From the NCBI GenBank assembly GCA_018222825.1, contig JAAEZO010000004.1, positions 1-52,750 on the forward strand: a stretch of 52,750 nt of DNA, in the 5' to 3' direction. The notes below the pieces were generated by a model. That model made no database searches, was not told the origin of the DNA, and was given only the letters and a program-made list of their open reading frames with translations. Both the position numbers and the translations under genes were made by a program. The stretch comes from Gammaproteobacteria bacterium (GTDB lineage: Bacteria > Pseudomonadota > Gammaproteobacteria > Enterobacterales > Aeromonadaceae). Below, piece by piece: positions 1 through 52,750 of this stretch (position 1 is its first letter; the number at the start of each line of letters is the position of its first letter).

Positions 1-349
1 CGGGCAAGGCCGGTCGCCGGTGCTGGCGCAATATGGTGCGTTCGCCCAGGCTGTCTACCAGCACCAGCAGCTCACCGGTATCACCGTCAAACTGCTCCAC
101 GTGCTTTACATCCAGTCCCAGCTTGGCGGCCTGCTGGCACAGCCAGTCACCGGTGTCATCGTTGCCCACCCGGGCGGCAATGCTCACCTCGTGCCCGGCC
201 CACAACAGCCCGACGCCGGTATTGGCTCCGCCGCCTCCCAGCCGCCGTCCCTGATCCCGGTATAACAGGCGGCCTCCGGCGGCCAGCGGTTCATTCAGCA
301 CCAACACATGATCACAGTTCAGGTTGGCCAGCAGCCGTATTTTTGCCAT
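1..349 (-). CDS. PfkB-family carbohydrate kinase, N-terminal part (runs off the window)
   Basis: The first 116 residues are visible; the rest lies beyond base 1. The protein starts MAKIRLLANLNCDHV and carries a glycine-rich stretch with GGGGANTG at residues 38-45, then GHEVSIAARVGNDDTG at 52-67. This is the N-terminal substrate-binding signature of the ribokinase/PfkB fold (GG-x-x-N, then G-x-x-G-D-D). Family members phosphorylate sugars or nucleosides with ATP in the cytoplasm; the catalytic GAGD motif is outside the window, so neither substrate nor intactness can be judged. The start at 349 follows a GGAGC element a few bases upstream. The fold family is fairly sure; the sugar is unknown. 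Confidence 0.75.
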   Translation of the reverse strand, partial: MAKIRLLANLNCDHVLVLNEPLAAGGRLLYRDQGRRLGGGGANTGVGLLWAGHEVSIAARVGNDDTGDWLCQQAAKLGLDVKHVEQFDGDTGELLVLVDSLGERTILRQHRRPALP

Positions 350-365
350 TCGGGCTCCTTAATAA

Positions 366-391
366 GAATGGCGCCCATGTCGGCGCCATCC
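366..391 (-). terminator. Probable terminator hairpin downstream of the DUF4399 gene
   Basis: Arms ATGGCGCC (368-375) and GGCGCCAT (382-389) form a perfect 8-bp stem with a 6-nt loop. On the minus strand the hairpin is followed by the T-rich ATTCTTATTAAGG. It lies 45-65 bases past the stop of the DUF4399 gene and separates it from the kinase gene. The T run is poor, so termination is inferred. Confidence 0.5.
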
Positions 392-433
392 TGGTATACG
401 GTTATCGATAATATGGTGTGGTGAGTAAGAAGC

Positions 434-850
434 TTACTCCACCGTCACCTGAATGGCTTCCGACATGATGGGAGGCTGATGCGGCGCATGTTGCGCATCG
501 CCCAGAACCAGCTGCAGGCGGTATTCACCCGGTGGCAGACTGAGCCGGGTTTCGGTCTGTCCACCACCGAAATGGCGTACCTGATCGCTGGCCGGCAACG
601 GCATGGTCAGATCCGGCATGGGTTCGGCATTGATCAACAGGTGATGGTGGCCGGTGTTTTCCTTTTCCACCCCGGCCGGCGCCACGCCCATGCCTTCCAG
701 CCCAAAGCGCACGGTAAAGTCGCTACCCAGCACCTCACCATCGGCCGGACTGAGGAAATAGACCCGGGCGCCTTCCGGCGCCGGGGTGGCCGATACCGAT
801 AACGCCGCCAACAGGGCGGCGGTGCCGAACATGCTCGTTATTCTCATCAT
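434..850 (-). CDS. DUF4399-domain exported protein
   Basis: This is a 138-residue secreted protein. A signal peptide is clear at residues 1-21 (hydrophobic core ending in SVSATPAP). The mature part matches the DUF4399 pattern as I know it: FLSPADGEVLGSDFTVRFGL near residues 32-51, a GHHHLLI histidine cluster at 67-73, and a proline-glycine-rich PPGEYRLQLVLGDA at 106-119. The function of the domain is not established; the histidines could bind metal, but that is only a thought. I chose the start at 850 rather than an in-frame ATG at 880 because GGAG sits 7 bases before it and the signal peptide then begins at residue 1. The gene stands alone, ending about 85 bases before the kinase start. Confidence 0.7.
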   Translation of the reverse strand: MMRITSMFGTAALLAALSVSATPAPEGARVYFLSPADGEVLGSDFTVRFGLEGMGVAPAGVEKENTGHHHLLINAEPMPDLTMPLPASDQVRHFGGGQTETRLSLPPGEYRLQLVLGDAQHAPHQPPIMSEAIQVTVE

Positions 851-931
851 TTTCAGTCTCCGTGGGGATATGAGCCCCAAGCATAGCAGCTGGCTACGGG
901 GCGGGGTCGATGATAAAACAGGCTTCTCGGC

Positions 932-1501
932 TCAGTCGGCCCGGCCCATGTAACGACGTTCAACGGTATGAATCCGTACCTTGTCACCGATTTTCAGGTA
1001 TTCCGGCACCTGAATGGTCAGGCCGGTGGCAAAGGTGGCCGGCTTGGTGCGGGCCGAGGCAGAAGCCCCCTTGATATCGGGCGTGGTATCGACGATCACC
1101 ATCTCCACCGTCTGGGGCGGCTCCAGGCCAATCACCTGTTCGTCCACCAGCATCAGCTGAATGCCCTGGGTATTTTCGTCCAGAAACTGCAGTTCATCGG
1201 CAATGTCGCTGCTGCGCACCGGGTACTGACTGTAATCGTCGGTATCCATGAAAATATGGTCATCACCGTCCACATAAGACAACACCACGGTGCGCCGCTG
1301 CAGTTCGACGGTAGTGAGCAGCTCATCCCCCTTGAAACGCTCCTCGACCTTGAATCCGCTTTTCAGATCGGTGAAGCGCATCTTGTACAGGGTGGCGCTA
1401 CCGCGCGCGCTCGGGCTTTGCACCTCGATATCGCGCACCATCAGCAGCTTGCCGTCCAGTTCAACCACCATGCCTTTCTTGACTTCGTTTGCCCTTGCCA
1501 T
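932..1501 (-). CDS. yeiP: Elongation factor P-like protein EfpL (YeiP)
   Basis: This 189-residue protein aligns along its length with E. coli YeiP/EfpL: it opens [11 protein letters not shown] and ends with the conserved [16 protein letters not shown] family proteins enter the ribosomal E site and relieve stalling at proline-rich motifs. EfpL differs from EF-P at the tip of domain I, where EF-P carries a modified lysine or arginine; here the loop reads [12 protein letters not shown] (residues 29-40), placing R33 at the tip as in E. coli. The [17 protein letters not shown] segment at about 143-159 is typical of the C-terminal OB domain. It is transcribed alone, divergent from the chemoreceptor gene. 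True EF-P is not in the window. Identification is firm. Confidence 0.93.
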
Positions 1502-1882
1502 GATTCGTCTCCTGCCGTCAGATGGCGCATCTTAGCCAAGGCCTGACGCCGACACCATCCCCCTATGGTGATTTAAAAACCGGTAATATTAGTGATTGTC
1601 ATACGACTCCACCTTGCCATGATTATTATCAATAAAATCACGATTTTAGAAGTATCGCTTTAGGGGGGACACTGATAGTCTCATACAGGCTGGCAACATT
1701 TTCGCATCATGCATTAGTCAGCCTGAATATAACAACATAACAAGCACGGGACGCTTCAACCTGCGGAATGGAACACCGGCACGGCCTTGGCTGCTGTTGG
1801 CATTATCCAATGGTCACGGCTCATCCCCCACCCAGAATTCAACAGCAACAGCCAGTGGCGGCCAGCCATTGGGAGGATGGAC
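1502..1882. promoter_or_regulatory. AT-rich divergent intergenic region with a sigma-54-like element
   Basis: This 381-base gap between yeiP and the chemoreceptor gene is much richer in A and T than the surrounding genes and should hold both promoters. The clearest element is TGGCAACATTTTCGCA at 1691-1706 on the plus strand, which keeps the GG and GC of a -24/-12 sigma-54 promoter at the right spacing but deviates at two conserved positions. No flagellar sigma-28 box was found. No coding sequence is supported here. Confidence 0.35.
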
Positions 1883-3565
1883 ATGCAATTTCTGAATAAT
1901 CTCAGCCTGCGTTACAAGTTGCTGGCCATGGTCGCCAGCCTGTTTATCGGCATTCTGCTGGTACAGGCCTCGGCCATGATCGGCCTGCGTCACGAATTGC
2001 TGGATGCCCGCAAGGAAAAGGTACAAGAGCAGGTAGAAACGGCAGCGTCACTGGTCGGTTACTACTATGCCCAACGCCAGACGCTGGGCGAAGAAGAAAG
2101 CAAGCGCCTGGCCAAGCAGGCGGTGGGAGCCCTGCGCTATGGCAGCGACGGCTACATGTGGATCAACGACATGCAGCATCGCCTGGTACTGCATCCGATC
2201 AAACCCGAAGCCGAAGGCAAGGACATGACCCAGGTGCAAGACGCCGATGGTCAGTACCATTGGCAGGCCATGGTGCAACGGGTCAAACAGAAAGGCGCCG
2301 GTTTTGTGGAATACAGCTACATCGGCCCCCAGTTCGACTCGCCACAGCAGAAGGTGTCTTATGTGCAGGGCTTTACCCCCTGGGGCTGGGTCATCGGCAG
2401 CGGCGTCTACCTGAGTGACATCGACACCCTGTTCTGGCAGCAGGCCACCAAGTCATTGCTGTTGATGGCACTGGTCATGGCGCTGGCACTGATTGTGGTG
2501 GCGCTGATCAGCCGTTCGCTGACCTTCTCGGTAGCGCGGGTACTGGATGTGGTGCAGCAGTTCGGCAAGGGCGACTTGAGTGTTCGTACCCACTCGACCC
2601 GCGAAGATGAAATCGGTCAGCTGTCGCGCGGGGTCGATACCATGGGTGAGCAGCTGTGTACCTTGCTGCAGAAGGTACGCAATGCCTCGGCGACCCTCGA
2701 TGATGAAGCGGAAGGGCTGAGCGTCAAGAGCCAGCAAACCCGCGCCAGCATGCAGGCGCAATTTTCCGAGGTGGATCAGGTGGCCACCGCCATGAACGAA
2801 ATGAACGCCACCGTGCACGAAGTGGCCCGCTACGCCAACGATGCCTCTCAGGCTGCCGATCACGCCAACACCGAGGCCCGCATGGGGCACGATGACGTTG
2901 CCCGCAGTATCGATACCATGCTGCACCTGGCCGAGTCGGTCACTCAGGCCGACAATGCCATGCGCGAGCTGGAAGGCCAGACCCAGAAAATCGGCTCAGT
3001 GGTCGAGGTGATTCGTACCATCTCCGAGCAGACCAACCTGCTGGCCCTGAACGCCGCCATCGAGGCCGCCCGGGCCGGTGAATCCGGCCGCGGTTTTGCC
3101 GTGGTGGCCGACGAGGTGCGCTCGCTGGCGCAACGCACCCAGGACTCGACCGGTGAAATTCAGCGCATGATCCAGCAACTGCAGAGCCATGCCGGCACCG
3201 TGGTCGAGCACATGCAAAGCAGTCAGGAACAGGCCGGTATCAGCGTCGATGTGGTGCGTGCCGCCGGCAAGGATCTGGAGAAGATTCTGGACGAGGTGCA
3301 GCGCATCAACGACATGAACGCCCAGATCGCCACCGCCTCGGAAGAGCAGTCTGCCGTGGCCGAAGAGATCAACCGCAACCTGCTGCACATCAACGAAGGC
3401 TCGCAGGAAGCGCTGCAGGTGAGTGAGCTGATTTCACAAACCAGCCACCGGGTACTGGGCGCCTCGCGCGATCTGAGTCAGCAGATAGCGCACTTCCGGC
3501 TGCAGCAACCCGAGGAGCACAGCTCCGTGTTTGATGCCATCAAGGCCAAAACCCAACCCGCCTGA
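1883..3565 (+). CDS. Methyl-accepting chemotaxis protein with single cache sensor domain
   Basis: This 560-residue chemoreceptor has membrane segment 1 at about residues 12-34, a periplasmic sCache_2 domain at about 35-185 (with [20 protein letters not shown] and [15 protein letters not shown]), membrane segment 2 at about 190-215, a HAMP linker, and a long cytoplasmic coiled coil. The hairpin tip that contacts CheA/CheW is intact ([19 protein letters not shown]...[12 protein letters not shown]). sCache_2 domains commonly sense small organic acids, but no ligand can be assigned. There is no C-terminal pentapeptide for CheR/CheB docking. GGGAGG lies 6 bases before the ATG at 1883, favouring it over upstream ATGs at 1787 and 1877. 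It is monocistronic and ends at a strong terminator. Confidence 0.9.
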
Positions 3566-3583
3566 TCCGGCACCAGCAACAAC

Positions 3584-3610
3584 AAGGCCGCCCATTGGCG
3601 GCCTTTTTTT
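3584..3610 (+). terminator. Rho-independent terminator of the chemoreceptor gene
   Basis: GGCCGCC (3586-3592), a 4-nt loop and GGCGGCC (3597-3603) form a GC stem followed by seven T residues. On the other strand it would also serve phnP, which ends at 3641. Its upstream arm and flank are almost identical to the terminator at 14502-14535. Confidence 0.9.
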
Positions 3611-3640
3611 ATTACCAGATTGCATCACCAGACATCATCG

Positions 3641-4414
3641 TCAGCGCGATACCGTCTCGCCTTTCAGCTCAATCACCATGTTGTCCCACCCCGCCGTCAC
3701 CCCGTTAGGCAGATCATGCTGCTGCAACCAGACATGAAAATCATGGCCGATATGAGTCAGGATCATCTGCTTGGGTCGCAGGCTGTCATGCAGTTCCAGC
3801 ACCTGTTCCAGTGCGTTGTGGTTGCGGCCCTCGCTGCCGGGAGGAAAGCTGCAGTCGATCACCACCGCATCCAGTGTTGGCTGAGCATGCAACCAACGGC
3901 TGCTGTCCGCCGGCAACCCCAGAGTATCGGTCAGATAGGCTAGTCGGCGCTCGCCAAAGTGAAACAGATACCCCAGGGTCGGGCGGGAGTGCACCAGATC
4001 GAGCGGAGTTATGCTCAACTCGCCCAGCTGCCATTGCTGCCCGTGCTGCAGCGGCGGCCGAAAATCCAGACAGCCGGGATGCTTGAGCAGGTCGGCGCAA
4101 CCGGCCGAATCGTTCGGGCACCACACCGGTATCGGTGCACTGCGGCCCCAGCGCAGATGAAACAACCCCTGCACATGATCCACATGAAAATGGGTCAGCA
4201 GAATGCCCTCCAGGCTGCCCGGCGCAAAGCGCCGGTGCAGATCCATCAGGCCGCCGTCGATCAGCAGCCGCTTTCCCTGCCACTCCAGCAGGGCCGAGCA
4301 AGGCTCACGGCCCAGCGCTGGTTCGGCATGAGCCTGAGTACAATACCGGCAGTCGCAGCCATACAGCGGCATGCCGCCGGCCGCCCCCGTGCCCAGCAGG
4401 GTTAGCCGCATCAT
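3641..4414 (-). CDS. phnP: Phosphoribosyl 1,2-cyclic phosphate phosphodiesterase PhnP
   Basis: PhnP opens the 5-phospho-ribose 1,2-cyclic phosphate left after C-P bond cleavage, giving ribose 1,5-bisphosphate for PhnN. The 257-residue protein is a metallo-beta-lactamase-fold hydrolase of the expected length. It has the metal-binding THFHVDH motif at 74-80 and the extra zinc-site cysteines typical of PhnP in YGCDCRYC (C20, C22, C25). LTHIGHD near residue 231 supplies a further metal ligand. Its start overlaps the phnN stop, indicating translational coupling. It is the last gene of the phn run and ends 30 bases from a bidirectional terminator. Identification is firm. Confidence 0.93.
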   Translation of the reverse strand: MMRLTLLGTGAAGGMPLYGCDCRYCTQAHAEPALGREPCSALLEWQGKRLLIDGGLMDLHRRFAPGSLEGILLTHFHVDHVQGLFHLRWGRSAPIPVWCPNDSAGCADLLKHPGCLDFRPPLQHGQQWQLGELSITPLDLVHSRPTLGYLFHFGERRLAYLTDTLGLPADSSRWLHAQPTLDAVVIDCSFPPGSEGRNHNALEQVLELHDSLRPKQMILTHIGHDFHVWLQQHDLPNGVTAGWDNMVIELKGETVSR

Positions 4415-4971
4415 GCCGGCAACGCCTGTAGATAACGCCGAAACTGCCGCAGGGTGTCGGTCAGGGCACCGCTGTTGTCCAGCCGCCAGGCGTCGTCCGG
4501 CAGGGCGAGCTCCAGCGCCGAAGCCCGCTCCAGCCGCCGAATGATGTCCGCTTCGCTTTCCCGCCCCCGGGCCCGCAGTCGGCGGCCCAGGGTGTCGCTG
4601 TCCACGCTGATCATCACCGGCACCAGCCGCTCGGCAAACCTGGCCCGCGCCTGCGGCAGATATTCACGGGAGCCATTGACCATCACATCCAGGCCCGAGG
4701 CCAGCCAGCTTTCAATTTCTCGCCCAACCCCATAACGATGGCCGTTGGCGGCCCAGCTGAGGGCAAACAACCCCAGTTCCTGACGCGCACTGAATTCCGG
4801 CTCGGACAACTCGATATGGTTTTCTCCCCCCGCCGAGGCGGCCCGGGTAATGTAACGGTGCGCCACCAGCAGGCCTTCGCCCCAGTGTTCACGCACCGCC
4901 TGCATAAAGCTGTCTTTGCCGGCGCCCGAGGGCCCCATCACATAAAACAGTCGTCCTGTTCCGCTGCTCAT
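4411..4971 (-). CDS. phnN: Ribose 1,5-bisphosphate phosphokinase PhnN
   Basis: PhnN uses ATP to convert ribose 1,5-bisphosphate to PRPP, which joins phosphonate breakdown to nucleotide metabolism. The 186-residue protein has the guanylate-kinase-like fold, with a P-loop GPSGAGKDS at residues 13-21, AHRYITRAA at about 37-45 and HRYGV in the nucleotide monophosphate region. The start at 4971 (MSSGTGRLFYVMGPSG) is preceded by a purine-rich GAGTGCGAGG and places the P-loop at the normal distance from the N terminus; an upstream in-frame ATG at 5088 would lie inside phnM and add an unrelated tail. It follows phnM by 13 bases and overlaps phnP by 4 bases. Confidence 0.92.
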   Translation of the reverse strand: MSSGTGRLFYVMGPSGAGKDSFMQAVREHWGEGLLVAHRYITRAASAGGENHIELSEPEFSARQELGLFALSWAANGHRYGVGREIESWLASGLDVMVNGSREYLPQARARFAERLVPVMISVDSDTLGRRLRARGRESEADIIRRLERASALELALPDDAWRLDNSGALTDTLRQFRRYLQALPA

Positions 4972-4984
4972 CCTCGCACTCCTG

Positions 4985-6121
4985 TCAGTAGGCCAGCTCG
5001 CCCCGGCACCATACCCGGGTGGGATACACCTGCCCCTGGTGGCGCTGCACCAGCACCAGATCGGCCCGCTGCCCTTCCGCCAGTACACCTCGGTCGGTCA
5101 GCCCCAGCGAGCGGGCCGGATTCGCCGTAGCCAGCCGGGTGGCTTCTGCCAGCCCCAGACCGTTGCGCTCGTCGTCGGCCAGCAGGAACACCGCCTCGAG
5201 CAGGCTGCCCGGATAATAGTCGGACGACAGCACATCCAGCACACCCAGCGCCGCCAGTTTGTGGGCGGCCACATTACCGGAATGGGAGCCCCCGCGCACC
5301 ACATTGGGCGCGCCCATCATCACCATCAGGCCATGCTGATGCGAGGCGGTGGCCGCCTCGACCGTGGTCGGGAATTCGGCAATCACCATGCCCAGCTGAT
5401 GCGACTCCAGCACATGGGACGAGGTGGCATCGTCATGGCTGGCGAGGGAAATATTCCGCTCTCGGCACTGGCGGGCAATTTCCGCCCGGTTGGGCGCCGA
5501 CCAGCGGGCAGACAACGCCAGCTGACTCTGCTCGAATTCCTGCATCTGCTGATCGTTGAGCCGGTATTTGCCCTGATAGTATTCCCGGTACTTTACCATG
5601 TTGACAAACTGGCGCTGGCCGGGGGAATGATCCATCAGCGACACCAGCCGAACCTCCGGCAGCTCCAGATAATGCTCGAACAGCGGCACCGTGGTGTCGT
5701 GGGGCAGCTCGCAGCGCAGGTGCAGCAAATGCTGGGCCCGGTTCAGGCCCTGCCGTTCGCTGTTCACCACCGTATGAATCATCTTGTCGAGGTTGTCCTG
5801 GCGGGTGCCGCCGTCCCGCTCGTCGCCGATGGCCACCGCATCCAGTACCGTGGTGATGCCCGACGCCACCACCTGGGCATCGTGGGCGCGCATGGCGCCA
5901 AAGGGCGGCCAGCTGACCTTGGGCCGTGGAGTAAAATGCTTGTCCAGGTTGTCGGTATGCAGCTCCACCAGGCCGGGCAGCAACCAGCCACCGTTGCCGT
6001 CGATGGCGCCCGGCTGGCGGCTCGGGCTGTCGGCCAGGGCCCGGATCTCGCCATCGATAACCTCGACCGAGCCCGGCACCACTTCGTTTTCCAGAACCAG
6101 GTTCACATTGGTAATAATCAT
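4985..6121 (-). CDS. phnM: Alpha-D-ribose 1-methylphosphonate 5-triphosphate diphosphatase PhnM
   Basis: PhnM removes pyrophosphate from the 5-triphosphate made by the PhnGHIL complex, yielding the 5-phosphate that PhnJ cleaves. The 378-residue protein is an amidohydrolase-superfamily enzyme. [16 protein letters not shown] at 47-62 provides the first metal ligands, and [16 protein letters not shown] in the middle provides later ones. The length matches E. coli PhnM. Its start at 6121 overlaps the phnL stop by 4 bases (ATGA), so translation is coupled. Identification is firm. Confidence 0.93.
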
Positions 6122-6846
6122 GCGGAATGCTCCTCTTGCGCTGTGGCAGTCTGGTGGTTGCTGTCGGGCTGGATTTCGTAGAGCTGGTCGGCCACCTGCT
6201 CGCGCACGTCTTCATCATGAAAGATGCCGACGATGGCTGCGCCCCGGGCCTTGGCTTCCCGAATCAGCTCCACCACCACCGCCCGGTTGGTCGCATCGAG
6301 CGAGGCGGTCGGCTCGTCGAGCAGCAGAATCGGATAGTCGGCGATAAAGCCCCGGGCAATGTTTACCCGCTGCTGCTCGCCGCCGGAAAAGGTCGCCGGC
6401 GCCAGCGCCCACAGATGCTCCGGCACGTTGAGCCGGGTCAGCAGCCGCTCGGCACGGGCCCGGGCCTCGGCCCGGTTGCCCCCCTGCTCGATCATCGGCT
6501 GCATTACCACCTCCAGCGCGCTGATACGGGGAATCACCCGCAGAAACTGGCTGACCCAGCCGATGGTGTGGCGGCGCACATTGACCAAAGTGCGCGGCGG
6601 CGCCTGAGTCATGTCCAGCAGTTGTCCCTGATGCTGTACCTCGATGCGGCCACTGTCGGTCAGGTAGTTGCCGTACAGGGTACGCAGCAGAGTGGACTTG
6701 CCGGTGCCGGAGCGACCGTGAAGTACTACACATTCCCCCTGCCCGACCGAAAAGGAAGCACCGGCCAATACCGGCAGCCGAATGCCATTCTGGTTGTGCA
6801 AAACGAAGGTTTTGCGAACATTCGAAACGTTTAATGCGAAAGTCAT
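6118..6846 (-). CDS. phnL: C-P lyase accessory ABC-type ATPase PhnL
   Basis: PhnL is an ATP-binding-cassette protein without a membrane partner. It acts with PhnG, PhnH and PhnI when the phosphonate displaces adenine from ATP. The 242-residue protein has Walker [10 protein letters not shown] at 44-52, the signature [14 protein letters not shown] in the second half, and Walker [14 protein letters not shown] right after it. FVLHNQNG near residues 14-21 is typical of PhnL rather than of importer ATPases. It begins 8 bases after the phnK stop and overlaps phnM. Confidence 0.92.
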
Positions 6847-6854
6847 GACCGCTC

Positions 6855-7712
6855 CTAGCTTTGCAGTACAGAAGACACGAGTAACTGGGTATAGGGATGC
6901 TGCGGATCGTCCAGCACCTGATCGGTAAGCCCGGTTTCCACCACCCGGCTTTGTTTCATCACCATCAGCCGGTGCGCCAGCAGGCGGGCCACCGCCAGAT
7001 CGTGGGTGACGATCACCACCGCCAGCCCCAGCTCGGACACCAGTCGGCGCAACAGATCCAGCAGGCGTGCCTGTACCGACACGTCCAGTCCGCCGGTGGG
7101 CTCATCCATGAAAATCAGCTTGGGATGGGTCACCAGGTTGCGGGCAATCTGCAGCCGCTGCTGCATGCCACCGGAAAAGGTCACCGGCATATCGTCGATG
7201 CGGTCGACGGGAATTTCCACGTCCTGCAGCCACTGCAGCGCCTGCTCGCGAATGCTGCCGTAGTGGCGCTGGCCCACCGCCATCAGCCGTTCGCCGATAT
7301 TGCCGCCGGCCGATACCCGCGGCCGCAGCCCGTCGAGCGGATGCTGGTGCACCACGCCCCAGTCGGTGCGCAGCAATTGCCGGCGCTGGCTTTCGGCCAT
7401 TCGATACAGGCTGACCACCTGCTGCAACTGGCTGTCGGCGCTGCCACGCAGATAGAGCACTTCGCCCTCATCCGGGGCCAGGCGACCGGAAATAGCCTGC
7501 AGCAGAGTACTTTTACCGGAGCCGGACTCGCCGACGATACCCAGTACTTCGCCCGGGTAGAGATCGAACGACACCTCGCTGAAGCCCTTGCCCGGCGCGT
7601 AGAGTTTGCTGAGGTTCTGCACCGACAGCAGCGGCTGTTCCTTCACCTTGATGGTGATTTCCGGCCGGGCCTTGATGTCGGCCTTCGGAGCGGATAATAC
7701 GGGCTGATTCAT
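6855..7712 (-). CDS. phnK: C-P lyase complex ABC-type ATPase PhnK
   Basis: PhnK binds the PhnGHIJ core at PhnJ and couples ATP hydrolysis to its conformational cycle. The 285-residue protein has Walker [10 protein letters not shown] at 61-69, the LSGG-type signature [15 protein letters not shown], and Walker [19 protein letters not shown]. The first 26 or so residues (with [20 protein letters not shown]) are an extension compared with the roughly 252-residue E. coli protein; the function of this extension is unknown. The start at 7712 overlaps the phnJ stop (ATGA) and has CAGGAG upstream; an in-frame ATG at 7739 would lie deeper within phnJ. Confidence 0.92.
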
Positions 7713-8575
7713 GACTGTTTCTCCTGCTGCTGACGGCAATAATCGGTATCGGAGCAGATAAAGACCCGACTGCCCTGATCGTCGGTCACCACCTCGTCGA
7801 GGAAGCTGTCGGTGGAGCCGCAGATATCACAGGGCTCGTCCCACTGCTGAATCTCGAAGGGATGATCCTCGAAGTCGAGGCTCTTGACCCGGGTATAGGG
7901 CGGAACGGCATAGATGCGCTTTTCCCGACCGGCGCCAAACAGTTGCAGCGCCGGCATCATGTCCATCTTGGGATTGTCGAACTTGGGAATCGGCGAGGGA
8001 TCCATGATGTAGCGGTCATTGACCTGCACCGGGTAGGCATAGGCGGTGGCGATATGGCCGTAACGGGCGATGTCTTCATACAGTTTGACGTGCATGATGC
8101 CGTACTCTTCCAGTGCGTGCATTTTGCGGGTTTCGGTTTCGCGCGGCTCGATAAAGCGCAGCGGCTCGGGAATCGGCACCTGATACACCAGGATCTGATC
8201 CGGCCCGAGGGCGGTTTCCGGAATGCGGTGGCGGGTCTGGATCAGCGTGGCCTCTGTGGTCACCTCGGTGGTGTTCACCTGAGCCACCTGCTGGAAGAAG
8301 GAACGAATGGACACCGCATTGGTGGTGTCGTCGGCGCCCTGGTCGATCACCTTGAGGGTATCGTCGCGGCCAATCACCGCCGCCGTCAGCTGCACGCCGC
8401 CGGTACCCCAGCCGTAGGGCATGGGCATTTCCCGGCCGCCGAAGGGCACCTGATAGCCGGGTATGGCCACCGCTTTCAGCAGCGCCCGACGAATCATGCG
8501 CTTGGTCTGTTCATCCAGGTAGGCGTAGTTGTAGCCGTGATGCTGTGCATCGGTGGTGGTCTGGTGAGTCATCAT
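7709..8575 (-). CDS. phnJ: Carbon-phosphorus lyase PhnJ (radical SAM/iron-sulfur)
   Basis: PhnJ breaks the C-P bond of ribose 1-methylphosphonate 5-phosphate, releasing the alkane (methane from methylphosphonate) and the cyclic phosphate handled by PhnP. All known key residues are present. The glycyl-radical glycine equivalent to E. coli G32 is G40 in ILKAVAIPG-type context (ALLKAVAIPGYQVPFGG). The four cysteines of the cluster and thiyl radical are in DEPCDICGS and ICSDTDYCRQ near the C terminus. The protein has 288 residues. The start could be the ATG at 8575 or the adjacent one at 8572; either overlaps the phnI stop. Identification is firm and the enzyme looks active. Confidence 0.95.
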   Translation of the reverse strand: MMTHQTTTDAQHHGYNYAYLDEQTKRMIRRALLKAVAIPGYQVPFGGREMPMPYGWGTGGVQLTAAVIGRDDTLKVIDQGADDTTNAVSIRSFFQQVAQVNTTEVTTEATLIQTRHRIPETALGPDQILVYQVPIPEPLRFIEPRETETRKMHALEEYGIMHVKLYEDIARYGHIATAYAYPVQVNDRYIMDPSPIPKFDNPKMDMMPALQLFGAGREKRIYAVPPYTRVKSLDFEDHPFEIQQWDEPCDICGSTDSFLDEVVTDDQGSRVFICSDTDYCRQQQEKQS

Positions 8576-9672
8576 GCCTGCTCCCCTGCCCGGCCGGCTG
8601 CCGGGCCATGCGTTTGTTCGTGTTCCCGCCGCATCTTGCGCAGCAGCTCCAGTTCGGCCTGAAAATCCACGTAGTGCGGCAACTTCAGGTGTGACACAAA
8701 GCCCGAGGCTTCGACGTTGTCCGCATGGGCCAGCACAAATTCTTCGTCCTGGGCCGGTCCGGCCACCTGCTCACCGTATTCCGGCGCCTGCAGTGCCCGG
8801 TCTACCAGCGCCATCGACATCGCCTTGCGTTCGCCAAAGCCGAAGGTCAGGCCGTAACCGCGGGTAAAGGCCGGCTTTTGCTGCTTGTCGCCGACAAAGC
8901 CGTTGATCATCTGACACTCGGTCAGCTCGATGTCACCGATATCGATGGCAAAGCCCAGCTCTTCCGGCACCAGTTCCAGGGTCACTTCACCACAGCGGAT
9001 TTCGCCGGCGAAGGGATGGTTGCGGCCATAGCCACGCTGGGTGGAATAACCCAATGCCAGCAGAAAGCCTTCGTCACCGCGCACCAGTTGCTGCAAACGG
9101 GCGGAGCGGTCGCAGGGGTACGTAGCTGGTGCCATGGTGATATCGGCCGGCGTTTCGCCGTTGTCGGTTTCCGTCACCATCAGCTCTAGCTGCTCGAGAA
9201 TACCGGCCACCTGGGGGCAGGCTTCCGGCTCTGTCGCCACCGACTCAGGCCCCGGATGCTCGCCGTCGGCCAGCAGGGTAAAGTCCAGCAAGCGGTGGGT
9301 ATAGTCATAGGTCGGCCCCAGCAACTGGCCACCGGGCAGATCCTTGTAGGTCGCCGAAATACGGCGCGCGATGCGCATGGCGGCGGTATCGACCGGCTCG
9401 GTCGTCGCCAGTCGAGGCAAGGTGGTGCGATAGGCGCGCAGCAGAAAAATCGCCTCCACCAAATCGCCACCCGCCTGCTTGACCGCCAGCGCCGCCAGTT
9501 CCTTGTCGTAGACGCCGCCTTCGGTCATTACTCTGTCTACCGCGCCGGCCAGCTGCTCTTCTACCTGGGCCACGCTGATTTCGGGCCTTTCGGTATTGCC
9601 CCGTCGTTTCTTCGCCTGCAGTTGGTGTGCCGCGGCAATGGCTTTTTCGCCCCCTTTCACTGCTACATACAT
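8572..9672 (-). CDS. phnI: C-P lyase core subunit PhnI
   Basis: PhnI is the nucleosidase-like subunit that, with PhnG, PhnH and PhnL, replaces adenine of ATP with the phosphonate. The 366-residue protein opens MYVAVKGGEKAI, as PhnI usually does, and has GEEGFLLALGYSTQRGYGRNHPF-type sequence around residues 198-220 and FGFGERKAMSMALVDRAL later. GGAGAG lies 6 bases before the ATG at 9672; the upstream in-frame ATG at 9726 falls in phnH and is rejected. The gap to phnH is 2 bases, and the stop overlaps phnJ. Confidence 0.94.
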   Translation of the reverse strand: MYVAVKGGEKAIAAAHQLQAKKRRGNTERPEISVAQVEEQLAGAVDRVMTEGGVYDKELAALAVKQAGGDLVEAIFLLRAYRTTLPRLATTEPVDTAAMRIARRISATYKDLPGGQLLGPTYDYTHRLLDFTLLADGEHPGPESVATEPEACPQVAGILEQLELMVTETDNGETPADITMAPATYPCDRSARLQQLVRGDEGFLLALGYSTQRGYGRNHPFAGEIRCGEVTLELVPEELGFAIDIGDIELTECQMINGFVGDKQQKPAFTRGYGLTFGFGERKAMSMALVDRALQAPEYGEQVAGPAQDEEFVLAHADNVEASGFVSHLKLPHYVDFQAELELLRKMRREHEQTHGPAAGRAGEQA

Positions 9673-9674
9673 GC

Positions 9675-10271
9675 TTATCTCTCCACTCGGGTGGTACGCG
9701 GAATGGCAACCAGTTCCCGGTCGCACACCAGCATCAGGTCGATACCCAGCGGGAAGGCCGCATCCCGCTCACTCAAAAAACGCACCAGTGCCTCGGGCAC
9801 CTGTCCCAGAAAAATACGCCGAGTATCGGGAATGCCCGGCCCCGACAGGGTGACCTCGACGCCCCGGTCCAGCGAGTCGGTTTCGATCAGCAGGGTGGCG
9901 CCCTGATCCGGGTATTCTTCACTGCCCACCGGCAGGCGACTCAACAGCGCGCCGCAGTCGTCCAGGTCGGCACCGGCCAATACCGCAAAGTCGGCCTCGG
10001 CGGCGTCGCTACTCAGCGGCGCCGCCACATGAAAGCGAAGATTCTCGAGCACGGCGTCATCCTGCCGCAGCGCCGGCGATAACCAGAGCCGGGTGCCGCT
10101 GTCGGCCAGGGTCAGCAGTGTCTGCACGCAACCGGCACTCAGGTTGCCGAAACGGCCGGCGCGGTCCAGTTCGACCCGGGTGCCCGGCTCCGACATCGCC
10201 TTCAGCAGGCGGCGAAAGCAGACCTGACTGTCGTGAATGGCATCCGCAAATGCCGTGGTGATCATGGTCAT
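9675..10271 (-). CDS. phnH: C-P lyase core subunit PhnH
   Basis: PhnH is a structural and catalytic-support subunit of the PhnGHIJ core. The 198-residue length and the sequence (VCFRRLLKAMSEPGTR at about 17-32; FPLGIDLMLVCDRELVAIPRTTRV at the C terminus) match the family. The start at 10271 overlaps the phnG stop as ATGA and follows GGGGAG; a second in-frame ATG lies two codons on. The arrangement indicates coupled translation with phnG, as expected for subunits of one complex. Confidence 0.93.
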   Translation of the reverse strand: MTMITTAFADAIHDSQVCFRRLLKAMSEPGTRVELDRAGRFGNLSAGCVQTLLTLADSGTRLWLSPALRQDDAVLENLRFHVAAPLSSDAAEADFAVLAGADLDDCGALLSRLPVGSEEYPDQGATLLIETDSLDRGVEVTLSGPGIPDTRRIFLGQVPEALVRFLSERDAAFPLGIDLMLVCDRELVAIPRTTRVER

Positions 10272-10714
10272 TCGTCTTCTCCCCGCACCATGGTAAAAAA
10301 GTCCACCTTGCTGGCCGCCACTTGCTGGCGAGTAGCGGCTTCCTGCTCTGCCCTCTGCGCCGCCAGCGGAGCAATCAGCCCCTTGTCCAACACTTCATGC
10401 CCGCTGCGGGTTTGCATCAGCGCATCAATCAAGGCCGCCAACTCCGCATGGGGTTTGTTGCGACCGCGCAGGTAGCTGTAGCCCAGCTCGCCGCTGTTCA
10501 GCTTGACCACCGCCCGGGTAATGGTGACATCGCCGAGGTTGAACAGCCGGCCGGTGGCGCCCATGCGGGCCCGAACCTGGGCCAGGCCAATCTCGGGAGC
10601 CCGAATCAACTGGTACTCAGGGGTCAACTGCAGGGCTTGCCAGCCGCTTTGCAGTGCCGAAAACGATGTTCGGGCCAATACCGACATCCATTGTTTGCGT
10701 TGTGGTGTATTCAT
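10268..10714 (-). CDS. phnG: C-P lyase core subunit PhnG
   Basis: PhnG pairs with PhnI and is required for the adenine-displacement step. The 148-residue protein has the PhnG hallmarks: RKQWMSVLA at the N terminus, IGLAQVRARMGATGRLFNLGDVTITRAVV at 41-69, and GYSYLRGRNKPHAELAALIDAL at about 78-99. It begins directly after the phnF stop codon (TAA then ATG), so regulator and enzyme genes are on one message. Confidence 0.93.
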   Translation of the reverse strand: MNTPQRKQWMSVLARTSFSALQSGWQALQLTPEYQLIRAPEIGLAQVRARMGATGRLFNLGDVTITRAVVKLNSGELGYSYLRGRNKPHAELAALIDALMQTRSGHEVLDKGLIAPLAAQRAEQEAATRQQVAASKVDFFTMVRGEDE

Positions 10715-11410
10715 TTAGTGCTCCACGACATATTCAATTAAATCGGAACGAGCCGAACTCACGGAAAACTCCGCTATCTGTTCCGTTCCTTTAAGCTGGT
10801 TCTGGGTTTTAATCCGCATCACCGGAATGGACTTGTTGATCTGCAATAAACGACTTTCTTCACCGGAGGGTATTCTGGCCCCCAGACGGGTCGACTTTCT
10901 TTTCAGCTCGATATCCAGCGTTCGTTTTAAAAACTCGTGCAGGGAACCTTGCTGAAATTGTTTTAATACCGGCCACCACTCCGGGTTGCTCAAATAATGG
11001 TGGATGACGGAGCGGGGAATGTTTTCCGTTTTCCGCAGTGTTTGTATGTAAATAATCTTCTGCTGCTGGCCCAGCTGTAATTCGTGCGCCAGTCGGGCAG
11101 TAACCGGTATCAGACGGGCGCCGATCACCTGGCAGCTGGGCAGAGAGCCCTGCTCCAGAAAGTTGCCGGTGAAGTGAGCCCCATCGTGCAGCTTGTAGAG
11201 ATGCGGCTGGCGCAACACCATGTTGCCCTTGCCCTGATGGCGCTGAATCAGGCCATTGGCCACCAGCTCGTCGATGGCTCGCCGTACCGTGTGGCGATTG
11301 ACTCCAAAGCGCTCGGCCAGCTGCATTTCGGGCGGAAGGTAATCACCCGCCTTGAAATACCGGTGAATATCCGCTTCCAGTTGCCGGTAAATAACCTGGT
11401 AGACGCGCAT
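10715..11410 (-). CDS. phnF: GntR/HutC-family phosphonate regulator PhnF
   Basis: This 231-residue transcription factor has an N-terminal winged helix (YLPPEMQLAERFGVNRHTVRRAIDELVANGLIQRHQGKG, about residues 23-61) and a C-terminal UTRA effector domain, the HutC layout. PhnF proteins repress phn genes. A perfect 14-bp palindrome sits 37-50 bases before its start and a near copy precedes phnC, so it probably controls both itself with the enzymes and the importer. Position as first gene of the enzyme run matches E. coli. The ligand is not visible from sequence. Confidence 0.9.
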   Translation of the reverse strand: MRVYQVIYRQLEADIHRYFKAGDYLPPEMQLAERFGVNRHTVRRAIDELVANGLIQRHQGKGNMVLRQPHLYKLHDGAHFTGNFLEQGSLPSCQVIGARLIPVTARLAHELQLGQQQKIIYIQTLRKTENIPRSVIHHYLSNPEWWPVLKQFQQGSLHEFLKRTLDIELKRKSTRLGARIPSGEESRLLQINKSIPVMRIKTQNQLKGTEQIAEFSVSSARSDLIEYVVEH

Positions 11411-11447
11411 GCTTCCCCCTTTCCTCTGGCCTGTTTATTCGCCGATC

Positions 11448-11461
11448 TTGTCTAGACAAGC
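11448..11461. promoter_or_regulatory. Probable PhnF operator before phnF
   Basis: CTTGTCTAGACAAG is a perfect 14-bp palindrome in the 64-base gap between phnE and phnF. It resembles the TGGTATAGACCA-type operators known for PhnF and other HutC-group GntR regulators. A copy differing at one base lies before phnC. The function is inferred from pattern, repetition and position. Confidence 0.75.
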
Positions 11462-11474
11462 CCGGCTAAATAAA

Positions 11475-12260
11475 TCAGATATAGCGTTTGCGAATGGTCT
11501 GCGAGGCCACATCGAGCAGGCTCACGGTCACGATCACCACCAGCATGATGGCCGCCGTCTGTTCGAACTGAAAACTGCGAATCGCTTCCCACAGCAAGAC
11601 CCCGACGCCGCCGGCCCCCACCATGCCGACCACGGTGGCCGAGCGTACGTTGGACTCGAAACGGTAGAGCGAATAGGAGATCCACAGCGGAATCACCTGA
11701 GGCAGCACGCCGTAGAGAATTTCTTCCAGCTTGGTGGCGCCGGTGGCCCGCACCCCCTCGATGGGGCCCGGCTCTATCGCTTCCACCGCCTCGGAAAACA
11801 GCTTGGCCAGCACGCCGGTGGTATGTACGAACAGCGCCAGCACCCCGGCAAAAGGACCCAGCCCCACCGCCACCACAAACAGCATGGCAAATACCATTTC
11901 GTTGATGGCCCGGGCCGCATCCATCAGCCGGCGCATCGGCTGACACACCCACTGGGGAAACAGGTTGTCGGCACACAACAAACCGAAGGGAACCGCCAGC
12001 ACGATGGCCAGCAGCGTGCCCCACAGCGCCACCTGCAAGGTGACCAGGGTTTCTTTCAGATATAGCTGCCAGTGGGTAAAGTCCGGCGGAAAAAAGTCGG
12101 CGGCCAGCTCGGCCATGTTGCCGGCATCCTGCACCAGCACCGCCGGGTTCATTTCGGCGCCCTGCCAGGCCCAGGCCAGCACCAGCGCCAGCAGCATCCA
12201 CTTGACCATTTGCCCCAGGCGCGACCCCGGTTCAGGCCGGGTAACGACGTCAGTATTCAT
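11475..12260 (-). CDS. phnE: Phosphonate ABC transporter permease PhnE
   Basis: PhnE forms the inner-membrane channel of the PhnCDE importer. The 261-residue protein has about six hydrophobic helices and the permease coupling loop in [32 protein letters not shown] (about residues 160-191), which contacts PhnC. It is one intact frame, unlike the frameshifted phnE of E. coli K-12. GGAGAC lies 6-11 bases before the ATG at 12260. It follows phnD by 53 bases and precedes phnF by 64 bases, a gap that contains a regulator site, so read-through into phnF is possible. Confidence 0.93.
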
Positions 12261-12313
12261 TTTCAGTCTCCGCTGACCTCACGGAGCCGGTCATTCCGGC
12301 TCCGGGTCGGTCT

Positions 12314-13303
12314 TTAGTTGGTCATGGCTTCCAGGGCAGACATCTGACGATTCAGCACCGCCAGTTCCATTTTTACCTGATTAATGTCGGCCGCATCGGC
12401 CTCGTTGTTTTCCAGTACTTGCAGATTCTTGAACAGTTGCAGCTGACGGATGGGCAGCAGCTGCATGTCGCTGGAAGGAGAGAAAGAGGCCCATTCAAGC
12501 TGTTCCAGAATCTTCTTCTGCTGCTTGTCACCGGACTGGCCGTATTGCATGAAGAAGTCGTACACCACCTGCTTGGTGGCTTCCGGCAGATTCTTGCGCC
12601 AGACGATGGGGTCGGCCGGGATCAGCGGTGACTTCCACAACACCTTGATGTTTTTCACCTTCTCGGGGCTGTGCTGGGCGAAACGCTCCAGGCTTTCGGT
12701 GTTGTTGGTGGCCACATCCACCTGCTTGTTGAGCACCGCAAACACGTTCACCTCGTGGCTGGAATTGAGGGTGCGCTTGAACTCCTGGGCAGAAACCTGG
12801 TTCTGGGCAAACACATAATAGGAAGGCACCAGAAAACCGGAGGTAGAATTGGGATCGCCGTTACCAAACGTCAGCTCCTTGCGCTGCGCCAGCACGTCGT
12901 CCACCGTGTTCAGCGGGCTGTCCTTGTGGGCGATCAGCAGGCTCCAGTAACCGGGCTGGCCATCGGCACGCACCGTCTGGGCAAAAATTTCGGCGCCGGC
13001 CCGGTCAACCGCTTCCATCGCCGACTTGTTGCCCAGCCAGGCAATGTCGACCTTGTCGAAGCGCATACCCTGAATGATGCCGGCGTAATCGGGTGCGAAG
13101 AAGGCTTCCACCTCGATGCCCAGCTGCTGCTCCATGTCGGCGAGGAAGGGTTCCCAGTGCTGCTTGAGATTCTGCTGGGATTCGGTGGAGATAATGCCGA
13201 AGTTGATGGTCGACAAGGGCGCGTCCTCGGCCAGTGCCGGGGTGGCGATCATGGCGGCCAGTAACGAGGCACCACCGGCGAACTTTCTCAATGTGCGTAT
13301 CAT
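12314..13303 (-). CDS. phnD: Phosphonate ABC transporter substrate-binding protein PhnD
   Basis: PhnD captures phosphonates in the periplasm for PhnCE. The 329-residue protein has a signal peptide that should be cut after ALA25 ([14 protein letters not shown]). The binding-protein body matches the family: [30 protein letters not shown], the hinge region [11 protein letters not shown], and [20 protein letters not shown], which binds the phosphonate group. The start overlaps the phnC stop by 4 bases. Substrate breadth cannot be judged. Confidence 0.94.
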
Positions 13304-14148
13304 GACAGTTGTCCTTGAATGGAACGGGATGCAAAAGCAGGGTTGGGTCGTAGCGGCCGAGTTACCGGGGCCGGCATGGTGTCGGTGGTGGGTGCCTTGG
13401 TGTACAGCGCCGCCAACGCCTGTTCGCCGATGTCGGCCGCCGCGCCCTGATAGAAGACTTCACCTTCACGCAGGGCCACCAGTTGCTGGCAGTATTTCAG
13501 CGCGTAATCCACCTGATGCAGGGTCACGACGACGGGAATGCCTTCCTGTTCGTTGATGTCCTTGAGCAGCTCCATCACGGTGCGCGCCGACTCGGGGTCG
13601 AGCGAGGCTATGGGTTCGTCGGCAAAGATGATGCGCGCCTTCTGCATCAGTGAACGGGCAATGGCTACCCGCTGCTGCTGACCACCGGACAGGGTAGACA
13701 CCCGCTGGTGGGCATAATCCGCCATGCCCACCCGCTCCAATGCCGCCATGGCCTGCTGTTGCTGCTCTTGAGTGAAACAGCCGGTCAGGGTGCGCCACTT
13801 GGCGGTGGAGCTCAGCGCCCCAATCAACACATTGGTCAGCACACTCATGCGGTTCACCAGGTTGAATTGCTGGAAGATGTAACCCGCACGGGCTCGACAG
13901 CGACGCACCTGTGGCGCCGCCTTGCCCCGGGATTGCACCAGCTCTCCCATCACCCGGACCTCGGTTCCTTCCTTATGATCGGAAAATACCAGGCCGCTCA
14001 GGTGACGCAGCAGTGTGGATTTGCCCGAGCCGGACGGCCCCAGCAACGCGGTGATCCCCGGGTGGGAAATCTCCAGACTGATCTCTTTCAGCGCTTTTTT
14101 ATTGTCAAAGGTCTTGCTCAGACTTCTGACCTCAATGATCTTGTTCAT
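13300..14148 (-). CDS. phnC: Phosphonate ABC transporter ATP-binding protein PhnC
   Basis: PhnC powers phosphonate import. The 282-residue ATPase has Walker [10 protein letters not shown] at 37-45, signature [15 protein letters not shown], and Walker [38 protein letters not shown] with the following loop is characteristic of PhnC. The start at 14148 ([14 protein letters not shown]) places Walker A at the usual distance; an in-frame ATG at 14181 would add an unrelated tail. It is the first gene of the phnCDE unit, behind an operator-bearing leader. Confidence 0.94.
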
Positions 14149-14195
14149 TGCTAGCAGCCTCACGATAGGTTCGAGGGCCATACTGGTGGTCGAAG

Positions 14196-14213
14196 ATGAC
14201 GGTTTTATTGAAG
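14196..14213 (-). promoter_or_regulatory. Weak candidate Pho box
   Basis: Read on the minus strand, CTTCAATAAAACCGTCAT matches 13 of 18 positions of the PhoB consensus (two CTGTCAT-like repeats around an AT spacer). The downstream repeat CCGTCAT is good; the upstream one, CTTCAAT, is poor. It lies 48-65 bases before phnC. Phosphate control of phn genes through PhoB is well known, but this site alone is weak evidence. Confidence 0.3.
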
Positions 14214-14318
14214 AATTAAGTCAACCGGATGAACAGCCGCCACTGTTGTAGTGAGCAGAAGACTTTCAAAATACTGTTATTAAAGGATTTATTAAGGAAG
14301 GCGGTATTATGCGGCGCA

Positions 14319-14332
14319 CTTGTATAGACAAG
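14319..14332. promoter_or_regulatory. Probable PhnF operator before phnC
   Basis: CTTGTATAGACAAG differs by one base from the perfect palindrome before phnF and keeps both CTTGT/ACAAG arms. It lies about 170 bases upstream of phnC, next to a CATAAT -10-like box on the minus strand, a placement suited to repression. The reading is inference from repetition. Confidence 0.7.
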
Positions 14333-14501
14333 GCTTTCAGAAAAGCTTCATCTTTCAAAGCGATGAGGAGAGCACAGCCGTCATCCATCGCTCAAGACGA
14401 AGGGAATGAAACGACGGCAATGACAACGGAAGGCGGCAGAAGAGAGAAAGGCCCGGGGCGGGTGCCAGGGTAAAAGCCGAGTGTCAGGATTCAGAGCCGA
14501 A

Positions 14502-14535
14502 AACAACAAGGCCGCCCATCGGCGGCCTTGTTGTT
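14502..14535. terminator. Bidirectional rho-independent terminator
   Basis: AACAACAAGGCCGCC and GGCGGCCTTGTTGTT form a perfect 15-bp stem around CATC. It lies just past the stop of the minus-strand aminotransferase gene and separates it from the phnC leader, so the two are likely separate transcription units. Confidence 0.85.
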
Positions 14536-14569
14536 ATATAGCTTGACGCTATTTGGTGATGCCGGGTGA

Positions 14570-15703
14570 TTAGCCCTGCAGCACCTTGTCCAGCGCCTGC
14601 TCGAAGGTGGCGACGGTGCGATCCACATCCTGCAGCTTATCGAGACCGAACAGACCGATACGGAAGGTCTGGAAATCGGCCGGCTCGTCGCACGCCAGCG
14701 GTACGCCGGCGGCAATCTGCAGCCCTTCGGCAGCGAACTTGCTGCCGTTTTTGATCCCGGCATCGTTGGTGTAGCAAACGATAACACCCGGTGCCGCAAA
14801 GCCGTCGGCCGCCACACTCTTGATGCCACGCGCGGCCAGCAGGGCGCGTACCCGGTCACCCAGCTGCTGCTGACGCTGCTTCATCTCGGCAAAGCCCAGA
14901 CCGCCGGTTTCCTTGATGGTATCGCGGAACTGCGCCAGGGCATCGGTCGGCATGGTGGCGTGATAGGCGTGGCCACCCTGCTCGTAGGTTTCCATGATTT
15001 GCAGCCATTTTTTCAGATCACAGGCAAAGCTGGTGCTCTGGGTCTGCTCGATACGTGCGCGGGCCCGCTCGCTCATCATCACCAGACCACAGCAGGGCGA
15101 GCTGCTCCAGCCTTTCTGGGGGGCGCTGAGCAGAATGTCGACGCCGCAGGCTTTCATGTCTACCCAGATGGTGCCGGAGGCAATGCAGTCGAGCACAAAC
15201 AGACCGCCCACTTCGTGTACCGCATCGGCCACCGCCTTGATGTAATCATCCGGCAGCACCATGCCGGCGGCGGTTTCCACGTGCGCGGCAAACACCATGC
15301 CCGGCTTGTTGGCCTTGATGGTGGCCACCACTTCCTCGATGGGCGCGGGAGCCAGCGCCGCCTGCGGGCCCTGCTCGATGGCTCGAGCCTTGAGTACCGT
15401 TTCGGACGCCGGAATCTTGCCGGCTTCGAAAATCTGGCTCCAGCGATAGCTGAACCAGCCATTGCGAATGATCAGGCAATCCTGGTCGGTAGCAAACTGA
15501 CGCGCCACCGCTTCCATGCCGAAGGTGCCGCTGCCGGGCACAACCACCACCGAGTGAGCCTGATACAGCTCCTTCAGGCTGGCGGAGATATCACGCATCA
15601 CCTGCTGGAAACGCTGGGACATATGGTTCAGGGATCTATCGGTATAAACTACCGAGTATTCCAGCAGGCCATCGGGGTCGATATTGGGCAGTAATCCGGA
15701 CAT
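14570..15703 (-). CDS. Class V PLP-dependent aminotransferase (alanine-glyoxylate aminotransferase-like)
   Basis: This 377-residue fold-type I enzyme has VVVVPGSGTFGMEAVARQF at 52-70 (cofactor phosphate binding), LDCIASGTIWVDMKACGVDILLSAPQKGW at 171-199, and the Schiff-base lysine at K197 in SAPQKGW. This layout fits the serine-pyruvate/alanine-glyoxylate group. AEP aminotransferase PhnW belongs to the same superfamily, but the LLTPGP-type N terminus of PhnW is absent (here LLPNIDPDGLLEYSVVYTDRSLNHM). AGGTG precedes the ATG at 15703; an in-frame ATG at 15916 would add about 71 residues with no recognisable fold. Its nearness to the phn genes is suggestive only, because a strong terminator separates them. 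The substrate is unknown. Confidence 0.8.
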   Translation of the reverse strand: MSGLLPNIDPDGLLEYSVVYTDRSLNHMSQRFQQVMRDISASLKELYQAHSVVVVPGSGTFGMEAVARQFATDQDCLIIRNGWFSYRWSQIFEAGKIPASETVLKARAIEQGPQAALAPAPIEEVVATIKANKPGMVFAAHVETAAGMVLPDDYIKAVADAVHEVGGLFVLDCIASGTIWVDMKACGVDILLSAPQKGWSSSPCCGLVMMSERARARIEQTQSTSFACDLKKWLQIMETYEQGGHAYHATMPTDALAQFRDTIKETGGLGFAEMKQRQQQLGDRVRALLAARGIKSVAADGFAAPGVIVCYTNDAGIKNGSKFAAEGLQIAAGVPLACDEPADFQTFRIGLFGLDKLQDVDRTVATFEQALDKVLQG

Positions 15704-16015
15704 AATCACCTCTTGGTCAAATAACTGATACAAAAAATGCCGCGTAAGACAGTGGCCAGCGCCGGCAAACAGACCTTCCTGCACCAAGAATGGCACAGGT
15801 GAACCCGCAGAGGCGAGCTCATAATGAGTCTGAACGGAGTCTGGCCGGTATTGCAAGCCGGGGTGGCGGTCTGGGCGCGATGCCGCAATGATGCCCAATA
15901 TGTTGGTAGATGACAAAGATCTAATACACTCAACCCGGTATTTTGCCTATTTCCAGCACAGGCAGCTACAGCGGCGGCAAAAATTCAATATTTTAAACTA
16001 GAACAAGGACTCGCA
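15704..16015. promoter_or_regulatory. Divergent promoter region between the aminotransferase and ybcJ
   Basis: This 312-base gap must hold promoters for both divergent genes. The stretch near 15900-16010 is AT-rich. I see no defined operator, hairpin or conserved leader. An open frame continues from the aminotransferase gene to 15916 but looks non-coding. Confidence 0.4.
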
Positions 16016-16231
16016 ATGAACGAACAATTCAGCCTGGAAGGGCATCCCTTCATTCCCCTGCACAACCTGCTGAAAGTGCTCGGCTGGTGTGACTCCGGTG
16101 CCGTGGCCAAGATGGTGATCGACGACGGGCTGGTGCAGGTTAACGGCGAGATCGAGTTGCGCAAGCGCTGCAAGATAGTGGCAGGACAACGCGTCAGCTT
16201 TAACGGCCAGGAGGTCGAGGTTACCGAATAA
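16016..16231 (+). CDS. ybcJ: S4-domain RNA-binding protein YbcJ
   Basis: This 71-residue protein is a single S4-like domain: [51 protein letters not shown] covers the whole fold, as in E. coli YbcJ (about 70 residues). The family binds RNA and is thought to be ribosome-associated; the precise task is unknown. It is a single gene with a terminator about 80 bases downstream that is shared with the convergent tRNA. Confidence 0.88.
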
Positions 16232-16312
16232 GCGATAGCCGGGGCTCAAAGCGAGCCCCAAGCCGCAGCGTGCGCGTCGCATACGGCAGCAGAATGACGA
16301 AAAGCGGAAAAC

Positions 16313-16344
16313 AAAAAGGGCTCATCAAATGATGAGCCCTTTTT
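16313..16344. terminator. Bidirectional terminator between ybcJ and tRNA-Pro
   Basis: AAAAAGGGCTCATC and GATGAGCCCTTTTT form a 14-bp stem around AAAT with T runs on both strands. It serves ybcJ (plus) and the tRNA gene (minus), whose 3' end lies 8 bases away. Confidence 0.92.
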
Positions 16345-16351
16345 GAGGATT

Positions 16352-16428
<77 letters not shown>

Positions 16429-16815
16429 TCAACGGGGCGAGAATTTACCGAAATGACGCTATTGTTGCAAGCCCTTTTTAAGCTCAAGCCCTATATTAGC
16501 CAGCTGCTGCCGTCGATTCCCGCCTCCCGGCCAGAAAGCTGATTGTTTTTCACACCAAACGTCTGATAAACCATCACATCAGCTCATCTCTGTCATGCCC
16601 GCCGCTCGAGCACCGGGTTGAACTCGGCATCATCATCGAGGCCGGCTTTTCCTGCTTTCAGCCTTCGTCACCGCCCACGATTTCTCCTGCATGACGATCA
16701 GCGGCTGGCACACAAAAAAAGCGTGCGCAGGGAAACGCCCTGCCGGCCCGGTGAATTGTGTCTATAACAAGGTATGAGCTCACGCACTTACCGGGATTAT
16801 CGGGGGGCAACCGCC
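16429..16815. other. Intergenic region upstream of tRNA-Pro and the binding-protein gene
   Basis: No gene is supported in 387 bases. It contains the minus-strand tRNA promoter region and, at 16727-16743, a GCAGGG/CCCTGC hairpin with no T run. A TATAAC -10-like box lies near 16763, about 50 bases before the next gene. Nothing else stands out. Confidence 0.4.
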
Positions 16816-17670
16816 ATGAAGACATTGCTGCTATCGCTGCTTGCCCTGCTCAGCCTGTCGGCACAGGCAGCACTGACGGCCAATATTCCCCAACCCGAGC
16901 CTCTTCCGCCCCTGTATTCCTACTATCGGCAACTGCTGACCCTGGCGCTGGAAAAAAGCGGTGAAGACTTTACTATCCATCCGGTAGCACTGAACGAAAC
17001 CCAACCACAGCTGGCGCTGAAGCTGCGCGATGGCAAACCGATCAATCTGTTCTGGGCCGGCACCACCCGCGAATACGAGCGACAACTGTTGCCGGTACGA
17101 ATACCACTGCTGCGCGGTCTGTCCGGATTTCGGCTGCTGCTGATCAACCAGACCCGGCAGCAGGAGTTCAGCCGAGTACAGAGTCTGAGCGAGCTGGCGT
17201 CCTTTACCGGCGTGCAGGGCATCGGCTGGGGCGATATAGACATTCTCAAACAGGCGGGGCTGAACATCAGTGCCGCCCCGAGCCATACCATTCTCGACAT
17301 GCTGAATCGCAACCAGCAGGTGGATTATTACCCGCGCAGCCTGGTGGAAGCCCATGCCGAGCTGACCACCGCCACCGCGCAGTATCCACTGCTGATGGCC
17401 GAACCTCGCCTGTTGCTGCATTACCCCTTCGCCATTTATTTTTTCGTCAGCCCCGAATACCCGGAACTGGCCGACGCCCTGACCCTAGGGCTGGATCGAG
17501 CTTACCGGGATGGCAGTTTTATCGCCCTGTTCGAGCAGTACCCGCCGATCCGCGCCAGCCTGCCGGTACTGCAACAATCGCGATTGCGATTGGATCTCGC
17601 CAATCCGGATTTGACCGAATCCACTCGCACGCTGCCGGAACGTTACTGGCATCCCGGAACCCGGCCTTGA
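16816..17670 (+). CDS. Orphan periplasmic solute-binding-like protein (amino-acid ABC type)
   Basis: The 284-residue protein has a signal peptide (MKTLLLSLLALLSLSAQAA, cut near residue 19) and a body resembling type II periplasmic binding proteins of the PBPb group: IPLLRGLSGFRLLLINQ, GVQGIGWGDIDILKQAGLNI, DMLNRNQQVDYYPRSLVEAHAEL and YPFAIYFFVSPEYPELADALTLGLDRAYRDGSF. No permease or ATPase gene is near, so it may be a stand-alone sensor-type binding protein. GGGGGG lies before the ATG at 16816. It ends 59 bases before ldhA on the same strand and may be co-transcribed. The ligand is unknown. Confidence 0.7.
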   Translation: MKTLLLSLLALLSLSAQAALTANIPQPEPLPPLYSYYRQLLTLALEKSGEDFTIHPVALNETQPQLALKLRDGKPINLFWAGTTREYERQLLPVRIPLLRGLSGFRLLLINQTRQQEFSRVQSLSELASFTGVQGIGWGDIDILKQAGLNISAAPSHTILDMLNRNQQVDYYPRSLVEAHAELTTATAQYPLLMAEPRLLLHYPFAIYFFVSPEYPELADALTLGLDRAYRDGSFIALFEQYPPIRASLPVLQQSRLRLDLANPDLTESTRTLPERYWHPGTRP

Positions 17671-17729
17671 AAAAGCGCCGCAGGCTGTTCACTATCCTTG
17701 AATCATTCCCCATTTCTGGAGCCGCCGCG

Positions 17730-18719
17730 GTGAAAGTCGCCTTTTTCAGCAGCCAGCCTTATATGCGGCAGCCTTTTGCCGAACACAATCGGGGCTATGA
17801 CTTCGATATCACCTGGTTCGAGGTGCGGCTGGAAGCCCAGACCGCCTCGCTCTGCCAGGGCTTTGATGCGGTATGCGTGTTTGTGAACGACAAGCTGGAT
17901 GCCGACGTCATCGCCACCCTGGCCTCGGCCGGCGTGCGTTTCATCGCCCTGCGCTGTACCGGCTACAACAACGTGGATCTGGATGCGGCCAGGACCGCCG
18001 GCATCAAGGTGGTGCGAGTGCCGGCCTATTCGCCGGAAGCGGTGGCCGAGCACACGGTGGGTCTGATGCTGACCCTCAACCGTCATATCCACAAGGCCTA
18101 CCAGCGCACCCGGGATGCGAACTTCTCGCTTAACGGTCTGGTCGGCTTCAACATGCACGGCAAGACCGCCGGCATCATAGGGACCGGCAAAATAGGCCTG
18201 GCTACCCTGCGTATTCTGCAGGGGCTGGGCATGAAGCTGCTGGTACACGACCCGGTCGAAAATCCCGAAGCGCTCGCCCTCGGGGCCCGCTACGTGTCAC
18301 TCGCGCAACTGTTTCGCGAAGCCAGGGTGATCAGCCTTCACTGCCCGCTGCTGCAGGACAACTATCATCTGCTATGCCAACAAAGCTTCAGCCAGATGCA
18401 GGACGGGGTGATGATCATCAACACCAGCCGGGGCGGCCTGCTCAACGCCGTTGATGCCATCGAGGCCATCAACAGCGGCAAGATTGGCGCCCTGGGGCTG
18501 GACGTGTACGAGGAAGAAGAGAACCTGTTTTTTGCCGACAAGTCCTGTGAAATCATCCACGATGACACCTTTCATCTGCTGTCGACCTATCCCAACGTGA
18601 TCCTGACCGGCCACCAGGCCTTTCTGACTCTGGAGGCGCTGACCGCCATCGCCCGAGTCACCCTGGACAACCTGCAACAACTGTCTCGTAATCAGCCCTG
18701 TAACAATCAAATAAACTGA
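17730..18719 (+). CDS. ldhA: D-lactate dehydrogenase LdhA (fermentative)
   Basis: LdhA reduces pyruvate to D-lactate with NADH during fermentation. The 329-residue length equals that of E. coli LdhA and the sequence is similar throughout. The dinucleotide-binding GTGKIG is at 151-156 and the catalytic triad is R234 (NTSRGG), E263 and H295 (TGHQAFLT). The start is a GTG at 17730 with GGAG nine bases before it; upstream in-frame ATG at 17667 would add 21 unmatched residues. The gene is followed 9 bases later by the HslJ-like lipoprotein, which is also its neighbour in enterobacteria (ldhA-hslJ). Confidence 0.94.
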   Translation: MKVAFFSSQPYMRQPFAEHNRGYDFDITWFEVRLEAQTASLCQGFDAVCVFVNDKLDADVIATLASAGVRFIALRCTGYNNVDLDAARTAGIKVVRVPAYSPEAVAEHTVGLMLTLNRHIHKAYQRTRDANFSLNGLVGFNMHGKTAGIIGTGKIGLATLRILQGLGMKLLVHDPVENPEALALGARYVSLAQLFREARVISLHCPLLQDNYHLLCQQSFSQMQDGVMIINTSRGGLLNAVDAIEAINSGKIGALGLDVYEEEENLFFADKSCEIIHDDTFHLLSTYPNVILTGHQAFLTLEALTAIARVTLDNLQQLSRNQPCNNQIN

Positions 18720-18728
18720 GGAATCATC

Positions 18729-19136
18729 ATGAAAACAACCATTATCGCCGCTACCACCCTGCTGTTGACCGCCTGCAGCGGTGGCCTCAAGGTGGTCGAG
18801 TCCGACCTCATGCACCACCACTGGAATCTGGTCGCCATCAACGGCGTGGCCGTCAATCCGGAGATTAAATCGGATCTGGAGATTGCCGAGCATTTCAGCA
18901 TTAACGGCATGGCCGGCTGCAACCGCTTCTTCGGCAGCGCCACCCTGGAGCAGAACCAGCTGAAGGCCGATCCGCTGGCCAGTACCAAAATGGCCTGCGC
19001 ACCCGAGGCGCAGCAGGTAGAAACCGCCGTGCTGCAAACCCTGGGTCAGGGCGCCACCGTCAACAATCAGGGCCAGCAGCTGGAGCTGGTTGGCGAGCAG
19101 TACACCCTGACCTATCAACTGGCCGACTGGATGTAA
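18729..19136 (+). CDS. hslJ: HslJ-like META-domain lipoprotein
   Basis: The 135-residue protein has a lipoprotein signal with lipobox LLTAC and lipidated C16. A META domain follows, with HHHWNLVAINGVAV at about 29-42, FSINGMAGCNRFFGSATLE at 56-74, and MACAPEAQQVETAVLQTL. HslJ in E. coli is a heat-inducible outer-membrane lipoprotein linked to novobiocin resistance. It lies between ldhA and trxC with gaps of 9 and 2 bases, so the three are probably one operon. Confidence 0.85.
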   Translation: MKTTIIAATTLLLTACSGGLKVVESDLMHHHWNLVAINGVAVNPEIKSDLEIAEHFSINGMAGCNRFFGSATLEQNQLKADPLASTKMACAPEAQQVETAVLQTLGQGATVNNQGQQLELVGEQYTLTYQLADWM

Positions 19137-19138
19137 CC

Positions 19139-19573
19139 ATGAGCGACCATTTTCTGATTTGCCCGACCTGCCAGGCCAAAAACCGGGTGCCCGGCGAGCG
19201 CCTGCAACAGGCGCCCCAATGCGGTAAATGCAAGGCGCCGCTGCTGCCGTCCCAACCGCTGGCGCTGGACGGCCCCCTGATGGACCGGCTGCTGGCAAAC
19301 GAAACCCTGCCGCTGGTGGTCGACTTCTGGGCGCCCTGGTGTGGCCCCTGCCAGAGCATGGCGCCGGTGTTTTCGGCCGCCGCCGGCGAGGTGGCCGGTC
19401 ACCTACGGCTGGCCAAGCTGGACACCGAGGCCCACCAGGCCGCCGCCTCCCGCTTCGGCATTCGCTCCATTCCGACCCTAATCGCCTTCAAACAGGGCAA
19501 GGAAATTGCCCGCCAGTCCGGCGCCCTCTCCGCCGGACAACTCAGGCAGTGGCTGCAAAGCCTGCCGGTATAA
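19139..19573 (+). CDS. trxC: Thioredoxin 2 (TrxC) with N-terminal zinc domain
   Basis: TrxC is a cytoplasmic disulfide reductase of the oxidative-stress response. The 144-residue protein has the TrxC-specific zinc module with two CxxC pairs (C8/C11 and C28/C31), followed by a thioredoxin domain with active site WCGPC at 67-71 and the cis-proline segment IRSIPTLIAFKQG. It starts 2 bases after the hslJ stop and ends at a strong terminator. Confidence 0.95.
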   Translation: MSDHFLICPTCQAKNRVPGERLQQAPQCGKCKAPLLPSQPLALDGPLMDRLLANETLPLVVDFWAPWCGPCQSMAPVFSAAAGEVAGHLRLAKLDTEAHQAAASRFGIRSIPTLIAFKQGKEIARQSGALSAGQLRQWLQSLPV

Positions 19574-19582
19574 AGACGCCCT

Positions 19583-19627
19583 CGCAGAGTGCCGCCACGG
19601 CACTCTGCGGCTTCATTCATATTTTTT
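19583..19627 (+). terminator. Terminator of the ldhA-hslJ-trxC unit
   Basis: CGCAGAGTGCCG (19583-19594) and CGGCACTCTGCG (19598-19609) form a perfect 12-bp stem with a 3-nt loop. A T-rich tail ending in TTTTTT follows a few bases later. Confidence 0.8.
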
Positions 19628-19716
19628 GACCGAGTTCGGCGAATTTATCCGCTGTGATCCGTCGGTCGATTTACCCACACTAGACTCATCATATTCACCC
19701 GGGTGAGGAGAACGGT

Positions 19717-20703
19717 ATGGGCAAGCTGATAGACAGCATCTGGCACGATGTCTGGTATGACACCGAGGAAAATCAGGGTCGCTTCAAGCGCAGCGAGAGC
19801 CAGTTTCGCCACTGGATAACCACCGATGGCCAGGCCGGCCCGACCGGTAAATCCGGCTTTGCCGCCGAGGCCGGGCGCTATCATCTGTATGTGTCACTCG
19901 CCTGCCCCTGGGCGCACCGCACCCTGATGATGCGCAGCCTCAAGGGGCTGGAAGACATGATATCGGTCTCGGTGGTGCATCCGCTGATGGGCGAACACGG
20001 CTGGACCTTCGACACCGGTTTAGAGGCCAGCACCGGCGATGCGCTTTACGGGCTCGACTACCTCTATCAGCTGTACCTGAAGGCCGATCCCGGTTATTCC
20101 GGCCGGGTCACGGTGCCGGTGTTGTGGGACAAGCAGCAACAAACCATCGTCAGCAACGAGTCTGCCGATATCATCCGCATGCTGGGCGGCGCCTTCGATC
20201 ATCTCGGTGCCAGGGCCGATGATTACTACCCCAGAGAGCTGCGGATGCACATCGACGACATCAATGCCGAGGTATACGACACCATCAACAACGGCGTCTA
20301 CAAGGCCGGCTTCGCCACCCGCCAGCCGGCCTATGACGACGCCGTCAGCGCCCTGTTCAACGGCCTGGATCGGCTGGAGCAGCGACTGGGCAGGCAACGT
20401 TATCTCGTCGGTAACCGGCTGACCGAAGCCGACCTTCGGCTGTGGACAACCCTGGCCCGCTTCGATGCGGTCTACCACACCCATTTCAAGTGCGATCGTC
20501 GAAAGATAAGCGAATATCCCAACCTGTACGGTTTTTTACGCGACCTTTATCAGCATGCGGGCATCGCCGATACCCTGAACATGGCGCATATTCGCCATCA
20601 TTATTTTTGCAGCCACCCCGGCATCAACCCCCATGGCATTATTTCCATCGGACCGCTTCAGGACTGGTCTGCTTCCCACGACCGGGCAAGCCGCTTTGCG
20701 TAA
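19717..20703 (+). CDS. yqjG: Glutathionyl-hydroquinone reductase (YqjG/GST-Xi family)
   Basis: These glutathione transferases reduce glutathionyl-hydroquinones. The 328-residue protein has the active-site cysteine at C63 in SLACPWAHRT, the RFKRSESQFRHWI N-terminal segment, and the C-terminal helical domain with RYLVGNRLTEADLRLWTTLARFDAVYHTHFKC. All are hallmarks of the Xi class and the length is typical. It is followed 10 bases later by the pirin gene with its own Shine-Dalgarno, so an operon is likely. Confidence 0.92.
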   Translation: MGKLIDSIWHDVWYDTEENQGRFKRSESQFRHWITTDGQAGPTGKSGFAAEAGRYHLYVSLACPWAHRTLMMRSLKGLEDMISVSVVHPLMGEHGWTFDTGLEASTGDALYGLDYLYQLYLKADPGYSGRVTVPVLWDKQQQTIVSNESADIIRMLGGAFDHLGARADDYYPRELRMHIDDINAEVYDTINNGVYKAGFATRQPAYDDAVSALFNGLDRLEQRLGRQRYLVGNRLTEADLRLWTTLARFDAVYHTHFKCDRRKISEYPNLYGFLRDLYQHAGIADTLNMAHIRHHYFCSHPGINPHGIISIGPLQDWSASHDRASRFA

Positions 20704-20713
20704 GGAGTTGAAC

Positions 20714-21559
20714 ATGAACAACAGAACGATCATCGCGTTGTATCCGGCCAGAGCCACCAGCGACGGCGCCGGCGTCAAACTCAAGCGCGCCCTGGGCCAG
20801 ACCCGGCAACAGCGCATGGATCCCTTTCTGATGATGGATAACTTCTCGTCGAATGAAGCCGACGACTACATTGCCGGCTTTCCCGACCATCCGCATCGGG
20901 GCTTTGAAACCATCACCTACATGCTCGACGGCCACATGCTGCACCGGGATCACATGGGTAACGAAGGCCATTTGCGGGCCGGCGATGTGCAGTGGATGAA
21001 CGCCGGCCGGGGCGTGATTCATTCCGAGATGCCCCAGCAGGAATCCGGCCGTATGCGCGGCTTTCAGATCTGGCTCAACCTGCCTGCCGCCCTCAAGATG
21101 CAGCCGGCCCGCTATCGGGATATTCCCGCCGCCGAGCTGCCGAGAATGGCACTGGCCGACGGCGGCGAGCTGGTGCTGCTGGCGGGCTCGTTGAGCCTGA
21201 ACGAACAAACCCTGACCGGGCCGATACAAAGCGAGCACACTCAGCCGTTGATCGTGGATATTCGGCTGGCGGCCGGTCAATGCCTGACGCTGCCGGTTCC
21301 CGCCGGTCTCAGTGCGCTGGTGTATGCCTTTGAAGGCAGCCTCACGCTTGGCGACACCGCCTTGCCCAACGAGAATACGGCGCTGCTCGGCGACGGCGAC
21401 CAGTTGTTGTTACGGGCCGGAGATGCGGGCGGACGCCTGCTGCTGCTGGCGGGCAAGGCGCTGAATGAACCCATTGCGCAATACGGACCCTTCGTCATGA
21501 ATACAGAACAGCAAATTGAGCAGGCGATCATGGATTATCAGGCGGGCAAGCTGGTATAA
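20714..21559 (+). CDS. Pirin-family bicupin protein
   Basis: The 281-residue protein carries the pirin metal-binding residues H59 and H61 (FPDHPHRGFET), H103 and E105 (GVIHSEMP). A second cupin domain makes up the C-terminal half. Bacterial pirins such as YhhW can act as quercetin dioxygenases, and others bind metabolic enzymes; the substrate here is unknown. AAGGAG lies 6 bases before the ATG at 20714; an earlier in-frame ATG at 20633 lies inside yqjG. The next gene starts less than 30 bases downstream. Confidence 0.88.
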   Translation: MNNRTIIALYPARATSDGAGVKLKRALGQTRQQRMDPFLMMDNFSSNEADDYIAGFPDHPHRGFETITYMLDGHMLHRDHMGNEGHLRAGDVQWMNAGRGVIHSEMPQQESGRMRGFQIWLNLPAALKMQPARYRDIPAAELPRMALADGGELVLLAGSLSLNEQTLTGPIQSEHTQPLIVDIRLAAGQCLTLPVPAGLSALVYAFEGSLTLGDTALPNENTALLGDGDQLLLRAGDAGGRLLLLAGKALNEPIAQYGPFVMNTEQQIEQAIMDYQAGKLV

Positions 21560-21584
21560 GGAGGTTTTTACTCCTGTGGAATGC

Positions 21585-22004
21585 ATGATGGATCAACTCG
21601 AACAACAGCGCCTGGCGCGCATCCTGAATCAGACGCGCAGCATTGCTCTGGTAGGCGCCTCCAACCGGCCGGAGCGAGCCAGTTACCAGGTAATGGAATA
21701 CCTGCTGCAACACGGGTATCAGGTGCATCCGGTCAACCCGCAACTGGCCGGCGCCGTCATCCTCGGCCAGACCTGCGTCGCCGAACTGGACGAGCTGGAT
21801 CAGCCGGTGCAGCTGATTAACGTGTTCCGTCGCGGCGAGTTTGCCGCCGACATTGCGCTGGAGGCCATAGAGCATGAGGCCCAATGCCTGTGGCTGCAGG
21901 AAGGCGTGCAGAGTGTGACAGCCGCCGAGTCGGCCGCCGAAGCCGAGCTGGAGTACGTGGAAGACCTCTGCATCAAGAAGGTCCATCAGCAACTGTTGAG
22001 CTAA
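21585..22004 (+). CDS. CoA-binding-domain protein (YccU-like)
   Basis: The 139-residue protein is a Rossmann-type CoA-binding domain: SIALVGASNRPERASYQVMEYLLQHGYQVHPVNP at about residues 18-51, VQLINVFRRGEFAADIALEAIEHEAQCLWLQEGV at about 77-110, and a conserved cysteine near the C terminus (VEDLCIKKVH). It resembles E. coli YccU, whose function is unknown. The start is unsure: ATGs at 21585 and 21588, or a GTG at 21576 closer to the AGGAGG at 21559-21564. It ends at a terminator and is probably the last gene of the yqjG-pirin unit. Confidence 0.82.
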   Translation: MMDQLEQQRLARILNQTRSIALVGASNRPERASYQVMEYLLQHGYQVHPVNPQLAGAVILGQTCVAELDELDQPVQLINVFRRGEFAADIALEAIEHEAQCLWLQEGVQSVTAAESAAEAELEYVEDLCIKKVHQQLLS

Positions 22005-22023
22005 AGCCGCCCGCATCAACAAC

Positions 22024-22050
22024 AAAAAAGGAGCCTGGGGCTCCTTTTTT
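22024..22050 (+). terminator. Rho-independent terminator after the YccU-like gene
   Basis: AAAAAAGGAGCC, loop TGG, GGCTCCTTTTTT: a strong stem with T runs on both strands. It also lies at the end of the convergent copper-chaperone gene. Confidence 0.9.
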
Positions 22051-22079
22051 CGTTTATCCCTTTAAAGGATCAACATCGG

Positions 22080-22556
22080 TTAATGCTGACCGTGGCCGTG
22101 GCCCTGCGCTTTGGCCGGCTCCGCATCCACCGCGACTTCCACCTCGACGTCACCGGCCTGCTTGAAATGCAGGGTCAGCGGAAAGCGCTCGCCTTCTGCC
22201 GGTACCTTTTTCAGGCCCATCAGCATCAGGTGGTGGCCACCCGGTGCCAACGTCTGCTCGCCACCGGCCGGAATCACCAGCTCGTTCAGCTGGCGCATTC
22301 TCATCAGCTCGCCTTCTTTCTGGTGGGTATGGATCTCTACCCTGTCGGCGACAGGAGTGCTGGCGCCCAGCAGCACGTCGTCGGCCGCACCGTTATTGGT
22401 CACCTGCAAATACGCCACACCAATAGTAGCTACCGGTGGCAAAGGGCGACTCCAGGGGTGAGCGATATCCAGATCGCCGCCATGGTAGCTGTGGGCAGAT
22501 ACCGCCATGGAGCCCAGCAGCAGGGCCGAGGTCAGCAGGGTACGTAATGGTGCCAT
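22080..22556 (-). CDS. PCu(A)C-family periplasmic copper chaperone
   Basis: The 158-residue protein has a signal peptide (MAPLRTLLTSALLLGSMAVSAHS, cut near residue 21) and the DUF461/PCuAC cupredoxin-like fold: AHPWSRPLPPVATIGVAYLQV, then the Cu(I)-binding histidine and methionines in VEIHTHQKEGELMRMRQL and GGHHLMLMGLKK. The C-terminal tail is histidine-rich (GHGHGQH). Family members hand copper to cytochrome oxidase or act in copper tolerance. AAGGA precedes the ATG at 22556. The gene stands alone; no SCO-like partner is near. A bufferin-type copper operon occurs 20 kb away. Confidence 0.9.
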   Translation of the reverse strand: MAPLRTLLTSALLLGSMAVSAHSYHGGDLDIAHPWSRPLPPVATIGVAYLQVTNNGAADDVLLGASTPVADRVEIHTHQKEGELMRMRQLNELVIPAGGEQTLAPGGHHLMLMGLKKVPAEGERFPLTLHFKQAGDVEVEVAVDAEPAKAQGHGHGQH

Positions 22557-22608
22557 TATGTTATTCCTTGTTGATAATAGGAGCGACCCCATTGTAATCG
22601 GCGTCCAC

Positions 22609-22637
22609 AAAAAGGCCAGAGCATCCGCCCCGGCCTT
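22609..22637 (-). terminator. Probable terminator of the puuA-NhaC unit
   Basis: On the minus strand AAGGCC, a 14-nt loop and GGCCTT are followed by TTT, a short stem with a modest T run 30-58 bases past the transporter stop. The stem is weak, so confidence is moderate. Confidence 0.45.
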
Positions 22638-22666
22638 CAATATTCGAAACCAGTTTCTATGTCGGC

Positions 22667-24640
22667 CTAGCCGGCCACGTCGGCGGCCGACGTTGTCGCA
22701 CGGGGGGCGACCACCGCCGGCATAGTATTCGCCGAGCTGTCTTCCGCCCGTTTGCCCAACACTCGCAGTCCCAACGCCATGGCCAGGGCACAGATGGCGA
22801 TACCCAGCCACCAGGGCAGACCATAGGCCACCGGCAGAATGCCGAACAGGGTAGCGATCACGCCCACGAACAGCGCGTAGGGCAACTGGGTCCGCACATG
22901 CTCAACCAGACCACAGCCGGAGGCCATGGCGGCCAGCAGCGTGGTTTCCGCCAGAGGAGAACAGTGGTCACCCCAGACTGCACCGGCCAACACCGCCGCC
23001 ACAGAGGCATAGAAGAGGTGCATAAACTCGGGGTCACCGGCCAGACCGTGATGCAGCAACACAGCCCAGGCCAGCGGCACCACCAGCGGCATCATGATAC
23101 CCATGACGCCCCAGGACGAGCCGGTGGCGAAGGCGGTAAAGGCCGACAGCAGGAACACGCTTACCGGAATCAGCTCGGGCGTCAGGCTGTCACTCAGCAC
23201 GCTCACCAGATAATCGCTGGTATGCAGCGACTCGTTCACCGATGACAGGGCCCAGGCCATCATCAGTATGGTGATCGGCAGCAGCATGGACTTCACCCCC
23301 TCAAACCAGTAATGAGCGGCTTCGTCCATGCTCAGCAGTCGCTGCACCTGTGTCATGATCAGCGCCACCAGGGTACTGAGCAGCGAGCCCCACATCATGG
23401 CGGTGAAAGAGTCACCGTTGCCGAACACGTCACGCAGTTGGTACTGGGCGGGGTGGCCCAGCTCTTCCATGCCGGTGTACCAGATGCCCCCCAGGGTGGT
23501 CAGCACCAGCACCGTCATCGGAATGATGGCGTTCAGCGCCCGGTGCGGTATGCCCGGTTTGGCATCGATACTGGCTTCTTCGGCGATGGCTTCCCGGTCG
23601 GTCAGCGCATCGTCGGCGTCCTGCTGTTGCTGTACCGCCCTGATCTCGGCCTTGAGCATGGGCCCGAAGTCGCGACCGCTGAGGCTGATCATGAACACGA
23701 ACAGCAGGGCCAGAATCGGATAAAAGCTGTAACTGATGGCCGAGAGGAATACCCCGTAGGCCGAGCCCTCGAAACCGTCAACCTGACCCAGTGCCTCGTC
23801 GATCAGCCCCACCTGAAAGCCAATCCAGGTGGTCACCAGCAGAATGGCCGACACGGGGGCGGCGGTGGAGTCGACGATATAGGCCAGCTTTTCCCGGGAG
23901 ATACGCAACCTGTCGGTGATATTGCGCATGGTATTACCGACGATCAGCGCGTTGGCGTAGTCGTCGAAGAAGATGGCGGTGCCCAGCAGTCCGGTGGTGG
24001 TCTGGGCGCTGCGTCGGCCCCGCACGAAGCGGGTGATATGATTGGCAATGCCGACGGTACCGCCGTTGCGGGAGATAATACCCACCATGCCGCCGATCAA
24101 CAGACAGAACAGCACGATCGACATGTGTTCTGAGTCGCTGGCGGCAGTCAGCACATGCACGTTAACCGAGTCCAGCACGCTGACCAGTGCCTTGTCACCG
24201 GCCATGCCATAGCTGAGCCAGCCACCGGCACAGATGGCCAGAAACAACGCCAGTATCACCTGCCGAAACACCAGCGCCAGCACGATGGCCAGCAGCGCCG
24301 GCACCACCGACAGCCAGGCGACAATGGCCGGACTGTCCGCCTCGGCCAGCACGGTACCAACCTCGTCCACCAGGGTGATCCCGGCGTTATCGGTGCTGCT
24401 CAACAGCCCTTCCACCATGGCTTCGCCGTCGATAAAGGTCAGCGCATGGCGCCGCCCTTCGAGCTCCAGCCACAATGGCTGCTCGGGTTCGCCGCTCAGG
24501 GTCACGCTGAAGGGGATGCCCTGCAGCACCAGACCGGGCATGTCGATTGTTGGTGCTTCGGCCCGGCTGATCGCCGGCGCCAGCAATAACAGCAAGGCGA
24601 ACCAGACGCCGCCCAGACCAAACCAATGTCGTGTTTTCAT
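22667..24640 (-). CDS. NhaC-family Na+/H+ antiporter-like transporter with an exported N-terminal domain
   Basis: The 657-residue protein begins with a signal-peptide-like stretch (cut likely after SRA27), then about 70 extracytoplasmic residues (MPGLVLQGIPFSVTLSGEPEQPLWLELEGRRH). From about residue 99 there are a dozen or so membrane helices with NhaC-type motifs (GGTVGIANHITRFVRGRRSAQTTTGLLGTAIFFDDYANALIVGNTMRNI; FATGSSWGVMGIMMPLVVPLAW; GAVWGDHCSPLAETTLLA). AAGGT precedes the ATG at 24640, 40 bases after the puuA stop, so it is probably co-transcribed. That context suggests amine or putrescine transport rather than simple Na+/H+ exchange; this is inference. Confidence 0.85.
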   Translation of the reverse strand: MKTRHWFGLGGVWFALLLLLAPAISRAEAPTIDMPGLVLQGIPFSVTLSGEPEQPLWLELEGRRHALTFIDGEAMVEGLLSSTDNAGITLVDEVGTVLAEADSPAIVAWLSVVPALLAIVLALVFRQVILALFLAICAGGWLSYGMAGDKALVSVLDSVNVHVLTAASDSEHMSIVLFCLLIGGMVGIISRNGGTVGIANHITRFVRGRRSAQTTTGLLGTAIFFDDYANALIVGNTMRNITDRLRISREKLAYIVDSTAAPVSAILLVTTWIGFQVGLIDEALGQVDGFEGSAYGVFLSAISYSFYPILALLFVFMISLSGRDFGPMLKAEIRAVQQQQDADDALTDREAIAEEASIDAKPGIPHRALNAIIPMTVLVLTTLGGIWYTGMEELGHPAQYQLRDVFGNGDSFTAMMWGSLLSTLVALIMTQVQRLLSMDEAAHYWFEGVKSMLLPITILMMAWALSSVNESLHTSDYLVSVLSDSLTPELIPVSVFLLSAFTAFATGSSWGVMGIMMPLVVPLAWAVLLHHGLAGDPEFMHLFYASVAAVLAGAVWGDHCSPLAETTLLAAMASGCGLVEHVRTQLPYALFVGVIATLFGILPVAYGLPWWLGIAICALAMALGLRVLGKRAEDSSANTMPAVVAPRATTSAADVAG

Positions 24641-24680
24641 CTTGTTACCTTCCATGGTGATTAACGGTGTTACCGGATCA

Positions 24681-26066
24681 TCAGACCGAACGCAGATACC
24701 AGTCGAATTCCTGCGGGCTGACATTGCGCATGAACAGCAATCGCTCGCCATGACGGTTGGCGTGATACACCCGGCAAAATTCCCGTCCCAGATAGTCCGG
24801 CAGCAGCTCGTTGCGCTGCCACTGCTCCAGAGCCTGAATCCAACTGGACGGCAGGCTGGGCGGATGGGAGGCATAACCGTTGCCCACCACCGGCTCCGGC
24901 GGGGTCAGACGCTGAGTGATGCCGTAATGAATGCCGGCCAGAATGCTGGCCATCAGCAGATAGGGGTTGGCATCGGCGCCGGCAACCCGGTGTTCCAGCC
25001 GCCGGGCCTCGTCACTGCCGCCGGGAATACGTACCGCCACGGTGCGGTTGTCGGCGCCCCAGGTCTGACTCATCGGCACATAGAAACCGGGCTGAAAACG
25101 GCGATAACTGTTGGCGTTGGGCGCGAATATCACCATCGACTCCGGCATCAGTCCCAGGGTGCCGGCGATGGCGCTTTTCAACACGGCGCTGCCCAGGGGA
25201 TCGTCCGCCTCGCCCTTGAACACATTGTTGCCCTGCTCGTCCAGCAGGCTGACATGAATATGAGTGCCGCTCCCCGCCTCCTGGTTGTAGGGCTTGGCCA
25301 TGAAAGTGGCGTCCATCTGGTGACGAGCCGCCACCCCCTTGATCAGCCGCTTGAGCAGCACCGCCTCGTCACAGGCCTGCATGGCGTTATTCCGGTGCTT
25401 GAGGTTGATTTCAAACTGACCCGGCGCGCACTCGGCAATGGCGGTATCCACCGGCAGACGCTGAGTCTGGGCCGCCTCGTGAATGGCCTCGATAAAATCG
25501 CAGTGATCATCCAGATCCGACAGGGAATACACCTGGCACTGGGTGTCCCGCTTGCCGGTCACCGGTGATACCGGCGGTTGCAGTTGCTGCCACTCGTCCC
25601 GTTCCCGATCGACCACGTAGAACTCGGTTTCCACTGCCACCACCGGGGTCAGCTTCAGCTCGGCAAAGCGGTCCAGCACCCGCTGCAACACATGGCGCGG
25701 ATCATAGATAAAGGGAGCGCGGTTATTTTCAAACATGCTCATCAGCACCTGGGCGCAGGGTCTGTCCTGCCAGGGGGTGCGACTCAGGGTGCCGGGCACC
25801 GGAAAACACAGGCGGTCGGATTCGCCCTGATCCAGCCCCAATCCGGTTTCTTCTATGGTGTTACCGTTGATGTCCAGCGCAAACAGCGAGGCAGGCAGAC
25901 AAATCCCGTCTTCATAGGCCTTGAGCAGACTGTCTCGCGGAATGCGCTTGCCGCGGATCACGCCGTTGATATCCCCAATCATCAGGTCGATGGAATTGAT
26001 ATCCGGGTTCTGTTCCAGAAATTCCCGGGCTTCCTTCAGTCCTGCTTCCATTCCCACTTCATCCAT
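24681..26066 (-). CDS. puuA: Gamma-glutamylputrescine synthetase-like glutamine synthetase PuuA
   Basis: PuuA ligates glutamate to putrescine with ATP, the first step of the gamma-glutamylated putrescine route. The 461-residue protein has the glutamine-synthetase catalytic core: VVAVETEFYV, GQFEINLKH, KPYNQEAGSGTHIHVSLLD, NSYRRFQPGFYVP and RIPGGSDEARRLEHRVAGADANPYL. It lacks the adenylylation region typical of housekeeping GlnA, and its N terminus (INSIDLMIGDINGVIRGKRIPRDSL) is PuuA-like. AAGGAGG lies 5 bases before the ATG at 26066. Neighbouring puuD, puuC and puuR support the assignment; related enzymes act on other amines, so the exact amine is not proven. Confidence 0.88.
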   Translation of the reverse strand: MDEVGMEAGLKEAREFLEQNPDINSIDLMIGDINGVIRGKRIPRDSLLKAYEDGICLPASLFALDINGNTIEETGLGLDQGESDRLCFPVPGTLSRTPWQDRPCAQVLMSMFENNRAPFIYDPRHVLQRVLDRFAELKLTPVVAVETEFYVVDRERDEWQQLQPPVSPVTGKRDTQCQVYSLSDLDDHCDFIEAIHEAAQTQRLPVDTAIAECAPGQFEINLKHRNNAMQACDEAVLLKRLIKGVAARHQMDATFMAKPYNQEAGSGTHIHVSLLDEQGNNVFKGEADDPLGSAVLKSAIAGTLGLMPESMVIFAPNANSYRRFQPGFYVPMSQTWGADNRTVAVRIPGGSDEARRLEHRVAGADANPYLLMASILAGIHYGITQRLTPPEPVVGNGYASHPPSLPSSWIQALEQWQRNELLPDYLGREFCRVYHANRHGERLLFMRNVSPQEFDWYLRSV

Positions 26067-26346
26067 CACGACCTCCTTGTTGGCCCTGGCAACTTGTTGT
26101 TGGTTTTTAATAAACACAAAAAACAAACATCGTTATAAAATAATCACCACCGCAACACAATCGCCACCCCCAGAAAATGGTTGCACGTATGTTAAAAACA
26201 GCGACATTCGTCACATAAACCCCAACAAGTCATGATAAACACTGCTGACTCGCTTGGCTTTCCCGTCTTGTGTGTGCTCTTATTCTTTACATGCACAGCA
26301 CCGCGAATGTTAAATATATAAACCAACGAACTTATCGGGTAGCCAC
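26067..26346. promoter_or_regulatory. Divergent puuA / puuD promoter region
   Basis: These 280 bases between divergent puuA and puuD are strikingly AT-rich (for example ATGTTAAATATATAAACC near 26306-26323). Both promoters and the PuuR operators should lie here by analogy with E. coli, but I cannot point to a convincing repeated PuuR site. Confidence 0.55.
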
Positions 26347-27108
26347 ATGGAAAGAGCAACGCACAAGCCCCTGATCGGGGTGACCGCCTGCCAGCGGCAC
26401 ATTGAAGGCCATGACTGCCATATGGTGGTCAACAAGTACGTGAATGCCCTGCGCCAGGCGGCAGGAGTCGAGGTGGTATTGCTGCCGGCCCTGGCACAGG
26501 GGCTGGCGCCGGGTATTCTGGAGCGACTGGACGGTCTTTGCCTGACCGGGAGCTACAGCAATGTAGCGCCCCACCATTTTGAACAGCCCCCCTGGGCCGA
26601 CGACTGTCGCTACGATGCCGATCGGGATGGCAGCGCCCTGTCGCTGATCAACCAGGCACGCCAACTGAAACTGCCCATGCTCGGCATCTGCCGCGGCCTG
26701 CAGGAAATGAACGTTGCCTATGGCGGCAGCCTGCGCCACAAGCTGCAGGAACAGGCCGGTCTGCTCGATCACCGGGAGCCGGCTCATGACTGGAAAGACA
26801 GTCATTATGACCCGGCCCACGTCATCAACCTCAATCCGGACGGCCTGCTGTATCGGCTCACTCAACAAACCGAATTCATGGTCAACTCCCTGCATCAGCA
26901 AGGTATAGACCGACTGGGTGAAGGCCTGATCGCCGAGGCTCTGGCGCCGGACGGCCTCATCGAGGCCGTCAGCGATCCCGCCCAGCCCTTCGCTCTCGGC
27001 GTGCAATGGCATCCGGAGTGGCAGCCAGATCAGCATCCGCTGTACCAGGCTATTTTTACCGCCTTCGGTGCTGCCTGCGCCCGACATCAATCAACTATCT
27101 GCGCCTGA
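26347..27108 (+). CDS. puuD: Gamma-glutamyl-GABA hydrolase PuuD
   Basis: PuuD frees GABA from gamma-glutamyl-GABA. The 253-residue protein is a class I glutamine-amidotransferase-like hydrolase with nucleophile C115 in MLGICRGLQE and the His/Glu pair H222/E224 in VQWHPEW. The length matches E. coli PuuD (about 254). It is the first gene of the plus-strand puu unit and is followed 27 bases later by an aminotransferase gene. Identification is firm. Confidence 0.93.
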   Translation: MERATHKPLIGVTACQRHIEGHDCHMVVNKYVNALRQAAGVEVVLLPALAQGLAPGILERLDGLCLTGSYSNVAPHHFEQPPWADDCRYDADRDGSALSLINQARQLKLPMLGICRGLQEMNVAYGGSLRHKLQEQAGLLDHREPAHDWKDSHYDPAHVINLNPDGLLYRLTQQTEFMVNSLHQQGIDRLGEGLIAEALAPDGLIEAVSDPAQPFALGVQWHPEWQPDQHPLYQAIFTAFGAACARHQSTICA

Positions 27109-27135
27109 ATGGCGCCTGACGAAAAGGACATCATC

Positions 27136-28497
27136 ATGCAACAGTACGACACCCAGGAATTACGTCAGCAAGACGGCCATCATCACATTCACCCCTTCAC
27201 CGACACCAAGGAACTGGACGGCAACAGCCGCATCATCACCCGGGCCGACGGTATCTATATTTATGATTCGGAAGGGAACAAAATTCTGGATGCCATGGCC
27301 GGCCTCTGGTGCGTCAACCTCGGCTACGGCCGTCAGGAACTGGTGGACGCCGCCCAGCAGCAGATGCAGGAACTGCCCTACTACAACAACTTCTTCAAGA
27401 CCGCCCACCCGCCGGCCATCAAGCTGGCCAAGAAGCTGACCGAGCTGGCGCCCGAGCACATCAACCATGTGTTCTTCACCGGTTCCGGCTCCGAGTCCAA
27501 CGATACCGTGGTACGCATGGTGCGCCGCTACTGGCAACTGAAGGGGCAACCGGGCAAAACCGTGATCATCGGCCGCCGCAACGGCTATCACGGCTCCACC
27601 GTAGCCGGCGCCAGCCTGGGCGGCATGGCGCCCATGCACGAACAGGGCGGCCCCATGCTACCGGATATCGAGCATATCGCGCAGCCCTACTGGTTTGGCG
27701 AAGGTCGGGAAATGGACCCGCAGGAATTCGGTCTGCTGGCCGCCCGCTCGCTGGAGCAGAAGATCAAGGAAATCGGTGTAGACCGGGTCGCGGCCTTCAT
27801 TGCCGAGCCGGTACAGGGCGCCGGTGGCGTTATCATTCCGCCGGAAAGCTACTGGCCCGAGATCCAGCGCATCTGTGATCACTACGGCATCCTGCTGATT
27901 GCCGACGAGGTGATTTGCGGCTTCGGCCGGGTCGGCCAGTGGTTCGGCAGCCAGCATTTCAACATCAAGCCCGATCTGATGCCCATCGCCAAGGGGCTGT
28001 CTTCCGGCTATCTGCCTATCGGCGGCGTACTGGTCGGCGACCGGGTCGCGAACCTGCTGATCGAACAGGGCGGCGAGTTCTACCACGGCTTCACTTACTC
28101 CGGTCATCCCGCCTGCGCCGCCGTGGCCCTGCGCAACCTGGAGCTGCTGGAAGAAGAAGGCATTGTCGAGCGGGTACGCGAGGTTACAGGTCCCTACTTC
28201 GCCAAACAGTGGGCCAGCCTGGCCAGTCATCCACTGGTGGGTGAAGCCCGCAGCCTGGGATTGCTAGGCGCCCTGGAACTGGTTGCCGACAAAGACACCA
28301 TGGCTCGTTTCGAGACAGGTATCGGTGGCCAGTGTCGGGATAACTGCTTCAAGACCGGTATCGTGATGCGCTCGGTAGGCGAAACCATGGTGGTATCACC
28401 GCCGCTGGTGATCACCGAAGCCGAGATAGATCAGCTGGTTGCACTGGCGCGCCAGAGCCTGGATCTCACCGCCCGCCAACTGGGCATCATGGACTGA
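27136..28497 (+). CDS. Class III aminotransferase, polyamine type (SpuC-like)
   Basis: This 453-residue PLP enzyme carries FFTGSGSESNDT at 113-124 (phosphate binding), D257 in LLIADEVICGFGR and the Schiff-base lysine K286 in PIAKGLSSGYLPIGGV. N-terminal HHHIHPFTDTKEL and the overall sequence resemble SpuC putrescine-pyruvate aminotransferases and omega-amino-acid aminotransferases. In this cluster it could act on putrescine, on gamma-glutamylputrescine in place of the absent PuuB oxidase, or on GABA at the end of the route (PuuE's role). AAGGA precedes the ATG at 27136. It lies between puuD and puuC with gaps of 27 and 10 bases. Confidence 0.85.
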   Translation: MQQYDTQELRQQDGHHHIHPFTDTKELDGNSRIITRADGIYIYDSEGNKILDAMAGLWCVNLGYGRQELVDAAQQQMQELPYYNNFFKTAHPPAIKLAKKLTELAPEHINHVFFTGSGSESNDTVVRMVRRYWQLKGQPGKTVIIGRRNGYHGSTVAGASLGGMAPMHEQGGPMLPDIEHIAQPYWFGEGREMDPQEFGLLAARSLEQKIKEIGVDRVAAFIAEPVQGAGGVIIPPESYWPEIQRICDHYGILLIADEVICGFGRVGQWFGSQHFNIKPDLMPIAKGLSSGYLPIGGVLVGDRVANLLIEQGGEFYHGFTYSGHPACAAVALRNLELLEEEGIVERVREVTGPYFAKQWASLASHPLVGEARSLGLLGALELVADKDTMARFETGIGGQCRDNCFKTGIVMRSVGETMVVSPPLVITEAEIDQLVALARQSLDLTARQLGIMD

Positions 28498-28507
28498 GGA
28501 GAAGAAA

Positions 28508-30007
28508 ATGAGTCAATCATCGCTTGCCGACTGGCAGGCCCGGAGCGAACAGCTGCGGCCGGAAGGCCGCGCTTTTATCCAGGGCCAGTATTGTGATGCG
28601 GTCAAGGGCGAGCGCTTCGCCACCCTCAATCCGGCCAACGGACTGCCGCTGGCCGAAGTCGCCAGCTGTGACGAGCAGGATGCCCAGCTGGCAGTCGCTC
28701 ATGCCCGCACCGCCTTTCGTCGCGGCGACTGGTCGGAACTGGCGCCGGCGGCCCGTAAAAAAGTCATGCTCAAGCTGGCCGAGCTGGTCGAGCTGCATGC
28801 CGAAGAACTCGCTCTGCTCGATACCCAGGACATGGGCAAGCCCATCGGCGACAGCCTGAATGTGGACCTGCCCGCCGCCGTCAACTGCCTGCGCTGGAAC
28901 GCGGAGGCCATCGACAAGGTGTACGGCGAAGTGGCCCCCACAGGTCTCGACAGCCTGGGATTGATCACCCGGGAGCCGCTGGGGGTAGTCGCCGCCATAG
29001 TGCCGTGGAATTTTCCGCTGATGATGGCCTGCTGGAAAATCGCCCCGGCACTGGCCGCCGGTAATGCGGTGGTACTCAAGCCCTCGGAAAAATCACCGCT
29101 CAGCGCCATTCGGCTGGCGGCCCTGGCTAAGGAAGCCGGCATTCCCGACGGTATTTTTCAGGTGTTGCCGGGCTTTGGTCACACCGTCGGCAAGGCGCTG
29201 GCGCTGCATCAGGACGTCGACGCCCTGGCCTTTACCGGCTCGACCCAGGTCGGCAAGCTGCTTACCCAGTACGCGGGCGAGTCCAACCTGAAGCGCACCT
29301 TCATGGAATGCGGCGGCAAGAGCGCCAACATCGTCTTTGCCGATGCGGGAGATCTAGACAAGGTGGCGCGGGAAGCCGCCCAGGCCATCTTCTTTAACCA
29401 GGGCGAGGTGTGCATCGCCGGTTCCCGCCTGCTGGTGGAAAACAGCATTCGCGAGGAACTGGTCGATCGCATCATCACCCATGCGCAAGACTGGCAACCG
29501 GGCAATCCGCTGGATCCGGCAAGCGCCATGGGTGCCATCGTCGATGCCACCCAGCTCGACGGCATCCGCAGTCATGTGGCCAAGGGCATGGAACAAGGCG
29601 CCCGCCTGCGACTCGGCGGCGAGCCCGTGCTGACCGACGGTGGTGGTTGCTACTTTCCGCCGACAGTATTCGATCGGGTCGACAATCGTCAGGCGCTGGC
29701 CCGAGAGGAGATCTTCGGTCCGGTACTGGCGGTGATCGGCTTCGACAGCGCCGAAGAAGCGATTGCCATTGCCAACGACTCGCCCTACGGGCTGGCGGCG
29801 GCGGTCTGGACCCAGAATCTGGACAAGGCGCTGAACACGGCGCGGCGACTGGAATCGGGGCAGGTGTATGTCAACAACTACGCCGGGGGCGACATGACGG
29901 TACCCTTCGGCGGGGTCAAGCAGTCCGGCAACGGCCGGGACAAGTCGCTGCATTCACTGGCGGAATACAGTCAAATCAAGACCACCTGGATAGCGCTGGG
30001 AAACTGA
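28508..30007 (+). CDS. puuC: Gamma-glutamyl-gamma-aminobutyraldehyde dehydrogenase PuuC
   Basis: PuuC oxidises the gamma-glutamylated aminoaldehyde to gamma-glutamyl-GABA with NAD(P)+. The 499-residue aldehyde dehydrogenase has all catalytic features: N169 in VPWNFP, E267 in MECGGKS, the nucleophile C302 in NQGEVCIAGSR, and the GSTQVGK coenzyme loop. The C-terminal YVNNYAGGDMTVPFGGVKQSGNGRDKSLHSL is characteristic of PuuC/AldH. It begins 10 bases after the aminotransferase stop with GAGGAG as ribosome site, and ends at a terminator shared with puuR. Confidence 0.92.
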   Translation: MSQSSLADWQARSEQLRPEGRAFIQGQYCDAVKGERFATLNPANGLPLAEVASCDEQDAQLAVAHARTAFRRGDWSELAPAARKKVMLKLAELVELHAEELALLDTQDMGKPIGDSLNVDLPAAVNCLRWNAEAIDKVYGEVAPTGLDSLGLITREPLGVVAAIVPWNFPLMMACWKIAPALAAGNAVVLKPSEKSPLSAIRLAALAKEAGIPDGIFQVLPGFGHTVGKALALHQDVDALAFTGSTQVGKLLTQYAGESNLKRTFMECGGKSANIVFADAGDLDKVAREAAQAIFFNQGEVCIAGSRLLVENSIREELVDRIITHAQDWQPGNPLDPASAMGAIVDATQLDGIRSHVAKGMEQGARLRLGGEPVLTDGGGCYFPPTVFDRVDNRQALAREEIFGPVLAVIGFDSAEEAIAIANDSPYGLAAAVWTQNLDKALNTARRLESGQVYVNNYAGGDMTVPFGGVKQSGNGRDKSLHSLAEYSQIKTTWIALGN

Positions 30008-30033
30008 ATCCGCCGTTCGACGGCAGGATGAAA

Positions 30034-30062
30034 AAATCGGGCTCCTGTAGGGAGCCCGATTT
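30034..30062. terminator. Bidirectional terminator between puuC and puuR
   Basis: AAATCGGGCTCC and GGGAGCCCGATTT form a 12-bp stem around a 4-nt loop, with A/T runs on both sides. It lies between the convergent puuC and puuR genes. Confidence 0.85.
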
Positions 30063-30070
30063 GTACCTGC

Positions 30071-30622
30071 TCAGAAATGTTTGGCGGGGGTCGAGCAGCT
30101 CACTATTCGGCAGGGCTGGTCGCTATTGTTGCGAAAACGGTGCGGTTGGGTGGTGGAAAAGTAATAACTGTCGCCTTCCTGCAGCACCCGAACCTGGCCG
30201 CCGACAATCACCTCAACCTCGCCTTCAATCACCACTCCCGCTTCTTCGCCCCGATAGGCCATCATGTCATGGCCGGTATCGGCACCGGGCGGATACGTCT
30301 CGATAATAAAGGACATGGCGCGGTTCTTGCGGTTATAACCGACCAGTTTCAGCGACAGATCATTCGAACCAACATCCTTCAACTCGTCGGCGGCATAGAA
30401 AATTTGATCGGTATTCTGCAAATCCAGGGTAAAGAACTCCCCCACCGTCATCGGGATGCCATCGAGAATTTTCTTCAGCGAACTGACCGAGGGGCTGACC
30501 TTGCCCTGTTCGATCAACGACAGGCTGGAATGTGTCACACCGGTGCGCTTGGCCAGTTCCCGCTGGGAAATATTACGCAATGTGCGCACCGCCTTCAGCC
30601 GAACACCCACATCGTTGGACAT
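30071..30622 (-). CDS. puuR: PuuR-type repressor (XRE helix-turn-helix plus cupin)
   Basis: PuuR represses putrescine catabolic genes and is released by putrescine. The 183-residue protein has an XRE DNA-binding domain (RLKAVRTLRNISQRELAKRTGVTHSSLSLIEQGKVSPSVSSLKKIL, about residues 8-53) and a C-terminal cupin (PPGADTGHDMMAYRGEEAGVVIEGEVEVIVGGQ). The tail CRIVSCSTPAKHF resembles the C terminus of E. coli PuuR. The start at 30622 gives the normal N-terminal spacing. It is convergent with puuC, and its targets are most likely the puuA/puuD promoters. Confidence 0.88.
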   Translation of the reverse strand: MSNDVGVRLKAVRTLRNISQRELAKRTGVTHSSLSLIEQGKVSPSVSSLKKILDGIPMTVGEFFTLDLQNTDQIFYAADELKDVGSNDLSLKLVGYNRKNRAMSFIIETYPPGADTGHDMMAYRGEEAGVVIEGEVEVIVGGQVRVLQEGDSYYFSTTQPHRFRNNSDQPCRIVSCSTPAKHF

Positions 30623-30976
30623 ATCATCACTACCTTGTTGTTCCGCTGTCGTCATATCGTCACGCCAATAAAAAGGGGGATTATTTGGCCTCGCATTCTA
30701 CAGCAAGGTCCGATAATCCGTAAGCGAATGGCGCCCTTGGGTGGCAGCGAACAAAGAGGTCATGACCACCCACTCAGCCGAACGCCTTCAGAAAAAGTGC
30801 TTTAAAATCAAAGTATAAAATAAAAGGCCAGAAAACAGATGGCGGTCATCGGAAGGCGCACGCAAGAATGTCATGCCAAGACTGAGTCGCATACTGGCCA
30901 TATAAACCAGTATGAATTGACACCCTAGTATGATGAGTGGAATTAATGTCGTTAAAAAACAGATAACACTGAATAT
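30623..30976. promoter_or_regulatory. Upstream region of puuR with an inverted repeat
   Basis: No gene is supported in 354 bases. The notable element is an inverted repeat, CATACTGG (30890-30897), 9-nt spacer, CCAGTATG (30907-30914). It has no T run and so looks more like an operator than a terminator. An AT-rich stretch lies at about 30800-30830. Confidence 0.4.
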
Positions 30977-32806
30977 TCAGCCATTCACCAGCAACGCCAT
31001 AAAGGCTTCAATGGGCATCGGCTTGTGATATTTATACCCCTGCAGATAATCGCATCCCTGCTGTTGCAGCCAGGCTTGCTGCTCGCCGTTTTCCACACCT
31101 TCGGCCACCACCTTCAATCCCAGGCCGCTGGCCATGCCGAGGATAGACAGGGTGATGGCGCAATCATCCGGATCCCGGGGCAGATCCTGAATGAAAGAGT
31201 GATCGATTTTCAACTTGGTAAACGGCAGGTTCTTGAGTCTCAGCAGCGAGGAGTAACCGGTGCCAAAGTCATCGATAGACAGCTTGATGCCCATGCGCAC
31301 CAGCTCTTCCAGCGTGCGCCGCAGCACTTGTGAGTCACCCTTGATGGCATCTTCGATCACTTCCAGTTCCAGCTGCGACCCCAGCACCTGATAACGCTGA
31401 AGCGTATCCCAGACTTTATCCGCCAGCAGCGGATCCATGATGGAATCGGCAGAAAGGTTCACCGCCACCGGCGGCATCGGCAAGCCCCGTTGATGAGACT
31501 GCTGTATATCCCGACATACCCGCTCCAGCACCCAGAGATCCAGGTCGGCGATTAAACCGGCCTCGTAGGCCAGCGGCAGAAACTCTGCCGGCGACATAAA
31601 ACCCTGGGTTTCATGCTGCCAGCGTACCAGGGCTTCGGCACTGACCACAGCGCTGCCGTCGGCAGACATAATCGGCTGATAAAACACGCTCAGGCCATCG
31701 TGGGCAATGGCGTCGGTCAGCTGGCTTTCCAGCAGAAAACGCGCCTTGGCGGTGGTTGAAATATCCTGATTGTAATACTGGGCCTGGCGCCGACCGCAGG
31801 CCTTGGCGTGATACATGGCCGATTCGCTGTGCCGGAGCAGGGTAGACACATCTCGGCCATCATGGGGGAAAAAGGAGATGCCGATACTGGCACTGACCTG
31901 CACTTTCTGCTCCCCGACTCGAATCGGGTAGTTGACCGTTTCCAGAATGGTCTCCACCGCCTCCTCCATGGCCGTCCCTTCTGAAGGAAAGCGATAGATC
32001 ATGGCAAATTCGTCTCCGCCGACCCGCGCCACCATCTCCTTGCCCGGCAGTAACATGCCACGCAACCGGGCCGCCACTTCGCTCACCACGGCGTCACCAA
32101 CCTTCTGCCCCATGCCGTTATTGATGGCATTGAGCCGGTCGATATCGAACCACAACAGGGCAAACGATGTTTGCGTCTGCTGTTCAATCTGCTGCTGGAT
32201 ATGATTACGCAGTGAACGCAGGTTCAGCAAACCGGTAAAGTCATCATGATGGGTAATGTAGTCCAGCTCTTTGCGGCTGCTCAGCCAGGCCTCATGGGTA
32301 TTGAGCAGGCTGATGGTATCGGCGATGGCGGTCACGCAGGCGATATCGTCCAGACCCCAGTGTCGAGTTTGCCGGTTTTCCAGGCAGATAACACCACTCA
32401 GGCGATTGCCATCAAAGATAGGCGCATCCAGCATGGAGGCCACCGGCTTGCTGGTAGTGGGATAATCCGAATGAAAGGAGCGAGTACGAGGATCGGTGCC
32501 CACCGCTTCGGCACAGATGATTTCGGCGCCATCCAGCGCCTGAAAATACGCTTGGTGCTGGTCACGGCTCAGCCTGAAACCCTGGTCCCGATCTGCCGGA
32601 ACCAAAGGATAAAGCACCTCACGATCGAGGTGATGACCACAGAAGCTGAGCGTCCAGATACTGACATTGTCGACCTTCAACAGCTCACCACAGAGGGCGC
32701 TGAGTGCTTCCAGCTTCTTGCGCTTGCTCTGCCCGGTAAAATCCCGACTATGCAACAGCTGCGTCAGGGCCTTGTGATAACCGAAAAAGGTCTGAATTTG
32801 TTCCAC
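30977..32806 (-). CDS. GAF-GGDEF-EAL cyclic-di-GMP signalling protein
   Basis: The 609-residue cytoplasmic protein has a GAF sensor domain (about 20-170), a GGDEF diguanylate cyclase domain with intact GGDEF at 263-267, and an EAL phosphodiesterase domain with EAL at 391-393, DDFGTGYSSL at 512-521, and KIDHSFIQDL and AEGVENGEQQAWL after it. No RxxD inhibitory site is found five residues before GGDEF. Both catalytic domains look intact, so the net direction of c-di-GMP change is not predictable. No membrane segment is seen. It is monocistronic. Confidence 0.9.
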   Translation of the reverse strand: MEQIQTFFGYHKALTQLLHSRDFTGQSKRKKLEALSALCGELLKVDNVSIWTLSFCGHHLDREVLYPLVPADRDQGFRLSRDQHQAYFQALDGAEIICAEAVGTDPRTRSFHSDYPTTSKPVASMLDAPIFDGNRLSGVICLENRQTRHWGLDDIACVTAIADTISLLNTHEAWLSSRKELDYITHHDDFTGLLNLRSLRNHIQQQIEQQTQTSFALLWFDIDRLNAINNGMGQKVGDAVVSEVAARLRGMLLPGKEMVARVGGDEFAMIYRFPSEGTAMEEAVETILETVNYPIRVGEQKVQVSASIGISFFPHDGRDVSTLLRHSESAMYHAKACGRRQAQYYNQDISTTAKARFLLESQLTDAIAHDGLSVFYQPIMSADGSAVVSAEALVRWQHETQGFMSPAEFLPLAYEAGLIADLDLWVLERVCRDIQQSHQRGLPMPPVAVNLSADSIMDPLLADKVWDTLQRYQVLGSQLELEVIEDAIKGDSQVLRRTLEELVRMGIKLSIDDFGTGYSSLLRLKNLPFTKLKIDHSFIQDLPRDPDDCAITLSILGMASGLGLKVVAEGVENGEQQAWLQQQGCDYLQGYKYHKPMPIEAFMALLVNG

Positions 32807-33031
32807 AGATAGTCCGTTAGCTGTTGTGTACTACTCCATAATGGCAAACCCAATTGGCACTGTCCATGCAGATTGCGACTTCAATATGCAAACTGTCGCC
32901 ACCCGCAGGTTTTCATAAGATTTTGTTTTAAATCAGAATTATTGAATATTAACATCGGCAGCGAAAACGCCGGCTTAGATGATGCCCATCAAACGAAAGC
33001 ATGGTCGCGACAAGAGCCAACGCAGTACCGA

Positions 33032-33277
33032 TTACTCTTCGCGCACTATGGTCACCTGGCTGAAACCCAGCTTGCGGAAGTATTCTTCACGAAAGTCTTT
33101 CATGGTCTTGCGATCGTTGCGGCTGACATTGGCCACCTGGCTTTCCATGCGATGAAACTCGGTCAGATCCACCCCTTCCGCCGTGGCGATGGCATCATAG
33201 ACACTGTGGTGCTTGTCATTGGCAAAACCGATTTCTTTTTGCTGCTTGTTGAACTGGTAACTGATACGAAAAGCCAT
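33032..33277 (-). CDS. Small DUF2960-like protein of unknown function
   Basis: The 81-residue protein is charged and has no signal peptide or membrane segment. Its pattern (ISYQFNKQQKEIGFANDKHHSVYDAIATAEGVDLTEFHRMESQVA...FREEYFRKLGFSQVTIVREE) resembles the DUF2960 family of small gammaproteobacterial proteins as I remember it; no function is known. GGGGAA lies before the ATG at 33277; an in-frame ATG at 33358 would add 27 residues of unlikely composition. It diverges from dctB, about 110 bases away. Confidence 0.7.
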   Translation of the reverse strand: MAFRISYQFNKQQKEIGFANDKHHSVYDAIATAEGVDLTEFHRMESQVANVSRNDRKTMKDFREEYFRKLGFSQVTIVREE

Positions 33278-33387
33278 GCTGGTATTCCCCGGAAAAATGC
33301 CATTGTCGCCGCAATGGCCATGCCGACTCAAGCACTGCCTGTGAACACGGATTCCCATCCGTCGTTCGGCGGCGCATAATCGGTGCC

Positions 33388-35346
33388 ATGAAACGAACGG
33401 ACTCTTTTCAGGCAGCCTCTGCTGTTCGCGCTATTCGCGAACGAGGCCCGCTCATACTGTTGCTATTATTCGGCATGGCCCTGCTCGCCTTCATGCTGTA
33501 CAGCTCGGCGCGCATGCAATCCATGACGCAGATCCGCGAACAGGCCGATGCCAACCTCAACCGCTACATCGTCAGCCTGCAGTACCAGCTCGACCGGCAT
33601 CGGGATCTGCCTCGCCTGCTGGCCAGCCAGCAGCAGTTGATCAGCCTGCTCGAAAATCCCGGTGATAAACAGAAAGTCGACATCGCCAACCGTTATCTGG
33701 CCTGGGTCAACGCAACCATGGGCGCCACCGACAGTTATGTGATCGGCACCGACGGCATTACCCTGGCCGCCAGCAACTGGGATCAGTCCACCCCCTTTAT
33801 CGGCAACGACTACAGCTTTCGGCCCTATTTTCAGCAGGCGATGGAAGGCGGCGCCGGCCGCTACTTTGCCCTCGGCAATACCTCCCGGGTACGCGGCTAT
33901 TTTTTTTCCTATCCGGTGTTACAGGCAGACCAGATCATCGGGGTCGCCGTGGTCAAGGTCGATCTGGAAGACATAGAGGCCGACTGGAGCGATCCCCTGC
34001 AGGATATTCTGGTGATGGATGAAGACGGTGTGATCTTCATTTCAACCCGCGCCTACTGGCGGTTTCGCACCCTGGGTTACCTGCCGGAAGCAGGAACTCA
34101 TACTCTGCGGCAGTCCTACGGCAATCATGCATCCCAATCGCCACGGGGAGGCACCAGTCCCGCCGCCGGCTGGCTTTCCGAACAGGATATTGCCCGCATC
34201 AGCGCCAGTCGCCGTTACGGTGAAGCCTCATTGCTGCCGCTCGACATCATTCGTCGGGAAGTCACCGAACAGGGCGATCTGCTGCTGACGCTGGTCGATA
34301 CTCCGCCGGCTACACCCGGGCAGCCATCAGAGCGAGCCGGCCATTACCTGCTGCAAAGCCGGTTATTGCCCGAAGCCGGCATGCGGGTCGCGGTGCTGGC
34401 CAGCCTGAAACCGCTGCAGACCGGTATCTTCAAGACCCTGGGTCTGGGCCTGACCTTCTACTGCATTCTGGCGGCCTTGATACTGTTTTTCAGCGCCCGC
34501 CACCGAATGAAACAGCGCCATCAGGCCGAGCTGCAACAGGCACACGAAGCGCTGGAGCTCAGGGTCAAACAGCGCACCCGGGAACTGACCGATACCAACC
34601 AGCGCCTGCAACAGGAAATAGAGCAACATCATCAGACCCAGAACCAGCTGATTCAGACCGCCAAGCTGGCCGTGCTCGGCCAGCTGTCCGCCGGCATCAA
34701 CCATGAACTCAGCCAGCCGCTTACCGCCATCCGCCATTTCGCCGACAACGGCCGCAAGCTGCTGGTAAGGGGTAGAACCGAGGCGGTGGTCGGCAACCTG
34801 GAAGAAATTGCCGGGCTGGCCGATCGCATGGCAGCCATACTGCAGCCGCTCAGGGAATTCGCCCGTCAGCATCAAGACCCCGGCCGGGGCGTCAATCTTC
34901 AGCATCTGCGCCAGGGCGTCATGGTGATCATGTGTGGTCAACTGGAACAGCAGCAGGCCCGCATCCTCTGGCCCGAGGGGCTGGAACCACTCTGGGTGGC
35001 CGGCGACATAGGCCGGCTCGAGCAGGTGCTGGTCAATCTGATCAGCAACGCCCTGCAAGCCATGGCGGGCCAGCCGTGCCCCCGCATCGACATCACCCTG
35101 AACAAGAGTCGGCAATGGGTACAACTGAGCGTGCGCGATCGGGGACCAGGGCTGAGTCCCGACACCCTGTCCCATGTGTTCGAGCCTTTCTATACCACCA
35201 AGTCGACCGGCATGGGGCTGGGGCTGTCTATCTCTCACCGCATCGTTCTGAGCCTGAATGGCCGACTCGAAGCCACCAATCATCCGGAAGGCGGCGCCTT
35301 GTTCATCCTGACGCTGCCATCGCTTTCACCCCAGGAGCATTCATGA
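33388..35346 (+). CDS. dctB: DctB-type sensor histidine kinase
   Basis: The 652-residue kinase has membrane helix 1 at about 22-42, a large periplasmic double-cache sensor (about 43-345, with DSYVIGTDGITLAASNWDQSTPFIGNDYSFRPYFQQAM), membrane helix 2 at about 350-371, a coiled coil, a phospho-acceptor histidine H439 in SAGINHELSQPLTAIRHFADN, and an HATPase domain (NLISNALQAM; VRDRGPGLS; STGMGLGLSIS). This is the DctB layout; DctB senses C4-dicarboxylates. The next genes encode a TRAP-TAXI transporter rather than DctPQM, so the ligand may differ. It overlaps dctD by 4 bases. Confidence 0.9.
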   Translation: MKRTDSFQAASAVRAIRERGPLILLLLFGMALLAFMLYSSARMQSMTQIREQADANLNRYIVSLQYQLDRHRDLPRLLASQQQLISLLENPGDKQKVDIANRYLAWVNATMGATDSYVIGTDGITLAASNWDQSTPFIGNDYSFRPYFQQAMEGGAGRYFALGNTSRVRGYFFSYPVLQADQIIGVAVVKVDLEDIEADWSDPLQDILVMDEDGVIFISTRAYWRFRTLGYLPEAGTHTLRQSYGNHASQSPRGGTSPAAGWLSEQDIARISASRRYGEASLLPLDIIRREVTEQGDLLLTLVDTPPATPGQPSERAGHYLLQSRLLPEAGMRVAVLASLKPLQTGIFKTLGLGLTFYCILAALILFFSARHRMKQRHQAELQQAHEALELRVKQRTRELTDTNQRLQQEIEQHHQTQNQLIQTAKLAVLGQLSAGINHELSQPLTAIRHFADNGRKLLVRGRTEAVVGNLEEIAGLADRMAAILQPLREFARQHQDPGRGVNLQHLRQGVMVIMCGQLEQQQARILWPEGLEPLWVAGDIGRLEQVLVNLISNALQAMAGQPCPRIDITLNKSRQWVQLSVRDRGPGLSPDTLSHVFEPFYTTKSTGMGLGLSISHRIVLSLNGRLEATNHPEGGALFILTLPSLSPQEHS

Positions 35347-36710
35347 GCCATGAAGTGACCGTCATCCTCGTCGATGACGACCCCCATGTACGTCTGTCGG
35401 CCGGGCAGACCCTTGAGCTGGAAGACTACCGGGTGCTCGCCCTGGCCGATGGCCGTCAAGCCCTGGCCCAACTCACTCCCGACTTCCCCGGCGTGGTGGT
35501 GACCGATATCAACATGCCGGGCATGACCGGGCTGGAACTGCTGCAGCAGATAAAACAGCTGGATCCGGATATTCCGGTGATCCTGATCACCGGCTTCGGG
35601 GATATCTCGATGGCGGTCGGCGCCATCCGCAACGGCGCCTACGACTTCATCGAAAAACCCTTCTCCGCCGACCTGCTGCTCGATGTGGTGCATCGGGCGC
35701 TGGAAAAACGCACCCTGACCCTGGAAAATCGCACCCTGCGTCAGGAACTGCAGGCCCAGAGCGCCCCCGGGCCGCGCATCATCGGCAGCTCTCCCGCCAT
35801 ACTGCAACTGCGCCAGCTGGTACTGACCGTGGCCGACACCCCGGCCGACGTGCTGCTGATGGGAGAAACCGGTACCGGCAAGGATCTGCTGGCCCGCTAC
35901 ATCCACGAGCACAGCCCGCGCCGGGAGCGCAACTTTGTGGCCATCAACTGCGGCGGCGTACCCGAGACCCTGATCGAATCGGAGTTGTTCGGCCACGAAA
36001 AGGGTGCCTTTACCGATGCCAGAGAGCGACGCATCGGCAAGCTGGAGCACGCCAACGGCGGCACCCTGTTTCTGGATGAAATTGAAAGCATGCCGATGAG
36101 CCTGCAAATCAAGCTGCTGCGGGTACTGGAAGAGAGATCCATAGAGCGATTGGGATCCAACACGCTGATCCCGCTCGATCTCCGGATCATCGCCGCCACC
36201 AAGGCCGATCTTCGCATACTGGCCGAGACCGGTCAGTTTCGCGAAGATCTCTATTACCGGCTCAACGTGGTGCGTGTCGACATTCCTCCTCTGCGGGCCC
36301 GCCCCCAGGACATTCCGATGCTGTTCCAGCATTTCGCCCTGCTCGCCTCCAGCCTGTACGAGCGTGAAATTCCGCCGCTGTCGCCCGAGCGTATCCACCG
36401 CCTGATGAGCCACGACTGGCCCGGCAACGTGCGCGAACTGCGCAACCTGGCGGAGCGATATGTACTGCTCGGCGAAGCCTGCACCTTCGACTTTGACGAC
36501 AGGCCCATCACCGAGCAGGAGCCCGTAGCGCCGGGGCTGTCGGCGCGGGTAGAGCATTTCGAAAAGACCCTGATCCAGGGTGAACTGGCCCGTCACGGCG
36601 GCTCCATCAAGCACACGCTGGAGAGTCTCAAGCTGCCGCGCAAGACGCTGTACGACAAGATGAAGAAATACGAGCTGGACAAGAAGGATTACAAGGACGG
36701 CACCGACTGA
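35343..36710 (+). CDS. dctD: DctD-type sigma-54-dependent response regulator
   Basis: The 455-residue NtrC-family activator has a receiver domain with phospho-acceptor D55 in VVVTDINMPG, an AAA+ domain with Walker A GETGTGKD at 174-181 and the sigma-54 contact loop GAFTDA at 221-226, Walker B TLFLDEIESM, and a Fis-type helix-turn-helix at the C terminus (GGSIKHTLESLKLPRKTLYDKMKKY). It is translationally coupled to dctB. A sigma-54 promoter is found before the TRAP genes just downstream, which is the evident target. Confidence 0.93.
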   Translation: MSHEVTVILVDDDPHVRLSAGQTLELEDYRVLALADGRQALAQLTPDFPGVVVTDINMPGMTGLELLQQIKQLDPDIPVILITGFGDISMAVGAIRNGAYDFIEKPFSADLLLDVVHRALEKRTLTLENRTLRQELQAQSAPGPRIIGSSPAILQLRQLVLTVADTPADVLLMGETGTGKDLLARYIHEHSPRRERNFVAINCGGVPETLIESELFGHEKGAFTDARERRIGKLEHANGGTLFLDEIESMPMSLQIKLLRVLEERSIERLGSNTLIPLDLRIIAATKADLRILAETGQFREDLYYRLNVVRVDIPPLRARPQDIPMLFQHFALLASSLYEREIPPLSPERIHRLMSHDWPGNVRELRNLAERYVLLGEACTFDFDDRPITEQEPVAPGLSARVEHFEKTLIQGELARHGGSIKHTLESLKLPRKTLYDKMKKYELDKKDYKDGTD

Positions 36711-37073
36711 ACTGCCATTTGCGCCGATGGGTCGATTTCCATCCATCGGCGGCGACAAAACCGGGGCCGCCCCATCGGTTTCATCAAGACCTCGCCCTCA
36801 AAACGTCACCTGACATCTCCAATGGGTGGAAACCCGCCAAAGCCCTGTATGGAACCGGCGGATTACCACCCATTTCTACCCAATACCAAACTGCTGAATG
36901 ACCTCGCCCTACTCGCCAGCCCTTTCACCACGCGCCTTCGCGATGGTTTCACCAAAGCTGGCCCCGCTTTTGCAACAATAAATCAACAAAGCGCCCATCG
37001 GCCTGCCAGCAGGTAGACGAAGGCAAGGAACGCCAACCGGCCACCCGGTGCCGGAGCAAAAGCAGAGGTCAAG
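36711..37073. promoter_or_regulatory. Regulatory region between dctD and the TRAP operon
   Basis: These 363 bases hold no gene. They contain a 9-bp-arm inverted repeat CGCCGATGG/CCATCGGCG (36722-36730, 36743-36751), a further CCATCGG at 36772-36778, a repeated 11-mer GACCTCGCCCT (36788-36798 and 36900-36910), two GGTTTCAYCAA elements (36777-36787 and 36945-36955), and a sigma-54 promoter. The repeats are candidates for DctD binding sites. Confidence 0.55.
36959..36974 (+). promoter_or_regulatory. Sigma-54 (-24/-12) promoter before the TRAP genes
   Basis: TGGCCCCGCTTTTGCA has the invariant GG and GC with the correct 10-base separation and a near-consensus TTGCA -12 element. It lies 100-115 bases before the TRAP permease start and directly downstream of dctBD, whose product activates sigma-54 promoters. 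Confidence 0.75.
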
Positions 37074-39281
37074 ATGTCAAACACCGAACAACCGCTCGAC
37101 GGCCTCAGCCCCGAAGAGCAGAAAAAGCTCAAGGAGCTGATGGAAAAAGATGCCAAGAGCGAACGCAAGCTCACCGGCCCCTGGGCCTGGCTGGCCGCCG
37201 CCCTGGCCGCCATCATGGTCGCCATCTACTTTTACGGGGCCGGCGTCGCCGCCCTCAGTACCCAGTATCACCTCGGCATCTATGTGCTGATCACCTTCGT
37301 ACTGGTCTTTCTGTTGTACCCGGCGGGCAGCCGCACCGCCCATGGCGGCATGTCGTTGATCAGCGCCCCCCTGCTGTCGTTGCTGGTCAGCTGCTTTCTG
37401 GTGTACGACTCGCCCACCGCCTTCTACCAGCAGTTGACCCTGTTCCGGGAAACCTGGGACTACGACGGACTGGCCATGGCACTGGAACAGGATCTGGACA
37501 AGCTGCATTACAGCCTGTGGCTGATCCTGCCCTTCGCCGCCATCCTGCTGCCGCTGGATCAGTGGCTGAACCGGCGTAACCACAACAGCCCCACCGCCAG
37601 CGATGTGATCCTGGCGCTGATGACCGCCGGCACCGTGCTGTACTGGATCAGCCAGTTCGAGCTGCTCAACTACCGGGCCGGGGCCGAAAACGAGGTCGAC
37701 ATGCTGATCAGCATCGTCGGCCTGCTGCTGTCACTGGAAATCTGCCGCCGGGTACTGGGCTGGTCCATCACCCTGATCGGGGTGGCCATGATCGCCTTCG
37801 CCCTGTTCGGCCCCTACCTGCCCGAGCTGCTGGCCCACCGGGGCTTTCGGTTCGAACGTCTGGCCACCGCCCTGTTCCTCACCACCAACGGGGTGTTCGG
37901 GGTCATGGCCAGCGTGCTGGCGACCTATGTCATCCTGTTCATCTTCTTCGGTGCCTTTCTGCAGAAGTCCGGCGCCGGCAAGTTCTTTATCGATCTGCCG
38001 CTGGCCCTCGCCGGTCGCTCCACCGGCGGCCCGGCCAAGGTGGCCGTTATTTCCTCGGCCCTGTTCGGTTCGGTGTCCGGCTCGGCCATCGCCAATACCG
38101 TTTCTTCCGGTGCCTTTACCATCCCCATGATGAAACGGGCCGGGTTCAAGCCTCACGTGGCCGGTGCCATAGAGCCGGCCGCCTCCATCGGCGGCATGTT
38201 CCTGCCTCCGATCATGGGTGCGGGCGGCTTTCTGATGGCCGAACTGACCGGCACGCCTTATTCCACCATCATGATGCTGTCCATCGGCCCGGCGCTGCTC
38301 TACTTCCTGGCGGTGTACTGCATGGTGCACTTCGAGGCCAAGAAACATGGTCTGGTGGGCGTACAGGGGGAAGAGATTCCGCACTGGAAAACCGTATTCA
38401 AGAGCGGTTGGTACTATGCGTTGCCGCTGGTCATCATCACGGTACTGCTGCTCACCGGCCGTTCCGCCGGCAACTCGGCATTCTGGGCCACGCTGTCCTG
38501 TATCGCGGTAAGCTGGGTCGACAGGGAAACCCGCATGGGCCCGCGGGAAATCTGGGACGCCATTCAGGTGGGCGCACGCAACACCCTGATCGTGGGCGCC
38601 ACCATCGGCGTTATCGGCATCATCGTCGGCACCATTTCACTGACCGGCATGGGCCTCAAATTCTCCGATCTGATCATTTCCATGGCCGGTAACAGCCTGA
38701 TGCTGGCGCTGGTGCTGGTGGCCATTGCCTCGCTGGTGCTGGGCATGGGCGTGCCGGTGACCGCCGCCTACCTGATCGTCGCCGTGCTGGCGGTGCCCGC
38801 ACTGGGCGAATTCGGCGTGTCGGCCATCGCCGCCCACATGATCGTCTACTGGCTGTCCCAGGACTCCAACATCACGCCGCCGGTCTGCGTGGCCGCCTAT
38901 GCGGGCGCTGCCATCGCCGGCTCGGATCCCTGGAAAACCGGCTGGACCTCGTTCAAATTCGCCAAGATGCTGTACGTGATGCCGCTGCTGTTCGCCTATG
39001 TACCGGCCATGCTGCTCGACGGCAGCGTGCTGGAAATCATCTCCGCCTTTGTGTCGGCCACCCTCGGCACCATCGCCTTCGGCGCCTTCTCCATGGGTTA
39101 TCTGCGCCGCAAAACCCGGCCATTAGAATGGCTGCTGCTCGGTGCCGGAACCCTGTTGCTGTACTGGCCGACGCTGGTTTCCGATATCGCCGGCCTGGCT
39201 CTGGTCGCCCTGGTGTGGTGGCTGCAGCGGGAAAGCAACGCCACGCCGATGGCCGATATTCATCATTCCAATGCCAATTAA
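37074..39281 (+). CDS. TRAP transporter permease, fused DctQ-DctM type
   Basis: The 735-residue membrane protein is the fused small-plus-large TRAP permease that pairs with TAXI binding proteins. A charged cytoplasmic N terminus (about 38 residues) is followed by several helices of the DctQ-like part. The DctM-like part includes ALAGRSTGGPAKVAVISSALFGSVSGSAIANTVSSGAFTIPMMKRAGFKPHVAGAIEPAASIGGMFLPPIMGAGGFLMAELTG, the most conserved TRAP region, and later GMGVPVTAAYLIV. It uses an ion gradient to import organic acids. It is the first gene after the sigma-54 promoter and is followed by usp and the TAXI gene. Confidence 0.93.
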   Translation: MSNTEQPLDGLSPEEQKKLKELMEKDAKSERKLTGPWAWLAAALAAIMVAIYFYGAGVAALSTQYHLGIYVLITFVLVFLLYPAGSRTAHGGMSLISAPLLSLLVSCFLVYDSPTAFYQQLTLFRETWDYDGLAMALEQDLDKLHYSLWLILPFAAILLPLDQWLNRRNHNSPTASDVILALMTAGTVLYWISQFELLNYRAGAENEVDMLISIVGLLLSLEICRRVLGWSITLIGVAMIAFALFGPYLPELLAHRGFRFERLATALFLTTNGVFGVMASVLATYVILFIFFGAFLQKSGAGKFFIDLPLALAGRSTGGPAKVAVISSALFGSVSGSAIANTVSSGAFTIPMMKRAGFKPHVAGAIEPAASIGGMFLPPIMGAGGFLMAELTGTPYSTIMMLSIGPALLYFLAVYCMVHFEAKKHGLVGVQGEEIPHWKTVFKSGWYYALPLVIITVLLLTGRSAGNSAFWATLSCIAVSWVDRETRMGPREIWDAIQVGARNTLIVGATIGVIGIIVGTISLTGMGLKFSDLIISMAGNSLMLALVLVAIASLVLGMGVPVTAAYLIVAVLAVPALGEFGVSAIAAHMIVYWLSQDSNITPPVCVAAYAGAAIAGSDPWKTGWTSFKFAKMLYVMPLLFAYVPAMLLDGSVLEIISAFVSATLGTIAFGAFSMGYLRRKTRPLEWLLLGAGTLLLYWPTLVSDIAGLALVALVWWLQRESNATPMADIHHSNAN

Positions 39282-39291
39282 GGACACCGCC

Positions 39292-39741
39292 ATGGCTCAG
39301 CTCAAGCTGATTGTATATGCAACCGACTTTTCCGCCGGCGCCGCCAGGGCGGCGGAACTGGCCGCTCATCTGGCTCAGGTTAACGGGGCTCGCCTGCACC
39401 TGCTGCACGTGATTACCGAGCTGGGCGACCGGCACCGGCGCAGCATTCCCGCCGGAGTAATGGACACCTTCGTCAAGGAGGTCAACACCCAGGCGATGAC
39501 CGACATGCATGGCTTCAAACAACGGCTGTTCGGCCAGTTTCAGGGCGAACTGACCACGGAAGTGGTGATAGGAACCGGTGCCGAAACCCTGCTGTCGCGG
39601 GCCAACAGCCTAGGGGCCGATCTCATCATCATGGGCAGCCATGGCCGCCACGGACTGGAAAAACTGCTGCTGGGCTCCACCACCGAGCGCGTTATTCGTC
39701 AATCATCGATTCCGGTATTAACGGTACCCGAGCACGGCTGA
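39292..39741 (+). CDS. Universal stress protein (UspA family), TRAP-associated
   Basis: The 149-residue protein is one Usp domain: KLIVYATDFSAGAARAAELAAHLA at the N terminus and the ATP-binding GSHGRHGLEKLLLGSTTERVIRQSSIPVLTV at the C terminus (G-2x-G-9x-G-S/T pattern). Usp proteins encoded in TRAP operons, such as TeaD of Halomonas, can regulate transporter activity with ATP. It sits between the permease (10-base gap) and the binding protein, so a transporter-linked role is likely but inferred. AAGGA precedes the ATG at 39292. Confidence 0.9.
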   Translation: MAQLKLIVYATDFSAGAARAAELAAHLAQVNGARLHLLHVITELGDRHRRSIPAGVMDTFVKEVNTQAMTDMHGFKQRLFGQFQGELTTEVVIGTGAETLLSRANSLGADLIIMGSHGRHGLEKLLLGSTTERVIRQSSIPVLTVPEHG

Positions 39742-39804
39742 AGTGCCGTCTCACCTTTCTCGAGGGAAGACAACGAGAAATACAACCATAAAGAGGAAAC
39801 AGCA

Positions 39805-40803
39805 ATGATACTGAACAAACTGTGCAAGCCCGCCAAGGCGCTGACGTCCATCACCCTCGTCGCCGTGGCGACCGCCGGCATGAGCATGGCTCACGCCCAG
39901 ACCGAGCGGCTGGCGTTTTCCGGTGGTCCGGACGGCGGCACCTTCCAGTATTTCTCCAATGGCATCGCTACCCGGCTGTCGCGGACCATGGACGGCGTGG
40001 AAGTGTCCAACATGGCCTCCGCCGGCTCGGTCGAAAACCTGCGCCGTGTCAACTCCCGCGACGCCGACTTCGGCATCGTCTACTCCGGCGACATGTATCT
40101 GGGGCTGAACGGCAAGCTGACCAACGACACCCGCAAATATCGCAATGTGCAGGCCATGTCTTACCTGTACGGTGCCCCCGCCCACCTGATAGTGCTGGAT
40201 GGCTCCGGCATTACCGATGTGGCTCAGCTCGAAGGCAAGAACATCGCCGTGGGTCCCGCCGGCTCCGGGGCGGCCGCCTCCGCCCAGCGCTTCTTCGAAG
40301 GGGTGGGGTTGTGGGACAAGATCACGCCCCAGTACATCGGCTACAACCAGGGCGCCTCGGCACTGGGTGACCGCCAGATCGATGCGCTCTGGGTGTTTGC
40401 CGGTTTCCCCAACGCGTCGGTGATTCAGGCCGCCTCCAGCAACAAGATCCGTCTGCTGCAGGTGAACGAGGCTGCCGAAAAAGGCACCCTGTTCAATGAC
40501 CACCCCTACTACGCCGCCGTCACCATACCGGCGGGCACCTACGCCAACGTGGATTATGATGTGGTGACCATTCAGGACTCCGCCCTGTGGGTCGCCGGCC
40601 GCCATTTATCCGAAGATAAGGCGCGCGACAGCCTGAAAGAGATCTATTCACCGGAAGGCCTGACGTTCATGTCGTCCGTTTCCCAAGCGGCCAAGTCCAT
40701 GACCATCGACAGCGGCACCATGGGTATCGTGACCCCGATGCACGGCGGGGCCAAGGCATTCTGGACCGAACAGGGCAAGACGCTCACCGACATCCAGCAG
40801 TAA
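39805..40803 (+). CDS. TAXI-family TRAP transporter solute-binding protein
   Basis: The 332-residue periplasmic protein has a signal peptide cut after AHA31 and the TAXI-family body: LAFSGGPDGGTFQYFSNGIATRLSRTMDGVEVSNMASAGSVENLRRVNS, SGITDVAQLEGKNIAVGPAGSGAAASAQRFFEGVGL and ALWVFAGFPNASVIQAA. It delivers ligand to the fused permease two genes upstream. Some TAXI proteins bind glutamate or alpha-ketoglutarate; the ligand here is unknown. Its ribosome site is AGAGGAAAC just before the ATG. It ends at a strong terminator, closing the operon. Confidence 0.93.
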   Translation: MILNKLCKPAKALTSITLVAVATAGMSMAHAQTERLAFSGGPDGGTFQYFSNGIATRLSRTMDGVEVSNMASAGSVENLRRVNSRDADFGIVYSGDMYLGLNGKLTNDTRKYRNVQAMSYLYGAPAHLIVLDGSGITDVAQLEGKNIAVGPAGSGAAASAQRFFEGVGLWDKITPQYIGYNQGASALGDRQIDALWVFAGFPNASVIQAASSNKIRLLQVNEAAEKGTLFNDHPYYAAVTIPAGTYANVDYDVVTIQDSALWVAGRHLSEDKARDSLKEIYSPEGLTFMSSVSQAAKSMTIDSGTMGIVTPMHGGAKAFWTEQGKTLTDIQQ

Positions 40804-40819
40804 ACCTGAACTGACAACC

Positions 40820-40843
40820 AACCCCGCAGTCGCGGGGTTTTTT
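40820..40843 (+). terminator. Terminator of the TRAP operon
   Basis: AACCCCGC, loop AGTC, GCGGGGTT followed by TTTT, 17 bases past the TAXI stop codon. Confidence 0.9.
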
Positions 40844-40936
40844 ATGGCCGCTCGGCCGCCGAAGCTGTTTTACTCCCGCTTTACTGCAATTTAATATATT
40901 GTTATTGCTGTTGTTTTTGTTGGAGTATCCCGATTT

Positions 40937-42313
40937 TTGATCAGCGTTGAGCGTAAAGATGGCTTCGCCCTCAAGGTATCTCGCATTCTGCGGGAGGCGA
41001 CCGAGCATCGGCTGGATATGTATCTCTTTATTCCCGGCGAGCTGGGGCTGAACACCAATGTGGTGCCGGAAGAAGAGTTTTACCACAGCGCCATTCACGT
41101 ACAACGCACCTATTTCAGTGACCAGCCGCTGCTGCCGCTGGTGCACAGCCGCCTGGCCCGCCGGGGCAAGCTCACCACCGAGCAGTACCGGCTCAGCCTC
41201 AGTCTCTATGCCTATCAGTACGCGGTGGGGCTGGAACAATCCAGTCACAAGCTGCGTAACGAAAAAGACGGCGCCAGCCAGGAGGCGATAGAAGAGGTGA
41301 TCGCCCTGGCGCAGGATATTCTGCGCCGCCTGCGCCGCAATGTGCCCACCGATCAGACCCTGCTCAAGTACTACTCCAATATCGACAACTATCTGTCCTG
41401 GTTTACCGAGCAGCGGCTGTTGTCGCTGGTGGCTCATCTGCCTCGCAGCGGCGACTACAAGACCACCAAGTCACTGCTGCTGGAAGTGTGTGATATCGAG
41501 CGCCAGCATCGAGAACAACAGCAATATAATTCCAGCCACACTACGGAGGCACTGTCGCGCATTTCCAACAAGATGCGGCTGCTGCGCCGATTGATCGAAT
41601 ATCCGGTGACCCTGAAGGAGAAAACCCGGGAGCTGGGCGGCGGCGAGCAGAAGCTGCTCAAGGCCGGGGTCACCGCCGTGGTGATGACCTCGGTGTCGCT
41701 GGCCGCCTACGAGGTGCGCGAAACCCTGGGCGGTATATCGCTGATGGTGATTTTCGCCCTGGCGCTGCTTTATGCCCTGCGTGAACTGTTCAAGGACGAC
41801 TTACGCAACACCCTGTGGCGCTGGCTGCGCAAGGGGCGCCCCAAATGGCGACGACAGTATTTTGATGTGCACAGCACCCAGCTGGTGGGTCGCCAGCTCG
41901 AATGGTTCGACTACCAGCGCACCTCGCGCCTGGATGACGATATTCTGGCTGCCCGGCATGCCAACGTCAGCCAGCGGGAAGAGGTGGTCATGCACTACGG
42001 CAGCCACTCCCGCATGCTGCCTACCCGCTTTCTGAGTGGCTACGAGCAGACCCGGGAACTGCTGCAGCTGGATCTGAGTCTGCTGTCCAAGCTGATGGAA
42101 AAGGGCTCGCATCACGTCTATCAGCTCAAAGACGGCCAGGTCTCCCGCCAGTCGGTGGAAAAACGCTACCTGATCAACCTGGTCACCCGCGAGATCCAGG
42201 GCCAGAAGCCGCCGGTAATCCAGCGCTGGAAGGTGGTGATGAGCCGCTCCAAAATCGTGGAAATAGAAGAAATTCCGCAAAAGAAAAAGCCCGCCGCCGA
42301 TAGCGCCGCCTAA
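40937..42313 (+). CDS. Uncharacterised two-helix membrane protein, TTG start
   Basis: I do not recognise this 458-residue protein. It has a 238-residue N-terminal domain rich in charged helices (DMYLFIPGELGLNTNVVPEEEFYHSAIHVQRTYF early on; QDILRRLRRNVPTDQTLLKYYSNIDNYLSWF later). A membrane hairpin follows at about 240-258 and 263-281, then a charged 175-residue C-terminal domain ending PQKKKPAADSAA. No signal peptide is present, so both large domains are probably cytoplasmic. The start is inferred to be TTG at 40937 with GGAG 11 bases before it; the first in-frame ATG lies 27 codons in and would remove conserved-looking sequence. It precedes the bufferin genes by 112 bases but a separate promoter is likely. 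Confidence 0.75.
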   Translation: MISVERKDGFALKVSRILREATEHRLDMYLFIPGELGLNTNVVPEEEFYHSAIHVQRTYFSDQPLLPLVHSRLARRGKLTTEQYRLSLSLYAYQYAVGLEQSSHKLRNEKDGASQEAIEEVIALAQDILRRLRRNVPTDQTLLKYYSNIDNYLSWFTEQRLLSLVAHLPRSGDYKTTKSLLLEVCDIERQHREQQQYNSSHTTEALSRISNKMRLLRRLIEYPVTLKEKTRELGGGEQKLLKAGVTAVVMTSVSLAAYEVRETLGGISLMVIFALALLYALRELFKDDLRNTLWRWLRKGRPKWRRQYFDVHSTQLVGRQLEWFDYQRTSRLDDDILAARHANVSQREEVVMHYGSHSRMLPTRFLSGYEQTRELLQLDLSLLSKLMEKGSHHVYQLKDGQVSRQSVEKRYLINLVTREIQGQKPPVIQRWKVVMSRSKIVEIEEIPQKKKPAADSAA

Positions 42314-42330
42314 ATAAAGTTAACTCTGCT

Positions 42331-42355
42331 GTAACAATCGCTCTGCTCTTGCGAC
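42331..42355 (+). promoter_or_regulatory. Candidate ECF-sigma-type promoter of the bufferin operon
   Basis: GTAACA, 15 bases, CGAC, lying 70-95 bases before bufA. The AAC -35 core and CGA -10 core resemble ECF-sigma promoters, and Caulobacter bufferin operons are controlled by an ECF factor (SigF) with a GTAAC/CGAA promoter. No sigma gene is in the window, so this is tentative. Confidence 0.35.
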
Positions 42356-42425
42356 TAACCTGAACGATGACGGCAATAGCGCCGCATCCCGTGTTTACTC
42401 ATCGTCAGCAAGAAGGAAGTTCAAC

Positions 42426-42731
42426 ATGAACAAAGCAACCACCGCTACTGCCATCGCCTTTGCCCTGGGTACCGCCCTCACCGCCGCCAGCGGGCCGGTG
42501 CTGGCGCAGGACTCCATCGCCGACGCCACCGAAAAATGTTACGGCGTGGCACTGAAAGGCAAGAACGACTGCGCCGCCGGCCCGGGTACCACCTGCGCCG
42601 GCACCGCCAAGGTGGATTATCAGGGTAACGCCTGGAAGCTGGTGCCCGCCGGTACCTGCCTGAAAACAGCCTCCCCGACATCACCGACCGGCTTTGGTCA
42701 GCTGGATGCCTTCGAGGAAAAGAAGTCCTGA
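42426..42731 (+). CDS. bufA1: Bufferin precursor peptide BufA1 (DUF2282)
   Basis: The 101-residue protein has a signal peptide ([27 protein letters not shown], cut near residue 27) followed by a short mature region with exactly four cysteines, C38, C49, C57 and C78, in [25 protein letters not shown] and GTCLKT. This spacing is that of DUF2282 bufferin-1 precursors. In characterised bufferins the two middle cysteines are turned into thiooxazole-type rings by the MNIO enzyme BufB, and the exported peptide binds copper. GAAGGAAG lies before the ATG. It is followed 24 bases later by bufB. The family assignment is firm; the modification is inferred. Confidence 0.9.
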
Positions 42732-42755
42732 ACCTCGGTAGCCATGGGAGGCCCG

Positions 42756-43649
42756 ATGCCTGAGTTATCGCACGACATAGTGGTGGCGCCTACCAGCCTG
42801 GCCACGTTACCGGCCGGCGCCGGGCTGGGGCTCAAGCCCCAGCACTTTGACGCCTTGCTCGAACAGCGGCCCTCCTTGAGCTTTGTTGAAATTCATGCCG
42901 AAAACTACATGGTTCCGGGCGGTCCCCTTCATCATTATCTGGAGCGCATCCGGGCCCGGTACCCCCTTTCCATTCACGGCGTCGGCCTGTCTATCGGCGG
43001 GGATAACGATCTCGACAGCGTCCATCTGAACCGACTGGCTCAACTGGTTGACCGCTACCAACCCGAGGCGGTTTCCGAGCATCTGGCCTGGTCCAGTCAG
43101 GGCGGACGCTTTGCCAACGACCTGCTGCCGCTTGCCTATACACCGGCCAGCTTGCAACGAGTCTGCGATCATATCGATCGAGTACAGAATGTCCTGGGGC
43201 GCACCATACTGCTGGAAAACCCCGCCACCTATCTGCGCTTTGCCGATTCCAGCCTGCAGGAAGCCGACTTTATTCACCGTCTGGTGCAACGCAGCGGCTG
43301 CGGCCTGCTGCTGGACGTCAACAACGTTTATGTTTCGGCGGTCAATCACGGCTACGATGCATGGAGCTACCTGACGGCATTGCCACTGACGCGGGTGGCA
43401 GAATTGCATCTGGCCGGCTTTGACGAACAACAGGATAACAGTGGTGCCCGCCTGCTGATCGACAGCCACGGCGCCGACATTGCCGAGCCGGTATGGGAGC
43501 TATACCGCCGGGTGCTCACTCGCCTCGGGCCCACTCCGACCCTGATCGAGCGGGATAACAACCTTCCTTCCTTCGAGGCTCTGCTGGCAGAAGCCGGCCG
43601 GGCTGCACAATGCCTGCAGCAGGCCGCAGCACGGAGCCCGACCTCATGA
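42756..43649 (+). CDS. bufB: Multinuclear non-heme iron oxygenase BufB (DUF692)
   Basis: The 297-residue TIM-barrel protein is a DUF692/MNIO enzyme, the group that oxidises cysteines in ribosomal peptides using two or three iron ions. The expected metal ligands are present in order: HAEN at 47-50, H74 in SIHGVGLS, EH at 108-109, E154 in LLENP, D187 and N189 in LLLDVNN, H198, H218 in ELHLAG, and D236/H238 in LIDSHG. GGGAGG sits 4 bases before the ATG at 42756, preferred over the ATG at 42744. It overlaps bufC by 4 bases. Confidence 0.92.
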   Translation: MPELSHDIVVAPTSLATLPAGAGLGLKPQHFDALLEQRPSLSFVEIHAENYMVPGGPLHHYLERIRARYPLSIHGVGLSIGGDNDLDSVHLNRLAQLVDRYQPEAVSEHLAWSSQGGRFANDLLPLAYTPASLQRVCDHIDRVQNVLGRTILLENPATYLRFADSSLQEADFIHRLVQRSGCGLLLDVNNVYVSAVNHGYDAWSYLTALPLTRVAELHLAGFDEQQDNSGARLLIDSHGADIAEPVWELYRRVLTRLGPTPTLIERDNNLPSFEALLAEAGRAAQCLQQAAARSPTS

Positions 43650-44410
43650 ACATGCAGCAAACCTTTATCGATGCCCTGTTCGATCCCGAGCAGGCACTGC
43701 CCGACCGCCTCGCCTCCCACGATGGCAACCAAGCGCGCTTTGCGGTGTATCGCAACAATGTGCGCGCGTCGCTGACCCAAGCACTGGCCGACACCTTTCC
43801 GGTCTGTCTGCAACTGGTGGGAGAAGACTTCTTTCGGGCCATGGCGGGGGTCTATATCGGGCAGGCAGCGCCCACTTCTCCGCTGTTGACCGACTATGGT
43901 CATTCACTGCCCGCCTTCATCGACGCCTTTCCGCCCGCCGCCGCCGTGCCCTACCTGGCCGACATGGCACGACTGGAACTGGCCTGGCTCGCCGCCCTGC
44001 ATGCCGCCGATCCGAGCCGGCTCGACACCGGGGCCCTGGCTGCTCTGCTGGCCGATCCCCAGCAGGTGGCCGGATTGCGGCTGCAACTGCAGCCCTCGGC
44101 ACGGCAACTAAGCTCTCCCCATGCCGTGGTGTCGCTGTGGCGGGCCCATCAGGGACAGCTCGATATCGCAGAGGTCGATCCCTCACGTGCCGAGCAGGTT
44201 CTGCTGCTGCGCCCGGACCTGCAGGTATTGCTGTTGCCACTCGATGCCGCCGGCGCCGTATTTATCGAGCAGCTATCACAACAGCCTCTGGGGGCGGCGC
44301 TGGAGCACACCCTGAGCCGGCACCCGCATTTTGCACCGGAGCAGACCCTGGCGTTGCTGCTCCGCCATCAGGCCATTGCCCGCTTTTATCCCGCCGGAGA
44401 CAACGCATGA
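43646..44410 (+). CDS. bufC: Bufferin maturation partner BufC (DUF2063)
   Basis: The 254-residue protein begins with a DUF2063 domain: FDPEQALPDRLASHDGNQARFAVYRNNVRASLTQALADTFPVCLQLVGEDFFRAMAGVYIGQAAPTSPLLTDYGHSLPAFI at about residues 11-95, including the typical YRNN motif. DUF2063 proteins act with the MNIO enzyme, probably by presenting the precursor peptide. The second half is divergent. Its ATG overlaps the bufB stop (ATGA), and it in turn overlaps the DoxX gene, so all three are translationally coupled. Confidence 0.9.
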   Translation: MNMQQTFIDALFDPEQALPDRLASHDGNQARFAVYRNNVRASLTQALADTFPVCLQLVGEDFFRAMAGVYIGQAAPTSPLLTDYGHSLPAFIDAFPPAAAVPYLADMARLELAWLAALHAADPSRLDTGALAALLADPQQVAGLRLQLQPSARQLSSPHAVVSLWRAHQGQLDIAEVDPSRAEQVLLLRPDLQVLLLPLDAAGAVFIEQLSQQPLGAALEHTLSRHPHFAPEQTLALLLRHQAIARFYPAGDNA

Positions 44411-44883
44411 ATCCTGCCCGCCTCATTACCCGGCTCAATCTGTGGCTGAGCCGTACACCCTACTCGCCGGTGGCACTGCTGGGCCGCTTCGCCATTGCCG
44501 CCACCTTCTGGACATCGGGCCAGACCAAGATCGACGGCCTGGCTATCAACATCGTCAACGGCGAGTTCAGCCTCGGCTGGCCCAGCCTCAGGCCGCTGGC
44601 CGTCATCCTGTTTCGGGATGAATATCGGTTGCCACTCATTCCACCCGAGCTGGCCGCCACGCTCGCCGCGCTGGCCGAACATGTTTTTCCGTTGCTGCTG
44701 TTGCTCGGCCTGGCCACCCGCCTGTCGGCGCTTGCCCTGCTGATAATGACGCTGGTGATCCAGCTGTGGGTCTACCCCGGCGCCTATGCGATACATGGCG
44801 TCTGGGCCACGGTACTGCTGCTGCTGATGTCGCGCGGCGCCGGCATATGCTCATGCGACCACTGGCTGGCTCGCCGCCACTGA
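44407..44883 (+). CDS. DoxX-family membrane protein of the bufferin operon
   Basis: The 158-residue inner-membrane protein has about four helices and DoxX features: LLGRFAIAATFWTSGQTKIDGL at about 25-46, LAEHVFPLLLLLGLATRLSALALLIMTLVIQLWVYPGAYAIHGVWATVLLLL at 88-139. A cysteine pair in GAGICSCDHWLARRH lies at the C terminus. DoxX proteins are frequent fourth genes of bufferin operons; their role is unknown, with a redox or quinone link suspected. The start overlaps the bufC stop (ATGA). No clear terminator follows. Confidence 0.85.
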   Translation: MNPARLITRLNLWLSRTPYSPVALLGRFAIAATFWTSGQTKIDGLAINIVNGEFSLGWPSLRPLAVILFRDEYRLPLIPPELAATLAALAEHVFPLLLLLGLATRLSALALLIMTLVIQLWVYPGAYAIHGVWATVLLLLMSRGAGICSCDHWLARRH

Positions 44884-44920
44884 CCCCACCGCCATGAATG
44901 AATGATCTCCATCACATTTT

Positions 44921-44936
44921 TGGCATTCTTCATGCA
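44921..44936 (+). promoter_or_regulatory. Candidate sigma-54 promoter upstream of amtB
   Basis: TGGCATTCTTCATGCA keeps GG and GC at the right spacing and matches most of the -24/-12 consensus. It lies about 215 bases before amtB, which would give a long leader with NtrC-like sites downstream of the start, an unusual order. Confidence 0.35.
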
Positions 44937-44958
44937 TGATATTTACTAGCGTGTGCAG

Positions 44959-44973
44959 GCACCATACCGGTGC
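44959..44973. promoter_or_regulatory. NtrC-like site 1 upstream of amtB
   Basis: GCACC-ATACC-GGTGC is a perfect match to the GCACC-N5-GGTGC core of NtrC operators. Ammonium transporter genes are classic NtrC targets. Confidence 0.6.
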
Positions 44974-44983
44974 CAATATCGCT

Positions 44984-45006
44984 TTTGGCGGCAGTTTGCC
45001 GCCAAA
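44984..45006. other. Strong hairpin in the amtB leader
   Basis: TTTGGCGGCA, loop GTT, TGCCGCCAAA: a perfect 10-bp stem. It has no T run and lies between the two NtrC-like sites. It could be a terminator remnant of the bufferin operon or a leader structure. Confidence 0.5.
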
Positions 45007-45091
45007 GGGACCAGATGATGGATGCAGTCGGGCCCGACTGCCTTCTGGACAACCCTCACTGCGCACCAATATGGCCAGCAAGCATCGGCTT

Positions 45092-45108
45092 TGCACAACA
45101 ATGGTGCA
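45092..45108. promoter_or_regulatory. NtrC-like site 2 upstream of amtB
   Basis: TGCACA-ACAAT-GGTGCA differs at one position from TGCACC-N5-GGTGCA. It lies about 40 bases before the amtB start codon. Confidence 0.55.
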
Positions 45109-45148
45109 GAGGTCAGCACCACTATAGAGCACGAAGGAGAATACATTC

Positions 45149-46357
45149 ATGGACAGTATCAGCAGCGCCATCGACACCCTGGCCCAAAGCGCCAACACCC
45201 TGTTTATTCTGATGGGGTCTGTGATGGTGTTTGCCATGCACGCCGGCTTCGCCTTTCTGGAAGTGGGTACCGTGCGCCACAAGAACCAGGTCAATGCCCT
45301 GGCCAAGATCATGACCGACTTCGGGTTTTCCGCCGTGGCCTACTTCTTTGTCGGCTACTGGGTTGCCTATGGGGTCACCTTCTTTCAGGACGCCGAAACC
45401 CTGTCTGCGGGCCAGGGCTACGAGCTGGTGAAGTTCTTCTTTCTGATGACCTTTGCCGCCGCCATTCCCGCCATCGTCTCCGGCGGCATCGCCGAGCGGG
45501 CCAAGTTCTGGCCCATTCTGTGCGCCTCATCGCTGTCGGTGGCCTTCGTCTACCCGTTTTTCGAAGGCATCGCCTGGAACGGCAACTTCGGCCTGCAAGC
45601 CTGGCTGGAAAGTACCTTCGGCGCCGCCTTTCATGACTTTGCCGGCTCGGTGGTGGTGCATGCGCTCGGCGGCTGGATCGCCCTGGTGGCGATATTGCTG
45701 CTGGGCGTGCGCCGGGGTCGTTATCGCAACGGCAAGCTGGTGGCCTTTCCGCCCTCCAACATTCCCTTTCTGGCCCTCGGCGCCTGGATATTGTCCATCG
45801 GCTGGTTCGGTTTCAACGTGATGTCGGCCCAGACCCTGGACGGCATTTCCGGCCTGGTGGCACTGAACTCCATGATGGCCATGGTGGGCGGTATTATCGC
45901 CGCGCTGATTTTGGGCAAGAATGACCCGGGCTTCATCCATAACGGCCCGCTGGCTGGTCTGGTGGCGGTGTGTGCCGGCTCGGATCTGATGCACCCCATC
46001 GGCGCACTGGTGGTGGGCATGATCGCCGGCGCCCTGTTCGTGTGGCTGTTTACCCTGCAACAGAACAAGTGGAAGATCGACGATGTGCTCGGTGTCTGGC
46101 CGCTGCACGGTATCTGCGGTGCCTGGGGTGGCATTGCCGCCGGCATCTTTGGCCAGCAGGCACTGGGCGGACTCGGTGGCGTCAGTATTTTCTCGCAGTT
46201 GCTGGGCACCGCCGCCGGTATTCTGGTGGCCCTGCTGGGCGGCCTGCTGGTGTACGGCAGCATCAAGCTGCTGGTGGGCATTCGTCTGAGCGAGGAGCAG
46301 GAATTCAACGGCGCCGATCTCAGCATCCACAAGATTGCCGCCACCTTCAACGACTGA
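45149..46357 (+). CDS. amtB: Ammonium transporter AmtB
   Basis: The 402-residue protein has about eleven membrane helices and the functional residues of the Amt channel: D163 in HDFAGSVVVH, the twin pore histidines H171 and H320 (LHGICGAWGG), and WFGFNVMSAQ. The N terminus lacks a cleaved signal peptide. AAGGAG lies before the ATG. Unlike in many bacteria no PII gene (glnK) is adjacent. The NtrC-like sites upstream fit nitrogen-limitation control. A hairpin with no T run follows the stop. Confidence 0.93.
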   Translation: MDSISSAIDTLAQSANTLFILMGSVMVFAMHAGFAFLEVGTVRHKNQVNALAKIMTDFGFSAVAYFFVGYWVAYGVTFFQDAETLSAGQGYELVKFFFLMTFAAAIPAIVSGGIAERAKFWPILCASSLSVAFVYPFFEGIAWNGNFGLQAWLESTFGAAFHDFAGSVVVHALGGWIALVAILLLGVRRGRYRNGKLVAFPPSNIPFLALGAWILSIGWFGFNVMSAQTLDGISGLVALNSMMAMVGGIIAALILGKNDPGFIHNGPLAGLVAVCAGSDLMHPIGALVVGMIAGALFVWLFTLQQNKWKIDDVLGVWPLHGICGAWGGIAAGIFGQQALGGLGGVSIFSQLLGTAAGILVALLGGLLVYGSIKLLVGIRLSEEQEFNGADLSIHKIAATFND

Positions 46358-46380
46358 ACAAGACCATAAGCTCTTGCACC

Positions 46381-46415
46381 GCCGGCGCTACCTTCTCGCA
46401 TCAGGTAGCGCCGGC
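46381..46415 (+). terminator. Long hairpin downstream of amtB
   Basis: GCCGGCGCTACC (46381-46392) and GGTAGCGCCGGC (46404-46415) form a perfect 12-bp stem with an 11-nt loop. No T run follows, so it may stabilise the message or act as a weak terminator. Confidence 0.5.
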
Positions 46416-46653
46416 GGCGATCCCACCTTCAGAACAACCTCATATGAAACCCACCATAAGCAGTAACAATGAGAGCCAGCGAGCGCTTTTAAAGCATAAA
46501 ACTTCACGCTACGCCAAAAAACTGGCATTCTGTGCGCCGCTCCGCCACACCCGACCCGCTCGGTGTGACGAATCAGAGGCCCCAACCCTCACCTCAGGGC
46601 ATCCTTGATGCCACCGTTTTGCTCCCTTATATCGGATAAGGAGAATCCATCTG

Positions 46654-47982
46654 ATGACTATCGACAAGAAAAAAATGTCGCTGACCAGCAAGGTCCTGCT
46701 GGGCATGAGCCTCGGTATTTTAGCCGGCTTTATCTTCCGTACCCTGCTGGCCGACGTGACCTTCGTGCAGGAGTATGTGGTCAATGGCCTGCTGCAGGTA
46801 GGTGGCGAAATCTTTATCGCCAGCCTCAAGATGCTGGTAGTACCGCTGATTTTCGTGTCGCTGGTCTGTGGCACCAGTTCACTGAAAGACCTTTCCACCC
46901 TGGGTCGCCTCGGCGGCAAGACGCTGGCGTTCTATCTGGTTACCACCGCCATCGCCATCAGTCTGGCGCTGTTGATGGGCAATCTGTTCAAGCCCGGTGA
47001 AGGCGTCGATCTGACCAGTGCCACCACCTTTGCCGCCAAGGAAGCCCCGACCCTGGGTCAGGTGATCGTCGGCATGTTCCCCACCAACCCCATCAACTCG
47101 ATGGCTCAGGGCAACACCCTGCAGATCATCGTGTTTGCGGTACTGTTCGGCATCGCCATCAGCCTGGCCGGCAAACCGGGCGAGCGCATTGCCGCCCTGT
47201 TCAATGACTTTAACGAGGTCATCATGAAGCTGGTCACGCTGCTGATGAATGTGGCGCCCTTTGGTGTGTTCTGCCTGATGGCCCAGCTGTTCACCAGCCT
47301 GGGACTGGATGCCATCGTAAACCTGATGGAATATTTCCTGGTACTGGCCGGTACCCTGCTGCTGCACGGACTGGTGACCTATTCCATTATGTTCAAGGTA
47401 TTCACCGGCCTGAATCCGCTGACCTTCCTCAAGAAAATGGAAGATGCGGTGATGTTCGCCTTTTCTACCGCCTCTTCCAACGCCACCATTCCGGTGACCA
47501 TGGAAACCGCCACCCGGCGCATGGGCGTAGACAACAAGGTCGCCGCCTTTACCGTACCGCTGGGCGCCACCATCAACATGGATGGCACCGCCATCATGCA
47601 GGGCGTGGCCACCGCCTTTATCGCCCAGGCCTTCAACATCGACCTGAGCTTCAACGATTACCTGATGGTGATCATGACCGCGACCCTGGCCTCTGTCGGC
47701 ACCGCCGGCGTACCCGGCGTGGGTCTGATCATGCTGGCCATGGTGCTGAACCAGGTGGGTCTGCCGGTAGAGGGCATAGCGCTTATCATCGGCGTCGATC
47801 GTCTGCTCGACATGATCCGTACCGCCGTCAACATTACCGGTGACTCGGTAGTGACCTGTATCGTGGGTAAAAGCGAAGGCGCCATGGATGTGGCACGCTT
47901 CAACAATCCCGACGCCGGCAAGAAAGAAGAAGAAATTCACTTTCCGCACGATGCCCCGCTGCAGACAAAAGCCGAGACCTGA
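46654..47982 (+). CDS. Dicarboxylate/amino acid:cation symporter (DAACS/GltP family)
   Basis: The 442-residue membrane transporter has the DAACS core: LKMLVVPLIFVSLVCGTSSLKD early on, the serine-rich hairpin AFSTASSNATIPVTMETATRRMGV, and the substrate and sodium motif PLGATINMDGTAIMQGVATAFIAQAF, followed by DRLLDMIRTAVNITGDSVVTCIV. Members import glutamate, aspartate or C4-dicarboxylates with Na+ or H+. The conserved arginine in DRLLDMIRTAVN fits acidic substrates. AAGGAG lies 9 bases before the ATG. The gene stands alone and ends at a strong terminator. Confidence 0.92.
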   Translation: MTIDKKKMSLTSKVLLGMSLGILAGFIFRTLLADVTFVQEYVVNGLLQVGGEIFIASLKMLVVPLIFVSLVCGTSSLKDLSTLGRLGGKTLAFYLVTTAIAISLALLMGNLFKPGEGVDLTSATTFAAKEAPTLGQVIVGMFPTNPINSMAQGNTLQIIVFAVLFGIAISLAGKPGERIAALFNDFNEVIMKLVTLLMNVAPFGVFCLMAQLFTSLGLDAIVNLMEYFLVLAGTLLLHGLVTYSIMFKVFTGLNPLTFLKKMEDAVMFAFSTASSNATIPVTMETATRRMGVDNKVAAFTVPLGATINMDGTAIMQGVATAFIAQAFNIDLSFNDYLMVIMTATLASVGTAGVPGVGLIMLAMVLNQVGLPVEGIALIIGVDRLLDMIRTAVNITGDSVVTCIVGKSEGAMDVARFNNPDAGKKEEEIHFPHDAPLQTKAET

Positions 47983-48003
47983 TAGCCGGTTTGCACTTGC
48001 ACC

Positions 48004-48032
48004 ACGCCCGGGCCTTGCCCGGGCGTTTTTTT
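48004..48032 (+). terminator. Terminator of the symporter gene
   Basis: CGCCCGGG (48005-48012), loop CCTTG, CCCGGGCG (48018-48025), followed by seven T residues. Confidence 0.92.
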
Positions 48033-48161
48033 ATCCGCCCGTCCTCATCCCCGTCTCCACCGCCTTTTCTGTATGCTGGCCCGCAAATGGTACGGCTGCG
48101 CATTGCCCTCGATGACAGAAGGTCGCATGATGGACTCATACATTACAGTCTGAGGACAGGG

Positions 48162-49658
48162 ATGAATTCAGCCTCAATGCCCGTTTCAAGCAAGCTAATG
48201 TCGGTGTTATGCCGGTTACCCTGTTACCGCCTGTGGTTCGGAGTCTTACTGTTGTTTTTCTCCAGCGCCACCCTGTGGGCGAATGAATCCCGCGTACCAC
48301 TCAGCGTCACCCAGCAAGTCTATCTCAATGCCCATCCGACCCTGTCGATGTGCGTGGATCCGGATTGGTTGCCGTTTGAAGCGATCGACAAAAACAACCA
48401 GCATGTGGGCATTGCCGCCGACCTTATCGCCCTGGTCGCCGCCAGAACCGGCTTGCAGATACGACTGCACCCTACTTCCGGCTGGGAAGAGAGTCTTGCC
48501 GCCTCCCGTAACGGAGACTGCGTGGCCCTGAGTTTGCTCAACCAGACCCCGGAGCGCGAACAGTGGCTGATCTTTACCGACCCGCTGCTGGACGACCCCA
48601 ATGTGCTGATCACCCGGGAAGAGCACCCCTTTATCTCCGATGTCGCCGGCCTGACCGACAGAAGCATCGCCCTGCAGCGGGGCACCGCCATGGCCGAACT
48701 CTTCGCCCGGGACTTTCCCAACCTGACCATTATCGACACCGATACCGAAGCCGAAGCCATGCAGCTGGTCTCGGATGGTAAAGCCGATCTGACCCTGAGA
48801 TCGCTGGTGGTGGCCGCGCATACCATCAAGCAGCAGGGCTGGTACAACCTCAAGATTTCGGGACAGATCCCCGGTTACGAAAACCGGCTGCGCATGGGGG
48901 TACTCCAATCGGAGCATACCCTGCGCGATATTCTCAACCAGGGCATCAATGCCATTACCGAGCAGGAACGGCAAAAAGTGATGGATCGTCATCTGTCATT
49001 GCAGATGGTGTCGGAGGTGGTCACCGATTACACCCTGGCCTATGGGCTGGGCTTGCTGCTGGTGACCGTTATCGGCACCAGCCTGTTCTGGGCGCGTCGC
49101 CTGCGGGCTCTGAACCGGCAACTCGAGTTGATGGCACAGACCGACTCCCTGACTCAGTTGCCCAACCGTCACGGCCTGAACGCCACGCTGGAAAAAGACC
49201 TGCAACGCGCCCTGCGTTACCACCATCCGCTGACGGTGATCATGATCGACATCGATCACTTCAAGCACGTCAACGATCAATACGGCCATCTGGTTGGCGA
49301 CAAGGTGCTGGTTCGGTTTGGCGAGCTGCTGAAAATGCATCTGCGCGAAGCCGACTCCATCTGCCGCTGGGGAGGAGAAGAGTTTCTTGTGCTCTGTTTT
49401 GACACCGACCTCGAACACGGCAGACAACTGGCCGAACGGCTGCTGGCCGACATACGTCAACAGCGCTTTCCCGGCCATGAACACATTACCGCCAGCGCCG
49501 GCCTCGCCACGCTGGCACCCGGTGATACCGTGGAGACCCTGGTGCAGCGAGCAGACGATGCCCTTTACCGGGCCAAGCACAAGGGTCGGGATCAGGCCTG
49601 CGTGGCCGATACCACCACGACGGCCACCGCACGCGACAACCCCGACGGCAAGCCCTGA
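48162..49658 (+). CDS. Diguanylate cyclase with periplasmic amino-acid-binding-type sensor
   Basis: The 498-residue protein has an N-terminal signal/anchor (about 15-42), a periplasmic SBP_bac_3-type domain (about 45-285, with LSMCVDPDWLPFEAIDKNNQHVGIAADLIALVA and IALQRGTAMAELFARDFP), a membrane helix near 290-312, and a GGDEF domain with active site GGEEF at 404-408. The product-inhibition motif RxxD (READ, 395-398) precedes it by five residues. It probably adjusts c-di-GMP to a small solute such as an amino acid. I took the ATG at 48162, after a GAGG element; in-frame ATGs a few codons later are possible. Confidence 0.88.
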   Translation: MNSASMPVSSKLMSVLCRLPCYRLWFGVLLLFFSSATLWANESRVPLSVTQQVYLNAHPTLSMCVDPDWLPFEAIDKNNQHVGIAADLIALVAARTGLQIRLHPTSGWEESLAASRNGDCVALSLLNQTPEREQWLIFTDPLLDDPNVLITREEHPFISDVAGLTDRSIALQRGTAMAELFARDFPNLTIIDTDTEAEAMQLVSDGKADLTLRSLVVAAHTIKQQGWYNLKISGQIPGYENRLRMGVLQSEHTLRDILNQGINAITEQERQKVMDRHLSLQMVSEVVTDYTLAYGLGLLLVTVIGTSLFWARRLRALNRQLELMAQTDSLTQLPNRHGLNATLEKDLQRALRYHHPLTVIMIDIDHFKHVNDQYGHLVGDKVLVRFGELLKMHLREADSICRWGGEEFLVLCFDTDLEHGRQLAERLLADIRQQRFPGHEHITASAGLATLAPGDTVETLVQRADDALYRAKHKGRDQACVADTTTTATARDNPDGKP

Positions 49659-49879
49659 ATATCGGCCCGTCCGGCGCCCTATCCGGCGCGGTCAGCCCCT
49701 CTTTAGTCGAGTGACGCCACAGAATTCACTCAAGCCTCTTAAGTCCGAGGGGCGATATGTCATACAATGCCTGCCGGAAATTCAATCCAGCGGCGTTGGC
49801 CAGCGCCAGTGCCAGCCAAAAGTTGGTGCCACGCTGAGCCGTTGAACCCCCATCTATCAAGCAGGGACAGAGCGAAATA

Positions 49880-52111
<2,232 letters not shown>

Positions 52112-52446
52112 AACTGACCGCCTGAACCGGTTCGGTTAAACAAAAAGCCCCGGCATGCCGGGGTTTTTTATTGGCCGCAACGCGGGTTGAATCCCGTCAT
52201 CGCGTGTTTGATGTCGGTGTGTCCACCATGGGCGCGCCATCCTCCATTCGTCGTTAACCACACCCGGCTCATGCTACACTGCGGCAAGATCAGGTTTTGC
52301 TGATATACGTCGCTTCCGGCCCGTAAACAGCAGATCGACAAACCTGATTCAAGACAAACGAATACTCGTCCTGAATCTTTCAGGCTTGCCAGGGAACGGC
52401 CGTGACTTATTAATAATCAAAAAATAACAAGAGGATAGCTATTTTT
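52112..52446. promoter_or_regulatory. Leader region of the MipA/OmpV gene
   Basis: After the icd terminator this 335-base gap contains paired inverted repeats: ATCAGGTTT/AAACCTGAT (52289-52297, 52340-52348), TGCTG/CAGCA inside it (52298-52302, 52328-52332), and GATTCA/TGAATC (52346-52351, 52372-52377). They could fold as an RNA leader or be operators. No gene is supported. Confidence 0.4.
52142..52169 (+). terminator. Terminator of icd
   Basis: CCCCGGC, loop AT, GCCGGGG followed by six T residues, with a complementary A run upstream. Confidence 0.92.
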
Positions 52447-52750
52447 ATGTCTCGTTCATTTCTTTATTCTCTCGCCACTCTGGCCCCGCTGCTGGCAGCA
52501 CCGGTCCTGGCCCAGTCCACCTGGAGCGGCAGCATGGGCGCCTCGGCCGTCATGGCGCCCGACTACCTGGGCAGTGATGACTACGAGAGCCGGGTATTAC
52601 CGGATCTCAATGTTAAATATGGCGACCTTTTCTACCTGAACTGGCGTGATGGTCTGGGCTGGAACCTGATCCAGCAGCAGGACTGGTCGCTGTCGCCCTT
52701 TATCGGTTATCACCTGGGCCGCGACAACACCGGCGACCTGAGCCGCTTCG
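52447..52750 (+). CDS. MipA/OmpV-family outer-membrane protein, N-terminal part (runs off the window)
   Basis: About 101 residues are visible. A signal peptide (MSRSFLYSLATLAPLLAAPVLA, cut before QS) is followed by the family's first strands: WSGSMGASAVMAPDYLGSDDYESRVLPDLNVKYGDLFYLNWRDGLGWNL, with the typical P-x-Y-x-G-S-D motif. MipA/OmpV proteins are small outer-membrane barrels, some linked to murein synthesis scaffolds or osmotic and drug responses. The 3' end lies beyond the window. AGAGGA precedes the ATG at a rather long distance. Confidence 0.85.
   Translation, partial: MSRSFLYSLATLAPLLAAPVLAQSTWSGSMGASAVMAPDYLGSDDYESRVLPDLNVKYGDLFYLNWRDGLGWNLIQQQDWSLSPFIGYHLGRDNTGDLSRF

What the first reader, a model, noticed from the sequence alone, without database searches (positions are those of the whole stretch)
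42426..44883. Complete four-gene bufferin-type copper-peptide operon
A DUF2282 precursor with signal peptide and four cysteines (C38, C49, C57, C78) is followed by a DUF692/MNIO enzyme with all expected metal ligands, a DUF2063 protein and a DoxX protein, the last three overlapping by ATGA. Established knowledge: bufferins are recently described, unusually long ribosomal peptides with modified cysteines that bind copper in the periplasm. The exact core sequence and DoxX role here appear uncharacterised.
Basis: partly seen in the sequence, partly recalled or inferred. Interest (0 to 1): 0.85.

Follow-up and report, generated by a model that had tools for sequence, protein, structure and literature searches.

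The report
Four-gene bufferin copper-peptide operon
A marine bacterium carries an ordinary set of four genes for making a copper-binding modified peptide, and the DNA in front of it suggests that the set is switched on by a sulfur-redox stress regulator rather than by the regulator known from the model organism.

Summary
Window 42426-44883 (an Oceanisphaera MAG) holds a complete Buf1/GIG bufferin operon: DUF2282 precursor, MNIO maturase (above NCBIfam's BufB cut-off), DUF2063 partner, DoxX. Gene order, four cysteines and metal-site residues are those of the published family: a new member of a known kind. One correction: bufB more likely starts at 42756.

New is the regulation. An ECF-type promoter (42330-42357) precedes bufA. 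Its form stands before 37 of 102 bufA homologues (0 in shuffles); 16 of 102 carry the Caulobacter sigmaF form. The form goes with the sigma type nearby: 15 to 0 against 0 to 9. In 7 of 10 operon-bearing Oceanisphaera genomes a TIGR02943-type sigma with a zinc-type anti-sigma follows bufD; in this genome the pair is on another contig, behind the same promoter form. Haemophilus RpoE2 and Neisseria SigE systems are built alike. I infer thiol or oxidative (perhaps copper-caused) induction. Against: the motif is not enriched genome-wide, and the sigma also occurs in genomes without the operon.

Cysteine modification, copper binding and induction are unmeasured here. The DoxX role stays open; it has no conserved cysteine.

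The parts
42330..42357 (+). ECF-type promoter, TGTAAC-N16-CGACTA, beginning 96 bp upstream of bufA
   Evidence: Same form before 37 of 102 bufA homologues, shuffles 0; no sigma-70-like site on the + strand in 42200-45200
42426..42731 (+). bufA: Buf1/DUF2282 bufferin precursor, 101 aa, Cys 38/49/57/78
   Evidence: PF10048 86.9 bits; the four Cys conserved in 99 of 99 aligned homologues
42426..42506 (+). probable Sec signal peptide (residues 1-27, cleavage after VLA)
   Evidence: Read by eye from the translation; no predictor run
42756..43649 (+). bufB: MNIO bufferin maturase, 297 aa (mechanical ORF starts at 42744)
   Evidence: NCBIfam MNIO_BufB 385.6 bits, cut-off 310; PF05114 358.4 bits; PDB 3BWW E 6.7e-44
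43646..44410 (+). bufC: DUF2063 partner of the MNIO enzyme (PME-type 1), 254 aa
   Evidence: PF09836 87.5 bits; HvfC family 53.6 bits, below its cut-off 142
44407..44883 (+). bufD: DoxX membrane protein, 158 aa
   Evidence: PF07681 59.9 bits; HvfX family 41.9 bits, below its cut-off 80; AlphaFold2 mean pLDDT 94.4

Best explanation
A Buf1-type bufferin (captophorin) operon. BufB, helped by BufC, oxidises the two central cysteines (C49, C57) of BufA to thiooxazoles; Sec exports the peptide, C38 and C78 close as a disulfide, and the product binds copper in the periplasm; BufD is an accessory inner-membrane protein of unknown role. Transcription starts at an ECF promoter read by an unlinked TIGR02943-family sigma factor held by a zinc-type HxxxCxxC anti-sigma, so that thiol oxidation or copper attack on the anti-sigma switches the operon on. 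Shown here: genes, conservation, the promoter and its association with that sigma type. Inferred: chemistry, copper binding, which sigma acts in this genome, and the inducing signal. The confidence is for the bufferin reading; for the regulatory part see the section on the most novel reading.
For: Family profiles. Four Cys in 99 of 99; BufB H74, H109, E154, D187, H218, H238, E265, D267 in 95 of 95, D236 in 94 of 95. Published Buf1 chemistry (PMC12452194). Promoter form 37 of 102 against 0 in shuffles; sigmaF form 16 of 102 against 0.03. Form follows the sigma type in the flank: 15 CGAC and 0 sigmaF for TIGR02943-like, 0 and 9 for the weakly matching type, of which three were scanned and have NrsF beside them. 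L106 lies inside the CGAC-type BufB clade yet has the sigmaF promoter and NrsF. In 7 of 10 operon-bearing Oceanisphaera genomes sigma and anti-sigma follow bufD; those 7 sigma genes lack a motif of their own, 11 of 11 unlinked ones have it (shuffled mean 0.09). Anti-sigma: antisigmaE 56.7 bits, cut-off 50; HxxxCxxC in 39 of 39 found by similarity. H. influenzae RpoE2 and the N. meningitidis SigE regulon include the related DoxX operon (passages).
Against: Nothing was measured in this organism. In this genome the sigma gene is on another contig, so its link to bufA is by analogy. The motif is not enriched genome-wide: 6 hits against 5 for the reversed control. The strict motif is missing in 3 of 10 Oceanisphaera operons and in 4 of 19 loci with a TIGR02943-like sigma and a readable bufA upstream. 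Only 5 of 21 such sigma genes in named loci have a motif of their own, and 3 of these 21 loci gave no anti-sigma hit. The sigma also occurs in 8 of 13 Oceanisphaera genomes without the operon. Related loci are not independent samples.
Confidence: 0.85

Rival explanations
1. Same bufferin operon, but induced by copper through a dedicated copper regulator or a housekeeping promoter; the ECF motif is a minor or relic promoter.
For: Cupriavidus gig responds to periplasmic copper and an RpoQ-dependent start was not shown (passages); the Legionella GIG promoter responds to copper and gold (passages).
Against: No sigma-70-like site on the + strand in 42200-45200 and no inverted repeat of 8 or more in 42310-42430; the ECF form is conserved across genera.
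Confidence: 0.2
2. The product's main task is protection from oxidative or hypochlorite stress, or handling of another metal, with copper binding secondary.
For: RpoE2-dependent induction of the related operon by HOCl (passages); the Caulobacter operon is under sigmaF in dichromate stress (passages); gold induction in Legionella (passages).
Against: Caulobacter Buf1 is reported to chelate Cu(I) and Cu(II) and to improve growth in excess copper (PMC12452194, passage).
Confidence: 0.2
3. BufA is exported unmodified and acts as a plain thiol/disulfide protein; BufBC are inactive here.
For: Precursor genes without an associated MNIO gene are common in print.
Against: BufB passes the maturase cut-off and keeps the metal-site residues; all four frames are open.
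Confidence: 0.04

Closest known systems
Caulobacter vibrioides Buf1 operon CC3254-CC3257 (sigmaF regulon)
   Same: Same four families in the same order; ECF promoter before the precursor gene (PMC3511200, passages)
   Different: Caulobacter uses sigmaF with GTAACC-N16-CGAA; here the -10 is CGACTA, NrsF was not found in the 85%-complete MAG, and a TIGR02943 sigma with a zinc-type anti-sigma is the candidate
GIG operons: Cupriavidus metallidurans gigPABT, and the similar Legionella pneumophila operon
   Same: gigPABT: small four-Cys periplasmic protein, metal enzyme, DUF2063 protein, DoxX-like protein, in that order (passages). Legionella: described as similar to it, copper and gold response (passages)
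   Different: gigPABT is in divergon with rpoQ and a predicted membrane-bound anti-sigma; here no regulator gene is adjacent
Haemophilus influenzae hvf (oxazolin) operon under RpoE2/HrsE, and the Neisseria SigE regulon
   Same: MNIO, DUF2063 and DoxX-like proteins; small zinc-type (ZAS) anti-sigma (passages); related promoter layout in Neisseria, GTMAGBWTT-N12/13-CGTCTAAH
   Different: Its precursor is an EGKCG-repeat peptide, not DUF2282
   Same: Orthologous operon: BufB 79% identical, BufA 90% identical (G012 copies)
   Different: Species-level divergence only, as far as examined

Membership tests
Buf1 bufferin (DUF2282) operon | DUF2282 precursor with four conserved Cys | tested here: met
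   86.9 bits; Cys 38/49/57/78
Buf1 bufferin (DUF2282) operon | N-terminal Sec signal peptide | tested here: inconclusive
   Typical by eye; no predictor available
Buf1 bufferin (DUF2282) operon | MNIO enzyme gene directly after the precursor gene | tested here: met
   NCBIfam MNIO_BufB 385.6 bits, cut-off 310
Buf1 bufferin (DUF2282) operon | DUF2063 partner in the order ABC, with DoxX in the core | tested here: met
Buf1 bufferin (DUF2282) operon | Two central Cys converted to thiooxazole, outer two in a disulfide | not testable with these tools
   Needs mass spectrometry
Buf1 bufferin (DUF2282) operon | Copper binding and growth benefit in excess copper | not testable with these tools
   Needs experiment
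Buf2 bufferin | Six (or twelve) Cys; NCBIfam BufA2 model | tested here: not met
   Four Cys; BufA2 model 24 bits, cut-off 60
sigmaF/NrsF-controlled operon | GTAACC-N16-CGAA promoter and NrsF anti-sigma | tested here: not met
   Promoter ends CGACTA; no NrsF match in the MAG, 85% complete
RpoE2/SigE-type (ZAS) ECF system, elsewhere in this genome | ECF sigma with a small HxxxCxxC anti-sigma and a matching promoter | tested here: met
   TIGR02943 231.8 bits, cut-off 162.2; antisigmaE 56.7, cut-off 50; HxxxCxxC; motif before the sigma gene
RpoE2/SigE-type (ZAS) ECF system, elsewhere in this genome | It transcribes bufA | not testable with these tools
   Inferred from promoter form and gene linkage in relatives

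The most novel reading that the evidence does not exclude
Buf1 bufferin operons come in two interchangeable regulatory classes. One is the known sigmaF/NrsF class. The other, here, is run by a TIGR02943 sigma with a zinc-thiol anti-sigma, the kind of system that runs the chemically related but differently built oxazolin operons of Haemophilus and Neisseria. Promoter and sigma switch together in evolution (Ramlibacter, L106), so thiooxazole peptides would belong to a thiol-redox envelope response as well as to a copper response.
Probability: 0.65. Interest if true: 0.5.

Novelty: new member of a known kind. Interest (0 to 1): 0.35.

Why it matters
The operon adds one member to a class with more than 20,000 examples by published count (PMC13097082, passage). 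The regulatory result makes a question testable: what signal turns on Buf1 peptides outside the sigmaF group, copper or thiol oxidation? It also gives a promoter form with which to look for the sigma partner of operons that have none beside them.

Tried and rejected
Buf2 was considered and rejected: four Cys, BufA2 model 24 bits under cut-off 60. Recent gain of the operon from beta-proteobacteria was considered, because many of the nearest named homologues outside the genus are beta-proteobacterial. It was not adopted: 9 of 10 operon-bearing Oceanisphaera genomes have the operon in the same slot behind the same gene (not G002), and G015 has that gene about 225 bp from the ammonium-transporter gene with no operon between (the gap holds a CGACTAA, seen by eye). 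That fits repeated loss of an old operon, but neither is proven.

A thiol-oxidoreductase role for BufD was considered: no Cys column is conserved in 91 aligned BufD proteins; R27, K41, Y73, E91, R105, H130, W133 and D151 are each in 91 of 91. The AlphaFold2 model is confident (pLDDT 94.4), but Foldseek gave 0 PDB matches at E 0.001 or less; the best was NACHO/TMEM35A (E 0.4, prob 0.98), and 12 of the 50 rows are vitamin-K-dependent gamma-carboxylase chains (E 1.1-7.7). This is a lead towards a quinone-binding or chaperone role, not evidence. Sequence searches of the PDB gave no hit for BufC (E 0.01), BufA and BufD (E 0.1). A first own-genome motif pattern was too strict to match even the window's own site and gave 0; it was relaxed. 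The original bufferin paper was not among the search listings and was not read; it is known here through PMC12452194.

Full report
What is there. The window is one contig of a 3.19-Mb, 330-contig MAG, 84.76% complete. Its genus is that of Oceanisphaera psychrotolerans: the named hit L058 lies on a contig of 62,686 bases, as does the same-genus genome G012. At 42426-44883 lie four genes on the + strand, DUF2282, MNIO, DUF2063 and DoxX by Pfam. The MNIO passes NCBIfam's bufferin-maturase cut-off (385.6 against 310); the partner and the DoxX protein match the HvfC and HvfX models below their cut-offs. BufA has Cys at 38, 49, 57 and 78. The two ATGA overlaps are present. I place the bufB start at ATG 42756, which has GGAGG just upstream, not at 42744.

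Conservation. 109 loci were given; incomplete genes were dropped, leaving 99 BufA, 95 BufB, 97 BufC and 91 BufD in the alignments, the window's own included. The four Cys of BufA are in 99 of 99. BufB H74, H109, E154, D187, H218, H238, E265 and D267 are in 95 of 95 and D236 in 94 of 95. I read D236 and H238 as the counterparts of the site-3 residues D242 and H244 of HvfB named in PMC13419390 (passages); this pairing was made by eye. BufD has no conserved Cys.

Mechanism of the product. According to PMC12452194 (abstract, sections 4, 13, 14, 18 and passages read) the central Cys of Buf1 are the targets of modification, the outer two form a disulfide, and bufferins use Cys-derived thiooxazoles to sequester copper in the periplasm. 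PMC13097082 (abstract, part 1 of 4 of the results, and passages) finds 5-thiooxazole in related products. I found nothing that speaks against applying this here, but it was not measured.

Promoter. Upstream of bufA is TGTAACAATCGCTCTGCTCTTGCGACTA (42330-42357). The stretches upstream of 102 bufA homologues were examined (start codons chosen by rule, some may be wrong). TGTAA-N17/18-CGAC[TC][AGT] occurs in 37 of 102 (0 in 100 shuffle rounds), the sigmaF form TGTAACC-N15-17-CGAA in 16 of 102 (mean 0.03), a looser ECF form in 62 of 102 (mean 0.66). Of the 10 Oceanisphaera operons 7 have the strict form. Caulobacter sigmaF recognises GTAACC-N16-CGAA (PMC3511200, passages); the Neisseria SigE consensus is GTMAGBWTT-N12/13-CGTCTAAH (PMC2893595, passages). 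The window's GTAACAATC-N12-CGACTAAC has the Neisseria layout, with 7 of 8 matches in the -10 but 6 of 9 in the -35 (counted by eye). Within the window the short form TGTAA-N17/18-CGAC occurs three times, 0.27 expected; the other two sites were not followed up.

Sigma partner. Of 79 named loci (L059-L137), 21 hold a TIGR02943-like sigma in the flank that was held, 10 a weak match, 48 none. Of the 21: 15 CGAC form, 0 sigmaF form, 4 neither, 2 without a readable bufA upstream. Of the 10 weak: 9 sigmaF form, 0 CGAC, 1 neither. Of the 48: 15 CGAC, 7 sigmaF, 25 neither, 1 unreadable. NrsF was confirmed in the three of the nine that were scanned (L106, L118, L124). In the BufB tree of 95 rows L106 is the one sigmaF-type row in a 61-row clade with 37 CGAC and 23 other rows, so promoter and sigma seem to have been exchanged together there. 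Promoter labels cluster on the tree, so these counts are not independent events.

Own genome. A TIGR02943 sigma (231.8 bits, cut-off 162.2) and a small anti-sigma (antisigmaE, 56.7 bits, cut-off 50) lie on contig C259, followed by arsS, with TGTAATAA...CGAC in front. In 7 of 10 operon-bearing Oceanisphaera genomes the pair follows bufD. Sigma genes of 18 Oceanisphaera genomes were examined: 11 of 11 unlinked ones have the motif within 400 bp upstream, 0 of 7 linked ones do; shuffled mean 0.09 of 11, largest 3. HxxxCxxC is in 39 of 39 anti-sigma proteins, which were found by similarity to the window genome's own; 3 of the 21 named loci with such a sigma gave no anti-sigma hit. In the named loci only 5 of 21 sigma genes have a motif of their own. 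All 10 operon-bearing genomes of the genus have the sigma (66% identity or more), and so do 8 of the 13 without the operon. Genome-wide the motif is about as frequent as its reversed control (6 against 5).

Print. H. influenzae RpoE2 with its 67-aa anti-sigma controls the operon with the DoxX-like, COG3220 and DUF2063 proteins, and the Neisseria SigE regulon includes a DoxX cluster (PMC7907618, passages). In Cupriavidus, RpoQ control of gig is assumed but not shown (PMC10304878, passages). PMC12452194 notes sigma factors and NrsF in Buf1 clusters. In the listings of searches and in the passages read I found no statement that a zinc-type anti-sigma system controls DUF2282 operons. Supplementary files were not open to me and most subscription papers are not held, so this is a weak negative.

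Distribution. DUF2282 was found in 26 of 61 genomes searched, the own one included, and in 10 of the 23 of the genus. The slot behind the gene at 40937-42313 is shared by 9 of the 10; G015 shows it empty. Relatives of BufB were found on 354 of 72,556 plasmid records.

BufD. AlphaFold2 (39 sequences) gives a confident model, pLDDT 94.4; no PDB structure matched at E 0.001 or less. Its role stays open.

Verdict. A real, complete, ordinary Buf1 bufferin operon in a host for which I saw none described; the added value is a regulatory hypothesis with comparative support and no experiment.

Noticed in passing
window 40937-42313: A 458-aa protein with no Pfam or NCBIfam match at E 0.01, yet found at 81-100% identity in all 17 Oceanisphaera genomes of that search, own included.
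   Followed up: partly
G023:C1:804975-808430: A bufB homologue in three pieces spread over about 3.4 kb, next to a DUF2282 match at 808500-808652: looks like an interrupted operon.
   Followed up: no
G000:C274:10579-10604 (L149): The same promoter form lies in front of a membrane-protein gene that looks TVP38/TMEM64-like (recalled name, no profile run); possible further target of the sigma factor.
   Followed up: no
L141:1970-2977: arsS (arsenosugar radical SAM, 451.5 bits, cut-off 300) follows the sigma/anti-sigma pair in the window's own genome.
   Followed up: no
L203 (Escherichia coli plasmid NZ_CP024246.1): A plasmid-borne DUF2282, DUF692, 'DNA-binding domain' and DoxX gene set beside a TetR-type regulator gene; the BufB-like protein is 57.7% identical. 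Described from the annotation table only.
   Followed up: no
window 42675-42701 (BufA residues 84-92): A C-terminal tail of the form SPTSPTGxGQL is repeated with small changes in the nearer homologues, and G91 is in 98 of 99; role unknown.
   Followed up: no
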